Part shown: positions 1 to 64,000 of the stretch, piece by piece | How positions within the stretch are numbered: position 1 is the stretch's first letter | Layout of the letters: each line of letters starts with the position of its first letter | Assembly (NCBI GenBank): GCA_030267965.1 | Contig: BRYA01000597.1 | Location: 1-64,000, forward strand | Reading direction: 5' to 3' | DNA from: Triparma columacea | Taxonomy: Eukaryota > Sar > Bolidophyceae > Parmales > Triparmaceae | Length of the DNA: 64,000 nt | Made by a program: the position numbers and the translations under genes | The notes under the pieces: model-generated | Told to the model about the DNA's origin: nothing | Database searches by the model: none | Seen by the model: the letters and a program-made list of their open reading frames with translations, nothing else

Positions 1-787
1 CTTTACCCCAACCCTTACCCCTACCTTAACCCCTACCTGACCACTAACCCAAATCATCAGTTTTTTTGGTCCTAAACAGGGACTCCTTACACCCTTTACA
101 CCCTTTACACACACTTTACTCTACAAACACTTTACCTTTACCTTTACACACTCCATTCAATCTTATACCCTCCTCTCTTTTACTCTCCTCTATCACTCCT
201 TGCACTACTCTTCACAACTACACTCAACCTCCTTTAATTCATCTTCATACACATCTACTACATTACACATATCATTCCATCTTATACCCTCCTCTGTTCT
301 ACTCTCTCTCCTTAACTTCTCTCACTCCTCTCTAAAACTACACTCACCCTCATTTAATTTATCTACATACACATCTTCTACACTTACACACATATCATTT
401 CACCTTATACCCTCCTCTCTTCTACCCTCAACCCATAACTTCTTTCTACAACCACACTCTCCTTCCTTAAATTCATTCCCATACACATCCACTACACTTC
501 CATTATACTCACAAATCACTATAACACTTCCAAAACTCTTTAAAATTTCACACACATCTACTATACTTCCATTATACTCACAAACCACTTCAACACTCCC
601 ACAATACATCTACTACTCTTGCAAATACTCTCAATCTTCTTTTAAAACCCCACAATACATCAACTACACATTTAAAATACTCACAAACTACTTTAACACT
701 CCCACAATACATCCACTACACCTCTACAATAATCACAACAATAACAAATGAAATCATTTTGTCCTACAAATGTTGCTGCTCTATTAG
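1..787. repeat. CA/CT-rich degenerate tandem repeats, subtelomere-like
   Basis: The stretch is almost free of G on the top strand and opens with degenerate CCCTAA-like runs (cccttacccctaccttaacccc at the very start), reminiscent of decayed telomere repeat. From about 162 a unit of roughly 120 bp recurs (cttataccctcctct near 162, 281 and 404). A shorter 69-bp unit (cattatactcacaaa near 501 and 570) follows. Open frames here are products of the simple composition and are not credited as genes. A subtelomeric or contig-end position is inferred, not shown. Confidence 0.6.
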
Positions 788-3700
788 TCACCCGCCATGC
801 TCATCATCTCTCGGAACAACGCTGCTCACTTTAGCCTTTCCACCTCCTACCCCTATAATATCTCCACCATCAGTGCCTCCAACACTTGCTCTCCTAATAC
901 TTGCTCTCAAAGCACCTGCTAGACCTCCCTCAGCTTCAGCATCAACACTTGCCCTCCTCACACTCTCTCTTCTTCTAGCATCTCCATCTGCTGGAATAAA
1001 TTCTACAGGTACTTTAGCTTTTATCACATCAGTAAACCACTCTGGTTTCTTCTCCTCCCATTTAGCCCAGTTTGACTTAACCCATTTCTTAATATCTCCT
1101 TCAATGGAGACCCACTGATGCCTTGAGTTGTCAAAAACCCTAAACTTGACTGCGTCATTTTCTTCTTCAAGAAAAAATGCCATTGAATATTCCTTGCCTT
1201 TCTGTGTGCTCAAGAAGGTGTGCCAGTACTTCTTCTCAATGTTCAAAAAGAAGACAGCAAAGCATAGAGTAGTTATTGGTATGAAATAGTTCCTAATCAA
1301 TGAGGCAATATCAATAGCTCTCTCATCAACATGAGATGAAGCTAAATATATTGATACTGGCAAGCTTCCCATTGTCAACACAAGACCAAACAACCAATAG
1401 ACTCCTCCTACTTCATTAGGATTTCTAAATTGCACAATTAGTGTGAAGTCTGTAATGATCTTAACAACCACTCTGAATAGAATACTACTTACAATCTCCA
1501 TTTTTCCTCCCAGTGGTATCCAGTACCAAAAGTCACCCCTCAATATCTTAACCAACAAGTATAGACAAAGGTCAGCTGCAATGTACAGAAAGACCCAACT
1601 ACCTCCCATCAACCCAAGAAGGACTATTGTTGTACACCTTATTAGAAGCATTCCTGCAGTAAACAGCAACATGATCACAAATACTACTGCTCTCTTGCTT
1701 GCTTTTACTGGTATATACCCATAGAAATCTGGTGCTTCTTCTCTCCTAGCAGGGTCTGTGTCATAGTCATAACTAATTGTTGCAGATGCAAAGCCTGTTG
1801 TGATTGCTGACACTGCAACTGAAAGCCATGCTGAAGATCCAACATCTTTGGCACTTGTTACTATAGCCATAAGTTGAATAATTACCCCAGGTATGGCCTC
1901 AGCAAACATCTCAACCATTTTCATTCCAGTCAACTCAGTCAAGGCATCAGTTACTTGCCCAGCATCTTGCTTTTCTCCCTTTGCGACCCTGTAAGCATCA
2001 ACAGCAGGCTTAAACCCTATTAAAATAGGAAATGACTCCATCAGCACCCTCTTCATCCCCAACTTACTATTCTGTGCCCAAACGATAAATATTTGTATCC
2101 CAATTGATAATGTTAAACATGCCAAAGAAGCCTTGAAGTACCCATACTTCTCATCGCTCCAAAACATGTATGTCACATACACATCAGTCAGTAAATCAGT
2201 CATACTTGTGATAGCTCCAACAGTCACTCTCGCCTTCAACCCCCAAGGAACTTCCTCCAAAAGCCTGTAGCTAATTGTCTCAATCATAGGTCTGAACCAT
2301 TCATACTCCTCATCAAGCTCCTGTAGAGCAGGGAAATTTAATATGAAGGCATCTACAGCAGCAACTGGCTGAGTATTAACAGCCAAACTCCTAGCTAGAG
2401 ACTCTCCAATCTCCCTTCCTTCCTTCTCTCCCAGCTCTACAGCCTTACCCTCTACCTTCCTCAACTTACACAGCTTATTATTGACAACTGCGCCAAGCAT
2501 TGGTGTGACAAACGCGTACTTCTCTGCTGCCTGTCTCAGAACGTAGTTTTTCCAAATAAATGACCTTACTGCTTCCTCCTTTGACATTCCCTTTTTCCTA
2601 AAACTTATTGCAGCCAACAGTTGCTCACCCAACAACTTTCCTATTTTGTTAGGATCTAAACCTGCATAGTCTTGTGTAGTATCATTCACAGCATGTGAAG
2701 CAATCAGTGCGCCTCTGTTGTCCAACCCAACACTTGCTCTCCTAATACTTGCTCTCAAAGTACCAGCTACACCACCCTCAGCTTCGGCATCAACACTTGC
2801 TCTCCTAACACTCTCGATCTTTCTAGCATCTCCATCTGCTGGAATAAATTCTACTGGCACCAAAGCTTTTGTGGCATCAGTAAACCACTCTGGTTTCTCC
2901 TCTTCCCATTCAGCCCAGTTTAAGCCAACCCATTTCTTAATTTCTTCTTCAATTGAGACCCAATGATGCCTTGAAAACTTCAGAGTGTCGAACTTCATTT
3001 TATCACTTTCTCCATTAAGGAAGTATGCCATTGACATATCCTTAGATCTCTTTGTGCTCCAGAAGGTGTGCAAGTACTTACTGTCAATGTTCAAAAAGAA
3101 GACAGCAAAGCATAGAATGGTTATTGGAATGAAATTCTTCACAATTGATGATGCTATTTCAATTGGCTTCTCATCAATATAAGTTGAGGTTACAAATATT
3201 GACACTGGTAAGCTGCCTATTGTCAACACAAGACCAAACAACCAGTATAGTCCCCCGACTTCACTGTGATGTCTAAATTGCATAATTGAAGTAAAGTCTG
3301 TAATGATCTTTACAATAACTCTGCAAATAATGCTACTCACAATCTCAACGTTACCCCCCAAAGGCAACCAATACCAAAAGTCGCCCCTCAATATCTTAAC
3401 CAACAAGTACAGACCAAGGTCGGCACTAATGTAGAGTAAGACCCAACTACCTCCCATCAACCCAAGAAGGACTATTGTTGTACACCTTATTAGAAGAATC
3501 CCAGCTGACAAGAATAACATGGACACAAAAACTACTGTTCTCTTGCTTGCTTTTGCAGGTATATACCCATAAAAGTCTGGTACAGATTCTCTCAAACCAG
3601 GGTCTGTGTCCCAGTCATAACTAATTGTTGCAGATGCAAAGCCTGTTGTGATTGCTGACACTGCAACTGAAAGCCATGCTGAAGTCCCAACATCATCTTT

Positions 3701-4600
3701 GTCACTGGTTGCTATTGCCATAAGTTGGATGATCACTCCAGGGATTGCCTCAGCAAACATCTCAATAACTTTCATACCTGTCATTTCTGCCATTGGGTCA
3801 ACTGTAACCCCAACCTCCTGTTTTGCCCCAGTTGCTACCCTATAAGCATCAACTGCAGGCTTAAAGCCAATCAAAATAGGAAACCACTCCTGTACAACCC
3901 TCTTCATCCCTAACTTTCTATTCTGTAGCCAAACAGCAAACATCTGCAATCCAATTGACGCAACTAAACTTGCCAAAGCTGCCTTAAAGTACCCATACTT
4001 CTTATTTTTCCACAACTTATGTGTCACATACACATCAGTCAGTAAATCGACCATGCTTGCGGCAGCACCAACAGTGACCCTTGCCTTTAAGCCTAACTTA
4101 GACTTCATAAATAATTGCATAACAATCTCCTCAAGCAAGGGCCTTAACCACACTTGTTCGTTCATAACCTCCTGCACTTCAGTGAATTGATGTGCCCATT
4201 CATCAACAGCATGAGCAGCAGTCAAAGTAGTCAACATGACTCCTGTCATTGCACTCCCAATCTCCCACCCCCTGGCTTCCTCCTGACTATTATCTTCTCC
4301 CTCATTTGTCGCTCTCCTTTTCAATTTGTTCATAACCACAGCATACAGCATAGTTCTCATGAAACCATGCTGCTCTGTAATCTCTCTCAGTGCCCTATTG
4401 GCCTCAATGAATTCCCTCACGGCCTCTACCTTACTGTCCCCAACATTCCTTCTATTCACTCTCTCCATCAGCTGCTCTCCAAACCTCCTCCCATCCTGCT
4501 CCCCTGCTTCTGTGATCTTCAGAAGATTATCAAAGTAGTATGCAGCATCAGTTGCCATGCTCAGGTGCTTAATTATACTCTGTTTGCTTAAACCCTTATG
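788..4600 (-). repeat. Direct tandem duplication of about 1.85 kb inside the START/Xkr-like gene
   Basis: The 3' third of the gene is two copies of one coding module in direct orientation. Landmarks repeat at a constant offset: aacacttgctctcctaatac at 881 and 2729 (offset 1848), and the tgtcacata stretch at 2171 and 4022 (offset 1851). Both copies keep the same reading frame and the same membrane and RRASV tail motifs. The copies differ at many third positions, so this is not an assembly duplicate. Confidence 0.85.
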
Positions 4601-7600
4601 TCTAGTCATCATTTCAACGTCTGTCTTATTCTGGCCAGCCTCTGAGAAACTTACAGCTGTGAGATGCCCTTCTTGTTCAATTGTGATTACAAGTGTCTTG
4701 TTGTTAACTCTGTGAGTCACAAGCTGGGATTGAACTCCACTTTGAAAGTCCCAGAAGAACGCTGCAACTTCCTTATTGGATCCTCTCACACTTATTGAAG
4801 TCTTCCCCCACCCCATTCCCTTCTCTGCCTTAATCAATGTCTGCCCAGATCCACTACTGATCTCTTGAGCTCCCTCAATCTCGTCAAAGTGACTTTCAAT
4901 CCCTGGTGCTCCCTCAATTGCAACTTCCTCAAACTTTGCAATGATCTGCTGTCTATTGAAGGTTCCAATCTCTTTGCTCTTGTCAAATTTCTTCCTCAAT
5001 TTAGAGACTCCAGAAAGAAAAGTTGGAGCGAGCTTGTTCATGATGGAGGAGAAGAATACACCACCAAGGTCTAACTTTGTTGACAAGGTCACTAATGTTT
5101 GTGACACTTCTCCAATAGGGTCCAGTGGCTCAAATATATAAACTGTGTGTGCCTTCACTAACACGTTCCCAGCCTTCACTGGAAAGTCTTCATGAAGGTC
5201 CTCTGTGTCTGAAACATCAATGATAACTTTGCCATCATCTTGCTTGCACCAGGTAATTTTACTCCTTCCATCACGAGGAACAAACCCAGGAATTCCTAGT
5301 TCTCTTGTAGTGATGTAGTTATATGAGTGCTCACTTAGATGGTTGATGTGATAGTCAGTTATGCCTTTCTCCTTTGCCCTCTTTTTAAATGCTCTTGAGT
5401 CCAGAATGTACTCGTGTGCAGCACACTCCTCCACACTAGCATCTACCACAGTAGTGGCAAAACCAGTCCCACTGCTTACCCCATCAACATGAACTAGTTT
5501 CATCTTAACCTTCTCGTCAGGACTCTTCAGTTCGTCAAAATTCTCATCCTTCTTGCACTTCTCATAAAACTCCTTCCCCTTCCTGATTGCCGCTTTCTCC
5601 TCATCAGTATAATCTTGGTGTTCGTTCTTGATGATGTTGGCAAGAGAGGCCAGTGCAGCTTTATCAACCTCTTCATCCCGATTGAAGGAGTCCCTAAGTA
5701 CTGCTATCGTACTTAGTCCTCTTGGTATTGTTCTGTCGACAACATTTACTGGAATGTGCCCTCCTGCATCCATAAATTGGGTATATGTGAGTTCACACTG
5801 GTGAACACCATCTTGGTCCTCAATGTTCTTTGCAGTAAAAATTCCGCTAGTTGTTGCCCACACAAGCTTTCCAAGGTTTCCCCCATAGTCAACCTTTTCC
5901 TCGGCTGGGACAAATGCCACAGACATGTTGCCATCTTGGTGTCCCTTCTGCCATACAAATCTCAACACAAACTCTCTTTTGTGAAGAGGGAAGCGAAGTT
6001 TCTTGACTGTTGCAAACAGCTTCTCATTCACCCTTCCCTTGCCACCCTTCATTATCTCCAGCCTTGCAGGCTCCCCTTTCTCTCTGCTCTTAAGCATCCT
6101 CTCCCTGCTGCAGTACTCAAAGAACCAAGCAGCTGCTTCCTCGGCTGAACAGTCGGCAACACACTCGGCTCTACCAAAACCAAGTGTCTTTTTTCCTTTC
6201 TCCTGCTGCTTGTGCTTGATCTCCATCTTCACTCCCTCATATGGTGACTTAAGAGGCCCCCACCCTTCTTCCTCCTCCCCACCAAAGAGCTCCTCCAACT
6301 CCCCAAACACCTTCTCCTGATCCTCCTCCAAATCAACACCCTCCCTCATCCTCTCCACCAAGGCCCCCCTGACTTCAGCATCAACCTTCTTCCCGTTCCT
6401 CCTGAACTTCTTCTGCAACCTGTTGGCCTCAACAAGCTGATTCTTTGCAAGGTAGTCAATTGCTTTGTCCATCACTGTCTTATGAATGCCACTCAAATGC
6501 AGATCACCAGTCTGAATGCGTGTCATCCTACAGACATTTGGAGCAATCTCATTGAAGAAGTAGACACCTGTAGTCTCAGCCAGCACAAATCCTTCCTTAC
6601 TGATGTCCTTGAAGCCTCCTCCAGGGTATTCTGTCAGAGGCACCAATGCCAACATGTACGATGTCCGGCCATTCTCAAGTTTGACTTCCTTCCACACAAA
6701 CCAATTCTCAAAGAGTCGATTGGTGGCGGCAGGGACCTTCACGCCAACATGATAGTGCATGCTTCTAGTTCCCTCAAAATCATTCCTGATAACCCTTGGT
6801 AAGTTCCCATTATTTTTGAAGTGCTCCTCTGAATACTCAAATGTGTCAAGCAGAATTTCCTCTGCCAATACACCCTTTGCTGACTTGTCTACAGTGACCC
6901 CAAAGGCTGCCCACACATTGTCCCCCTCTCTCCACAGGAACTTGTCAATGCCCTCCTTCAGTGTCCCCTTGACTCTCTTTCCCTTCTTGTAGAGTTTCTC
7001 CTCCAGCCCTGCAACACTTTCCAGCATCCTGTCCTCTTCCTCAGTAAGAGTTGGCACATTGGGTATGACCTTTTCCACAAAGTTTCTTTTCCTCCTCTCA
7101 TCAATGACACCAGGCTGTCTGAACTTCTTCCCAACCTCCTCCATAATACCCTTTACTGCTGCAGACGCAGCCTTGACATCGCCCTTCTTGGTCCTGCCAC
7201 TGTTCCTGCCTTCAACACTAGATCTCGTGGATCTCACACTCTTAAAGCTTTTGAATGTGCGAACATCAACTTCTGATTTTGTCTCTGTTGCTCTCTCCTC
7301 TGCCTCAAGAGTTCCCACCATGGTGACTGCAGTTTGTCCAAACTCAAAGTCAGTGAAGCTGAGCTTGCCCTTAATGACACCTCGCTTGACAGTCTTGGTC
7401 TTTATTGGCGCTAGAATTTCGGCAAGCTTTGCAGTTACCTCGTCTGAAAGATCGTCCTCATCAAGGGGTGCCAACTCCATAATGTTCGTCGATTTGTCAG
7501 GAGAGACGACTTTGACGTCGAGGAGAAATTCGACAAACTTATTCCCGCTGCCGTAGTGCTGCCAGTAGACGAGTCTGTGAATGACTCCTTCCTTTTCGTC

Positions 7601-8305
7601 ATACTCCTGGAGGGTCTTCCTTCGGAACTTGCCCTGCTCACAATCGGTGAGGAGAAAGTCAACGATCTTGTCGCGCTCGTCGTGGAAGACACCAGCGAGC
7701 TCCATAACCTTCACATCGACACCGGTAGAGTTGTCGATGAGGCCTTCAACTGCTCCTCTCTCCTCAAGATGCTTCACAAGTTTGCCTTGTTTGGGTCCAA
7801 GAGCTGCAAAATCAATATCTACGGGGCCGTGTATTGCGGAGGGTGTGTGATTAGGGCTGGAGAGGGGCTGCGGGGAGGCTTTGTTCCTGACGAAGCTGTC
7901 AGGATCTAATGTCATGGACTGAGCAGCAGTGGCGAGGCTGTCAGTCGTAAGGCCGACTGGCGTGTGGCCGGGAGTCGCGCACCCAACAGCCCTGTCAACC
8001 TCCTCATCAGTCTGGGTGGCTCCACCGATGCTTACGAGGGACGCTTTGTTTCCCTCGGCTTTTTCTTCCACCAAATATTCGTTGCCACCCAGGCCGTCAG
8101 GAGGATCGTCGACGCGAAAAAATCGTCCATTCTCCATATTATTGTCGTCGATAGAGTCAATGACATCTTCAGGAGCACTAAATATCGCCTCATTTGCCTC
8201 GCTGGCAAAGTCGATGGTTTTTTCGTGGTCCTGGAGGCCATTCTCGACGTCGCTGCGGGCTACAATGTCCTTGTCCTCCTGCTGGGGGCTGTCTTTAGTG
8301 CTCAT
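788..8305 (-). CDS. Giant START-like protein with two tandem XK-related-like membrane modules
   Basis: Intronless frame of 2505 residues. It stays open up to 8530, but ATG at 8305 (MSTKDSPQQ) is preferred: an AAG/GTAAGTG donor (GT 8571-8570) and a CAG acceptor (ending 8339) suggest a 5' UTR intron just upstream. Residues about 1-160 look disordered. Four START/SRPBCC-like blocks follow near 160-340, 450-650, 700-870 and 930-1110, and a partial one near 1150-1255. Then a membrane module occurs twice (about 1385-1770 and 2000-2390). Each copy has a DLLTDVYVT segment, a GFKPAVDAYRVA segment, an acidic-aromatic helix ending AEAIPGVIIQLMAI and a SAT-ISYDxDTDP segment, in the order and spacing I know from XK-related proteins (TD motif, LGPLLRY, ESAPQLVLQ, ASY). 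Lipid transfer coupled to scrambling is an inference from this likeness. Family-level certainty is moderate for START-like and lower for Xkr-like. Confidence 0.8.
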   Translation of the reverse strand: MSTKDSPQQEDKDIVARSDVENGLQDHEKTIDFASEANEAIFSAPEDVIDSIDDNNMENGRFFRVDDPPDGLGGNEYLVEEKAEGNKASLVSIGGATQTDEEVDRAVGCATPGHTPVGLTTDSLATAAQSMTLDPDSFVRNKASPQPLSSPNHTPSAIHGPVDIDFAALGPKQGKLVKHLEERGAVEGLIDNSTGVDVKVMELAGVFHDERDKIVDFLLTDCEQGKFRRKTLQEYDEKEGVIHRLVYWQHYGSGNKFVEFLLDVKVVSPDKSTNIMELAPLDEDDLSDEVTAKLAEILAPIKTKTVKRGVIKGKLSFTDFEFGQTAVTMVGTLEAEERATETKSEVDVRTFKSFKSVRSTRSSVEGRNSGRTKKGDVKAASAAVKGIMEEVGKKFRQPGVIDERRKRNFVEKVIPNVPTLTEEEDRMLESVAGLEEKLYKKGKRVKGTLKEGIDKFLWREGDNVWAAFGVTVDKSAKGVLAEEILLDTFEYSEEHFKNNGNLPRVIRNDFEGTRSMHYHVGVKVPAATNRLFENWFVWKEVKLENGRTSYMLALVPLTEYPGGGFKDISKEGFVLAETTGVYFFNEIAPNVCRMTRIQTGDLHLSGIHKTVMDKAIDYLAKNQLVEANRLQKKFRRNGKKVDAEVRGALVERMREGVDLEEDQEKVFGELEELFGGEEEEGWGPLKSPYEGVKMEIKHKQQEKGKKTLGFGRAECVADCSAEEAAAWFFEYCSRERMLKSREKGEPARLEIMKGGKGRVNEKLFATVKKLRFPLHKREFVLRFVWQKGHQDGNMSVAFVPAEEKVDYGGNLGKLVWATTSGIFTAKNIEDQDGVHQCELTYTQFMDAGGHIPVNVVDRTIPRGLSTIAVLRDSFNRDEEVDKAALASLANIIKNEHQDYTDEEKAAIRKGKEFYEKCKKDENFDELKSPDEKVKMKLVHVDGVSSGTGFATTVVDASVEECAAHEYILDSRAFKKRAKEKGITDYHINHLSEHSYNYITTRELGIPGFVPRDGRSKITWCKQDDGKVIIDVSDTEDLHEDFPVKAGNVLVKAHTVYIFEPLDPIGEVSQTLVTLSTKLDLGGVFFSSIMNKLAPTFLSGVSKLRKKFDKSKEIGTFNRQQIIAKFEEVAIEGAPGIESHFDEIEGAQEISSGSGQTLIKAEKGMGWGKTSISVRGSNKEVAAFFWDFQSGVQSQLVTHRVNNKTLVITIEQEGHLTAVSFSEAGQNKTDVEMMTRHKGLSKQSIIKHLSMATDAAYYFDNLLKITEAGEQDGRRFGEQLMERVNRRNVGDSKVEAVREFIEANRALREITEQHGFMRTMLYAVVMNKLKRRATNEGEDNSQEEARGWEIGSAMTGVMLTTLTAAHAVDEWAHQFTEVQEVMNEQVWLRPLLEEIVMQLFMKSKLGLKARVTVGAAASMVDLLTDVYVTHKLWKNKKYGYFKAALASLVASIGLQMFAVWLQNRKLGMKRVVQEWFPILIGFKPAVDAYRVATGAKQEVGVTVDPMAEMTGMKVIEMFAEAIPGVIIQLMAIATSDKDDVGTSAWLSVAVSAITTGFASATISYDWDTDPGLRESVPDFYGYIPAKASKRTVVFVSMLFLSAGILLIRCTTIVLLGLMGGSWVLLYISADLGLYLLVKILRGDFWYWLPLGGNVEIVSSIICRVIVKIITDFTSIMQFRHHSEVGGLYWLFGLVLTIGSLPVSIFVTSTYIDEKPIEIASSIVKNFIPITILCFAVFFLNIDSKYLHTFWSTKRSKDMSMAYFLNGESDKMKFDTLKFSRHHWVSIEEEIKKWVGLNWAEWEEEKPEWFTDATKALVPVEFIPADGDARKIESVRRASVDAEAEGGVAGTLRASIRRASVGLDNRGALIASHAVNDTTQDYAGLDPNKIGKLLGEQLLAAISFRKKGMSKEEAVRSFIWKNYVLRQAAEKYAFVTPMLGAVVNNKLCKLRKVEGKAVELGEKEGREIGESLARSLAVNTQPVAAVDAFILNFPALQELDEEYEWFRPMIETISYRLLEEVPWGLKARVTVGAITSMTDLLTDVYVTYMFWSDEKYGYFKASLACLTLSIGIQIFIVWAQNSKLGMKRVLMESFPILIGFKPAVDAYRVAKGEKQDAGQVTDALTELTGMKMVEMFAEAIPGVIIQLMAIVTSAKDVGSSAWLSVAVSAITTGFASATISYDYDTDPARREEAPDFYGYIPVKASKRAVVFVIMLLFTAGMLLIRCTTIVLLGLMGGSWVFLYIAADLCLYLLVKILRGDFWYWIPLGGKMEIVSSILFRVVVKIITDFTLIVQFRNPNEVGGVYWLFGLVLTMGSLPVSIYLASSHVDERAIDIASLIRNYFIPITTLCFAVFFLNIEKKYWHTFLSTQKGKEYSMAFFLEEENDAVKFRVFDNSRHQWVSIEGDIKKWVKSNWAKWEEKKPEWFTDVIKAKVPVEFIPADGDARRRESVRRASVDAEAEGGLAGALRASIRRASVGGTDGGDIIGVGGGKAKVSSVVPRDDEHGG

Positions 8306-8530
8306 TTTGACACCCAAATGGATTTTCTTGATGTCTAACTGTGCGTAAGGGTGCGCAAATAAGTTCGGTGAGCTTCGTAAGGAACATATTGAGCTTCGCA
8401 TGCTATTTACGACCAGTTCCAAGAAAATGCCGACAAGGCCCCCCTGTGCCCCGACAGTCTTGCCATCTGCTGTGTTCTTCCACCATTGATCTCCACAATG
8501 AAAAGGTTTGCGAAGGCGTCGAAGCATCAC

Positions 8531-9459
8531 TTTCTCGACATATTACCCCCCCCCCCCTCTGCCTCACTTACCTTGACGAATATGCTGTCCGCAAGCTTAG
8601 GTTTGAGCCTTGAGCAGGAGGGCTCACGGCAGGATGGACAATGTTGTGGTTGTTGGACAGCGGGGGAGTCAAATATGCAATGAGGTTCTGGTTGGAGTCC
8701 TAGATGAATGCAAAAGGTGAGTTACGGAGTGCGAGAGGTCCTATTGGGGGAGATCACCAAAACCAGTAAGAGCAGTTGCGGCGAGGGGGGAGTGTTGGGG
8801 GAGGCCTAGGGGAAGTTTCGCTTCAACGAGGACGGTTTTGCGTCGAGTTCGATGTCGAGAAGAGCTGAGGTGCTCTTAATTTGGTGTTAGGTAGTCGTAC
8901 ACTAGATTAATTTTGTGGTTAAGGATGTGCACTTGCAAATCGAAAATCGGAAAAATTGAATTGTCTATGTTATACCTACGAAATATATATTGTTATTAAC
9001 AATCAATATCATAACCTAAATAAGTATATATGATAATATGAAACTTGTTTTGATATCTCAAGAATATAATTTTATTAATGTCTCAAATGTAGCTTGATAT
9101 ATAAAATTATCTCAAATTTATACATTTTTGAATGTTTTGGTATATTTGTATCACCTAAATAAATATTTGAAATTTCTCAGGTGTAAAATATTTTGCTATA
9201 TAATTTTTTGTACATTTTAAAATATATTGAGAAGAGTTGATACAAACGTAAAGATATGAAGGAAACATTAAAGAATTTAGAAGACTTTTGAAAAATGTTA
9301 CGAGCAAAAGCGATTTTGATTTCTGAGTGTTAAGGGGTCGGAGTGAGACTTCGGTAAGTTTAAAAAATAGGTATGAATATTCTGTCAAAACTATCTGGTT
9401 CCTCTATCGATATATTGTGTGGCCTGTGTTGGTCTGAGAGCCACCTTAGAGTAGTTCCC
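8531..9459. other. Intergenic; includes an AT-rich block (about 8935-9390)
   Basis: No convincing gene. The left part (8531-8930) is GC-rich and probably holds the promoter and 5' UTR of the minus-strand START/Xkr-like gene, with the possible UTR donor at 8571. From about 8935 to 9390 composition drops sharply to AT with runs such as aaatatatattgttatt, unlike the GC-rich neighbourhood. It then gives way to the 3' end of the DOHH gene. Nothing else is visible. Confidence 0.6.
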
Positions 9460-10639
9460 TTACGCTGCTCCCACAGTGTTGAAGTGTCCGTTGATGACCC
9501 CCTCTCTCCCAATAATCTCATCCCCTTCCCCCCCCTCTCCGTGTTTGAGCGTAGTGAACCCCCCGTCCTCCCCCTCCCCCCCTCCAAGTACCCCAAAGTA
9601 GTCCCTCCCGTCCATGGCAACCATGGCGCTCTCCGCTACGATCCTCTGCCCGTCCTTCTCGAATTCTTTGAGCACCGCCTCGATGGTCTCCCAGTCCCCG
9701 TCAATCGCCCCTACCGCCTCGCAGGCCTCGTGCCTTGCGAAGGGGTGCTCGTCCTTCCTCCTTAGGCACTCCACTAAGTACGGCAGACCATCTGGGTGCT
9801 GGAGCTGGCCAAGGACGAACGCCACCTCGTGCCTGAAGAGTGCGCTGCTCTCGTCCTCGACAAGGGCCCTGCCTAGCTCCGTCGCCGCCTGCCCTCCCCC
9901 CATGTTCCTCAGGCTGAACATGGCTCTGTACCTCTCCCATAGCCCCCGACTTGAGTCCCTTATGACACCCCCGAGCTCGGAGTAGGTCATGCCTGAATGG
10001 CTGGGGTGGGGTGGGGCGGGGTCCGTGCTGTCGTATTTCTTGGTCATGCAGGCGCAAGCGATCGGCATGTTCTCCTCGGTTGACTCACCCTTCAGCCTCC
10101 ACTTTATGAACTCCACGGCGATGCCGACGGTCTCAACGACCTGGGCGGTAAGCGGGGCACGATGAGGTGTAAGGTTTATTTTTCATTCTTGCGCACAAGG
10201 TTGAAATCTCGCTTGAAATTTGTGTTAAGGTAATCAGTCATAATCTCACCTCTACATCGTCCTCCTCCCCCACGCACCCCTCCATCTCCAGTCCCTCCTC
10301 CTCTCCTATCGCCCCTATCGCCTCCGCCGCCTCGTGTCTGACGATGGTTGTGTTGTCTCTGTTCCTGAGTGTTTCCATCAGGTACTTTAGCCCTCTCTTG
10401 TCTCTGATCTGACCCATTACGTAGGCAATCTCATGACTCATCAACTCCCCGTGTTCCTTCCTATCGACTTGAGTTCCTAAGGTGTCAACGATGAGTAGCT
10501 TGGTTTGATCGGAGGTGTCTGGGAGCTGGTAGATTTGCTTGAGGTGGTATGCAGCTCTCATTCTTGCACCGATTGGTTGATTTGGTGAACTAATACAAGC
10601 GATGAGTGTTTTTATTGGTGGTATCTTGAAGGTAGACAT
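9460..10639 (-). CDS. DOHH: Deoxyhypusine hydroxylase
   Basis: Iron-dependent HEAT-repeat enzyme that hydroxylates deoxyhypusine in eIF5A to hypusine, a cytosolic step needed for translation. Two exons, 10250-10639 and 9460-10140, joined in phase 0 across a 109-nt GTGAG...CAG intron, give 356 residues, slightly longer than the usual 300-325. All four His-Glu metal-ligand motifs of the family are present at H69-E70, H102-E103, H234-E235 and H267-E268, in MSHEIAY, RHEAAEA, RHEVAF and RHEACEA contexts, arranged as two symmetrical halves. The DSTDPAPP segment near 167-174 is also typical of the family. The C-terminal tail (about 300-356) is Gly/Glu-rich. Identification is secure. Confidence 0.95.
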
Positions 10640-11014
10640 TTGGGTTAGGGTTAATGAATGAGATGCTTAAACGATGGAAAGGCTTCGAGGCTGGCCTGTT
10701 CTTTACTCTATCAAAGTCTAAGCAGAGCTTACTATGGTATGGATACGATACTAAATAGATCTATAGGGAGATGAATGTAGAAAGTAACGTCAATAACGAA
10801 GATGTATGCCAATTTGATGCTAATCCAAACTCTGCCCTTTTGTGGGGTGTGGAAGCAGGGAAGGGAGATAAGGTGATACAGAGAGAGTAAAGTCAGAGAG
10901 AGTAAATTTAATCGCTTCCGCTAAATAGCCCCTAAATAGTCACTCGTTTACAAACAGAATTAAAGGTAATTCAAATTCACCTCGACGGGGCAGAGTAGCC
11001 CCCTACCCACCCCC
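10640..11014. other. Intergenic between the PPR-SMR and DOHH genes
   Basis: About 375 bp holding the presumed promoter of the minus-strand DOHH gene and the 3' end of the upstream PPR-SMR gene. Moderately AT-rich, with no open frame, strong repeat or RNA-like structure seen. Confidence 0.5.
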
Positions 11015-13948
11015 CTACTGTTCTTCCCCCCCATACTTACTGTACCACTCCTTCAACGTCCCCATCTCGATAACAACAACCCCTCCCTCCCTCTCCCTCC
11101 CCACTGTCCTCAATCCCAGCTCGTCCCTCAAATAGACCCTCGTAAAGTCCTTCAATGTAAGCCTGTCCTCCTTGTCCCCGCCCTTCCCCACTCCCGTGAT
11201 GAACACCAAGTCCTTCGTAATCACCCCACCCCCCTCCAAGATCTCTTCCACGCACCTGTGCACGGCGTGCCTTATCGCCACGCTCCCCACGCTGATTGGC
11301 ATCCCAGCCAAGTTCACCTCCCAAATGTCCGCGTCCAACTTGCCCTTCCACACCACTCCTAAATCAACAGCGTCCTTGAAAATACCGTCGCTGTGCTCCC
11401 TATAGTTCTCGTGTCTCTCTAGCGTGCTCAGCGCGGCAGTCAAGCTTATAAAATCCGGGCTGATCCTCCCCCCATAGTGGCTGACTCTATCAACCCCCGC
11501 TTCCACGACTCCCTCCCCTCCCTTCCTTCCCATCATCTCCTCCCATATCCCCAGAACCATCTCAGGCCTATCCCCCCTCCCCAGCGCGCTCAGCATCGCG
11601 TTGTAGACGGTCCTGTCCCCGTTTATCCCCTCCCTCTTCATGTCCCCGAAGACCTTCATCCCTACCTCCCACTCCCCCGATCTACCCATGCAGCTGATCA
11701 CGCTCGTGTAAGCAATCAGGCCCGGCCTTATGCTAGGGGGTCCTGACTTCATCTCAGAGAGGATCGCTAGCGTCTCGGAAGAACGCCCAGCTAGGCTAAG
11801 GGCGTTAAGGACGGTCGAGTACGATATCGCATCAGGTTTGATTCTCTCCTCCCCCTTAATCTCCTCAAGCAGCATAACCGCTCTCTTCCACAATTCCTCA
11901 TTCTCCTCCTCCCCCCCCTCATCGTTCCTCTTCAAGTTCCCCTTCATCCTTTTAACGATCCCCCCGATCGCGCTGTTATAAGCGACCAGCCCAATCTCCA
12001 TCCCCTTCCCTCTCATGACCTCCAGCAGCCCCACCCCCTCCTCCCACTCCCCCACGCTCCCGCAAGCCGTGATCGCGCTAGCGTACGCGTAACCGTTAGG
12101 TTTAATCCCCCTCCCTTCCATTTCCTCGATAAGTTCAAGTGCCTTCGTAGCCCACGTCCCCCCATCCCTCGGTCCAACACCCTGTGTCCTATCTTTAGCG
12201 CATGCGTTTATAGCGGAAGCGTACACGAACGCGTCAGGTTTAACGTCTTTCTCCTTCATAACCTCCAGCGTTCTCAGTGCTTTCCCAGCGTCTCCTCCGG
12301 TCGCGTGTGCTTTTATGATGCACGTGTACGTAATCACGTCAGGCTGGACTTTAGGGTTCAGGTTTATCATGTCCATGTACGTGAACGTGTTGCGGTACTC
12401 CTTCTTATCACCCGCGACTGCAGCCATTACTGAGTTGTAGCTAACGAGGTCGGGTTTAAGGCCCTTCGACGATATCTTACGGAACGCTTTTACAGCCTCG
12501 TCACCGTTACGACCGGCTGCGCTTATTACACTGTTGTAGCTAACGATGTCAGGCGAGATATTCCTCCTCTCCATGTCCGTGATTAACTCAAGCGCTTTCC
12601 TGTACTGTTTCTTCTTGCTGCAAGCCGTTAACGCAAGGTTGAAAAACCCCAGTGTAGTCGCAGGTGTGGGTGGTGCAAAGGGTCGCTCTGTGTTTGGGTC
12701 GAGTACGCGTTCAAGGAAGAGCATAGTCTGTGATACCGACCCGCAGTGGTTGAGTACGGCTAGTGCTGACGTGTAGATCCTGTTGAATATAACTCCAGCC
12801 TCTTCCTCTGTAGTCTTTCCCTTACCCCCACACCCTCTACCTCTCCAACCTTCCTCTACTAAAACACCAACGACCTCCTTCTCAATGAAGGCGACGAGAT
12901 TAAGACAGTCCTTCCATCTCCCGCTGAATTTCATCCCTTTCATTACCTCCAGATAGCACTCAACCACGTCCGTTACTTCAGAAGGGGTGGATACAGAAGA
13001 GTGGTCAAAGAGCCGTATGAGGGACATGGTTTTCTGGAAGTTACCAACTAGTACGTTGGGTTGTACGCGGGTTCCATTCCCTCTGTTGAATAGTTTGACG
13101 ACCTTCCTTATTGTTGAGGTTGGGGGGAGGGTGGGGTTTGATAGGAGGAGGGTTCTTAGGAGGTTGAAGGCCTTCTTGCGGTCAGAGTCTGACACGGAGG
13201 ATATGGGAGAGGAGAGGATGGAGGAGAGGGACGACTGAAGGTCGGCGACATCGGAGGGGGAGAGGTCGACTGAGTCGGAGGGGACGAGGTAACCTGATGT
13301 GGATGTGGGCACACGAACTTGTTTATCCTGCATCCGTCGCGTGTGCGTGCTTTCTACTTTCCCTCTTTTGTCGCCGTCATTTCCCTTATTCCTCTCTCTC
13401 TTTGTCATGAATTCCTTCCCAGCACCCTTTGCTTTTGATTGGCCGCCTGCACCCCTTGCCTTTGTCTTTGCCTTTGTCTTGGTTTTCGTTTTCAATCGAA
13501 CCGCATTCTTCTGCACCTCCCTCTCCCTCTCCCTCTCCACCTCCCTCTCCATCTTCATCTCTATCTCCTTTACCTTCTCCCTCTTCTCCTTCTCCTTCTC
13601 GTTCTCCTTCTCCTTCTCATCCTCCTTCTCTTCCCTTGTTTGCTTGTCCTGTTTTGTTTTGACAAGTTGTGGGTTAACAAGTTTAATCTTTTGTCTCCGT
13701 TTCCTCTTGTTTGACTGCTCATTAGATGCCATGAGACGTATGTTCTGTCTATAAGGATGATTAGTAGGCGGTAAAAGCCATTGATTCTGCGCTGAATTGA
13801 AAGATGGAATCTGTGATCTCGGAGCCAATATGGCAATTTGATCATTTACTACATTTACCCCATTATAAGTTCTTCTCAACGATATTGGTCTTCTAAATTC
13901 AAAGGAAAAAGTGAAAGCTATCGAACAAAAGGCGATAAATAGCCTCAT
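11015..13948 (-). CDS. Plastid-type PPR-SMR protein
   Basis: Organelle RNA- or DNA-associated helical repeat protein, intronless. The open frame runs to 14047, but ATG at 13948 (MRLFIAFCSIAFTFSFEFRR) is chosen because it places a hydrophobic signal peptide at the N terminus, followed by Phe and Arg. That is the pattern of bipartite plastid targeting in algae with secondary plastids. Length from this start is 977 residues. A very Lys/Glu/Arg-rich segment follows. About eight or more PPR motifs then run through the middle, seen as PDxVSYNSVISA, KPDLVSYNSV, QPDVITYTCII, KPDAFVYASAINAC and KPNGYAYASAITACG. The C terminus (VNLAGMPISVGSVAIRHAV ... ITGVGKGG) fits an SMR domain, though the usual DLHG is changed to NLAG. 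A plastid expression role is inferred by analogy with plant PPR-SMR proteins. Confidence 0.88.
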   Translation of the reverse strand: MRLFIAFCSIAFTFSFEFRRPISLRRTYNGVNVVNDQIAILAPRSQIPSFNSAQNQWLLPPTNHPYRQNIRLMASNEQSNKRKRRQKIKLVNPQLVKTKQDKQTREEKEDEKEKENEKEKEKREKVKEIEMKMEREVEREREREVQKNAVRLKTKTKTKAKTKARGAGGQSKAKGAGKEFMTKRERNKGNDGDKRGKVESTHTRRMQDKQVRVPTSTSGYLVPSDSVDLSPSDVADLQSSLSSILSSPISSVSDSDRKKAFNLLRTLLLSNPTLPPTSTIRKVVKLFNRGNGTRVQPNVLVGNFQKTMSLIRLFDHSSVSTPSEVTDVVECYLEVMKGMKFSGRWKDCLNLVAFIEKEVVGVLVEEGWRGRGCGGKGKTTEEEAGVIFNRIYTSALAVLNHCGSVSQTMLFLERVLDPNTERPFAPPTPATTLGFFNLALTACSKKKQYRKALELITDMERRNISPDIVSYNSVISAAGRNGDEAVKAFRKISSKGLKPDLVSYNSVMAAVAGDKKEYRNTFTYMDMINLNPKVQPDVITYTCIIKAHATGGDAGKALRTLEVMKEKDVKPDAFVYASAINACAKDRTQGVGPRDGGTWATKALELIEEMEGRGIKPNGYAYASAITACGSVGEWEEGVGLLEVMRGKGMEIGLVAYNSAIGGIVKRMKGNLKRNDEGGEEENEELWKRAVMLLEEIKGEERIKPDAISYSTVLNALSLAGRSSETLAILSEMKSGPPSIRPGLIAYTSVISCMGRSGEWEVGMKVFGDMKREGINGDRTVYNAMLSALGRGDRPEMVLGIWEEMMGRKGGEGVVEAGVDRVSHYGGRISPDFISLTAALSTLERHENYREHSDGIFKDAVDLGVVWKGKLDADIWEVNLAGMPISVGSVAIRHAVHRCVEEILEGGGVITKDLVFITGVGKGGDKEDRLTLKDFTRVYLRDELGLRTVGREREGGVVVIEMGTLKEWYSKYGGEEQ

Positions 13949-14239
13949 ATTGCTTTTGGGGAGAAAAGGCGAGAATGTTGGACTCAGTCGGACTTCGAAT
14001 TGGAGCCTGCATTGCATTGTCCCTTTACTTCCTTCAAATACGCTCATTTAACACCAATTATCAGTCATATCTCTCTATTACTATTGAATATACCAACAAA
14101 GTGATATATTCTCCCAAATAGAGCTGTACAACAAGGATAATCTAGCACACATCAACTTCCCTCCGAAGAAACTCTCCCCTTATTCTGACCCCCTTACTCT
14201 CTTCCTTACTCACATCTACCCACAAATTCATTAACCAAC

Positions 14240-17200
14240 ATGTCTTCTCCTCCTCAATTACCACAATTACCTCATTCTCCCTCATCAAATGCCTCTCCCC
14301 CACTTCCAAATCCTAATGCATTCACCGAGGATGATCCACAGTCAGTAGCCTTAACAATACACTCAAACATCGAGCAGCTAACAATGACACTAAGATGCCC
14401 GCTCTGTCTATCCACCCTAAGCAACCCAGCGCAACTTCCGTGTGTGCATGCGTTCTGTAAGGAATGCATTGTTGATGCACTCAGGAGGAAACCAGGTGAG
14501 AACCAACTAGACAACAAGTATGGGGGAGAAGGGGGGGGGGGGGTGGAAAGGAGGGACTCACGCTGTCGCATTCCGCGCAAGCTTATTAAATTCCACTCGC
14601 ACAATCTCGCTTATTACATTCCACTTGCACAATCTCGTCTTACACTCCTCCCCCCCCCCTCCCCTCCCTCCCAGAGTGCCCCTGTTGCAAGATGAAGTTC
14701 AGCAAGCGTTCCGTGACCGAGACCCCCGCCCTCGAGAAGGTAGTATTCGCCTACCGTTCCGTCTGCAAGTCCTTCGGTGTCGCCCCTACCGTTTGGTCAC
14801 CCTCAAGTTACCTAACTCAACCTGAGGTTAACCCATACGAGAGCTCTGACGAGGAGGAGGTGACAATTAGCCAGCAGGAGGAGGAGTTCTTGGCAAGCGA
14901 GGCTTTGCAAAGGAGTTTAAGGAAACAACTGGACGGGGAGGGGGAAGGGAAGGATAAGGAACGACTGTTGCACGCGCTTAACCAACAGGAAAGGATCGTT
15001 AAGTGTAATGTTAAAGCGAGGGAAGGGATGGACAGAGTTAGAGAAGAAAAGGAAGCTGAAGAGGAGGAGGCTGAAAAGGAGGAGGAGGAAGAGAAGAAGG
15101 AGACCGAAAACAAGGAAAATGAGGCCGTGAAGGAGATTGAAACGGAGAAGGAGGGGGAACAGGAGAAAGAGACCGAAAAAGAGAAGAATCCCGAAAAGGA
15201 GAAGGACGTCTCCAAGGAGGACTCGCAGCATTCACTCTCAGATCCAATCGACATCGTGTTCTACGACGATTCTTCTGTGTGCCAATCCTCCCCCCGTCCC
15301 TCCCCCCTTCCTTCTCCCCTCCCTACCTCCTCCCCACCCGTCTCCGCCCCCCCTCCCCTCAACCTCTCCATCGAACCCCCCCCCCTCAACTTAACTACAC
15401 CAGCAGACTTAGACCCAACCCCAAAGACCCCTCACTACCCTCCTCCCCCCACTCCCCAACAACCTCACATAACCCCTTCAACAACAACAGCAACAACCAA
15501 GGCGAACCCGTTCCCTGTAGGGTCCACGGTTGTAGTCGAACCAAGGATGTGGGTGGGGACAAACAAACCAGGGGGAGTTGCAAAGATAACCAACTTCAAA
15601 TCTACACCACAAGGACCATCTTATGATGTCAAGTACGTGGTCGGTACGAGCCGCGAGAAGGAGGTTTCAGCTAAGTTCGTTAAAGCCGTACCCGAGGACA
15701 TGAGGGACGATATCGACGATGTCGCTGCAGGTACCTCAAGCACTTCTAAGACACCGGGGCCGAGGAGAAGCAGGAGAGCAGCAGCCAAGGCTGGGTTGGA
15801 GAATTTGAGTAACAACAAGGCAAGTACAAACAACAAGGCAAGTAGTACCAACAAGGCAAGTACAAACAACAAGGCAAGTACCAACAACAAGGCAAGTACC
15901 AACAACAAGGCAAGTACAAACAACAAGGCAAGTACCACCAACGTGGCAAGTACAACCAACGCGGCAAGTACCACCGAAGTGGCAACGACGCCGGGAGATA
16001 AACCGAAGAGGGGAAGGAAGCTAAGCGAGAGCAAGAAAAAGAGAAGGGCCAACAGGTCAAGGTCACAAGGATCTCAGCAACAACAGCAACAGCAACCCGG
16101 GAAGGCAGGCCGAAACGACTCGACTAACACCAAGCAGCAAGGAGAGGAAGGTAAACCACCAGCGAACAAAAGGGCGAGGTGAGAATTTACAATGTGCAAG
16201 TCTACCTCACGTCAACAAACTATTAATGTCAAACCCCTTATGCAACCCCCCCCCCACCCCCCCATCCCCCCACCCCAAGGAGTTTCCCCGTAAGATCAGC
16301 CTCTCCCGACTACACAGTCCCGAACGTCGTGAATCTAGCAACGTCTCGTTACAAGAGGATCCTAAAGCAAGCGCTAGAATCAAAGGCTGTCAGCTTCGTT
16401 ACTACGGGACTAGACGATACTCAGCAGGGACAGATGAAGAAATTCGAGGAGGTGAGAGGAATGGGTTGATTTGAACAAAAGGCAATGAAATAGAAAATGG
16501 CATAAACTCAACGCTAAACGACTCCCCGCGCGAACTCGCCTTCCCTCACCGCAGATGCTAAACAAACTCGGAGTCAAGACGACGCAGCCTCGGCTCTTCT
16601 CAAACGCAGTTGCTTTCTGCGTCGTGAGTTCGGGTACACGGCCAAAGCTTGGGAAAAGGGGAGACGAGCTTGAACAGGGTTCCCCCCACGTCGCTGCCAA
16701 GAGGACGTTAAAGGTAATGAAGGCGTTAGCAAGCGGGATCCCTATTATGTCCTCTACCTGGATCTCAGAGTGCCTGAGGCAGGGTAAGGTTATCGACCCT
16801 GTGGAACCGTATGTTATAAACACCATACCTACGAAGGGGCCGGGGTTGAGGGAGAAGGATGAACTGGGGGGGGGGAGCTACGCAGCTGTTGCACTTGCTG
16901 CGGCTAATATGGAAATGGGAGATGACAAAAAGGTGAGAATATAGGGAGGAGGAAAACGAGCGGTTTTGAAGAGGGACAATGGTTCTCAACACTAACGCTC
17001 CCCCCCCCCCCCTCCCATCTTCGCCACAGAACGGGAACCTTTTCAAAGGAACCTCAGTGCACCTCCTGGGAGAGTGGTCGAGCTCGGTTGGAAAGGTGAG
17101 AATGTGATGAAGAGCACATCAGCCCAGAGCACACCAGCACTACCAACCTACTAACCCAACGCTTGCCCTTAAAATATAGAACGATCTCGCTTCGCTCATG

Positions 17201-17554
17201 ACAGCTTGCGGTGCCAAGGTAGTTTCAGACTCCGTTTCTGCGGCTAGGCTAATATCACAGAAAAGGCAGAGAGCTAGGGCGGCCAGAGACGTCGATAGGA
17301 TTATCCTGATATGCGACGACGCGACATCAGACTTGAAGTGCGGACTCAAGGGGGACCTACTTAATGAAACGCAGAACCATATAGGGGATGGTGGGACTTT
17401 CGTTACTGTTGTACATCAGGGGTGGATTTACGATGCCATTAGCTGCTACAAGACCGACCTTGGCGTTGCAAACTACCCGCCGAAAGCCAACTTGACTAAG
17501 GGACTCTTTGATATCATGCTTCTATTCAGTAACGCCGACACCAACAAAAGTTGA
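14240..17554 (+). CDS. BRCA1/BARD1-type RING, Tudor-like, tandem BRCT protein
   Basis: Probable nuclear ubiquitin ligase of DNA repair. Six exons (14240-14495, 14675-16178, 16280-16451, 16555-16932, 17030-17095, 17180-17554) keep frame and give 916 residues. A complete C3HC4 RING lies at C53, C56, C68, H70, C73, C76, C87, C90, with the exon 1/2 junction just before the last two cysteines. Then come an acidic E/K-rich stretch and a Pro-rich stretch. A Tudor-like block follows (VGSTVVVEPRMWVGTNKPGG ... YDVKYVVG, near 435-490), then an Asn-Lys-Ala-Ser tandem repeat and a basic region. Two BRCT repeats finish the protein: the first begins with SFVTTGLDDTQ and contains PIMSSTWISECLRQGKVID; the second contains TVVHQGWIYDAISCYK. 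RING plus C-terminal BRCT pair is the BRCA1/BARD1 layout; which of the two it represents cannot be decided here. Confidence 0.9.
15805..15985 (+). repeat. 15-bp coding minisatellite (Asn-Asn-Lys-Ala-Ser units)
   Basis: About a dozen tandem copies of aacaacaaggcaagtac within exon 2 of the RING/BRCT gene, encoding NNKAST/NNKASS units that grade into TNVAST and TNAAST at the 3' end. The period of 15 bp preserves the reading frame. Confidence 0.85.
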
Positions 17555-17595
17555 ATTAAAGAGAAATCATCAATTTCATAGCGCAAACTATATCT

Positions 17596-19289
17596 TTACT
17601 CCTTTGTCAGAAGTGACTCCTCGAGAGCACCCATTACCTCCACCTCTCGTAAATTCGCGATTCGTTTTAATGTCCACTTACAATACCCGTACTCAAATAA
17701 GATCAGCAGAAGCAGTAACATACAGACACAGACGACACAAGAAAGTCTACCGAAAACTTTAACGAACCCAAGCATGACCAGCACGAGAGCGCAGCAAAAC
17801 TCGGCTAAAATCCGGAGGTCCACCCTGGAAACTTCAGCGAAGGCATCAAGGGTGGGCATATCATACTTAACAATTTTGCATAACCCAACGCTAATAAGGG
17901 TTACGCCAAGACTGGTCATCAGGAGGGCAACAACAGAGTGTTCCGCCTCATCGCTGTCTAGAAGCAGCTTAAACGCCGCTGCCACGCACGTCACGCTCGT
18001 TAATACGACTGCGTGCATCGGTGCGAAGAGCACGAAGCCGAAAAGGTCATAACTTGTAGGGAGCTTCACGCGCTTCCGCTTCTCACCACCTTCCGCAGCC
18101 ACCACGAGATCATCCCACTCCTCGATCAAGGGACTGTCGAGGTAGAGGAGCTTGAGCAAAAACGCCACGAGGGCACACAAGAAGCTGACGGAATATTGCT
18201 GGAAGAGGGTCGTGTTATGGACTTCCTGGTTCTGAGACAAGCATGGGTTAGAATTGTCATTTGGACGAAGAGTGAGATAGACTACTACATATATGCATGC
18301 CATTAAAAAAGATCTGCAACCTTCTTGCCACTCTCACCTCCTCAGTAAGTACACTCGCCGTGATGGCCTCCCCCAGAACAAGGATTATTAACAATCCCTG
18401 CCGCTCACGAAAGTGCTTGAAATCGAATGAAACCTTCTTGGCACCACTCTCTTCCTCATCGCCGCGGGTTAGCCGCCAAATCTTTTGCGTGACGGTTCTT
18501 AACACAAGGTAAGCGAATACCTGTGCCCAGAACATTGCGAAGACCAGGTCATCGGTGTTTCTTATTGTCGCACTGCACACCGTCCAAATGACCGATTCAA
18601 TCATATTGGACACACCGTTTGCAACCAGGCCATTGCACACGCGGTCCGCGAACCCATCCCTCCTAGCGACCCAGTAGAGACGAGTGTAAACAAAAACGTC
18701 AACAACCCTTGCGACCACGTAAGACCTCATGAACCGGACATCGTCCTCCAAAGTGGGTTCTTCCTTTACGGAGCTGCTCATCGTCAGCACGGCAGCGAGT
18801 TTAATGAAGAGGGTGATGTTGCGAAACGGAGAGGTGCTGGTTGCAGACGTGAAGTTATACTGAAGATTTGTGGAATGCCAAATGTACCAGAAGGAAAACA
18901 TGCACGACACGAAGCGGAGATCAAAGTGGACCTGCGGCAATAGACAACGGCGAACATGTTAATGGTTGGCATAGAGGAGGAAAAGGAAGACAAGGACAAG
19001 GACAAGGAACCAAGATTCAATTCTTCCAGGTCTACGAGAGCGCAGTGCAATGACATTCCGCTCTGACGAGACAGATACCAACACCAACCATTCACCCCCT
19101 CTTCACCTCCTCCCCAACCCCCTCCCCAGACGTTCCTCAATCATTCCTCACCTCTCCCCCGTGCCTAACATATTCACTCAATCTGGCAGTTGACGAAACA
19201 AGCGCTAGATCAAAGAAGAGCTCGCTAAAGCTAACCGTAACAGGCTGGGCACAATCATCCTGCCGCATCCGCAGAGACGAGCCTGGCAT
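17596..19289 (-). CDS. LtrA-family multi-pass membrane protein
   Basis: Three exons (19152-19289, 18338-18931, 17596-18231), all joined in phase 0, give 455 residues. The first exon carries the LtrA hallmark SELFFDLALV near the N terminus, and the second starts VHFDLRFV. The core motif FRERQGLLIILVLGEAITAS matches the HF-ER-GL-ILGE signature of low temperature requirement A proteins. Multiple hydrophobic segments follow. LtrA proteins are known mainly from bacteria and fungi; their biochemical activity is not established, so no function is assigned. The first exon is only 138 nt and is supported by the motif and by clean GTGAG/CAG borders. The gene ends 41 bp from the convergent RING/BRCT gene, and its ATG is 65 bp from the divergent YHYH gene. 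Confidence 0.85.
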
Positions 19290-19354
19290 TGTCACCTTAT
19301 TTGTTCCCAAAACCCCTGGAGATCAGATCAGATAGATAGATTTCTAACTCGATT

Positions 19355-22300
19355 ATGAAACTCAATTTAGCACTTGCGTTCTCGATACTTGGCTTGGGGA
19401 ACGGTCAGAAGATGGCTAATTCCTATGGTCACCATTTGCACCCTGACTTTGCTGAGTATAGGAGGTGAGTCCTTGTTTATTCAGATTACTCGGTTACTAT
19501 TGAAAAGATTTGCTAACTTTTGTGGCAGACTGCAGGACTGTAGTGGGGAGGGAACGACATGGGGGCCCACAATCGGTCCTCCCCCTGAAGGTTGTGGCAG
19601 TGGGGGTGATTCTGGGGGGGGTGCTCCCTCTGGGCCAGGAGGGGGCGGAGGGGGAGCGGGCATGGGGGGTTCCTCGAGCTCCAGTGCCTGTGCCATCACG
19701 AGCGGAACGTGCGCTACGGATGGTAGCACGAACGCGGGCGCAGACGTATCCAACCTTTCGTACGCGAGCAGCACTGGAAAATTTTCAGGTAGCATCATCA
19801 CGAACCAATGTAATGATCATGAGAGGCTTAATGAGGGAGGCGGAAGCCCTCCTGGGAACAACGCTGTTTCGTGTATCGAGCAGGTACGGTAGTGCGTGCG
19901 CGCTGAAGCTTTTCTGAACGTTCCTCTATTGCTAACCCTTCAAAACACACACACACACACACACCTCGCCTCTGAAGACTGTCCCTGTCAGCACCACCAC
20001 ACCTCAGGCGATTCCGACCCTCGGCATGGCCGCCCTGACGCTCTCCGGCGGTGTGAACATCTACTCGGCCTTCGAGGCTGGTTTCAACGACTGCGAAGTC
20101 GGAGGCATGCCATGCGCCTGCGACGGCGCCTCCTGCGCCGCGGGGATGGACGTGGGGGCCTGCGAGGCCCACCTACACTACTCGTGCACGTCGGATGTGG
20201 CGACGGCAATGTTCATGGACACGTGCGGGGGGCACGCTGACCCTTACCACATTCACACCGGTGAGTTTGACCCTTTCCCTTGGTATGGCCACTTCTACTT
20301 CTCCCTCTTCAACTAATCCCAACGCGGCTCCCTCGAAAAAGATCCGGTTTGCAACTACTCGGCAGACTCGGCTACCGGGCACAGCACCATCGTGGGCGTG
20401 TCCCTTGACGGGTACGGGATCTACGGGAAGTTCGAGACCTCTAACCAGAGGCCCTGCGACCTCGACGTGTGCCACGGCCACGTCGGGGTCGTCCCTGCTT
20501 CGACGGAGTTTGTCAACATTGCGTCCTCCTCGGTTTACCACTACCACGTCTCGGACGCGTCCAAGTACCCGTACACGTGGACTCTGGGGTGCTACGGTGA
20601 CCCTGAGACCCCCGTGGATTTGGCCACGTGCAACTCCCTTTACGACGGCTGCGGCACCTCCGGGGAAACCGAGACGATCTTCACTGCCGAGTACCCCAGC
20701 GGGCTCGATGTTAAGCTGTGGTGCCCGTGCTTCGAAGTGGAGGTTCCGGAGGGTTGCAGTGGAGATGCAGGAGATGCAGGAGATGGAGGAGACGAAGTTG
20801 ACGGAGGAGAATTGGAAGAATCGGACTCATTGGACAGTGAGTTGTTCTTCTCGGCAATCGTGGAGAACGGTAATACCAAGGGAATCCAGATCTTCAACCC
20901 TTCGGCATCACCAATTGACGTTACCCAGTACACGCTCTACATTGGGAATACTGCCTCCGCTGTCGATGATTTTTATACTAGTGCCAAATACAATAAGGCC
21001 GTCCCTCTTTGCGCCAAGATGGATTCATCATCTTGCGTTACAACTGACCTCCCGCCAGGAAAACCCATGGTTGTGGCCCTGAAAAGAAGCGGAGAGAACA
21101 CGGCCTTGCGAAATATGATTTCTAGTTCTAAGGTACTTGGCTTCGAAGACGGGTCTATGTCTTCCATGACAGGAAAACGTTGGGTGGTGCTCGCAAAGAA
21201 CAATGAAATCATCGACGTCATCGGAGACATTACAGTTGGAGGAACAAACCCATACACAGGAACAGGAGCCGACGGCCTTGAGGTTTCCACTGAAGACATG
21301 TCTCTCATGAGGACAGCCGATGCCGTTCCGATAGGTGAGAATGGCTATGTTCAAATTTTGTTTGGGACTCCAAGTTCCTAACCCCTTTCGGCTTCTTTTC
21401 ACTCATCGCAGCCGGGCGGGCTTCTTGGGAACCCTCCCAATGGGTGAAAGTCGAAGAATCAATTGGCATGAGCGAAGACTTACCTTACTTCATGTATCAC
21501 TTCTCCGACCTTTTTGAGTGTGCGAACGATTCCGATTGTCAATCGTGTGGATTAGGTTCTAGTGTTGAAGGCGATTATAACTGCCTGCTGACCCACAGGG
21601 GCGGGATTCAGACTGTTTGCGAGGATAAAAAATGCAAGGTCAAGGACAGCTGTTACCGAAACCCCTGCGATAGCACTGATGAAACCTGCTTTCCATACTC
21701 CAACGGTGGACACTCATGCAGCGTGGGTCACCTCGGTACACATCCATGCTTCTACGAAAACTGCAATCTGGAAATACTTAGCTCCTTCGTTTCTGATTTT
21801 TACCCAGACAAGAGTGCTGCTTGCACCAAGTTAGGAGAGGCAGAGACCTGCGCGCGGGAATTTTGTTCAACCGTAACCGTCCCGGGACCGGATTCGGTGG
21901 TTATCAACGTCGCCGATCATATTTCCTCCCAAATCAACCAGAAGAAAGAGTGCTTCTGCAATAACAATTGTGTCCCCGAATGCTTCGATAGCTGCCTTTC
22001 AGACGCCAACGGCGTCTTTGTGATGCCCTCTGAGCAACCAAGTGGTAGCGCCAGGGACAAGTGCATGGACATAGGCGACTTTGATTCATGCGCTGATGGA
22101 TTGAGTACTTGTAGGAAAGACAATGGGGGCATCTTGAGGTCATTAAAAGTCGCACTTTCTGAATGTTATTGCAACGGTTTCTGCGAAAGGCCTGATGAAA
22201 CAACCTGCGGCGTAGGAGAGTTCCTCTCTAGTCCATTAAAAACTTGCGCTACGTGTGATGCAGGCTGGTACTTGCACAACCTCGCTGGCAAGAACAAGGA

Positions 22301-24956
22301 AAGTTCGTGCGTACCTTGCGCTGCTGGGACATATCAAAATTTACCCGGACAAAGTGCATGCATCCCGTGCAACGCCGGTACGTTCTCATCCGAGCCAGAC
22401 GAAGAATCAGGAATAACAACCTGCCAACCTTGTCCCGATGGACAAACCTCACCACCGGGGGCTACTAGCTGCTCCGTCAGTGATGGCGGTGGCTCTGGCG
22501 GCGACGATGGTACCAAGACTGCATGCCCGGCAGGGCAATACATCAGTGAGGGCAGCACCGGCACCGGACCTTCTTCTTGCATCCTCTGCCCGGCTAATAC
22601 GTATTCTACTGATATAGACAGTCCGGCTTGTTCAGCTTGTCCCGACGGAGAAACCTCACCACCGGGAGCTACCAGCTGCACCGTCAGAGATGACGGTGGC
22701 TCTGGCGGCGACGATGGCTCTGGCGGCGACGAAGGTACCAAGACTCCATGCCCGGCAGGGCAATTCAGGAGTGAGGGCAGCACCGGCACCTGCAACCTCT
22801 GCCCGGCTAATACGTATTCTACTGATATAGACAGCACGGCTTGTTCAGATTGTCCCGACGGAGAAACGTCACCACCGGGAGCTACTAGCTGCACTGGATC
22901 GTCTGGTGACGGTGGCTCTGGTGGCGACGATGGTACCAAGACTCCATGCCCGGCAGGGCAATACAGGAGTGAGGGCAGCACCGGCACCGGACCTTCTTCT
23001 TGCAACCTCTGCCCGGCTAATACGTATTCTACTGATATAGACAGTACGGCTTGTTCAGATTGTCCCGACGGAGAAACCTCACCACCGGGAGCTACTAGCT
23101 GCACTGTCAGTGATGACGATGGTTCTGAGGATAACGATGGATCGTCTGGCGTAGACTCCTCAGGATTCTGTAAAAACAGCGCCGACTGGAGTCCGGAACA
23201 TACTTTTTCTTCCGACGACGGTAATCAGATGACCTGCGGAGCTTATGCCGCAATGCTGTCTCTTATTTCCCAGCTTCCATCGGATGATGATGACAATATT
23301 GACATGAGTGAATTGAGCGATATGAGCGCAGGGTGGGACTGCACTGGCAAGTCCTCGACCCTCGCTATGATTGTTATGAACGTTGGAGAGATGGGATGTT
23401 GTGGAAGCGGACCCTCTGCGTGCGATGACATTTTAACTGAGCAGTTCTCTGGCTTTTGCGAAAACAGCGCAGACTGGGACCCACACGCCATTGCTTCATC
23501 CATCGGGAACGGCACAGATATGTCTTGTGGGCAGTATGCTATGTATGTGACTTCAGACATGTGCGAAGCTGATTGCCAAGAAGAAGACGGAGAAGGCGGA
23601 GATTGCAATCACTGCTTAACTGGCGAGGACATGAGCGCAGGCTGGGACTGCTCCAAGAAACCAAATAAGGTCGCCATTATGTTCAGCACCACATTTGGTA
23701 ACACCCAGTGCTGCGAGGGCGGAAATCATGCCTGCCACGCGAGAATCGAATCTATGGACTATGCCGGTTTGTGCAAGAACAGCAAAGACTTTCTCCCTGA
23801 CTACGTGGTCGAGAACGACGGTTTTCGGATGACATGCCAGGAGGGCGCTGCTTTCCTAACATCTCCTGGCGAAGTCTTGGAAGGCGAGGATGTGGGCGAA
23901 GGTTGGGACTGCACTGGTAAGTCTGAGGAGGTTGTCGATGCAGTCAAAGAGTTTGGTGAACATGGATGCTGCGGAAACGGGAAACCTGCGTGTGGAGCCA
24001 ATGTCGACCCCGAAAAAAACAAGAAGACCACTGCCCCGACCCCCGCCCCAACTCCACAACGCGAAAAGATCATCGTGGTGAAAGCTGAGATTGCGCTCTC
24101 CTTGTCCAAAGAAAAGTGGAAGGAGAGCGGAGAGAAGTCCTTCAAGAAGTCTGTTGCCGCGTCACTTGGCGTCGACGCCAAAAATGTGGTCGTTCTTTCC
24201 GTGAGGGAGGTGTTCGTGAGGAGGATGCTGAGGATTTTAACCGAAGGCACACCCAAGCTGGAGATCGATTTTCAGGTCGATGTTACCAAGGTTGTGAAAT
24301 CGAACGAGGAGGAGAAGCCAACCATGACCGAGGAGGCAATCACAAAGGAGGTTGTTGCCGAAGTTAGTGCGGTGATTGAAGATGCAAAGCTGGTGGAGGA
24401 CCTCAAAAAGGACACTGGCGTAGAGACATTAACCATCCAGGTCACCGAGCAGCCCACGGACGAGGTCATCGATCCTAAGATCCAGGCTATGGAGGAGGCA
24501 GACGTCCACGACCAGCATTCAGCGAAGGATTCGTGGAAACACTTTGTCATTTGCGACCCCGACGACGTAGAGGCGTGCGTGCCCTTTTACGCGAGCGTTT
24601 CTCTGCTCAGTCTTGCCCTCTGTTGCTGTTGCATCTCGTGCGCGGTGAAATGCTTTGGGAGGAGTGAGAGGAGAGAACGTGCGGCAAAGAAGCACAAAAA
24701 AATCGCCAAGAAAAGGTCGACTAAGAAGGACTTTGAGCTCCCGAGTGGTTTCGGGGGACTTAGGGAAAGCGAATTTTCCGCCGATGACGATATGTTCACC
24801 GGCGTAAACCCCATGGCTAATTCGGCTGGGAAACAGCAAGACGCGCACAGTGGTCAAACCTTAAAGAAGGGATGGCATAAGGAGCTGACTGACGATGGCA
24901 ACACTTACTACGTCAACGAGGTAACCGGCGAGTCGTCTTGGACGCTGCCTGCATAG
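19355..24956 (+). CDS. YHYH and lamin-tail domain, Cys-rich type I membrane protein with C-terminal WW domain
   Basis: Five exons (19355-19464, 19529-19883, 19978-20260, 20342-21334, 21412-24956) keep frame for 1761 residues. The protein starts with a signal peptide (MKLNLALAFSILGLGNG) and a Gly/Ser linker. A YHYH domain follows, with DGYGIYGKFE near 270 and SVYHYHV near 314. A lamin-tail-like beta domain (SAIVENGNTKGIQIFNPS) lies near 413-590. Then come Cys-rich segments, ephrin-receptor-like CPAGQY...CPANTYS...CPDGETSPPGATSC repeats near 843-1146, and three further Cys repeats with MTCG, WDCTGKS and GCCG motifs near 1160-1443. A TM segment (near 1636-1660) and a cytoplasmic tail follow, ending in a WW domain (GWHKELTDDGNTYYVNEVTG). 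The layout implies a cell-surface or secretory-pathway protein with a ligand-binding ectodomain; function unknown. Confidence 0.88.
22490..23110 (+). repeat. Three near-identical 180-200 bp coding repeats (GCC2/GCC3-like)
   Basis: Within the last exon of the YHYH gene, three copies of a Cys-rich module are nearly identical in DNA, at about 22491-22690, 22715-22895 and 22911-23105. Each contains cccggcagggcaatac, ctctgcccggctaatacgtattctactgatatagaca and gacggagaaac. The middle copy lacks a short GPSS-coding segment. The near-identity points to recent duplication or conversion. Confidence 0.85.
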
Positions 24957-25004
24957 CTTACGTGGAAAGGGGGGAAGACAAAAAACCTTGAGTTTTGAAA
25001 CAAA

Positions 25005-26450
25005 CTAGCCAGTGGCATTTTTTATGAGCTCCTTCATCCTAAGTACTCCGGCGTCTTCCCCTTTGCTAAGCTTCATCGCAGTATACGTGCGCTGAAGGGG
25101 CGACATTCGCTCCAACTCGTCATCGTTGGGTACGCGTGATGGAGTGTAGGAGAAAGAGTACCCCCTCTTCATAGCTGTTAGGTTAGAGGGACTGAAGATG
25201 TGCATCTCTTCTTCTTCTTCTTCTTCTTCTTCTTCAGCCCCCCCGCTCTCGATTTCCGCGGTAGGACTTGCAATGTCATCGAAGGTTAAGGCATCGCTCT
25301 CCTCTTCCCCCCCCCACCGCTCTTTCGTGAAGGGCGTTACGTTGCTCTTCAGTATAGTCTCGCTAGAGCTGTCATTACCAACTTCTACCTCTCCTTCAGC
25401 TGCTCCTTCATGGTCCGGGGATCCAAAGAAGTCTTGAGGAGTAACTGGGGTGTTCGCGCGCTTTCTGTTCCTTGCCGCGACGGGGCTCCGAAGGGGAGAT
25501 GTTTCCTCAATGTTTACATCGACACTGAAATCTTGCATGTCTGAGATCCCTTTTGTACCCTCCCTTGCAAACTCGCTATCACCCATCTGGTCAGAAGCAG
25601 CCCGCAGGACCGCATCCAATCTCGATACGAAGCTCGCTCTGTTCAAGCTGACTTTGTTTCTCCTCGCAATCCACTCGTTCTCGATCTTAACAATATTTTC
25701 TTCTCGCTTTTCATTCAGCCTGTCAATCTTGCCCTTGCTCAAAAGTTCCGCCTGCCAAGCATGCTTCCGTCTTGCTTGCAGCTTCTTTTTGGACTCAAGG
25801 ATCCGCAGCGTCTTGTCCTTGGCCTCCTTCTGGAGCCGTTCGATTCTCCCTCTGTGCATATCTTGCTGCTCCAAGGCGTGTCTTTCCTGCTCCTGTTTCT
25901 TTTCTTCAAGCTTCTCATTTCTAATTCGCCCCCTCTCCTCCATAGCGGTCATATTGTGCACACGCTCTGCAAGCGAGGTCTTTAGCATCGCGTTATCGGC
26001 AGACGCGGCCTCCTTCCTGGCAGTCTTCCTACGCCTCATCTCTTCCCTAAACTCCCGCCTTCCTTTCACAGTCTGGTGAGCTTGCACGTTGTATTCCCGC
26101 CTGGCGCTGGCAACCCTCTCCTCAACCTGCGCTATTTTTGAGCACCTCCTGAGGTTTACGCTACCCTGCTGCTTCGCCCTCTCCTCCGCCTGCCTCGTTC
26201 TCTTGGCCTCCACCTTGTCCTTCATGAGTTTCTCCTTGGCCTTCTTCTCCTTCTCAAGTCGCTTCTGCTTCTCCTCCCAGTCCCTCGCCTTCTTCATTTT
26301 GATGCCCTCCGACTTTATGAAGCGCTCATTTGGATCAGGGACAGCAGCACGGAGCTTAGAAAGGACAACCCTCCTCTGCTGCTCGAGGGGTGCAAGAACT
26401 AGCTTCGTTGGAGAAGTGTAGTAAGGACGATTAAACGTGAGCGGCGGCAT
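25005..26450 (-). CDS. Charged coiled-coil protein, family not recognised
   Basis: Intronless, 481 residues from ATG at 26450. The N terminus (MPPLTFNRPYYTSPTKLVL) is followed by a long Lys/Glu/Arg-rich helix (about 55-300) with heptad character and no visible catalytic motif. The C-terminal part is Ser/Pro-rich and contains a run of acidic residues (about 13 consecutive Glu, coded by a TTC microsatellite at 25203-25235 on the top strand), then MKRGYSFSYTPSRVP. Its stop lies 48 bp from the convergent YHYH gene. A cytoskeletal or ciliary role would be a guess; no function is claimed. Confidence 0.7.
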   Translation of the reverse strand: MPPLTFNRPYYTSPTKLVLAPLEQQRRVVLSKLRAAVPDPNERFIKSEGIKMKKARDWEEKQKRLEKEKKAKEKLMKDKVEAKRTRQAEERAKQQGSVNLRRCSKIAQVEERVASARREYNVQAHQTVKGRREFREEMRRRKTARKEAASADNAMLKTSLAERVHNMTAMEERGRIRNEKLEEKKQEQERHALEQQDMHRGRIERLQKEAKDKTLRILESKKKLQARRKHAWQAELLSKGKIDRLNEKREENIVKIENEWIARRNKVSLNRASFVSRLDAVLRAASDQMGDSEFAREGTKGISDMQDFSVDVNIEETSPLRSPVAARNRKRANTPVTPQDFFGSPDHEGAAEGEVEVGNDSSSETILKSNVTPFTKERWGGEEESDALTFDDIASPTAEIESGGAEEEEEEEEEEMHIFSPSNLTAMKRGYSFSYTPSRVPNDDELERMSPLQRTYTAMKLSKGEDAGVLRMKELIKNATG

Positions 26451-26801
26451 TCGGATTGATAAACGTCAAGACCACGTTTTTGACGAGATGACCGACGATG
26501 GGGTGTGTTTCAGGGGACACCCTCGAGTTTAACTGCTTGGGGGGGACCTTATTTTTCAACGGAGGACCGTCGTACAGAAGAGACGAGGGATGGGGCGAGG
26601 GAACGAGGAAACAAACGTGATAAAGAGAGCTTGGACGACGCGTGATAGTGGCTCGTTTGTGAGTGAGAGGTCTAGTTTTTTTTGTTTCCGCCTGCTGTGC
26701 TCTGTGAGGCTTGGGCTGATGGGCGGGGCAGGAAGGCAGGAAGGCAGTCTTTCATTGTATAAAATTAAATTACAGCTTTGAACAGAAGAATATTTTGAAC
26801 A
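26451..26801. other. Intergenic, no feature seen
   Basis: About 350 bp between the start of the coiled-coil gene and the end of the CLEC16A-like gene, both on the minus strand. Presumably the promoter of the former and 3' UTR of the latter. A small direct repeat (aggcaggaaggcagg near 26729) is the only pattern noted. Confidence 0.45.
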
Positions 26802-29800
26802 CTAAAAATACAATTTCTCTATCGCCTTCCTCAGTTTTGTCCCCTTTACAGTCCCAGCCTGCACAACCTTCTCCTCAACCAGAGCCTTGACCTGTTCGGC
26901 GTCTTCCTCCGTTTCTGAGTGCACCACAACGACACCGTTCTGCTCCCCTCCCAATGTCACCGGTACTTGCCCATCGATGAAAACCTTCTTCCCCTCCCTC
27001 CTAACCTCGCACCAAACAATATCCTGAATCTCGACCATGACCTTCCCCTCCCCCCCCTTCTCAGGGCTCGCAATCATAATGTTGGTTCCCCCCCCCTCGC
27101 TTTCGTAAACGACCAAGAAAACGCTCGACCACACCTTCCCCTCCTTGTCCCTGACAATAGCCTCGTCATTAAGTTTGAATACTCCAACCTCCTCCTCCGT
27201 CAAATTTACAACGCAAGGCAACGCCGTCATACCCTGAAGCTCGAGTATTTTGACATCTCCCTCCTTTCTGCCGCCGCCCTCAACGTTGTCCGCCCCTCTC
27301 TTGACTATGCCCTCCACCGGCTCGTTGAAACTCCCTTCTTCCATCCCCATACACCACCCCCAAACTTCCCCCACCTTCAACATGGTCTCTACGGCAACCC
27401 TCAAGATGTCATCATCTCCTCCTGCCCCTTCTCCCTCTCCCCCAACTGAAACCCACGGCTTCATGATCCCTCCCCAAACCTCCTCTCCACCCCCCACACC
27501 TTCGACACCCTTATTCCACACCCTTCCCTTGTCACCTGCTACGCCCTTGAACGCCCTCCATATCCCCCCCTCATCCACCACCATGCTTTGGGTAACGTAC
27601 CTCGCGATCCTCCCACCCAATTCCTTCACACCTTCGATCGCGATGCTCAAACTGACCTCATCACCCTCCACGACCTTCATTAGCGCGTGGGCCGCAAGGG
27701 GGTTATACAGCATGTACTTCAAGCCACTGCTTGTTGTGTGCGGGGAGGAAATCAGGGACGAGCAGAGGGAGGCTATCGTAGTCGACACGGATAGGTCGAG
27801 GGTGGTTGGAGTCGATGGTGTCGAGGTTGGAGGGGGGGGGAGGTTCAACGGGGTGGTGACGGGGGAGGTTATTAGTTGTCCGGCAGGAGCGTTCTCACTT
27901 GTTACCGGAGATAAAGGAGGAGAAAGAGACGGAGCATCCCTAATATACTCGACACTTTCAAAGAGCTCTTTCTTCGGCGTGACTCTCCTACGCCCGTCAC
28001 CCTTTTCTGTCGGCGCATCATCTCCAAAGAGGCCCGCTCCTTCGTGATCTCCCGTCAAATCATCCGTGAGGGCTTTCATGGCATTCTCGATTCCTTTTTT
28101 CCTCTTCCTCGGCACAATCCCACAAACCTCAAGCACGGGCCTGCGACGATAGCGATGGTGGTGGTGAGGGGTAGTGGGGGAGGGGGAGGGTCAGAATTGC
28201 GGTTTCAACCCCGCATATTGTCTTCCCCTCCCCTTCTCACCTGTACCCGCTGCTGTAGCCCCCAGCCTTACTCCCTCCGTCCATGTTCCCCATTATCGCA
28301 CTTAGGACGCACGCCGCCGCCTTCCGCAATCCCGTCTCCATCTCAGTCGTGCTGCCTCGTCGAAGAGAAGACAATATCACACGACGGTAAGGGTTGGGCT
28401 TGGTGGAGGTCAAATCACCGTCAACTATTGAAGCTAGTAAAGGTGCAAGTATGAAGACACACTCGTCCGGACGCCCGGGATTCGAGGCCATGGGTGTTTT
28501 GGATCCATGCACAGCGTTGCATACGTCACCACTAGCGCTACCATTGGATGCATTTTTCAATGAGGGGGAAACAGGCTTATCTGTAGCAAAAGCAGACCCC
28601 CCACCACCCTCATTCTCCTTTGCATCCCTCCCGAACAAATATCCTTTGCTGATACCTTTCCTAGTTACCCCCTTCGGCGTGTCAATATCAACCCTTACCC
28701 CCCCCTTCCCATCATCCACTTTAACCTTCCCCCTGCAACGAGCGAAACAAGCGCGACAAAGGAAGGTCGCGTTAGTTGACAAGGTGCGATACGCTGCGAG
28801 ATGAAAACTAATATTTTCCCGAGCCTCGGACCTCCATGCTCGCATTTTGCAAATTCTCACCTGTAAACTCCACCACCTTCAACTTTATCCCCTTCCTTGA
28901 CTTCAACTCCGTCTTGAGAGTCAACAGACCTCCTCTTAGTTGTGGTATCTGGGCTCCTTTCGTGCATGACCGCGCACGCAATTAGCCGCAGGAAGCTGCT
29001 GTTAGTAACGTTCGTAAATATACATACAAGCCCGACCAGTGAGGCGCGAGCGGGGGAGAGGTTCAACCACCGCGAAGAGGGAGAGAGAGGCGGGGGGTTG
29101 GTGGTGGAAGGGGTGGTTGGTGGTGAATTGTTCGTTAAGCTCTCCTCTCCCCCCCCCTTCGGGTCGTCCTCCTCGTCGACAAACAGAGACTTCATTACAA
29201 CGCCCCCCTCTTCATTCTCAACCTCCTCAATAATGTCCTTTAAACCATCCAGAAGAAATCCTTCAACCCCCAGCATCCCGCTTCCTCTCTTCCCCCCCTC
29301 GTCCACCGTAAAGCAATGCATCAGCGGTTCCAGCACCATCGGGTAAACCCAGCCCGCGAGAACCGATTCAATGACCTGCTCGTTCAAGCTAGTAAGGCCG
29401 CACGCGAGTAAATCGGAGAGCGTCAAGCACGCCTCCATAAGCTTCCCCACGCTGCTGCTGGTCGCGTTGCCCCTGTTCCCGAACCCTGGCTTAGATTTAC
29501 GACCCGGCGAGTCACTGTGACGAGAGATGGATAAGATTAAGAGTTGCCTCAAATCGGGTGCAGTCTTGAAATGTCCATTCTTACCTGCTCTTTTTGTCCG
29601 CTTCAGTTTTGGAAATGTCCCCCACTCTCTCTTCCATCTCTCTCCTAACCTCCATTTCCCCCTCCACCAACCCCTCTATAACCCACCCCACAATCCCGTC
29701 CCTGTTTCCTCCCCTCCCCACAACCTCCGCGATCCTCACCCTGTCCCCTCTCTCAACCCTGTCGTTCCCCGCGCATAGCTTCAGGACATTCAGGCACACC

Positions 29801-31309
29801 GTGAACGCCGTCACCACCACGAAGTCGTCCCTGGACCTTGCTCTGTAATTCCTCCCGTCCAGGAGTCGGACTGCGCTCTCGTAGAGGGGGAAGGAGGTGG
29901 TGGAGGAGGAGCCGTCTGGGGAGGAGGAGGTTACAACGAGGAAGGGGACCGTCATCTCGTCGGCGCGGACGGCGAGACTCTTCATTAAGCTCACATAACC
30001 CGCCATTATTTCCTCCTGCGGCGGGGGTGAGAGAGGGAAGGGACGAAGGAGGAGGTGAGCCGACGACGTGCAATGGCAGCAATGCAACAATGCAGCAATG
30101 CATAAAAGAGGGCAATATCGTTCGGGGGCTGCGCAACCTTCTCGTTCGCCTCACCTCTTCCCTCCCCTCCCCCCCCTCCCTCGATGCACCGTAGCCCTTC
30201 CAGGGCTCGAACTCAATGACCTCGTTGATGTAGTTGTTGCTGAGAATGTAGAAGAGGCTAGTGTTCTCCTTCACGTTACTGACAAGGAGTGAGATCGTCT
30301 GGATAACCTGGACGGCGACCGAGCCGGGGGGGAGGTAAACGGTGGCTGGGTAAGAGTCCTGGCCTGGGGGGGTTATTGCGCGACCGGTTATCAAGTCGAC
30401 GAGGAGAGCGAGGCAGTTCTTCTCGCAAAAGTAGTCGAACAAACCCTGGAACTCGGCTGTTTCCGCGTCGTGTCCCCCGCTCGAGGATGAGGAGGGCGCA
30501 TCTTGGGAGGTTATCACCGCCCGGGTCTTGTTGTCGTACTTGTCACCGTAGACGACGAGCTGGAAAGGGTTGCGTAGGTGGTCGACGAGCGAGGCAACGT
30601 GGGGGGTGAGGAAAGTTTGAAGCGAGTCGCTCATTCACTTCTTAACTCCGTCATGTCTTTGCCTCGTTCTTACCTCGCTCAAGCGCCTGAGCACCTCTAT
30701 CAAGTCGTCTGTTTGCTCTGCTGATATAGGGACCGACACGTAGCGGGTGTCGGGCTCACGGGAGGGATTGGGATATGACGAAGAATCCACCGGGGAGTTG
30801 TTGCTCTTGGAGGAGTGGGAGGGAGAGGTTGAAGAGGTGGAGGGGTCAGAGGGGTCAGGCTTCTTGGTCTTTGATGCTATCCTAGAGGCCTGAGATTGGA
30901 GCTGCTCGACGTTAGTTATTAGCTTGGAGTATGTCACGCGGAGTTCGTAGAGGAGGGAGAGGTGGCGCTTCAAGAGGAGGATCGGGGAGGAGGTTTGGGA
31001 GTCAGAGAGGGGGGGGGGAGAGGGGGGGGATTGAGGGGCATTTTTCGTTGTTTCTTGCATTTCTGTGCCATCTGAGCTTTGTATTGATCTCAAAACTTCG
31101 TCATTATCCCTATTTGACGTCGTACAGGCGCCTATATCAGATTTGGTAGACTCCTCCTCCTCCTTTGCAGTCGTGTTCTCTCCCTCAGTCTCATTTTCAG
31201 CTTCTTGTGAACCTCCATTATCTAAATCGACATCATTATTCTTTGTAGATACCTCGGAACGTCTTGACGACAACAATCTCCGAGGAGAGAACTTGCCTCT
31301 CCCAAACAT
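26802..31309 (-). CDS. CLEC16A-like FPL-domain protein
   Basis: Six exons (30674-31309, 30155-30559, 29585-30015, 28861-29514, 28241-28807, 26802-28140) keep frame and give 1343 residues. Residues about 195-470 match the FPL domain of CLEC16A, Drosophila Ema and plant TT9: DDLIEVLRRLSE, then VVYGDKYDN, FDYFCEKNCLALL, VQVIQTISLL and TSLFYILSNNYINEVIEF, followed by EEIMAGYVSLMKSLAVR and FPLYESAVRLL. Splicing of the 114-nt first intron directly reunites RRLSE with LVVYGD as in the family. Animal and plant members act in endosomal/lysosomal or vacuolar trafficking and mitophagy; the same is inferred here. The C-terminal 800 residues are poorly conserved and rich in Gly, Pro and Ser. The weakest junction is the 53-nt intron at 28808-28860 (acceptor TTAG). 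Confidence 0.85.
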
Positions 31310-31940
31310 AAGGTTGTTCAGGAGAGAGTGGAGGGGGACGTAAATTTAGCAGCTTGGAAGACACACTTCGGTACTAAAGGTAGACACACGAACTCAAAAG
31401 AGATATTGAAGGCTCAAGTGCGAGCCAATGCTTTGAAAAAGCCAAATGGGGAAAGGTTAACCTTAACAAATGGGAAAGATGGATTGATAAAAAATTCCAC
31501 CAAATCCAAGGACCAAGTTAACCACAAACAAACGGTGAGTATCACACATCGATAGTGCATCTGCTCCCCTTTTCTTTGCACTATCGTGAAATTCCCAAGA
31601 TTCCCGTAAGTTGGTTCGTTGTTTGCTCTGCAAACAAAACTTAACTCCTTAACCGAACAGTGACGAAAGTGGAAGGGTTGTGTTAATGGATAAGATGCAT
31701 CTCCAAGTCGGTCGAGACTGTTGCCTCGACTTCTTCGCTTCTTGCGAGTTCTCACCTCCTTGAGCTCGTCCTTCTTCTTGAGAGACCCGAGGGATTGATC
31801 CCTGTAGTTTCCAGAGCCAGCAAAGGAATTTGAGAACTTGGGTTGGCTAATCTGCACAGAGAGAGACGAGCTGGGACGAAAGATTCGTGCAAAGCTGACC
31901 CCGACCCCTCCCCCTTACCCCCCCAAAAGAGCAGGCATCG
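31310..31940. other. Divergent intergenic region with splice-like signals, no assigned CDS
   Basis: Lies between the CLEC16A-like start and the small two-TM gene. On the plus strand there is an ATG-less open stretch ending in a strong donor (acg/GTGAGT at about 31535), which could be a 5' UTR exon of the gene at 31941. On the minus strand an open stretch bounded by GTGCAG (31858) and GAG/GTGAGA (near 31754) is also exon-like. Neither can be built into a complete coding gene, so both are left unassigned. Confidence 0.4.
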
Positions 31941-32204
31941 ATGAACACAAACGAACTCACGAATTTGATTGGCTTTGCAATCGGAAGTATAATGATATTC
32001 TGCGGTCTTGCAGCCTTAGCAACAGGAAAGACCTACGGTAGAAATTGCAAGCCTATCTCAAGGAGTGAGAATGAAAAACAATTCCTTATGCACGCCGGGG
32101 CCAACATCGCGTTTGGAACAGCGGTTATTATCTTTGAAGTCGTTACCATGTCCAAGGACGATGATGACGACGCAGAAGTTGAAGGCAGGATGCTTCGGGG
32201 ATAA
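31941..32204 (+). CDS. Small two-TM membrane protein, unknown
   Basis: 87 residues from ATG at 31941. Two hydrophobic helices are visible: LIGFAIGSIMIFCGLAALATG near 9-29 and ANIAFGTAVIIFEVVTM near 54-70. The loop between them is polar (GKTYGRNCKPISRSENEKQ), and the C terminus is acidic (SKDDDDDAEVE). No family is recognised. A 5' UTR intron is possible because a strong unused donor lies upstream. A perfect 8-bp inverted repeat sits 18 bp after the stop. Reality of the gene rests on protein-like composition and the paired TM pattern. Confidence 0.6.
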   Translation: MNTNELTNLIGFAIGSIMIFCGLAALATGKTYGRNCKPISRSENEKQFLMHAGANIAFGTAVIIFEVVTMSKDDDDDAEVEGRMLRG

Positions 32205-32222
32205 ACTGAGTGTTCCCTAAAT

Positions 32223-32241
32223 GAACTACGTAGCGTAGTTC
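32223..32241. other. Perfect inverted repeat GAACTACG-TAG-CGTAGTTC
   Basis: Eight-base arms with a three-base loop, starting 18 bp downstream of the stop codon of the small two-TM gene. It would form a stem-loop in the 3' UTR of that transcript. Role unknown; 3'-end processing or a protein-binding dyad are both possible. Confidence 0.75.
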
Positions 32242-32377
32242 GTAAAATGTTTGCGAAAGAGACGACTTTATATAACGTTTTACTTTATTGGCCATGAGGA
32301 AACTGGTTCTTTCAAGGATTCTTTTATTGTGGCATTAGGAAATAATAAAAAAAATGACTTATAATTTATAATTTTAA

Positions 32378-32581
32378 TTAATTGCACGGAAACAGAATGT
32401 TAGAGCCGCCAGCATCTTCGCCAGGAGCGTGCGCGTGTGTCACCTCAGTTGCTTTGGAAACTTGACCAAACAAGAATTCGTTTGTTACAAAGCAAGGACC
32501 CAAGGAGCTCCCTTCTATCTGCTCTCGTTTTTCAGGAACTTGGCCAAAAAACAACGACTTCCACTGGGCATCCTTTTTCAT
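32378..32581 (-). CDS. Possible small protein, unknown
   Basis: 67-residue frame MKKDAQWKSLFFGQVPEK ... GGSNILFPCN, followed directly by AT-rich sequence that suits a 3' UTR. Composition is protein-like and not repetitive. A TTTGTAG acceptor-like sequence stands 3 nt before the ATG, so a 5' UTR intron is possible. Upstream of an in-frame TAG the same frame stays open for 30 more codons from an ATG (MGPQGEICGSSGGESMCRAE). The frame lies antisense to the leader region of the EF-hand/IQ gene. No homology is recognised and it may be chance. Confidence 0.35.
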   Translation of the reverse strand: MKKDAQWKSLFFGQVPEKREQIEGSSLGPCFVTNEFLFGQVSKATEVTHAHAPGEDAGGSNILFPCN

Positions 32582-32743
32582 TACCTACAAAGCAGGCACG
32601 CTTGAATCACACTCCACCTCTGCTCTGCACATCGATTCTCCCCCGGAAGAACCGCATATTTCCCCCTGCGGACCCATAAACTTTCCAGAGCCCCTCACCC
32701 CATCGAGCATTCACAAGGCTCTCTCACAAACTCCCTCTCCAGA

Positions 32744-34420
32744 ATGCCAGAGGCCCCGTCGTCGGATTCCCCCTACCTGACCTCTCCCACTTCTTCTCTC
32801 CCTTTATCCGAGTCGTTCGCGTTTGACCCCTTGGCCTCTGCTCCACAGTACCCTACTGTCCCCCTTGGTTCTGAATACCCTTTCGCCTCCAAGACCGCTA
32901 AGGGCAAGGAGTGGACATGGAAGGACGAACACAGGAAGATCGTTATATCAGAGAGCCCTTACAATGACCTGGCGGGACCGCTGAGGCCGAGCAATATTCC
33001 AACTGCGATGGAGAGGGCAGAGAGGAAAATGTTAAAGATTAAGAAGAGGTTGGGGATTCCGGATGTGGGGTTAGTCGAGGGTCTAGACCCTTGCGCTAAA
33101 CGTAAGAAGGACGGAACGTGGTATAAGAGGGACGAAATCGAGGAGCAGGAGAAAATCTTGAAGAAGAAGAAGATGGCCGCCTCTCCGAAGAAAAGGAAGC
33201 AGGCCCTGGAAGGCGGGAGCGTTACCAGCGAAAGCTTGAGCATGGCCGCCAGCCTCGCATCCAGTCACAACACTAGCTCCATCCGTCGTTCTGACGGCAG
33301 GCGACGCGGCTTCTCCGTTGGCACGACGTTGAAGAAGAAGGTGAACCCTGCGCTTAAATTGGGACTCGTAGCAAAAGATGCAGAGACGCTAGGGGAGACG
33401 GGGGAAGTACCAATATCGCAGTGGAGAAACGAACTGAGTAAGATTCAGCTCGCGCTAGGACCAGTGGGGGGAGAGGGTGCTGTAGATGGGGGGGAGTACA
33501 ACTTGACAGAGCTGAGGAGGTGAGTGAAAGACGCTAATTTGAAAAGAGAAGGTGGCAATGCAATACACGCATGTACGTCTAACCTCCGAGTTCCTGTGCC
33601 TCCACTTCTTCATCGCAGAGACGAGGAAGGAAATGTAGGTCGTAAGAAGGAAATCGTAGAGACTGAGGGTTACGAGCTTCCTCGCTACAACCAGGAAAGC
33701 GAATGGAAGGACACCCCAGACAGATCTGCAGACGAGGCATTTGTTAAGGAGGCCCGGGAATACAACCTTGGAGGAGCGAAAGGTTTGGCCACTGAGACAA
33801 AGTTGGAGGCAGGGGAAGTCGAAGGAGACGAGATCGAGGGACTTACGGTTGGGTTCAATAAGGCCGTCGGGAAGGGGGGGATGGAATGGAATATCAACAA
33901 GGCCTTGAGCGTTATGCAGAAAAAGATGCATGTGAATGAGGAAAAAAAAGAGGAGGTTGGAGAGGCCGGGGGAGGGGAGAGTTCAGTAGTGAACAACAAC
34001 AACGCGAACGACAAGAACGAAAGCAACGGAGGATACGAAAAGATTGAGTACAAACCCCTCACAATGGAGGAACTCGAGGAGGCTGGAATGAAGGGCCCGC
34101 CAGTAGTCAAGGTGAAGGATGTAACGGCAAAGGAGGGCCACAAGTCAGCTGGGAAGAAGAAGAAGAAGGCTCCCACGCGGACGGCTGTCCAGAACTCCAA
34201 GGGCTTGAAGCTGATGCAGTTCCTCGAAAAGGTCAACAGCAAGGGCGAGGATGGAACCAGTACGGGTATGCTAAACATGTCTGGAGCCATGGAGATCACG
34301 AGGAATGCTATGGACGAATGGACTAAAGCACCACCGGGGATTGTTAGGAGTGAAGAAATGCAGAAGCTTATGAAGGAGAAGGTGCGTCCGTATCCGTATT
34401 TATCGTAATTTATGAGAAAG

Positions 34421-34462
<42 letters not shown>

Positions 34463-37400
34463 AAATATAGATCACCATGAAATCTTAACCCTCCCTTCCC
34501 CACCCACGAGCAGCTTGAGTCAAACCTTGGTAACGGAATGTGGGGCGACGAAATCGCTTCGACTCTCGCCCGCGACCTCGACGCCAAGGTAATATACGAG
34601 GCTCGCGCCGGCCTTGAGGGCCGCTTCGAGACGCGAATAGGGTTCAAAGACGTTAAAATCCCTGATACTCCTAAGGACGTCGAGGAAGAGAATGAGAAGG
34701 AGAGGGTGATGACGAGCAACAGCACGAGCCTGGGGAGGGTCAAGAGCAGACCGGGGACTATGGAGAACAGGGGGGGGGGGAGTAAGGGGGGAAAGCGGCC
34801 AAATACTATGTACGGGAGGAGGGCGGAGAGAGAAAAGGAGGAGGAGGATTTGGACAGCGAGGAGGAGGGGGAGAGAAAGCAGATGGAGATGAGGCCGAGC
34901 AGCCAGCCGCTCCCCAACACTCGGATTAAGAAGAGGGAGGAGAGCATAGGTCTGACCGACACCTTGTCGGTCAACAGGGACGTACCCGACGCTGTCTGGC
35001 TTCGTAATCAGGCCATGGATAAGCTTGCTCTCGGGCTCGACGACGAAGCTCAGCGTCTGTTCGGCGAGGCCGCTAAGCTCCTGGTCGAGGAGGAGCCGCA
35101 CAAGAGGACCAATGGTTTTGCTTATGGCAGGCACGTGCACGAAGCAGCGGATATCATACAGGCCATGTGCAAGAGGAGGTGAGATAGTGACGAGCAGAGG
35201 AGTGAACCAAGCTATATTGTCCGTTACGGCATATTACCTGCTATCGTTTGCGCGGCTCACTCAAATTCACCCCGCTCGTCGCCATTACTCGCCGCAGGTT
35301 TGACAGGGCCGTCAAAGGGCAGATTGGGGCAGCTCGGCTTTTCAGGGGCTACAGGGCTCGAAAGAAGAGGAACTTGAGAATCTACCGGAGGAACCAGTGC
35401 GCCAAATGCATCCAAGACGGATGGTGGAGATGGTTAGAGAACAAACTGGAGGCTCGAGTCCGACTGCAGTGCTTCTTTAGATTCCACATGGCGAGGTGGC
35501 ACGTTGAGGAGAGGAGGAGGTGAGGCCGAGCGAGGAGGAGCCCCCAGATTCGGGCATTCAGGTGCACATTTCAAAAACACTGACTCTACTCTTCCTCTCA
35601 CTTCCCTCGTCGCAGGAGGAGAGCCGCGGCAATAAAAATCCAGGGTCTTGCTCGTAAGATAATTGCCCTCAACATCTTCAAACAACACCTGTTGAAGTTC
35701 AAGAGCGCCATCAAGATTTCTCGTCGATGGAGGGGATACGCGACTCGATGGGGGCGCTATGTGGAGCTGAAAAGGCTCCTTGATATCTTTTTCCGCGCGC
35801 AGACTGCGATTTCTAGGGTCGTAAGGGGAAGGAGAGGGAGGAGGGTGGCGAGCGAGAGGAGGAAGCTCGTATTGCATAGGGAGGAGGTCAGATACAAGAG
35901 CGAGAAGAAGAGCGTAGATGCGGCCGTCAAGCTCGCGATGAGCAGGGCGCAATTCTACCTCGAGAGCGAGGAGGGTAAGAGGTTCGTTCAGCTCGAGAAG
36001 GGAAATATCAAAAAATTGAAAAATGGGAAGAAGGAGTTTATGGAGGAACTTGATAAGGAGGAGAGGGAGAAGCTTCTAGTCCTTGAGGTATTTGACACCT
36101 TCGACCTTGATAATAGTGGCTTCATTGACAGCAACGAGCTCAACGAGCTCCTCATCGAGGTCGGGGTTAAGTTGAGCGAGGACAAGTTGGACGAAGCTAT
36201 CAAGGTGATGGACGATGATGAGAGCGGGGAGATCGGGTTCGAAGAGTTCCACGCATGGTTCAAGGCGCACAGGGAAAGCAAGAAATCGTGGCTCCCTACC
36301 GTCTCGCTCTCGGCGATAGTCAACGCTGGGATGTCGAGGAGAGCAAAGACGAACGTCTGCCTCCACTTCACGCGCCTTGCGGCGAGGGAGGCAATAGGGT
36401 ACTTCCGAACGACGCAGCCGCCCAACTTCTACTGCAATTGCTGCCGCCAGCCGTTCGCGCTGTTCGGGGATTACAGGAGGCATTTCGAAAGGAAAGGCGG
36501 GGACAAGAAGAACCTTTACTGCAAGAACGTTGTCATTAAGAAGGAGGAAATAGAGGAGGAGGGATCGAATGAGCACCCCACGAGGGAATTGAAGAAGAGG
36601 TGAGGACGGGAAGGAAAACGAGTCGCGGAAAAAGGGAGGCTGGATTTTTTGCAGTCAAGATACTTGGCTGGGTCTTATGTCATTGTTAATTTGCACCTTC
36701 ACTAAACCCGTCGCTTACCCACTAATTTAGAAGCTTTGACAACACGATGCTCTTCCCCGACTTCATCGTCGGTAAAGTGCAGCATAGGCTGCAGAAACGG
36801 GCTACCCTCGAGAACTGTAGGCATGTCGATGAGACGATGGCGATCTCCGCCAAACGGTTCGAGACCAACATTAGGACTGTGGTTGGGCTGGGGTTGAAGC
36901 AGGGCCGGAGGGACTTCATGAGGCTCAAGGCCCACATCGTCAACATGAGGTCGGAGAGGAAGGAGAAGATGAAGGAGCTGGGAAAGACGGATGAGGAGAT
37001 CAAGAAGGTCGACATCAAGGAGGCGTTCGATTCATTCGACACTGACTCAGGGGGAAGCATCGACGCCGGAGAATTCAGGGAGCTCATGTGGGCAATGGGA
37101 ACGAAGCTTAGCGCCAACGAAATTAAAATTGCGCTCCACAGAATCGACAAGGACGGGAGCGGGGAGATTGAGTTCACCGAGTTCGAGGAGTGGTGGGATA
37201 AGCGAGAGGCAGACGACGAGAGGAGGAGGTCTGAGATGGGGAAGCTTTTCAAGAAGGTCAAGAGGAAAGCCACCGAAGACGGCCTGGCCGTCGCTGCAGC
37301 TGAGAGGACGGCTCAAAGGTTTTTGGTAAATCGGGCGACGATTCGGGCCCACATAGATGCCATTAGAACTTTTAGGTCTACGAGGCCTCCTCGGTACGGG

Positions 37401-40400
37401 TGGTGCAAGAAGGAGTGGCTGGAGGCCCACGGCTTGTCGCACTTGACTTTGGAGCATGACGAGGAGAAGAACCAGGAACTTAGGAGACAGCTAAGGGTTG
37501 TAGAGAGCAAGTGCGAGGTGCCCAAGGGCACCAAGCCCTACGGAATGTCCACGCTCTTCCATGGCAAGGACGATTCTGAGGAGAGCTCGGGGCTTCAGAG
37601 GGCGCAGAACTTGGCCGAAGAGGAGTGCAGGAGGTGGTTGAAGAGCGGGAGCGGGAGGAGGGCCCTCACTAAGCAGAGCTACGTCTTGAACTCGCTGCAC
37701 ATCGAAGGGAAAGCGAAGGCTGAGGAAGGCGAGGTGGGAAAGAAGAGGAGGAAACTGAGAAAGATTTTCAACATTTACGATAGCTTGAGCAACGGCGACG
37801 TGGATGTGGAGGACGCGTGGAGGGTGGTCAGGAGGAAGGGTTTGTGGCTGAACGCCTCGCAGAAGACCGATCTAGAGAAGTTCTTGGAGGAGAGAGACTT
37901 GAAGGACGGCGGGTTTGCAGTGGCGGATATGGAGAAGTGGTTCGAGGGGAGGGAGTTCGACAAGAGGCAGAAGCTTGTGGGGTCGGTTTTGAAACTTTCA
38001 GATAGATTTAATAGGGTTAGGTGAGGCTGGAGCGAGCAAGCAATTGAGTGGAGTGAGCTGCAACTGTGCAGAAAGGACTGCATTCTCATTCTTTGTGACT
38101 CACCCCCCCTCCCCCACCCCTTTCTTGCCTTCAGGTTCGGGGCTTGGAGGGAGTCCGCCCGTGCTTTTTTCATAAATCGCGCCCGTGCCGAGGCCCGCGC
38201 GAAGTACTGGTCCGAGAGGTGGATAGCCGGGGGTGTCAGCAGCAGCAGGCATGCTACGCCTGACAACCTGGTCCTAAAAAAGCGCGGGGCTATCGAGGCA
38301 AGCACGGAGGGAGGCGGAGACGCCGCTACAACCGCTGACGAAACTCTGCCAGAAGAGGGAGGTACCGACGAGGCCAACGAGACCAGTAAAGTACTGCGCG
38401 CCAAGGTCCGTAGGGAGATGTTTGAGTCCAGTTCTAAGATGATCGATCGCGAGATGCTCATCAAGGACAGCGAGATTGAGGCTTCCCGTAACCTGGCCAA
38501 GTTCTCTCGGAAGAGGGCGGGGAGGGAGGTCATCTCAGGGGAGGTGAACAAGATTAAGGCAGCCAGGGAGGCCTTGCAGTGCGTCTCGACAGGGCTGACT
38601 AAACAGGGGAAGCTCATCGAACTCTGCAGGTTCAAGTTCAGGATCTTCGACGTTGACCAGAGCGGGGGGATTGACGACGAGGAGCTCGGTGGGCTCTGCA
38701 ACATCCTGAGCATCCCTTTGAGCGAGGCCGAGAATCTGGCGCTCATCAACACTATGGACAAGGACTACAGCGGCGTTGTGGACTTTAAAGAGTTTGTAAC
38801 CTGGTACTTGAAGGAGGGCCAGAGGAGGAAATGGAGAACGCCCGGGGGCTGGAAGCTCATGGCTCTGGCTCTGTTGAGGGGGAAGAGTGGGTCGGTTCGG
38901 AAGGACGCCGTCCAGTGCCTGTTGAACAGGGTAACGTTCAGGGCTAGGGAGGCAGTCCTGGAGAGCTTGAGGGATGAGGAGATGAGGCTGAGGGCGGCGA
39001 CGGGAGGGGGAGGGGGCGAGGAGCTCGATAGCTTGGTCAACGAAAACTTAAATAGCAGGCCGGGGACGAGGGAGGGGGGAGTTGGGGGTGGGGGGGGAGG
39101 TGGATTTGCGAGTGTTGACTTTGGGAATGCTATTGTTATCGAAGACTTCAAGGAGATGAAAGAGGAGGAGGAGGAGGAGGAGGAGGAGGAGGAGGAGGAG
39201 GACAGCGAATATGCAAGCGATTTGGACGGCGAGGAGTTGTTGGTCGAAGATGGCGACTCGTCGGAGGAAGAGGACGAGGAGGTGGAAGTTTCCGAGCTGC
39301 AACCTCTCACTGGCGGCGAAGGAGAGGACGAAACGACAGGCGACGAGTCCTTCGTATCCTACGGGTATGCCAAAAATGTCGTCATCGAGACGGAGGCGTC
39401 CGCCCGAGTTAACACCTTGATGTGGCTAGCCGAGAGCAACGCCATGGCTTCGGCTAGGGAGTTCCTCAAGACTGAGCCGGGGAGGGCCATGCTGGACGAG
39501 GAGATGGACAAGCTGAGGGACGCCAGGATGTCGATGAAGGTAGGGGAGGCCCGGCCGAAGGACTCGGTAACGAAGTTCAGGATGGCAGCTCGTAAGCTTT
39601 TTGCTCTGCATGAGATGGGAACCGAGCAAGACTTGGAGCTTATCCACTCCCCCAACAACGACTACATCGAGGTCGACGCCGGGGAGGTGAAGTATTTCCT
39701 CCTTAGGTGCGGGGTCAGGGGCGTGTGGGGGGGAACGTTGGCGTTCCCGGCTCTGAAGGAAAGAGAGGGCATGAGCAAGGTCAACGTGGTTACGTTCGAG
39801 GACGTCTGGGAGTGGCTCATGGGTCAGGCGGAGGAGTTCAAGGCGAGGAGGGTTAAGGGTGGGGGGGAGGATGAGCAGGACGCGGCCTTGGAGGCGAACG
39901 GCTTCAAGCTCGAGGAAACCAACGTTGACCCCCTGCCTCATAAGTGCAGGACCCACTCCCTCAGGTCTGACGCCGTTGAGTGCATCCTCTCCCGGGCCCG
40001 TTCCTGCGCGCGAAGGAACGTGCTCCGGATGAACTTCATGATGACCATGGACGACGCTTGGGGAGGGAAGGGGAAGATGGAGAGCGATAAGGGTTGCATG
40101 GAAAGGGACGCGAGGATCGTGGAGGGTGAGGTGGAGAAGGAGGCCAGGCTTTGTAAGAGGATGACAATGGCAGGGAAGGAGGGGAAGAGGGCGATAAAGG
40201 AGATGGGGAAGGAGGGGGAGAGGAGGAGGGGGGAATGGAGGGAGAGAGTTAAGGGAGAAATAGAGGAGGGAAGCAAGGGGAAAATTTACGAGATTTTGGC
40301 GAGCGGAGAGTTTGGGTTCATCGGAGAGGAGATTCAGGGCGAGGTCGGCGAGGTTCAGGGCGAGGTCAGCTCTGACAACGACGGGAAGGACATTGTGATG

Positions 40401-40871
40401 CAGAGGGCGGAAGTCAGGCTGGTTCTCAAGATGCTTGGAGCGAAATTGGAGGGTCCGAGCAGGCGGGGCGTTAGGGAGATATTCGAAAGGGTCATGCAGA
40501 CGAGGGAGATGGGTCACGTTATGGCGGGGAGGGAACCCACTGTAGTGGGGATGAAGGAGTTCAGGGAGGCCTGGAGGGAGGCCTGGGAGGGGAAGGGGAG
40601 GATGGGATGGAGAATAGGGATTAAGATCACGAGGCTGAAGGCGTTCCTGGGGCTGGCTGGCGGGAAGGGTAGCAAGTGGGGGGAGCTCTACTTGAGCAGG
40701 AGGAGGAGCGAGTGCAGGGGGATGATAGCGGAAAGGGTCAGGAGGGACAGGGAGAAGGAGGAGGAGGCCAGGATGCTCTGGGGGGACGAGGAAGAAGCGG
40801 AGGGGGGGGAGGGAGCGGGGGGGGGCTGCTGGGTGGATGTGGAGAAGCTGCTGCAGAAGGTGGTTCTTTGA
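32744..40871 (+). CDS. Giant IQ-motif and six-EF-hand calcium-binding protein
   Basis: Seven exons (32744-33519, 33619-34381, 34514-35178, 35298-35519, 35616-36599, 36731-38020, 38135-40871) keep frame for 2478 residues. Most junctions share the layout AG/GTGAG...CAG/G after an Arg codon. The N-terminal third is charged and low in motifs. IQ-like calmodulin-binding segments cluster near 740-880 (AARLFRGYRARK, AIKIQGLARKIIA, AIKISRRWRGYATRW). Three EF-hand pairs follow: DLDNSGFIDSNEL and DDDESGEIGFEEF near 971/1007, DTDSGGSIDAGEF and DKDGSGEIEFTEF near 1240/1276, and DVDQSGGIDDEEL and DKDYSGVVDFKEF near 1739/1775. All six loops keep Asp at position 1 and Glu at position 12. A Glu-run follows near 1915. 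A scaffold or axoneme-type calcium sensor is plausible; no orthologue is recognised. Confidence 0.87.
34421..34460. repeat. (GA)n microsatellite in intron 2 of the EF-hand/IQ gene
   Basis: A run of about 20 GA dinucleotides between the donor at 34382 and the acceptor at 34513. Simple-sequence length polymorphism is likely. Confidence 0.9.
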
Positions 40872-41238
40872 ATTGAAAGAAGGGGCGGTGAGCGAAGCGA
40901 ACCGCTGAACGAGCCCAGCAGAATTGACAAAACAGAAGGCAAAATGTTTGTTGTTGTTACATACGAAAGGAACGCTTTCACTATGAGTTTGTCGTCGCTA
41001 TCAGCGAAGGCGGTGAGCGAAGCGAACCGCTGTAGTGGTTTGGGGTGGGGGCGAATGTTGGGTCCAATGTTGGGTCCTTTGTCCTTTGCTTGGCCTTTTT
41101 TTTGCTGAAATCTGGACAGTTACAAGGCAGAAATCTTTCAGCACATCGATCGTGAACAAAGGTCCAGAACCCCCCCCCGTAACTTCCCCCGACTGTATGT
41201 CTGCAGACTCCTAAACCCACACAAACCCCTATCTCCTC
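40872..41238. repeat. Dispersed repeat, copy A (upstream of the G8 gene)
   Basis: The segment at about 40886-41085 contains ggcggtgagcgaagcgaaccgctg twice (near 40886 and 41009) and the block caaaatgtttgttgttgtta...gagtttgtcgtcgctatcagc. It also contains ggtttggggtgggggcgaatgttgggtccaatgttggg. The same blocks occur in a different order at 45424-45600. The GCGGT/ACCGC arms around gagcgaagcga can form a hairpin. No coding capacity. The right part is the promoter and leader of the G8 gene. Confidence 0.8.
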
Positions 41239-44200
41239 ATGCATTCCTCCACATCCGCTTTAGGAACCCTCCTGAACCTCCTCTTCATCTTCCTCCTCCT
41301 CCCTCCATTCCCAACCGTGTCGGCCGCTTGTTGCCAACGACACCAGGAAGCTGAGTTTCTCGAAGCCTACTCAACAATAATTGGCGATAGCTACGCTGAG
41401 GCAACCCAAAGTGAACCAGCCTCGACACTATCCTCGTGCGCAGCCCAGGGCTCTCTCTCTGAATCGTCTCAAACGACTCACACACTCAACGCGGACGCGT
41501 CCAGTTCTTCGTTGACATCAGTATGTGGACCCTCTTGTATTTTGACTGTCCCTGTGGGCGTGACGCTGAACATAAACTCGGATTTTAATATAGCTGCATT
41601 GGAAGTGGCTGGAGGTGTAGTATGGGCCCAGCCAGCGAACACCCAACAGTTTCTTTGTGCGGGCTACATCGCCGTCACGGGCTCTTTCACCATGCACCTC
41701 CAGGATGCCTCCAAGACGGCTTACATTTACATCAAGAACAACGGCCTGAAGCACTTCATCCTCGGCTCGAGAGCCTTTGGCGCATACCAATATGACGCCG
41801 ACCAGCCTGCCGCCCTCCTCGATGTCAACGGGCGGGAGATGAGAAGGACGTGGTCTCTTTTATCAACACCTCTGGCAACCGGATCGTCAACCATGGTCTT
41901 GATGCATGACCCGACGGAGATGGGTTGGAGCACTGGAGATCGCATATTAATCTCTCCAACCCAGCGATCCGGAAGTCAGGGCGAAGCCGAAGCCTTCTCG
42001 ATCATTAACATTTCTGGAAACATATTAACTCTGTCCAGTCCCGCTCAGCAGAACTTCGATGCGACTTTCAAAGCTCGCAACGGACTAGTTGCGACAAAGT
42101 CTGCGGAGGTTATCAACCTGTCCAGAAACCTCGTTATTACTGGCGACGAATTTGAGAACGTGGCTTGTGACGACTCTCTCACAGATGACTTCGGGGAAGG
42201 TATAACCGGGGAAGGCTGCCTGTGCACGAGCATCAGGTCTACCTGTACCGTGGGACTGCATACCATAGCGAGCAATAACGCGGTTCTCAAGTTGCAGAAC
42301 GCCCGGCTCGAGCGATGCGGGCAGCGAGGTATTGCCGGGAAGTACTGCGCCCACTTACACCGCCTCTCTAATTCACCAGATTCGATAATCCGAAACAACG
42401 CCTTCGAGCACAGTATGCAAAGGGGCGTCGTCATACACGGAACCCACCGCTCAACGATATCGCACAATGTCTTTAGCGACGTCAGAGGCGCTGCCATGTA
42501 TATTGAGGACGGCAACGAGATGCTCAACAACCTAGACTACAACGTCGCAATATGTCCGTGGAGACTTGGCGATAGTGAGAAGTGGGGCTGCACGATCCCG
42601 GGCACGTCAAATAACGAGGCCGACACATCTCTGAACCAGGCTGGCGTTTGGGCTCTTTCGCCGACTAATAACATGTTGGGAAATCGCTTCTCGAACTCCT
42701 TTAACGGAATGCTTTACGAGACGAATGCGTTTGGCGGGAATGGACGCCAGTTCTCGGAGAACAAGGCGTGTACGGTGTTTCAGCCCATGGGTCGCATCGA
42801 AGGCAACACCTTCCATTCTCACGGTCGCTTCGGCACGTACCTTCTCTCGAGCACTTGGCCCAAGCAGCACGACATTGCAGCGCTTCTCGCAAATGACGGC
42901 CAGAAAATCTCAGACCCGAACTCCTGCACCGGATGGACAGACGATGGCACTGATCGTGGATGGCCTTCGACCCTGAAGAACAATGTCGACTATCACAACA
43001 CGTTTGTCGGTCAGTACGATGCTGGGGATGTCATGTACGAGAATCACTTCTCCGAATCCAACAACTGCTTGATTTACTGGAAGACTTCGAAGGACTTTGC
43101 GGATGGCTGCAGTTCCCACCTAAAGGGAGGTTATTACAGCAACGGCGCAATGAACTTGCCGGATCAAGGGGCGTTCATCATAGAGGATACGACCTTCGAA
43201 ACCAACGTCGTCTTCGAGGCGAACCACCACTGTAACATTGGCGTTACAGGAATGTTGTGCGCTCCGACATACGTCTTCGATCGAGTAACATTCGTCAAGC
43301 CTGATTTCAGGTTCTACTGGGCAGACGACCTCACCAGCGACAACATGGCCGAGGCGGCCGTCTTTGTCATGGCTCCGGATTGGTCAGCTAGCGATGGCGA
43401 CGACTCAACCCCTTTCCCTTCTCCGCACATTTCCCTCGCCTCTTCAAAATACAGTAGCTTTTTACTTAGTTACGACTCGCTGAGCACCTGCGTAACTTCT
43501 ACATCACTCGGTGTCGGAAACCGTTTCACCCAGGGAATCCTGTGCTCGAAGCCACTCCGGGTGATGAAGATATGGACATTCGATCAAGACGAGGCCACTG
43601 CCCCTCCCCTCGAGGTGGAGATATGGAGAGACGCAGAACTTATCTTAACGGCGTCGACCAAGCTGTACGCAATTGGAAGCCCGACGGGCAGAAAGCAGGG
43701 TTACCGCTTCCCGGTGGTGCTCGATGACCACGCTAGCGAGTACAGAATAAAGTTAGAGGGCGGGTTGGATATTCCGGACGACTGGGTGATTGAGTTCAGC
43801 GATCCCGTGTTCGGAAACCGTTGGAGCGAAGAGACTCTAAAATTTCAGGCTCAGGGGAGATCGTGCTCTGGGGGTACCATTAGCTCGCAGCACGACAGGA
43901 AGTGGGTTTTCTCGAGCTCCTCAGAATTTATGGGCGACAACGCCAGGGGAAGGGGGGCTTGCAGTGCTCACTCGGATTCGAGTCCCGTAGACTGTGCCAA
44001 CGTCGACGCTATTGAACTTCTCTCATGCGAGGCAGAATGCAACGGGGGGACAGGGTGCAGTGGAAATTCTTTCTGCGAGTGTGGAAGCGGAGGAAACTGC
44101 AAGTGCGAAGCTGGCTTCTCGGGGGAAAGTTGCGAAATCGATATTTGCCAAGAAGTGAATTGCGGGCCGCACGGCCATTGCAGTGCGAGGTATCTCGGAG

Positions 44201-45411
44201 GAGATCTTTTACCCACAAAGGCGCAGTGTGTGTGCGACGAGAACTGGCTGGGCGACGTCTGCGATAAAAATCCTTGCGATGCCGTGTCATCAGATCAGTG
44301 CGGGAGTGGAGTTTGCGTCAACCTGAACGAGAATGAGTCGGCTTGCGAATGTTTCGACGGCTGGTCCGGGTCAGATTGCTCGGACACATGCGTTGGTTTT
44401 TGTAAGGGAGAATTCCCACATAGTTGCAATAAGTTTGGAGGAACGTACGTGTACTGCAACGGTGGCGGAGGCTGCATGTACCAGGACGAGGGCGGACAGC
44501 GCGACAATTGGTGCTTGATGGTAGGCGGTGGCGAGGGCGGTGGACTCGGTGGAGGTGAGAAGAGCAGCCCCGCTCCGACCCCCCAAGGTGTAGAAGACAA
44601 GTGTGACTGCCAGCGAGAATGCAACGGTGACATTCCGAAAGACTACTTGTGGTGCTCGACCACCGGGGGATGCTCCTACGAGGACGTCTACACGAGCAAG
44701 GGCGAAGACTGGTGCCTCTTCAAAGGGGCTCCTCCAACATCGGCCCCAACACCCGCGCCTGTCCCCTGCGAGGATGTGTGTTCTCCGAATCCCTGTGCCA
44801 AGTCCAACCCGAACGAGTACCTCTGGTGCTCGTCTTGGGGCGGCTGCTCCTACCAGAGTTTTTACGAGGAGAAAAACGAGCAGTGGTGTCTCTATTCGGG
44901 CAGTGCCCCGACCGAGAGCCCCACGAATGCTCCCACTGTGTCGCCAACAACAGCAGCCCCGACAACGAAGTCGCCCACGAAGGCACCTTCACAAGCCCCC
45001 TCCACGGCCCCGACGACGAAGTCGCCAACGAAGGCACCTTCAAAAGCCCCCTCCACGGCTCCGACCGTCGCTCCAACAACACCTAACCCTACGTCGGCGA
45101 AGGCCCCTACGAAGGCCCCTACTTCGTCCACCTCAAGTCCGACATCACCGCCTACCTTCCTCTCAATTCACGAGCAAGAAGAGTTCAACATCCTGGACTT
45201 TGCGAAGGACAGCTGCGATGACATTGATTTTGACTGCGCTTTTCAGTTCTTGATCCCGGGAGGCCTGCTTTTTCTTGGCGTCGCAATTTGTTGCTGCGCT
45301 TGCCGCCAAAAATGCAAGGTCGAGAAGCAGTCTTCGGAGCTGCAGAACCTCGAGGCTGAAATGACCTACATGGACAATCCGATAGGCGACAATCATCGCA
45401 AGTTTGTGTAA
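41239..45411 (+). CDS. G8 and parallel beta-helix, EGF-like, single-pass membrane protein
   Basis: Intronless, 1390 residues from ATG at 41239. A signal peptide (about 1-29, ending TVSA) is followed by a G8-like block (VPVGVTLNINSDFNIAALEV, near 104). A right-handed parallel beta-helix region comes next, with the HSMQRGVVIHGTHRSTISHN segment near 394 that is typical of the CEMIP/TMEM2/fibrocystin-like group. EGF-like modules follow (CKCEAGFSGESCE, CVCDENWLGDVCD, CECFDGWSGSDCSD; about 920-1050). Three Cys-rich repeats ending NWCLM, DWCLF and QWCLY and a Thr/Pro-rich stalk of APTTKSPTKAPS units come before a TM helix (IPGGLLFLGVAICCCAC) and a short tail. Animal relatives bind or degrade hyaluronan; here only a cell-surface glycan-related role is inferred. 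Two copies of a dispersed repeat flank the gene. Confidence 0.88.
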   Translation: MHSSTSALGTLLNLLFIFLLLPPFPTVSAACCQRHQEAEFLEAYSTIIGDSYAEATQSEPASTLSSCAAQGSLSESSQTTHTLNADASSSSLTSVCGPSCILTVPVGVTLNINSDFNIAALEVAGGVVWAQPANTQQFLCAGYIAVTGSFTMHLQDASKTAYIYIKNNGLKHFILGSRAFGAYQYDADQPAALLDVNGREMRRTWSLLSTPLATGSSTMVLMHDPTEMGWSTGDRILISPTQRSGSQGEAEAFSIINISGNILTLSSPAQQNFDATFKARNGLVATKSAEVINLSRNLVITGDEFENVACDDSLTDDFGEGITGEGCLCTSIRSTCTVGLHTIASNNAVLKLQNARLERCGQRGIAGKYCAHLHRLSNSPDSIIRNNAFEHSMQRGVVIHGTHRSTISHNVFSDVRGAAMYIEDGNEMLNNLDYNVAICPWRLGDSEKWGCTIPGTSNNEADTSLNQAGVWALSPTNNMLGNRFSNSFNGMLYETNAFGGNGRQFSENKACTVFQPMGRIEGNTFHSHGRFGTYLLSSTWPKQHDIAALLANDGQKISDPNSCTGWTDDGTDRGWPSTLKNNVDYHNTFVGQYDAGDVMYENHFSESNNCLIYWKTSKDFADGCSSHLKGGYYSNGAMNLPDQGAFIIEDTTFETNVVFEANHHCNIGVTGMLCAPTYVFDRVTFVKPDFRFYWADDLTSDNMAEAAVFVMAPDWSASDGDDSTPFPSPHISLASSKYSSFLLSYDSLSTCVTSTSLGVGNRFTQGILCSKPLRVMKIWTFDQDEATAPPLEVEIWRDAELILTASTKLYAIGSPTGRKQGYRFPVVLDDHASEYRIKLEGGLDIPDDWVIEFSDPVFGNRWSEETLKFQAQGRSCSGGTISSQHDRKWVFSSSSEFMGDNARGRGACSAHSDSSPVDCANVDAIELLSCEAECNGGTGCSGNSFCECGSGGNCKCEAGFSGESCEIDICQEVNCGPHGHCSARYLGGDLLPTKAQCVCDENWLGDVCDKNPCDAVSSDQCGSGVCVNLNENESACECFDGWSGSDCSDTCVGFCKGEFPHSCNKFGGTYVYCNGGGGCMYQDEGGQRDNWCLMVGGGEGGGLGGGEKSSPAPTPQGVEDKCDCQRECNGDIPKDYLWCSTTGGCSYEDVYTSKGEDWCLFKGAPPTSAPTPAPVPCEDVCSPNPCAKSNPNEYLWCSSWGGCSYQSFYEEKNEQWCLYSGSAPTESPTNAPTVSPTTAAPTTKSPTKAPSQAPSTAPTTKSPTKAPSKAPSTAPTVAPTTPNPTSAKAPTKAPTSSTSSPTSPPTFLSIHEQEEFNILDFAKDSCDDIDFDCAFQFLIPGGLLFLGVAICCCACRQKCKVEKQSSELQNLEAEMTYMDNPIGDNHRKFV

Positions 45412-45636
45412 TGTAATATAATTGGGCGGTGAGCAAAGCGAACAGCTGAAGGGGTTTGGGGTGGGGGCTAATGTCGGGGCCAATGTTCCTGCAGGGTCTT
45501 GGATAGCAGAATGGACAAAACAGGAAAAGGCAAAAATGTTTGTTGTTGTTTTATACGAAGGATCGCTTTCATTATTATGAGTTTGTCGTCGCTATCAGCT
45601 TACCTTAACCCCCCCCCCCCCCCATCCGCTCCCCAC
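45412..45636. repeat. Dispersed repeat, copy B (downstream of the G8 gene)
   Basis: 45424-45600 repeats the blocks of copy A: gggcggtgagcaaagcgaacagctg, ggtttggggtgggggctaatgt, aaaaatgtttgttgttgttttatacgaaggatcgctttcatta and gagtttgtcgtcgctatcagc. The hairpin arm is degenerate here (ACAGC instead of ACCGC). A poly-C run (45608-45622) follows, next to the 3' end of the convergent SRPBCC-like gene. Confidence 0.8.
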
Positions 45637-46116
45637 CTACGCCCCCTTGCCTTCCTTCTCTAACTCCTCAGCTTGCCTTATGATCTCCTTCACCTCATCC
45701 CCCAGCTCCCTCTCCTCCACACTACCCTCGTACATCCTCTTGAGCATCCCGTCGTACCTAACCCCGTGGGTAACCTCCGTCTCCCCCCCCTTGACGGTCT
45801 CTAGCTTGTATGTCTGCGTCATGGTAGCGAGGGGGTTGAGGTTCAGGGTGTATGTAATGACGCCATTGGAGTCCTGGTCCTTGAAGCAGGCTTCGAGGAA
45901 AGTCGTGCCATTGAATTGGGGCTTGGAGGTGACTATTGAGAGAGGCATACCGAGGGATAGCTTCGTCGGGGGCGATTTGGTAGTGGAGGAAGAAACAGAG
46001 GTGATATTTGAGTTGAACGTATCCCAGTTAAGGGAGGAGTATACTTCCCAGATAACAGAGGGCTTCACTCTTGTGCGAACAGTTGCCTTGAGCGTGGGAC
46101 GAAGTGGTGTCATCAT
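45637..46116 (-). CDS. Small SRPBCC (START-like) family protein
   Basis: Intronless, 159 residues from ATG at 46116. The order of elements fits an SRPBCC ligand-binding fold of the polyketide-cyclase or Bet v1 type: an N-terminal strand (LKATVRTRVKPSVIWEVYSS) leading into a helix with Trp, strands in the middle (ITYTLNLNPLATMTQTYKLE) and a C-terminal amphipathic helix (LGDEVKEIIRQAEELEKEG). No catalytic residues can be named. Such proteins usually bind small hydrophobic ligands; the ligand is unknown. It ends in convergent orientation to the G8 gene. Confidence 0.7.
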   Translation of the reverse strand: MMTPLRPTLKATVRTRVKPSVIWEVYSSLNWDTFNSNITSVSSSTTKSPPTKLSLGMPLSIVTSKPQFNGTTFLEACFKDQDSNGVITYTLNLNPLATMTQTYKLETVKGGETEVTHGVRYDGMLKRMYEGSVEERELGDEVKEIIRQAEELEKEGKGA

Positions 46117-46691
46117 ATTTGGAGAGGGGTAGAGTAACCTGGGGTGGTGTGGAGAGGTGGCGAGGAGGTTTCTGATTTCTTGTCTTGGGGTGTTTTTATG
46201 TCATTAGTTTCTTTCAATACAGCAATATATGAACATAAAGAGTTATAGAATCAATTTTAGTAACAACAATGTCGATGTAAGCCGATAAAATGAGGCATCC
46301 TCGCAGCATCTGAGCTTCATCCCATTTCATTCACTTCATTTTACACGGTTAGGGTTCAAAAACAGAAGAAAAAGATCACCTCAAATGCACAAGCGCCCCA
46401 TCAACGCTCCTTCACGCCACTTACAATGATTATTGGGCCAAAAAGTATTTGAGCAATTAATTTGAGAAGTTTGGAGAAGGGTGAGGCGAATTTGACAAGC
46501 AACGTCTCAGTTTAGGAGCACTTCGTTGTTGTATTGCTTTGTTTGATGCGCGTGTCTTGTCAAATATCCAGTAGAACCTTAGTAAGAGTTTAAATTCTCC
46601 CTCATCTCTTTCTCGTCGAACTCAAAGCTTCAAATTCTCCCTCAATTCCATCTTGTCGCTAACTAACACTCCCTCCTCAACAAAGCAAAAC
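46117..46691. other. Intergenic divergent promoter region
   Basis: 575 bp between two divergent genes (SRPBCC-like on minus, unknown protein on plus). Moderately AT-rich, with the short repeated phrase aaattctccctcat/aattctccctcaatt near 46590 and 46632. No ORF, RNA or strong repeat seen. Confidence 0.5.
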
Positions 46692-47462
46692 ATGAACCGG
46701 AGCGTTTCCACTGAGTTCAACGTTGGCTTTGGCTTTGAAATCACCGAAGCCAGCGCAGAAGGGCTGGCCACACAAATCATGGACAAGCACTTTGTTCCAA
46801 ACAAGGAACGTGAGCAATTTATGGAGTTTGTCATGGCGCTTCACAACCGCGTAAGTGCCAACTCTCTTACTGCGATCCTCCCTGAGGATGCCGTTGGAGT
46901 GATTCAAGATTATGTGGTCCCAAAGGGGGTCTGGAATCGCTTTGGAGAACTGTGCAGCCAAGGCGCCCCAGAACGCGAGGCAACCCTCGCGGACACGGCT
47001 CGGTATACGCTTGGCGAGCGCTGGGAAATGGAGTGTTTGGAGCAAGAGATCAGTTACGACCCGAAGTATCGTGAGCACTGCTTGGATTCTATTGATTGTT
47101 GGCCGCGGCCGTACCCCATCACATGGGAAACTCTAGGTCAAAAGGCGGCAAAATTGTTTCCAGCGCTTCTTGGAGACATATGCTTGGTCCGTGCATTCTT
47201 CAAGCATGCATTTGAGGGCCCCGATCGATATTTTATCTTTCTCAAAGATACATGCATGAACTGGGGTTCTTCTGGATGGGATTATGGCGCTGGGTATCCT
47301 GGTATGGATGGTGGTGGGGATATTGTCTACCGAAGCGTTCCCCGTATCAAGGACGCCGAGGAGAACCACATCAAGCAAGTCAAGAACGCTCTTCACTTGG
47401 ACTCTGTGCACGTGGATGCACGCTGGCACTTCCTCCTATCCACCGATATGGGAGGAATTTAA
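46692..47462 (+). CDS. Unknown soluble protein
   Basis: 256 residues from ATG at 46692; the frame is open upstream to 46653 but without an ATG. No signal peptide or TM segment, and slightly acidic. Recognisable landmarks are Trp and aromatic clusters (CWPRPYPITWETLGQK, CMNWGSSGWDYGAGYPGMDGGG) that suggest a folded globular domain. No family comes to mind. An alternative 3' splice form is possible, because another frame stays open past the stop towards a GTGAGT donor near 47500. Confidence 0.65.
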   Translation: MNRSVSTEFNVGFGFEITEASAEGLATQIMDKHFVPNKEREQFMEFVMALHNRVSANSLTAILPEDAVGVIQDYVVPKGVWNRFGELCSQGAPEREATLADTARYTLGERWEMECLEQEISYDPKYREHCLDSIDCWPRPYPITWETLGQKAAKLFPALLGDICLVRAFFKHAFEGPDRYFIFLKDTCMNWGSSGWDYGAGYPGMDGGGDIVYRSVPRIKDAEENHIKQVKNALHLDSVHVDARWHFLLSTDMGGI

Positions 47463-47630
47463 GAAGCGTTTGCAAGGGTCTCCGGGGCGGAGGGAAGCGT
47501 GAGTACGGAGAGTCGCTAGCAGCCGTAGCCAAACCTCTAAAATAATTCATTGTAGTAATCATTATTTCCAAACGCTTTGGCAATTTGCTTTTGGAGCAGC
47601 TGCTTTTTTGGGTCAAATCGAACGTTCAAA

Positions 47631-49915
47631 ATGACTACTTCAGACATCATGATGCCGACGACAATTCACTGCTGGTCGCAGCCGCGTTCCGTTTCAACAT
47701 CTCTCCTTTATTCCTTTTTACAGCACCCTCTCTTTGATACCGTTTTGGATGAGCCTCTTTATGGAGCTCATCTTCTTGCAAACCCTCACCTATCGAGAAA
47801 TGAGAAAGAGAAGGAAGACGTTATTAAGGCACAAGCCTACTCAAACTCTGTTGAGGCATGGTAAGGCCAAAATTAGAATTATAAAAAGGATTGCAGTCCG
47901 ACGACAACAGGAAATCACCACTTACCCTTCTCTCTTACTTTCTCTCTCCACTCGCTCAGCTATAATGTAATTTCCAAGCAATCTTCCGACCCCAGCAAGC
48001 CTCTAACGTTCATCAAGCACATGAGCAAGCACTTCCCACTCCTCTCCCTCCTTTCTCCCCCCGCCTCGTCCTCTAAGGCCGCCCGTCGCATCCTCACTCA
48101 GGACAAGCACATAATCTTGCTCCGCGACCCCCTCCAGACCATTCAGTCCTGGTCCAAGTCAGTTTCAGAGGGGGCAGCAGGGGGCACAACGCTTGAGGAG
48201 GTGAGAAGGGAAAAAGAGAAGGGGGGATCGAAAGGGCTGGGATATCACAAGTTAACTCAAAGCAACCGCCCCTCGGTATTACTTCTCCCCCCCAGCTCGG
48301 TCTCACCGACCTCGTGAACCTGCACTCCATCTTGACGGGATCTGGAGTTTCTCAATGGGGCGGTTCCAACGTCGTCGTGATTGATTCCTCCGACCTCTGC
48401 TCTTCCCCTTCGACCGTCCTTCACGCCGCCCTTACCAAGCTAGGTCTCCCTTACTCCCCCTCCATGTTGACATGGCCCAAAGGACCCAAGCCCTTCGACG
48501 GAGTCTGGGCGCCCCAGTGGTACTCATCATCACACTGCTCAACCACGTTCAACCCACCTCCTGCGGTGCCGACCTACAGGACGCTGCCACCCTTACTTCT
48601 CCCTCTTTACACCTCAGCTTTACCCCTCTACACCTCCCTCCTAACCCATGCCGTCCCGTCAAAGGTGAGAGAGACGCGGCTTGCTAGACTTGAAACTCAC
48701 GAAAATGCGTCAATCTAACCTCCTTTCACTCAACCCTTTAAGGCGTTCGTAGACGATCTCTACCCCGACCCTCGCAATGCCCACGTTCTCTTCTACGTCG
48801 GTTCCTCCACATCCCCCGGTCACATGTACCCTCGGACCCAGTCCTCCATGTCTCCCTTCGACAGCGGTGTCCAAGGCGGCGACGGCGTCTGGGAGGGCGT
48901 CCGTGTGTACAGGGGCAAGATATTCAAACTTGAGAGACACCTGAAGAGACTGTTCGACAGCGCCAAGGCGCTGGACTTCAAGAACGTGCACACGAAGGAA
49001 CAAGTCAAGGACGCGATATTCAGGGTGAGCAACGATGCGAGTAAACCGGAACTTTGGAAACGAAAGTGATTCATTCGGATGATACAAGACACTTACCCTC
49101 TCGCACCCTTCGGTTTACAGACGCTCGCGTGCAACGGTATGAGGGACGGCGCCCACATGCGTCTCACGTTGACCCGCGGCGTGAAGTGTACAAGCAGCAT
49201 GAACCCGAAGTTCAACGTCCACGGGACCACCCTGATCGTGCTCGCGGAATGGAAGGGAACGGAGGATAGGACCACATATGATAATACGAAGGGCGTCAAG
49301 CTTATTACTGCTGCTGGCAGGTGAGGAGACGATTATAGGGAAGCTTTACATTATGCCAAGCTTTACATTGTGCCACACGAAATTTTCATCAGACGAATGC
49401 ACTAACTAAGTCACCACTTCGAATACTCTCATTGCCTTAGGAGGAACGGTCCTGATATGTTAGACTCTAAGATCCACCACAACAACCTGTTGAACAACAT
49501 AATGCCAAAGATTCAGGCCAACAATGCCTCTGCTGCCGACGCTCTAATGCTTGACAAGGACGGGTACGTCAGCGAGACCAACGCCACGAACGTTTTCATG
49601 GTTAAGGACGGAACCGTTTTGACACCATGGGCAGATTCTTGCCTCCCCGGCATAACCCGCGAGAGCATCCTCCTCCTTTGCAAGGAGACCGGCATCCCAG
49701 CCTTCGAGAGGCGCTTATCGCTGGTCGAGTTCTACACGGCGGACGAGGTCTTCACGACGGGAACGATGGGAGAGCTCACGCCGGTTTACGAGATCGACGG
49801 GAGGAAGATTGGGGGGGGGGAGGGCGCTGGGAATGTCACGAAGAGGCTGCAGGAGATTTACAAAACTTGCCCAGAGAGAGAGGGTTGGAGCACCGCGATT
49901 CCAGAGTTTATGTAA
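47631..49915 (+). CDS. Sulfotransferase-like and class IV aminotransferase fusion protein
   Basis: Six exons (47631-47860, 47960-48200, 48296-48664, 48743-49024, 49121-49320, 49441-49915) keep frame for 598 residues. The N-terminal domain looks like a P-loop sulfotransferase: HCWSQPRSVSTSLLYSF near 12-28 for the 5'-phosphosulfate loop and IILLRDPLQTIQSWSKS near 127-145 for the 3'-phosphate site. The C-terminal domain (about 290-598) is a class IV PLP aminotransferase: QGGDGVWEGVRVYRGKIFKL, then DSKIHHNNLLNNI with the probable PLP lysine, then GYVSETNATNVFMVKDG and PGITRESILLL. The same two-domain order is known in plant branched-chain aminotransferase-like proteins. Substrate is unknown; an amino-acid transaminase role is the safe part. 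Confidence 0.87.
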
Positions 49916-50100
49916 ATAGAGAGAAAGAAAGAGAGAGAGAGAAAGAGGTGGTAAGAGTTAGAGTGATAAAACGACGGTGCAAAACGTAGAGTTGGAAAAA
50001 AAAAGCACGGGCCTTTAGCTAATTTGCAAACAACGCTCTAATCTAGTAGCCCCCCCCCCCTCCCTAAACCGTAACACCCCAATTCCTGCCACACCAAACC

Positions 50101-53090
50101 TCATAGTTCCTGCCCCCCAACCTCAGAGTTCCTGTTTATCCTAGCAAGTAACGGTGCGACTCTCCTCAGGTTATCCCTCATACCTTCTTCAGTAGCAACA
50201 TCAGCCGGGAGCATGGCGAGCTCCCCGAACACGGCGGGGAACTCACGGCTTATGTATACAAGGGCTGATCGAGCGTCACTGAAAGCCTGAGCGTCAAGAG
50301 AACCTTTACGAATAGAGGACTTCTCAAGGAGGAGAGCTTCTATTTCAAGCTGTGTGTGTGGGGGGGGTTGAGTTTTAAAATGTTTATTTTTAAGATTTCC
50401 CACACAAGTTTTTCAAAAACACGCTTGTCTCACCTGTTCAATCCTCCATCTCACGATGTCCTCAACAGCTTTAACTCTTTCCGCCTCTTTTTTCTTGCAC
50501 GCCCACATAGCCATGGCGTTGACTTCTGGTAGTTTCCCCCCCTCACCTTGAATATCTTTCATCCTCTCCACCAATTTACCGACGACTTCCCTCCCACAGT
50601 CTCTCTTCAGTGCAACCTCAACAGCTCTGTCCCCCTCCTTATTAGAGACCGCTACAGCATTCGGGTAAGCCTGGCATAGTAGTTCCAGTGCTTCAACCCC
50701 CACCCGTTTGTAGCACGCTCTGTGGATCGCGAGGTCACCGTCAACGTCCGGGGCTTGGCACTGCTCCTCGGCCTTGCGGGACAGGAGGACCTTCAGACTA
50801 GCTAGGACGTGGGGGTTACCGGGGTTGGCATTGTTGGAACGGGAGGAGGAGCTTGTTGTGGGTGTAGGAGAGGAAGCCTCGCAGCATAGGTGTATAGGGA
50901 GACAACCATCCTGGGGATCTGCAGTTAGGAGACCGACGGGGTTTGCGTCGACTAAGGACTCGATCAACATTGGTGGAGCTGCGAGGAACACGGCGTGGTG
51001 GAGGGCGAGATAACCATTTGCGTCTAAAGTTGGTGCGAATATCGAGTGTGATTGGACATGGGTGTTAGGTGACTCTTCGACAGGAAGGTTAAGTGTTAAC
51101 CCACTACAGCTTCTTGTTGTCATGTGTATGTTCCTCAGTATGGTCGTTTGGCAGCCATTTGACACTTGCTGGCGTTAAATCATAGCGCGTGTCTCCGAAA
51201 TGCACGTCGCATATCATAAACCAGTTGCTGTTGTGGGTTATCTCTTCATCGGAACGAACAAAAACAAACAGCGACGAAAAAGAAATCACGCCGACCAACT
51301 TCTTTACATCTTACCTGCATCATCGTGGTGGGCGGTGAGAGGCAGGGAAACGCGCGTGTTAGATTCCTCGGCGTTCGTCCTGTGTTTGTAACCATAATAT
51401 TCTTGCGTATTTGTTTGTTGTATATTGTTCCTCAGTATGGTCGTTTGGCAGCCATTTTGCGCTTGCTGGCGTTTAATCATAGCGCGTGTCTCCGAAATGC
51501 ACGTCGCATATCATACCTCACCAATTGTGGGTTACCTCTTCATCGGAACGAACAAAAACAAACAGCGACGAAAACGAAATCACGCCGACCCACTTCTTTA
51601 CATCTTACCTGCATGATCGTGGTAGGCGGTGTGAAGCAGGGGAACGCGCGTGTTAGATTCCTTGGCTTTTGTCCCGTGTAACCATATTACTCTTGAGTAT
51701 TGTTTGTCGTATATTGTTCCTCAGGATGGTTGTTTGGCAGCCATTTACCAGTTACTGGCGTTTAATCATAGCGCGTGTCTCCGAAATGCACGTCGCATAT
51801 CATACCCAACCAAAACCTTATGGGTTATCTCTTCATCGGAACGTACAAAAACAAACAGCCACGAAAAGGAAATCACGCTGACCCACTTCTTCACATCTTA
51901 CCTGCTCATCGTGGTGGGCAGTGAGAAGCAGGGAAACGCGCGTGTTAGATTCCTTGTCGTTTGTCCCGTGTAACCATATTACTCCGAGTGTTTGTTTGTT
52001 GTATATTGTTCCTCAGGATGGTTGTTTGGCAGCCATTTACCATTTGCTGGCGTTTAATCATAGCGCGTGTCTCCGAAATGCACGTCGCATATCATACTCC
52101 AAGAAGTCATATGGGTTGTCTCTTCATCGGAACGTACAAAAACAAACAGCGACGAAAACGAAATCACACCGACCAAACACTTCTCATCTTACCTGCATGA
52201 TCGTGGTAGGCGGTGTGAAGCAGGGGAACGCGCGTGTTAGATTCCTCGGCGTTTGACCTGTGTTTGTAACCATATTATTCTCGAGTATTTGTTTGTTGTG
52301 TATTGTTCCTCAGTATGGTCGTTTGGCAGCCATTTAGCGTTTGCTGGCGTTAAATCATAGCGCGTGTCTCCGAAATGCACGTCGCATATCATATCACCTG
52401 ATACATTGTGGGTTATCTCTTCATCGGAAAGTACAAAAACAAACAGCGACGAAAACGAAATCACGCGTGTATGCTGACCCACTTCTTTACATCTTACCTG
52501 AATCATCGTGGGGGGCAGTGAGAAGCAGGGAAACGCGCGTGTTAGATTCCTTGTCGTTTGTCCCGTGTAACCATATTACTCTTGAGTATTGTTTGTTGTG
52601 TATTGTTCCTCAGGATGGTTGTTTGGCAGCCATTTGAAGCTTGCTGGCGTTTAATCATAGCGCGTGTCTCCGAAATGCACGTCGCATATCATAAGCACTG
52701 AAGGCTTATGGGTTGTCTCTTCATCGGAACAAACAAAAGAAAACCATCTTACCTTCATCATTGTGTGGAGTTTTTGTACATGACATATGACGACCCAACC
52801 GTGTTAGTGAAAGTGAAACAGTATAGTTTTCAACCTCCCCCCTCTCCCTAGCCCCCCCCTTCCCTCACCCCTTCTCCTTGTCTCTCTCAATATTCCTCAC
52901 CTGGTACCCTAGCAGTCCTTGGTTCGTTCATAACAGCTGCGTGAGCAGCTACGAACTTCATTGCGGTTACCAGCGCCAATAGATCATCCCCGTCTTGCGG
53001 TACCTGGGAACCTTGGGTTGCTACTGATGGGCGGGCTGGGGTCTTTTGACGACTACGGGAACTTGGGATGGGGGGGGGGGAGAGGGACAT
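50101..53090 (-). CDS. Ankyrin-like repeat protein; host of the intronic array
   Basis: Three exons (52901-53090, 50434-51074, 50349 down to 50101) keep frame for 359 residues. The N terminus (MSLSPPPIPSSRSRQKTPAR) is disordered, then a short helix. The middle exon carries ankyrin-like repeats (LDANGYLALHHAVFLAAPPM, DGCLPIHLCCEA, DGDLAIHRACYK) spaced irregularly with a Ser-rich insertion. The C terminus is helical. Partner unknown. Intron 2 is 84 nt, but intron 1 is 1826 nt, far longer than any other intron here, and contains the tandem array. The exon 2 border chosen (acceptor GAAG at 51075) is the one that keeps phase with exon 1; it has a modest pyrimidine tract, so the precise border is the weak point. 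Confidence 0.75.
51130..51255 (-). ncRNA. Candidate structured RNA, unit 1 (snoRNA-like)
   Basis: On the minus strand it opens GTTCC-GATGAAG and closes CTGA-GGAAC, a perfect 5-bp terminal stem with C-like and D-like boxes just inside. The internal hairpin is GCG-A-CGTG / CACG-CGC with an 11-nt loop. Variable tracts: CAACAGCAACTGGTT before TATGATATG, and CAAGTGTC after CGCCAG. This is the last unit before the ankyrin-gene exon 2. Confidence 0.5.
51427..51549 (-). ncRNA. Candidate structured RNA, unit 2 (snoRNA-like)
   Basis: Same architecture with an intact GTTCC/GGAAC closing stem; 123 nt. Variable tracts: CAATTGGTGAGG before TATGATATG (3 nt shorter than in unit 1, and with a stop in the frame that is open in unit 1), and CAAGCGCA after CGCCAG. 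Confidence 0.5.
51716..51842 (-). ncRNA. Candidate structured RNA, unit 3 (snoRNA-like)
   Basis: Same architecture with an intact closing stem; 127 nt. Variable tracts: AAGGTTTTGGTTGGG before TATGATATG, one nucleotide longer relative to unit 6 and so out of any common reading frame, and TAACTGGT after CGCCAG. Confidence 0.5.
52008..52133 (-). ncRNA. Candidate structured RNA, unit 4 (snoRNA-like)
   Basis: Same architecture with an intact closing stem; 126 nt. Variable tracts: ATGACTTCTTGGAG before TATGATATG, and CAAATGGT after CGCCAG. Confidence 0.5.
52305..52430 (-). ncRNA. Candidate structured RNA, unit 5 (snoRNA-like)
   Basis: Same architecture; the outermost pair of the closing stem is lost (TTTCC opposite GGAAC). 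Variable tracts: AATGTATCAGGTGA before TATGATATG, and CAAACGCT after CGCCAG. Confidence 0.45.
52605..52730 (-). ncRNA. Candidate structured RNA, unit 6 (snoRNA-like)
   Basis: First unit in host transcription order, with an intact closing stem. Variable tracts: AAGCCTTCAGTGCT before TATGATATG, and CAAGCTTC after CGCCAG. Its 5' flank is shortened compared with the other units but keeps the GTAAGATG signal at 52752. Confidence 0.5.
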
Positions 53091-53520
53091 TGTTTTCGGA
53101 GGTTTCGTTGGGATTGTTTTTGGAGGGGGACTGAGGGGGGTTTGACAGTGTGGATGTAGAAATTGTTGGTATTATGTAGAGTTTGGGATTAGTGGAATGA
53201 TGTATTGGAATTAGAGAGTTGACGGAGTGAATGGTGTGGCAGTATAGTGAGGGAGTAGATGTCGGTGGGAGTCGCTTTCTGTGTTGGTGATATTTTGAGG
53301 TTTGTGGAGAGTTTTATCCAAGATGGATCGTCAAAATGGGTTATATAAGTGAGTAATTGTGTTGACTGATGTCGTTATTGACGATATGATGATTGAATTA
53401 GTCAATTTTTGGATGTGACAAAATAATTGAGGGAAACCTGAAAAGTCCGAAGAGTCGAAGAGCCTTCATTTCCCAGACACAATTTTTGGCAGAAGAAGGC
53501 ATTTATTTTTGGCTTAAGCC
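53091..53520. other. Divergent promoter region between the ankyrin-like and CAMTA genes
   Basis: 430 bp between two divergent start codons. G-rich on the top strand near the ankyrin gene (53060-53160), then AT-richer. No ORF, repeat or RNA recognised. Confidence 0.5.
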
Positions 53521-56500
53521 ATGTCTTGGGAGATTGTTAAACGGAAGGCTCAGACACGTTGGTTAAACGTGAGTATGTTAGTGTTGTTATTATGTTTATA
53601 CAGTGTATTAATTGTTCATGTTGATGTTCTGTTTTCCGCCCCGATGGCTGACATCTGTTGGATTTTATGGGGGTGTATGTGGGTTTGTGTACGTGTGTGT
53701 AGGTGTGTGTGAGCGTCTGTAGGTATCATACACCTCTACATACACCTACACACACCCACATATACACACAGACACTAAAATGATTCTTCCCACTTCCGAT
53801 TCCATTCCACTCCACTTTATTATCTCATTATTCACTCAAAATCTCACTCATTATCTCTCATTTACTTTATATTCCAACCACAGGCTAACGAACTTGAGGA
53901 CATCCTCCTTAATTCCAAAGACTACACCTCATGCATCTCCAGCTGCAAACCAGACACTCCCCCCATGTCAGGAGCAGTCTACCTCTACGACAGGTCCACA
54001 ACCAAGAACTACAAGGACGACGGTCACCTCTGGATAAAGAAGCGTAACTCCCACAAGGTCCGGGAGGACCACGTGAAGCTCCGAATGGACGGCGTCAACA
54101 GGATCTCCGGCTGCTACGTACACAGCTCTGCCAACGAGTTCATGCACAGGAGGGCGTACCACCTGATACCTAACGAGGAGGAGGAGGGGAAGCTGGCCAG
54201 GGCGAGGATGCAGCTGGCGGGGGAGAACGGGGTGCCTATGAACGCGGATACGGCTGCACCGAAGAATAAGAACGGGGTCATCAAGAGAGGGGTTCTAGGT
54301 AAGGAACAAAGAACCTCAGATTGGAGACAAGTTTTGGGGGGGGGGGGGGGGAGATGGTGGAGTGGGGTGGGCAGGAGACGGCATGAGACGGCTGTCGAGG
54401 CCTCTTGAATCACATACATACAGCGTTTGCTCACCCCCAAACCTTCCACTCCCCCCCACCCCCCCCCTCCCCTACCCCTAGATAACGGCACGAACTTCTT
54501 CCTTGTCGTAGTCCACTACCTCGACACTGAAGTAGCATCCAAAAACCTCCTCAAGTTGGACCCCTTGGACACCACCCTCGAGCCCCTCAAGGTGAAGGCC
54601 GGTCGCGGTCGGGGGGGTGGGAGGGGACAGGTGGCGCAAGCAACGACGAACATGAAGACGGCGAGGCAAATTGCGAAACAAAAGATGGAAGAGGAGGCAC
54701 TACAAATGCAGATGCAGATCCAACAACAAGGACAGCAGGTGAGAAGGGGGTTGGGGGACAAGGGAAGGCCAATGTTGCCCTAGACTGGGGAAAACTTACA
54801 CATATCCAACACAGATTCCCCTCCCCCAGCGTTTCCACGATCCTTCATCCTCCCAGGTTGCCTTGCAGCAGCAGGCCATGTTCAACGGCGGTCAGCCCTA
54901 CGTCGGTCCGCATTACGGGGCCTTTGAGGAAGGGGCGTACGGGGGGGCGTATCATGGACAGGCGTATCATGGACAGGGACAGGGTGGATACGGCAATAGG
55001 GTACACGGTCATAATATACATACACAACACAACCACGAACAGCAGCAGCAGCAGCACCACAACCAACACCACCACAACCAACACCACCAGCAACACGACC
55101 ACCGGCCGGCGGCCAACTCCATGGACTGGGCCGAACACCTCAACGCAATGGAAGCGGGATCGTCGTCACCCTCAAACTTTGACTTTGACATGGACATACC
55201 CATGTCCCCAGCTGCGCACTCCCTCGGCGGCGTCTCGGGGTTAAGCTGTATCTTAGAACCCGACGTGGACCAGGACTGCATGAGGAAACCTTACTTGGAC
55301 GGGCCTAGTATCATCGACTTGACACCTGAGTGTTTAGAGTACTCCAAGTTAGCCAAGGCTAAAGTACTTCTTACGCTAGACAGGGGAATCGACAGGGGAG
55401 GCATATCGGCATTCGCCATCGTACTTATATCGGACTTTGGAGGGGATGAGGGGGGGGGTAAATTTGATGATTTGGGTGTATGGGTGTATGATGCACAGCA
55501 GGTTGCGCCGCAGACCTTTAAGGTTAAATTAGGTGAGTGGGGTGGGAGAGAGGGACGAGAGGCTTTTACCGTTTTTTATTATTTTATCAACGGGGGTTGA
55601 AAAATTACATCCCTCTCACGCTAACCTCTACCCCCTTAATCTCGTGTTTCGTTCAACCCACATAGGTAACGAAGTTGGTACAAGGTGTCCCTTCGACACC
55701 AACAAGAGCAGCCGTTACCGGAGGGTCCTCCTCCTCTGTCTCCACGTCGCATCCTCAGTGAGCTCCGAGATAAGGAACGACGTCAAGGCCGCGGTTATCG
55801 ACATGGTCAAAGGAAACCCTATCAAAGGAAACGGGATGGGTGGTAATAACGAGTTCACTATACTTACGGATGTTAGCGAAGACGTGATTGAGATTGAAGG
55901 GGTTCAAGATAATGAGGATGAACTTGATCTACCGGCACCTTACCCAGCGATGGCGAGGTGAGGGTTGGGGGGGCGGAGGGGGGGGGAGGCACAACAATAT
56001 TGAGCCAAGGAGGAACATTGAGGATAGGAGGATTTTATAAAGTTGACTAATACAACACTCACTCTCCCCCTCCCCCCTCCCCCTCCAACAGTATCGCTAC
56101 AGCACTTGCTGATTTCCCTTCCCCCCCTCCCGGTGTTCAGCTCGCTATAAAGAACGAGGGTACCGCCGACGATAACACCAAGCGCAAGCGCTCCTCAGGC
56201 GAGGTCCCCAGCCTCTCCGGCAACTTACAGCAGCAGGGAGAGGTGGAAAGGGGAGATGTTGAGGAGGTGGGGGACAATATGTTACCCCCCCCACCAAGAC
56301 ACACGAGCGTGGAGGCGTGGGCGAGCAAGGTGAGCAAGTGCTTTTTGTTATTTCATTGTGTTTTTTTGAAGGAGGGGGGAGCAGGAAGGGAACAAAACCG
56401 CTCGCAACACCTTGCTGACTTCCGCTCCTCACCCCACCCCGGTTTTTCTCCCGCTTCCTCCTAACTTATTTTTTGGCAGCCCTCGCACATGTACGAGGAG

Positions 56501-58523
56501 GACAACACAGTAGGCGAGGACGTCGACAGGCACTGCAAGATCCGTTTCGTTGAGAAGGCCATAACCATCATCGCAGGCGCCGAGGACAGCACCCCCATGA
56601 ACATGGAGGACTCATGGAGCATTCCCACCATGGTGCACCAGAACCTCAACGCTAGCGATGAGGGGGCGGGAAGCGGCACACACAGGGGACAGGAGGTTGG
56701 GGAGAAACTCAGCAGCAACGGCGGGAGCAGCACGCACGGGGCAGAATCCGTCAAGCAGGAACAGGAGGACGGACTAGAGAAGAGCGCGGGGTCTGACTCA
56801 CTTGTTGCTAAATTAACGGGGGACGATGGGAAGCAGAAGATATCGCTAGGGAATGCACTCAACCCACTGGAGTTCCTGGACGACAACCAGCTGGGGAGCA
56901 TGGACGACGACCAGCTCGACAATGTCCTCGACAGTTTATTGATAAGGTGAGGGAGAGGGAGGGTAAAAGCAGGAGTGGATTTTCAATTTACGAACGGCTC
57001 TAAACAAATCATTACCCCTCCCCTCCCCACCCATCTCTCTCACCACACACGCAAACGCAAAAAATCGCAGAATCGTTGAGACTCTGGTAGAGATGAGTGC
57101 CTCCGACAACGAGCTCCAGGCCGAGTTGAACGCCCCCGACAAGTCCGGTTTCACCCTCCTCCACTATGCCAGCCTCTACAACCTCCAGAGTCTCGTCCCC
57201 GTCCTCCTCAGCCGTGGCGCGAACCCCGACACCCCCACGATAAGGGGTAAGCTAACGCCCTTGCATTTGGCGTGCGGGGCGGGGAACGAGGCCATCTGCG
57301 AGCTGCTGGTCAGGCACGGGTGCGCGATCAACGTGAACGACAGCTTCAAGCTTACCCCGGCTGAGCACGCGCTACAGAACGGATTCGACGAGCTACACAA
57401 TTGGCTACTAGAGAAATCAGGGATGGACATTAAGAAGAGAGAAATGGACAGGGAGGCTGAGATGGAGAGGATGTCTGAGGGTGGGGAAGGGGAGGGTACG
57501 ATGCAGGGTATGAACAATGTGCACGAGGACAACGACCAACGGCACCTTATAAAGCAGGCCTTCAGCAACCTGAGCCTTAAGGACAAGCTCGCTATCAACA
57601 TGCTTGTTAAACAACAACAGCAACAAGGGGGGGCGGGGGGGGGGAACCTTACACCCTCCGGGGGGGGGGGAAGGGGTTCCAGGGGGNNNNNNNNNNNNNN
57701 NNNNNNNNNNNNNNNNNNNNNNNNNNNNNNNNNNNNNNNNNNNNNNNGCAGGGGCCAGGTTATGGGTAGGGGAGGAGGGAAGGTAACAAAGAGGGAGAAG
57801 ATGGCGGCCAAGGTTATGGGGAACACAGTGAGCTACATTGAAGGGACTATTAAGGAGAGGGACGACGAGGACGAGACCGACGACGCTAGGGTTGACGAGA
57901 TGGAGGATGACGGGCTAGAGGTAGGGAGCTTGAAGGAGGAGAACCTATCGTACCTTGAAGACAAGGACGACAACAGCGTGAATAGCGTGGACGTAAGCTC
58001 GGTCTTCAGCGAGAGCGACAGGGAGAGCTTGGACATTGCAATGAGCCTGATGAACGACAGCGACCTCCAGACACTCCAGGACGACAGCGTCAAGATCCAG
58101 GGGAACGTAAAGGCGTGGATGCTTAGGAGGAACTACCAGACGCTTAGGGAGGCGACGGTTCACCTTAAGGCCAGTTTGGAGGACTACTACGGTGAACCGA
58201 TGAGCGGGGAGCAGAACATTGAGATCGCGAATAGAATGAAGGAAGCTGTTGTGGCTGGGACGGGTGGGGTAGGAAGGGACGGCGAGAGCGGCGGGGTGAA
58301 GAAACCAGAGGGGGATGGGGGTAAGAGGAAGAAGAACCTGAACAATGTAAAGTCACAGGCTTTGGCGAGCTTGGTTATTAGGAAGAACATGCTCGGGAAG
58401 GCTCCGGGGGGGAGAGGAAACGTGAGAGGGGGGGGAGGGATGGTAGGGATGAAAAATTGGGGGGGGGGGGTTAAGGAGGGGGTGACGATGGAGGGGGTGA
58501 AATTGGAGGGGCAGAAAGAGTGA
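53521..58523 (+). CDS. CAMTA: CAMTA-type transcription factor (CG-1 domain, ankyrin, IQ-like)
   Basis: Calmodulin-binding transcription activator-like nuclear protein. Eight exons (53521-53568, 53884-54298, 54482-54738, 54815-55532, 55666-55957, 56092-56329, 56480-56946, 57071-58523) keep frame for about 1295 residues. The CG-1 DNA-binding domain spans the first three exons: TRWLN/ANELEDILLNS, PMSGAVYLYDRSTTKNYKDD, GHLWIKKRNSHKVREDHVKL, then FMHRRAYHLI and NFFLVVVHYLDTE. A Gln/His-rich linker follows, then a beta-rich segment where a TIG domain would be expected but is not clearly recognised. Ankyrin repeats lie in the last exon (FTLLHYASLYNL, LTPLHLACGAGNEAICELLV). An IQ-like helix IQGNVKAWMLRRNY is near the C terminus. 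Exon 4 could also start at 54830 or 54857, all in frame. An N gap interrupts exon 8. Confidence 0.9.
53690..53770. repeat. GT/CA inverted repeat in CAMTA intron 1
   Basis: gtgtgtgtaggtgtgtgtg is followed about 25 nt later by its near-complement acatacacctacacacac, so the 315-nt first intron can form a long imperfect hairpin. Simple-sequence origin is likely. Confidence 0.7.
57687..57747. other. Assembly gap of 61 N inside CAMTA exon 8
   Basis: The gap sits in a poly-G rich, low-complexity coding stretch (ggggcggggggggggaa...). Its true length is unknown, so frame continuity across it is not proven, although the downstream frame remains open and protein-like up to 58523. Confidence 0.98.
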
Positions 58524-58707
58524 GATAAGACGTTGATAATTGCATTTTGATTGTTATGTTATTGTTATGTTCTGTAAGGGCATGATGTCAAAAAAAGGAA
58601 TTCCAATTTCTCTTCGATGGTTATATGATAAAGAATTGTAAAAAATATCTTCTTCCCCTCACAACAATCGTCGTTGGTTATGTGTGTTATTTTTATGCTA
58701 CTCTACC

Positions 58708-61700
58708 CTAATCTTCTAGCATCTCCAGCGCATCCTCATATCTTGCGTCGACATCACTAAAGTCTTCTCCTTCAAGCACAGTGAGCACGATTTGATAATC
58801 ATCACCGTTCTTTTTGCCCAGTGCCTTTAACAGCTTCTTCGCAACTGGGTTCGCCTTCCAATCCTCCTTGGCCTTCTTTTTCATCTTCTCGAGCAAGTCT
58901 GCAAGTCCATCATCATCACCTTTCTCGTACCGAGGGGAATCCACCGTTACCTGCTCCCTCAATTTCTCGACGCTACCAGATTGAGACAATACCTTCTCCA
59001 CGCTCTGCCTCTCCTTATGGAAAGCGTCCAAGTTATCCTTGCTGACCCACTCCTCCTTCCCATCGCTCCCTCTAACCTTCTCCATCTCGCCCCGTATCTC
59101 ATCCATCCTCCCCTCCCCTTCCTGCAAAAGGTAATCCTTCAACTTCCTGTAAGCCGAACCTACTACCTTCTTTATCGCCTCCACATCCCCCCCTCCGTCC
59201 TGGTCGTTTATGCACCGAACAGCTTCCCTCTCCTCGCTCCCCTCATCCCCCGCCAGCTCTAGCGCTCCCTCGACCATACCGTCAGCGGCATCTAGGAAGG
59301 AATCGAAGCTCTCTGTTGACGGTAGGTCGAACGGCAGAGATGCGCCGGTTAAAATTTTGGCCCCAACGTTCGCGGCTTGACTCATCATTCGAAGCCCTTT
59401 GAGAGTCATCTGGATTGTGGCGGCGTGGTCCTTCACGAACTGCCTAGGTTCCTCAATCTGCGAGGTGTAAGAAAATAGGTTTCAGCCAGGGGGGGGGGGG
59501 GGGGGAGCTTGCGCGTCGACGAGAAGGGCTCGCTACAGTATCGCCTCACCTCAAATTCAACCACCGCAGAGAAATCGTAAGAACAGAGGATGACCAACTT
59601 TGCAGTGGGCTCAGAGAGGAAGAACTTCTTCGGACTGGAGAAGAAACGCGAGACTTTATTACCCGTCGACTCCGTTTTCTTCACAAAGGGTATCACAAGG
59701 ATGTAGCGAGGGACATCTGATTCGCCGGTGTAAAAGTTTTGGAGGGATGAAAGCGTCGTCGACACCGTGTTCTTAATTTCCTTCAAGTCACTCACGACGG
59801 TGTCTGTCTTGGTGTGGAGTCCTTTCATCAACGCCATAAGCTCATTCAGCTGCGCCTGCATTGCGTCCTCGCGAGACTTGTTCTTCGCAGCCTCTGCCTC
59901 AGCTAGCTTTCTCTCCAACTCCATGATCAGAGCATCCTTCTCGTTGATCCGAGCATCCTTCTCGTTGGTAGTCTGCGCAATCTTCTCTTCAAGTAGGCGC
60001 GCTTTTTCCTTTGCGTTTGCAAGGTTCCTTTCCAACGCTTCCTTAGCCTTAACTAATTCCTCATTTACGCCAGCATCCTCATCAGCATCAGCGGGGTGCT
60101 CAGAAGTGAGTGTAGGAGCAATTGACTGACGTCTCTTCATGACAGCGACGGCCTTCTTCACTTTGATTTCGTTGGCCAACAATGAAATCCGGTCGATGAG
60201 GGCAGTAGCGGTGGAAGTTGAGGAGGCGTATTCTTTGGAACTCTTGACGGAGGAGTGCTCTTTGTAGGCGGAGAGGAGATCAGTGAGAGAGTCAAGATTG
60301 GAGTCGACTTTCTTGGTGACAATGTCGAGGGCGGATGTTGAGGGAGTGGGGGAGGGGTAGGAGAGTTCGTGGAGAGCTTCGACTGCAAGAGCAGCAGACT
60401 CGACATCAGCAGCACCTCCGCCGGCCATTCCAGCGTTTGTATCGGTGATGAACTGAGAGAGAGTCCGGTGAAGAAGCGCGAAACAATTCTTAGAGAGCAG
60501 ATAATCCTTGAAGTTGTCGGACTTGGAGAGGATCTTAATGGCTCGGACGGAGGAGTGGAGAGGAAAGACGCCTGTGGGGGGAGGGGGGTGGGGGAGTTAG
60601 GGTGTGAAAGGGAGGGATGAGGTGAGGGAGCGGGGAAGAACTTACCGTAACCGTAGGAAGAGCAACCATTAAGATTCAAAGTATTGTCGAGAAGTTCAAC
60701 TATTCTGTCGATGGCGTGTTTGTTGTCTGATAGAAGATCAAACAACTCGCCCTCTTCGTCACCGCCAACCAAGTACGCTACAGTTGCGGCTGCATTAAGG
60801 GATAGGCGGTGATTCTGTTTCACCAGTGGAGCGAGCACTTTTGTTACCCCTGCAACGCGTAGGTATGGCACGGCAAATTCAGCTTGGGCGACATTCATGA
60901 GGAATGTTAGGGACCAGAATTCGATGCTATTACCCCCCTCCAATTTTTCCAAGTCCTCGCTAGCTTCTTTGATTATCTCTATCACGCAGGCGAGAATGTC
61001 TACTGTTGAGTCTTTTGGAGTTAGAAGGAGAGGAGCTGTAGAGGGATTTCGTGCGATCTTGGCAAGAGCCCAAACACTTTGTTTGCGACACTCGGGTGAA
61101 GGGGAGTCTTTCGTTGCATATTGAAGGAGTGTTGGGAGGAGAGAGGGAAAGGTGGCTAGTCCAAATTGGACTCCTGCGCCACCAGAAGCAATGTTCGTTA
61201 TCGCTGTAAGCGCGTACTCCCTCGCAACCTTGTTCTCCTCCCCTTCCTTCCCAACGACCTCAAGCAGACTTTTCATCAGTCCGTCAAGCTCAAACATTCC
61301 CTTCTCCACATCTGCACAAGAAATTAAGCATATTGCTCCAAGTGCCTTCTCCCTCACATCCTTGTACTCCTCCCCTTCCTTCCCAACGACCTCAAGCAGA
61401 CTTTTCATCAGTCCGTCAAGCTCAAACATTCCCTTCTGCACATCTGCGCCTTCATTAGCAATGTTCATTATCGCTTGAAGCGCGCGCTCCCTCGCAACCT
61501 TGTACTCCTCCCCTTCCTTCCCAACGACCTCAAGCAGACTTTTCATCAGTCCATCAAACTCGAACAATCCTTTCGTTGCATTTTTAGCACATCCGATTCT
61601 CATAATGACTCGAAGAGCGAGCTCCCTTGCTGTTTTGTATTCTTCTTCTTCTTTCCCAACAACATCAAGAAGGCAAGTCATCAAGCCATCAAAATCTAAC

Positions 61701-64000
61701 ATCCCTTTCTGTACTTCTCCATCGCAATTGCCAGTGTGAAAGGCAATGCCCATCATCGCTTCAAGCGCATTCTCCCTGCTCTCCTTGTGCGCCTCCCCTT
61801 CCTTCTTGACGATCTCAAGGAGTCCGCTCATAATCCCCTTGAACTGGAACAGCTTCTTAAGATTCTTGTGATCCTCAGCAAGGGCGACAATAGACTTAGC
61901 AGCAGCCGTGACCTTACCCACGTCCTCCCCCGTCAGGTCCACAACGAGCGCATCTAGGTGGTCCAACGAAATATTCTGTATCACTTTAATCGCCTTCTCC
62001 CTTGCATCCTTGTACTCCTCCCCTTCCTTCCCAACGACCTCAAGCAGACTTTTCATCAGTCCATCAAGCTTTAACATTCTCTTCTGCACATTTGCGTCAC
62101 TGGCCATATTTTTCATCCCTTCTAGTGCCTTTTCTCTAGCTTCCTTGTACGTCCCATCTTCCTTCTTGACAACCTCAAGCAGCCCTCTCACAATCCCCTT
62201 GTAGTCGAACAACTTCTTTTGATTGTTCTCATCCTCGGCAAGGGCGACAATAGACTTAGCGGCATCCGTGACCTTACCCACGTCCTCCCCCCCCAAGTCC
62301 ACTACGAGCACATCTAGGTTGTCAATCGAAATGTTCTGTATCGCTTTGATTGCCTTCTCCCTTGCATCCTTGTACTCCTCCCCTTCTTTTCCAACGACCT
62401 CAAGCAGTCTTTTCATCAGTCCGTCAAGCTCAAACATTCCCTTCCTCACATCTGAGCCACCACAAGCAATGTTCTGTATCGCTCCGAGCGCGTTCTCCCT
62501 CGTAACCTTGTACTCCTCTCCTTCTTTCCCAACGACCTCAAGCAGACTTTTCATCAGTCCATCAAGCTCAAACATTCCCTTCTGCACATCTGCACAAGAA
62601 ATATTGTGTATCGCTCCAAACACATTCTCCTTCGCAGCCTTGTACTCCTCCCCTTCCTTCACAACGACCTCAAGCAGACTTTTCATCAGTCCGTCAAGCT
62701 CAAACATTCCCTTCTCCACATCTGCGTCACGGGCCATATTTTTTATCCCTTCTAGCGCCTTCTCTCTAGCTTCCTTGTACGCTCCATCTTCCTTCTTGAC
62801 AACCTCAAGCAGCCCACTCACAATCCCCTTGTATTCGTACAACTTTTTTTGATTGTTCTTATCCTCGGCAAGGGCGACAAAAGACTTAGCGGCATCCGTG
62901 ACCTCACCCACGTCCTCTCTCTTCAAGTCCATTACGAGCGCATCTAGGTTGTCAATCGAAATGATCTGTATCGCTTTGATTGCCTTCTCCCTAGCAACCT
63001 TGTCCTCCTCCCCTTCCTTCCCAACAACCTCAAGCAGACTTTTCATCAGTCCGTCAAGCTCAAACATTCCCTTCTTTACATCTGCGCCACCATGAGCAAT
63101 GTTGCCTATCCCTCCAAGCGCGTTCTCCCTAGCAACCTTGTACTCCTCCCCTTCCTTCCCAACGACCTCAAGCAGTCTTTTCATTAGTCCGTCAAGCTCA
63201 AAAAGTCTCTTCTGCACATCTGCGCCACCACAAGAAATGCTCCAAATAGCTGCAAGCGTGTTCTCTCTTGCAACCTTGTACTCCTCCCCTTCTTTTCCAA
63301 CGACCTCAAGCAGACTTTTCATCAGTCCGTCAAGCTCAAACATTCTCTTCTTCAAATCTGCGCCACCAAAAGAAATGTTGTTTATCGCTGCAAGCGCATT
63401 CTCCCTCGCAACCTTGTACTCCTCCCCTTCCTTCCCAACGACCTCAAGCAGACTTTTCATCAGTCCGTCAAGCTCAAACATTCCCTTTTCCACATCTGCT
63501 TCACGGGCCATATTTTTATCCCTTCTAGCGCCTTCTCTCTCGCAACCTTGTACTCCCCATCTTCCTTCTTGACAACCTCAAGCAACCCACTGACAATCCC
63601 CTTGTATTCGTACAACTTCTTTTGATTGTTCTTATCCTCGGCAAGGGCGACAAAAGACTTAGCGGCATCCGTGACCTTACCTACGTCCTCTCTCTTCAAG
63701 TCCATTACGAGCGCATCTAGGTTGTCAATCGAAATGATCTGTATCGCTTTAAGCGCCTTCTCTCTAGCAACCTTGTCCTCCTCCCCTTCCTTCCCAACAA
63801 CCTCAAGCAGACTTTTCATCAGTCCGTCAAGCTCAAACATTCCCTTCCTCACATCTGCGCCACCATGAGCAATGTTGCCTATCGCTGCAAGCGCGTTCTC
63901 CCTCGCAGCCTTGTACTCCTCCCCTTCCTTCCCAACGACCTCAAGCAGACTTTTCATCAGTCCGTCAAGCTCAAACATTCCCTTCCTCACATCTGCGCCA
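58708..64000 (-). CDS. Armadillo-like repeat protein with coiled coil (5' end outside the window)
   Basis: Minus-strand gene running off the right edge. Exons 60646 to beyond 64000, 59550-60571 and 58708-59457 join in frame (YG/GVF and VEFE/IEEPRQF). The visible N-terminal part is a tandem array of about 43-residue ARM-like units (MFELDGLMKSLLEVVGKEGE...ALGAI) interspersed with a longer unit (DNLDALVMDLKREDVGKVTD...YEYKGIVSGLLEVVKKEDG). A more diverged ARM end follows (SVWALAKIARNPSTAPLLL), then a coiled coil (VKAKEALERNLANAKEKARL) and a C-terminal domain that I do not recognise. A one-base deletion at about 63512 breaks the frame: the 3' part is open from 63511, while 63990-63512 is open in another frame. 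A scaffold role is inferred from ARM repeats only. Confidence 0.8.
61190..64000 (-). repeat. Near-identical coding repeats of the ARM-like array
   Basis: Units of about 129 bp built on ctccccttccttcccaacgacctcaagcagacttttcatcagtccgtcaagctcaaacattccctt recur over a dozen times, with longer interspersed units marked by ttttgattgttctyatcctcggcaagggcgacaa near 62220, 62850 and 63630. Identity between many units is close to complete, which points to recent expansion or homogenisation. Confidence 0.9.

Follow-up and report, generated by a model that had tools for sequence, protein, structure and literature searches.

Box C/D-like units with two hypervariable tracts form a dispersed intronic family in Triparma columacea

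INTRODUCTION

Tandem C/D RNAs carried one per intron are found in mammals, where SNORD115 and SNORD116 occur in many copies and are largely orphan. In C/D snoRNAs, a usual guide site is the stretch preceding box D. In bacteria, IS110 bridge RNAs and CRISPR arrays pair variable address parts with a body or repeat that stays constant. According to the accessible parts of the sources, zero-exon introns carrying C/D snoRNAs have been described in Candida and Debaryomyces, including snR41 and snR70 in D. hansenii (PMC5033589); introners are dispersed, near-identical spliceosomal introns, often of aquatic protists (PMC9860276; PMC8469720); and the dictyostelid Class I RNAs are a small-RNA family in which a conserved terminal stem and motif enclose a variable region (PMC7919456).

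The locus described here lies on the minus strand of a 64,000-nucleotide stretch of Triparma columacea contig BRYA01000597.1 (the window). Like SNORD115 and SNORD116, its units are tandem and intronic; copies of the mammalian RNAs have common antisense elements, whereas the Triparma units contain two variable tracts (T1 and T2) that differ in almost every copy. The likeness to IS110 bridge RNAs and CRISPR arrays is one in way of working only. As in the Candida/Debaryomyces clusters, there would be one C/D-type RNA per intron, with a zero-length exon possible between neighbors; the snoRNAs of those clusters, as far as the accessible text describes them, are few, mutually unrelated and directed at rRNA (PMC5033589), while the Triparma units share one body in hundreds of copies and gave no rRNA target with a yeast 18S proxy. 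Compared with introners, the conserved part in Triparma is an internal RNA unit, with its two hypervariable tracts, within otherwise unrelated introns. Class I RNAs have their own promoter element (DUSE) and 45 candidate genes in D. discoideum against hundreds of Triparma units, and the text of that paper, in the part searched, mentions neither introns nor kink-turns (PMC7919456).

RESULTS

The array in the window. The first-pass annotation had placed six intronic blocks of 123 to 127 nt within 51130-52730 on the minus strand. The same blocks were re-located here, and TRF agrees, reporting a single array with a 297-bp period (51129-52738, score 2236). The upstream host exon, whose terminal part spans roughly 52901-53000 (all features are on the minus strand), carries a proposed 5' splice site, CCAG/GTGAGG, at 52901/52900, identified by sequence pattern; joined to 51023, this exon end retains an open frame (...ARVPDANGYLALHH...). 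A block-free leading stretch of the host intron (52753-52900) ends in AAG/GTAAG, which may be a first recursive junction. Then follow unit 1 (block 52605-52730; T1 52694-52705, GCCTTCAGTGCT; hairpin 52660-52685; T2 52636-52640, GCTTC), unit 2 (52305-52430; T1 52394-52405, TGTATCAGGTGA; hairpin 52360-52385; T2 52336-52340, ACGCT), unit 3 (52008-52133; T1 52097-52108, GACTTCTTGGAG; hairpin 52063-52088; T2 52039-52043, ATGGT), unit 4 (51716-51842; T1 51805-51816, GTTTTGGTTGGG; hairpin 51771-51796; T2 51747-51751, CTGGT), unit 5 (51427-51549; T1 51516-51527, CAATTGGTGAGG; hairpin 51482-51507; T2 51458-51462, GCGCA) and unit 6 (51130-51255; T1 51219-51230, CAGCAACTGGTT; hairpin 51185-51210; T2 51161-51165, GTGTC). 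The T1 of unit 5 is the short one, as two bases of 51516-51527 belong to the constant CA(C)AA side. Putative recursive junctions, all reading CAG/GTAAG, separate units 1 and 2 (52493-52500, cut at 52498/52497, with TCTAAC upstream), 2 and 3 (52188-52195), 3 and 4 (51897-51904), 4 and 5 (51604-51611), and 5 and 6 (51310-51317). The tail of the last intron (51024-51129) contains CCTAAC and leads to a proposed final 3' splice site, TTTAG/ACGCA, at 51024/51023; by eye, this tail is similar to the tails of other spacer types. The downstream host coding sequence (50413-51023) has weak ankyrin-repeat matches, below the Pfam cut-off.

Family size and spread. The window blocks are members of a dispersed, genome-wide family extending beyond the single array first noted. 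A 25-nt core, searched with ≤3 mismatches, occurs at 359 places in the 37.9-Mb Triparma genome, and the reversed core pattern, as a control in the same search, at 0. We read a set of 224 units from 66 loci and the window; the longest arrays hold at least 41 complete units. Single copies (e.g., C209 and C330) align with the array from AGGTAAG through CAGG, that is, as whole introns. Spacer subfamilies unrelated to each other have the block in common and little else (by eye), so that the block is conserved and the intron is not. The units had no match in Rfam, and the exact core had 0 matches in viral contigs, a search from which records of the window's own genome were possibly left out. No published description of the family was found in the literature searched outside subscription journals; "intron" and "snoRNA" each occur 0 times in the accessible main text of two Parmales genome papers, as do "Triparma" and "snoRNA" in the main text of the introner paper PMC9860276.

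Unit ends and boxes. At the sequence level, the ends of 216/224 units fit the pattern of a box C/D-type kink-turn, with a stem, a 3-nt bulge and tandem G-A pairs. In the window blocks the register is GTTCC, bulge GAT, GA and AG, opposite CT-GA-GGAAC. The departure of the C-like box (CCGATGA) from RTGATGA, pointed out in the first-pass annotation, vanishes in this register and was therefore an artefact of a wrong one. The box C letters are NNTGATG-like in one class (GCTGATGTA in 64 units, others) and GATGAAG in a larger class (113 units), and match RUGAUGA only partly. Box D (CTGA) adjoins the terminal stem in 221 of the 224 units. A D'-like TATGAT is found in 196/224, with T1 ending one base upstream, and a hairpin sits between this box and a C'-like box with the variants ATGATTA, ATGATAT and ATGATTT. 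The region preceding box D is nearly invariant (CGACCATA in 167/224 units), which counts against a guide-type C/D reading. Two further features set the units apart from known snoRNAs and also count against that reading: the frozen body, and the hairpin between the D'- and C'-like boxes. An H/ACA-like alternative, also raised earlier, is not supported because T1 precedes the central hairpin and T2 lies beyond it, in the loop of a second predicted hairpin, so that the tracts fail to flank one hairpin, and because the unit ends are C/D-like.

Variable tracts. An invariant core with a GCG-A-CGTG/CACG-CGC hairpin between two variable tracts was recovered in all six window blocks, as had been described. 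The earlier tract lengths of 12 to 16 nt and 8 nt hold less well across the family, where T1 measures 12 nt in 142 of the 199 parsed units and T2 measures 5 nt in most. Tract borders are sharp and both lengths near-constant; T1 carries 0.01 to 0.24 bit per position, against ~1 bit immediately upstream. Where flanking introns are 92% identical, identity of the 12-nt tract is 0.283, with a chance value of 0.274. Gene conversion could give the same picture of similar flanks with differing tracts. All 17 tract bases are kept in two unit pairs, and the flanks of one of these pairs are only 73.7% identical. Pairing between T1 and T2 within one unit was rejected (z of -1.2 with G-U pairs and -1.6 without; 107/123 parsed units).

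Folding and pair conservation. In 220 parsed units, pairing of the central hairpin is kept in 33 of the 35 changed pair cells (28 G-U, 5 double-sided changes at three different pairs, 2 broken). The structure that RNAalifold predicted from 126 units was only weak and had 3 terminal pairs. The folding stability of the six whole window units is not unusual (z of -1.86 to +0.26), which counts against the C/D-type reading. Selection on T1 to stay unpaired was rejected, natural tracts being no more unpaired than shuffled ones (0.470 and 0.476), and this too counts against that reading.

Intron signals. An AG/GT junction lies inside 144/147 spacers (antisense, 0), with CTRAY upstream of it in 139 spacers. 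This arrangement, a 3' splice site immediately before a 5' splice site, is a feature of recursively spliced tandem introns. Since it recurs in nearly every spacer, each unit resembles an intron of its own, and the splice signals look like those of an intron chain with zero-length exons. Neither these junctions nor the genome-wide scale figured in the earlier account.

Target searches. With the unit's own host locus as T1 target, counts were comparable to three controls. Two-part targets were sought with four patterns based on three tract pairs; the matches numbered 0, 1, 0 and 0, and the control of the matched pattern also gave 1. As an rRNA proxy we used a yeast 18S sequence in place of Triparma rRNA. 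The constant CGACCATA is complementary to 8 nt of this proxy, with an estimated chance of ~3%; its role as an snR41-like 18S guide was dropped, because the paired G is 1119 and not 1126, which we take to be the snR41 site. All target tests together, including those discussed below, gave no clear positive.

DISCUSSION

The kink-turn, the hairpin changes, the near-random tracts and the splice signals support, at the level of sequence, a selected, guide-like, C/D-like RNA family within introns. The original proposal is partly supported; its guide role we still infer, the target searches having given no clear positive. Our main reading, to which we assign a probability of roughly 0.6, is that the units would be C/D-type RNAs encoded in introns, each recursively spliced intron carrying one, with a variable, guide-like address of 12+5 nt. 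The blocks would be genes of transcribed RNAs of ~125 to 150 nt with the architecture of box C/D RNAs, and a Snu13/15.5K-type protein would bind at the terminal stem and at the kink-turn formed by the C and D boxes. Inside, the predicted order is T1, D'-like AUGA, conserved hairpin, C'-like AUGAUUA, a short hairpin with T2 in its loop, and box D. Each unit would have all the parts of a spliceosomal intron, in the order GTAAG, block, CTAAC and CAG, and since such introns would abut in arrays with zero-length exons, recursive splicing would free one RNA per lariat. T1, perhaps together with T2, would give each unit its own address and would most likely act as an antisense guide.

It is rather unlikely that the family consists of selfish introns, or introners, in which the element depends on the block for copying or insertion (a structured RNA being one example) and every round of copying rewrites the tracts, which would guide nothing for the cell. 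Many similar spliceosomal introns do stand at separate places, as the 359 core places, whole-intron alignments of single copies and junction signals indicate, and aquatic protists commonly have introners, according to the accessible text (PMC9860276). However, it is the block, rather than the intron, that unrelated spacer subfamilies share, and its identity barely falls as flanks diverge (94.6% where flanks are ~92% identical, 91.6% where they are ~65% identical), which indicates selection on the block; the two pairs that retain every tract base also speak against rewriting. More doubtful is that the tracts are recognition tags held different by selection, e.g., to stop paralogous RNAs or introns from recombining or pairing, a reading we consider very improbable. 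Near-random, mutually different tracts that lack complementarity within a unit agree with tags, but their sharp borders and near-constant lengths better fit a fixed binding site, and exact retention in two pairs would be unexpected.

The C/D architecture and the intronic position would suit ordinary guides for rRNA or snRNA modification whose common, recently expanded body is coincidental. A mild excess of 8-mers shared among tracts (22 versus 11.9, sd 3.9; matched by 2/200 simulated sets), 4 full overlaps of ≥8 nt among 212 tracts (control mean 1.45, maximum 3 of 60) and slightly more 7-nt stretches complementary to the yeast 18S proxy than in the controls (87 versus 67 shuffled and 66 with the reversed sequence) also lean this way. 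Nevertheless, a 5.5-kb target pool would give ~33 such overlaps where 4 were observed, so rRNA as the sole target is disfavored. The rRNA complementarity that the first-pass annotation had suggested seeking showed no clear excess at ≥8 nt in the same proxy (28/214 tracts versus 23.7 shuffled and 27 reversed), and we judge this reading improbable. To protein-coding repeats we give next to no credence. The core is open in one frame (MICDVHFGDTRYD), yet stops and length changes interrupt the frame around it in most of the six window units; hairpin changes preserve pairs, splice signals frame each unit, and the in-frame block of locus L034, used as a protein query, had 1 candidate and no match. 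The protein-repeat reading was rejected on these frames, this search and the pair-preserving changes.

Beyond our main reading of intron-encoded C/D-type RNAs, we tentatively propose, at less than even odds, a nuclear eukaryotic multi-guide system. One C/D-derived body, released from recursively spliced zero-exon intron chains, would recur in several hundred copies, and its address, in two parts of 12+5 nt, would differ in almost every one. The system would be directed at many targets, RNA or DNA, of the cell or of invaders, and not at rRNA, its addresses being replaced far faster than ordinary mutation alters the surrounding intron. The nearly frozen body set against random tracts makes it possible to test directly how guide repertoires originate. 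With zero-exon intron chains, recursive splicing would become a regular route by which each intron yields a single small RNA. Should the tracts prove to be guides, this alga, from the sister group of diatoms, would have a very large nuclear guide family built on one RNA body, whose addresses could be decoded once the targets are known.

A family of repeated units

The first-pass annotation had described six repeated RNA-like blocks at 51130-52730 of the window, and this array was borne out: the units lie on the minus strand, measure 123 to 127 nt each and recur with a period of about 290 to 300 bp. Searching the assembly (37.85 Mb in 789 contigs, the window being contig C526) with the array sequence as a DNA query returned 67 matches, and a 25-nt core of the block was found at 359 places with at most 3 mismatches, against none for the reversed core. 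An nhmmer search of 66 fetched loci plus the window gave 232 matches, 8 of which were discarded as cut off or weak; the remaining 224 units, about 62% of the 359 core places, are those studied here. Each of these 67 sources holds at least one unit, and 32 hold exactly one. The largest array, at the end of contig C66, extends over two adjoining pieces, one with 26 and the other with 15 complete units, and one further unit is split across their border. A long run of N beside a unit at L071:1 to about 1600, in another family locus, may be an assembly gap or withheld sequence. No Rfam family matched the window at gathering score; two weak matches around the array were on the opposite strand and far below their cut-offs. 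A viral collection contained no exact core copies. The window also carries a 210-bp tandem repeat (22430-23106) and tandem repeats of 132 to 138 bp with a conserved, probably coding, unit (61186-64000).

Intron framing and host genes

The splice-like junction [CT]AG/GT[AG]AG is present in 144 of the 147 spacers between consecutive units and in none on the antisense strand (147 of 153 spacers with a wider length limit). CTRAY lies upstream of it in 139 of the 144, the median distance to the AG being 47 nt. By eye, the spacers fall into no fewer than four types, all keeping the junction. Some of the single copies align with the array over a whole intron, from AGGTAAG through CAGG. Thus, judged from these patterns, each unit would be framed as one complete intron, neighbors abutting at a common junction with a zero-length exon. 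A published account of Candida and Debaryomyces describes recursive splicing of zero-exon introns, each holding a C/D snoRNA (PMC5033589). The tail of the last window unit (51024-51129) resembles that of a spacer of another type (aagctgt...cctaacaccca...cactcgata), which suggests that recombination joins units to spacers of different types.

In the window, sequence patterns propose a host 5' splice site at 52901/52900 (CCAG/GTGAGG) and a final 3' splice site at 51024/51023 (TTTAG/ACGCA), both on the minus strand, and the frame remains open when the exons are joined there. The host gene has ankyrin matches slightly below cut-off. A database relative, P0094, aligns with 75% of the query at 99% identity and stops short of crossing the exon junction; its first residues, MSNHTRYS, are the translation of the window intron tail, so this tail seems to be present at that place in a related sequence as well. 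Neither the open joined frame nor P0094 amounts to proof that the array is removed at the proposed sites. Of 138 locus sides, 83 had their longest open reading frame on the strand of the units, and 3 were tied. The 30 longest of 44 frames listed beside units comprise 23 in sense with the units, of which 12 matched a Pfam family above its cut-off, and 7 on the other strand, of which 3 matched at E 0.001 and two exceeded the cut-off; the best match on that other strand is an aminotransferase next to locus L056. Coding evidence is therefore mostly, though not wholly, in sense with the units. Elsewhere in the window, a long open frame (41239-45408; 1,390-aa translation) matches a CEMIP beta-helix, and its closest match is TrVE_jg10975 of Triparma verrucosa (96% identical over 89% of the translation), which places the source organism in Triparma (Parmales, Bolidophyceae).

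RNA architecture

The ends of the unit pair as GUUCC/GGAAC; this terminal stem is followed by a 3-nt bulge, the bases GA and either AG or UG, with CU-GA on the opposite side. Such an arrangement is the layout of the box C/D kink-turn. Of the 224 units, 216 show the pattern; 219 fit it on the 5' side, and among these the final base of the bulge is U in 201. Two main 5' classes, GATGAAG (113 units) and GCTGATG (64), are accompanied by minor forms; in both, the bases following GA can face the CU of box D (A-U/G-C or U-U/G-C).

The central hairpin (GCG-A-CGTG/CACG-CGC) was scored in 220 units, 4 being unparsed. Among 1,540 pair cells, 1,505 equal the reference, 28 became G-U through one-sided change (a count inflated by shared descent), 5 have both bases altered (two in L018, two in L032 and one in L043; three different pairs) and 2 were broken; 7 of 42 possible single changes would preserve pairing. 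An alignment of 47 sequences gave the same picture with fewer changes, its covariation score being exceeded in 16 of 500 shuffles. In one unit (L043:1542-1686) the hairpin region is rebuilt: its loop is altered, and it bears the double change CATG/CATG.

Aligning the units on TATGAT (209 of 224 parsed) delimited two variable tracts. T1 spans positions -12 to -1, each carrying 0.01 to 0.24 bit, compared with about 1 bit at the two bases immediately upstream; the tract is near-random apart from A or T at -8 (76%) and T at -5 (43%). T2 is 5 nt bounded by GCAA and AAA in 179 of 209 units, shorter in 29 and longer in one. T1 ends one base ahead of AUGA, a candidate D' box, with which AUGAUUA or similar beyond the hairpin, a candidate C', could make tandem G-A pairs. 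A C/D guide RNA has its elements in this same order: C, tract, D', C', D. In contrast to the standard form, the units carry T2 and a hairpin between D' and C', and the stretch before D is nearly invariant. In partition-function folding (130 units parsed, of 214), mean pair probability was 0.81 for the terminal stem and 0.83 for the hairpin, and the helix around T2 was uncertain (0.18 to 0.19 for either of two registers). Whole-unit folding energy was not unusual.

Tract turnover and possible targets

Pairs with alignable introns were compared among 214 parsed units. Flank identity reached 90% or more (mean 0.918) in 306 pairs; for these, T1 identity was 0.283 (random, 0.274) and T2 identity 0.275, and the constant block was 0.946 identical where lengths permit comparison. 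Tracts were fully replaced while adjacent intron sequence changed little. Occasionally they persist: all 17 tract bases are retained in L010+2978/5366 (flanks 73.7%, block 95.4% identical) and in L047+2670/2964 (flanks 91.7%, or 0.84 by a gap-counting measure), and L074-876/1201 has 11 of 12 T1 bases in common and a changed T2. Gene conversion that homogenizes introns yet spares the tracts is an alternative account of alike flanks with differing tracts; the simplest view is that function keeps a tract in place and that copies bearing a new one survive.

Searches for complementarity of the tracts to other sequence, as proposed in the first-pass annotation, yielded no target. Against a yeast 18S rRNA sequence, taken as a proxy, exactly 7-nt complementary stretches were commoner than in controls (87 versus 67 shuffled and 66 reversed), but stretches of at least 8 nt showed no clear excess (28 of 214 tracts; shuffled, 23.7; reversed, 27). 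A pattern search for the organism's own rRNA found no match. The T1 12-mers had 9 matches in 284 kb of fetched sequence (shuffled, 6.8, sd 3.6) and no more in their own locus than tracts from other loci. Four two-part patterns (three tract pairs), which allow no mismatch in the pairing and no gap longer than 30 nt, gave one match overall, as did the control of that pattern. For 212 distinct T1, a 5.5-kb rRNA-pool model predicts about 33 pairs with a full overlap of at least 8 nt; 4 were seen (control mean, 1.45), and 22 8-mers were in common against 11.9 (sd 3.9) in the control. As this excess is small but above nil, a subset of T1 possibly aimed at a small target pool would be compatible with it.

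Taken from sequence, it is close to certain that the family consists of selected, intron-borne RNA units, and these are likely C/D-type RNAs. T1 is best regarded as a candidate antisense guide because of where it lies, its length and its randomness, and because it is now and then retained exactly. The family differs from known snoRNA clusters in its nearly frozen body, its many addresses and its long zero-exon chains.
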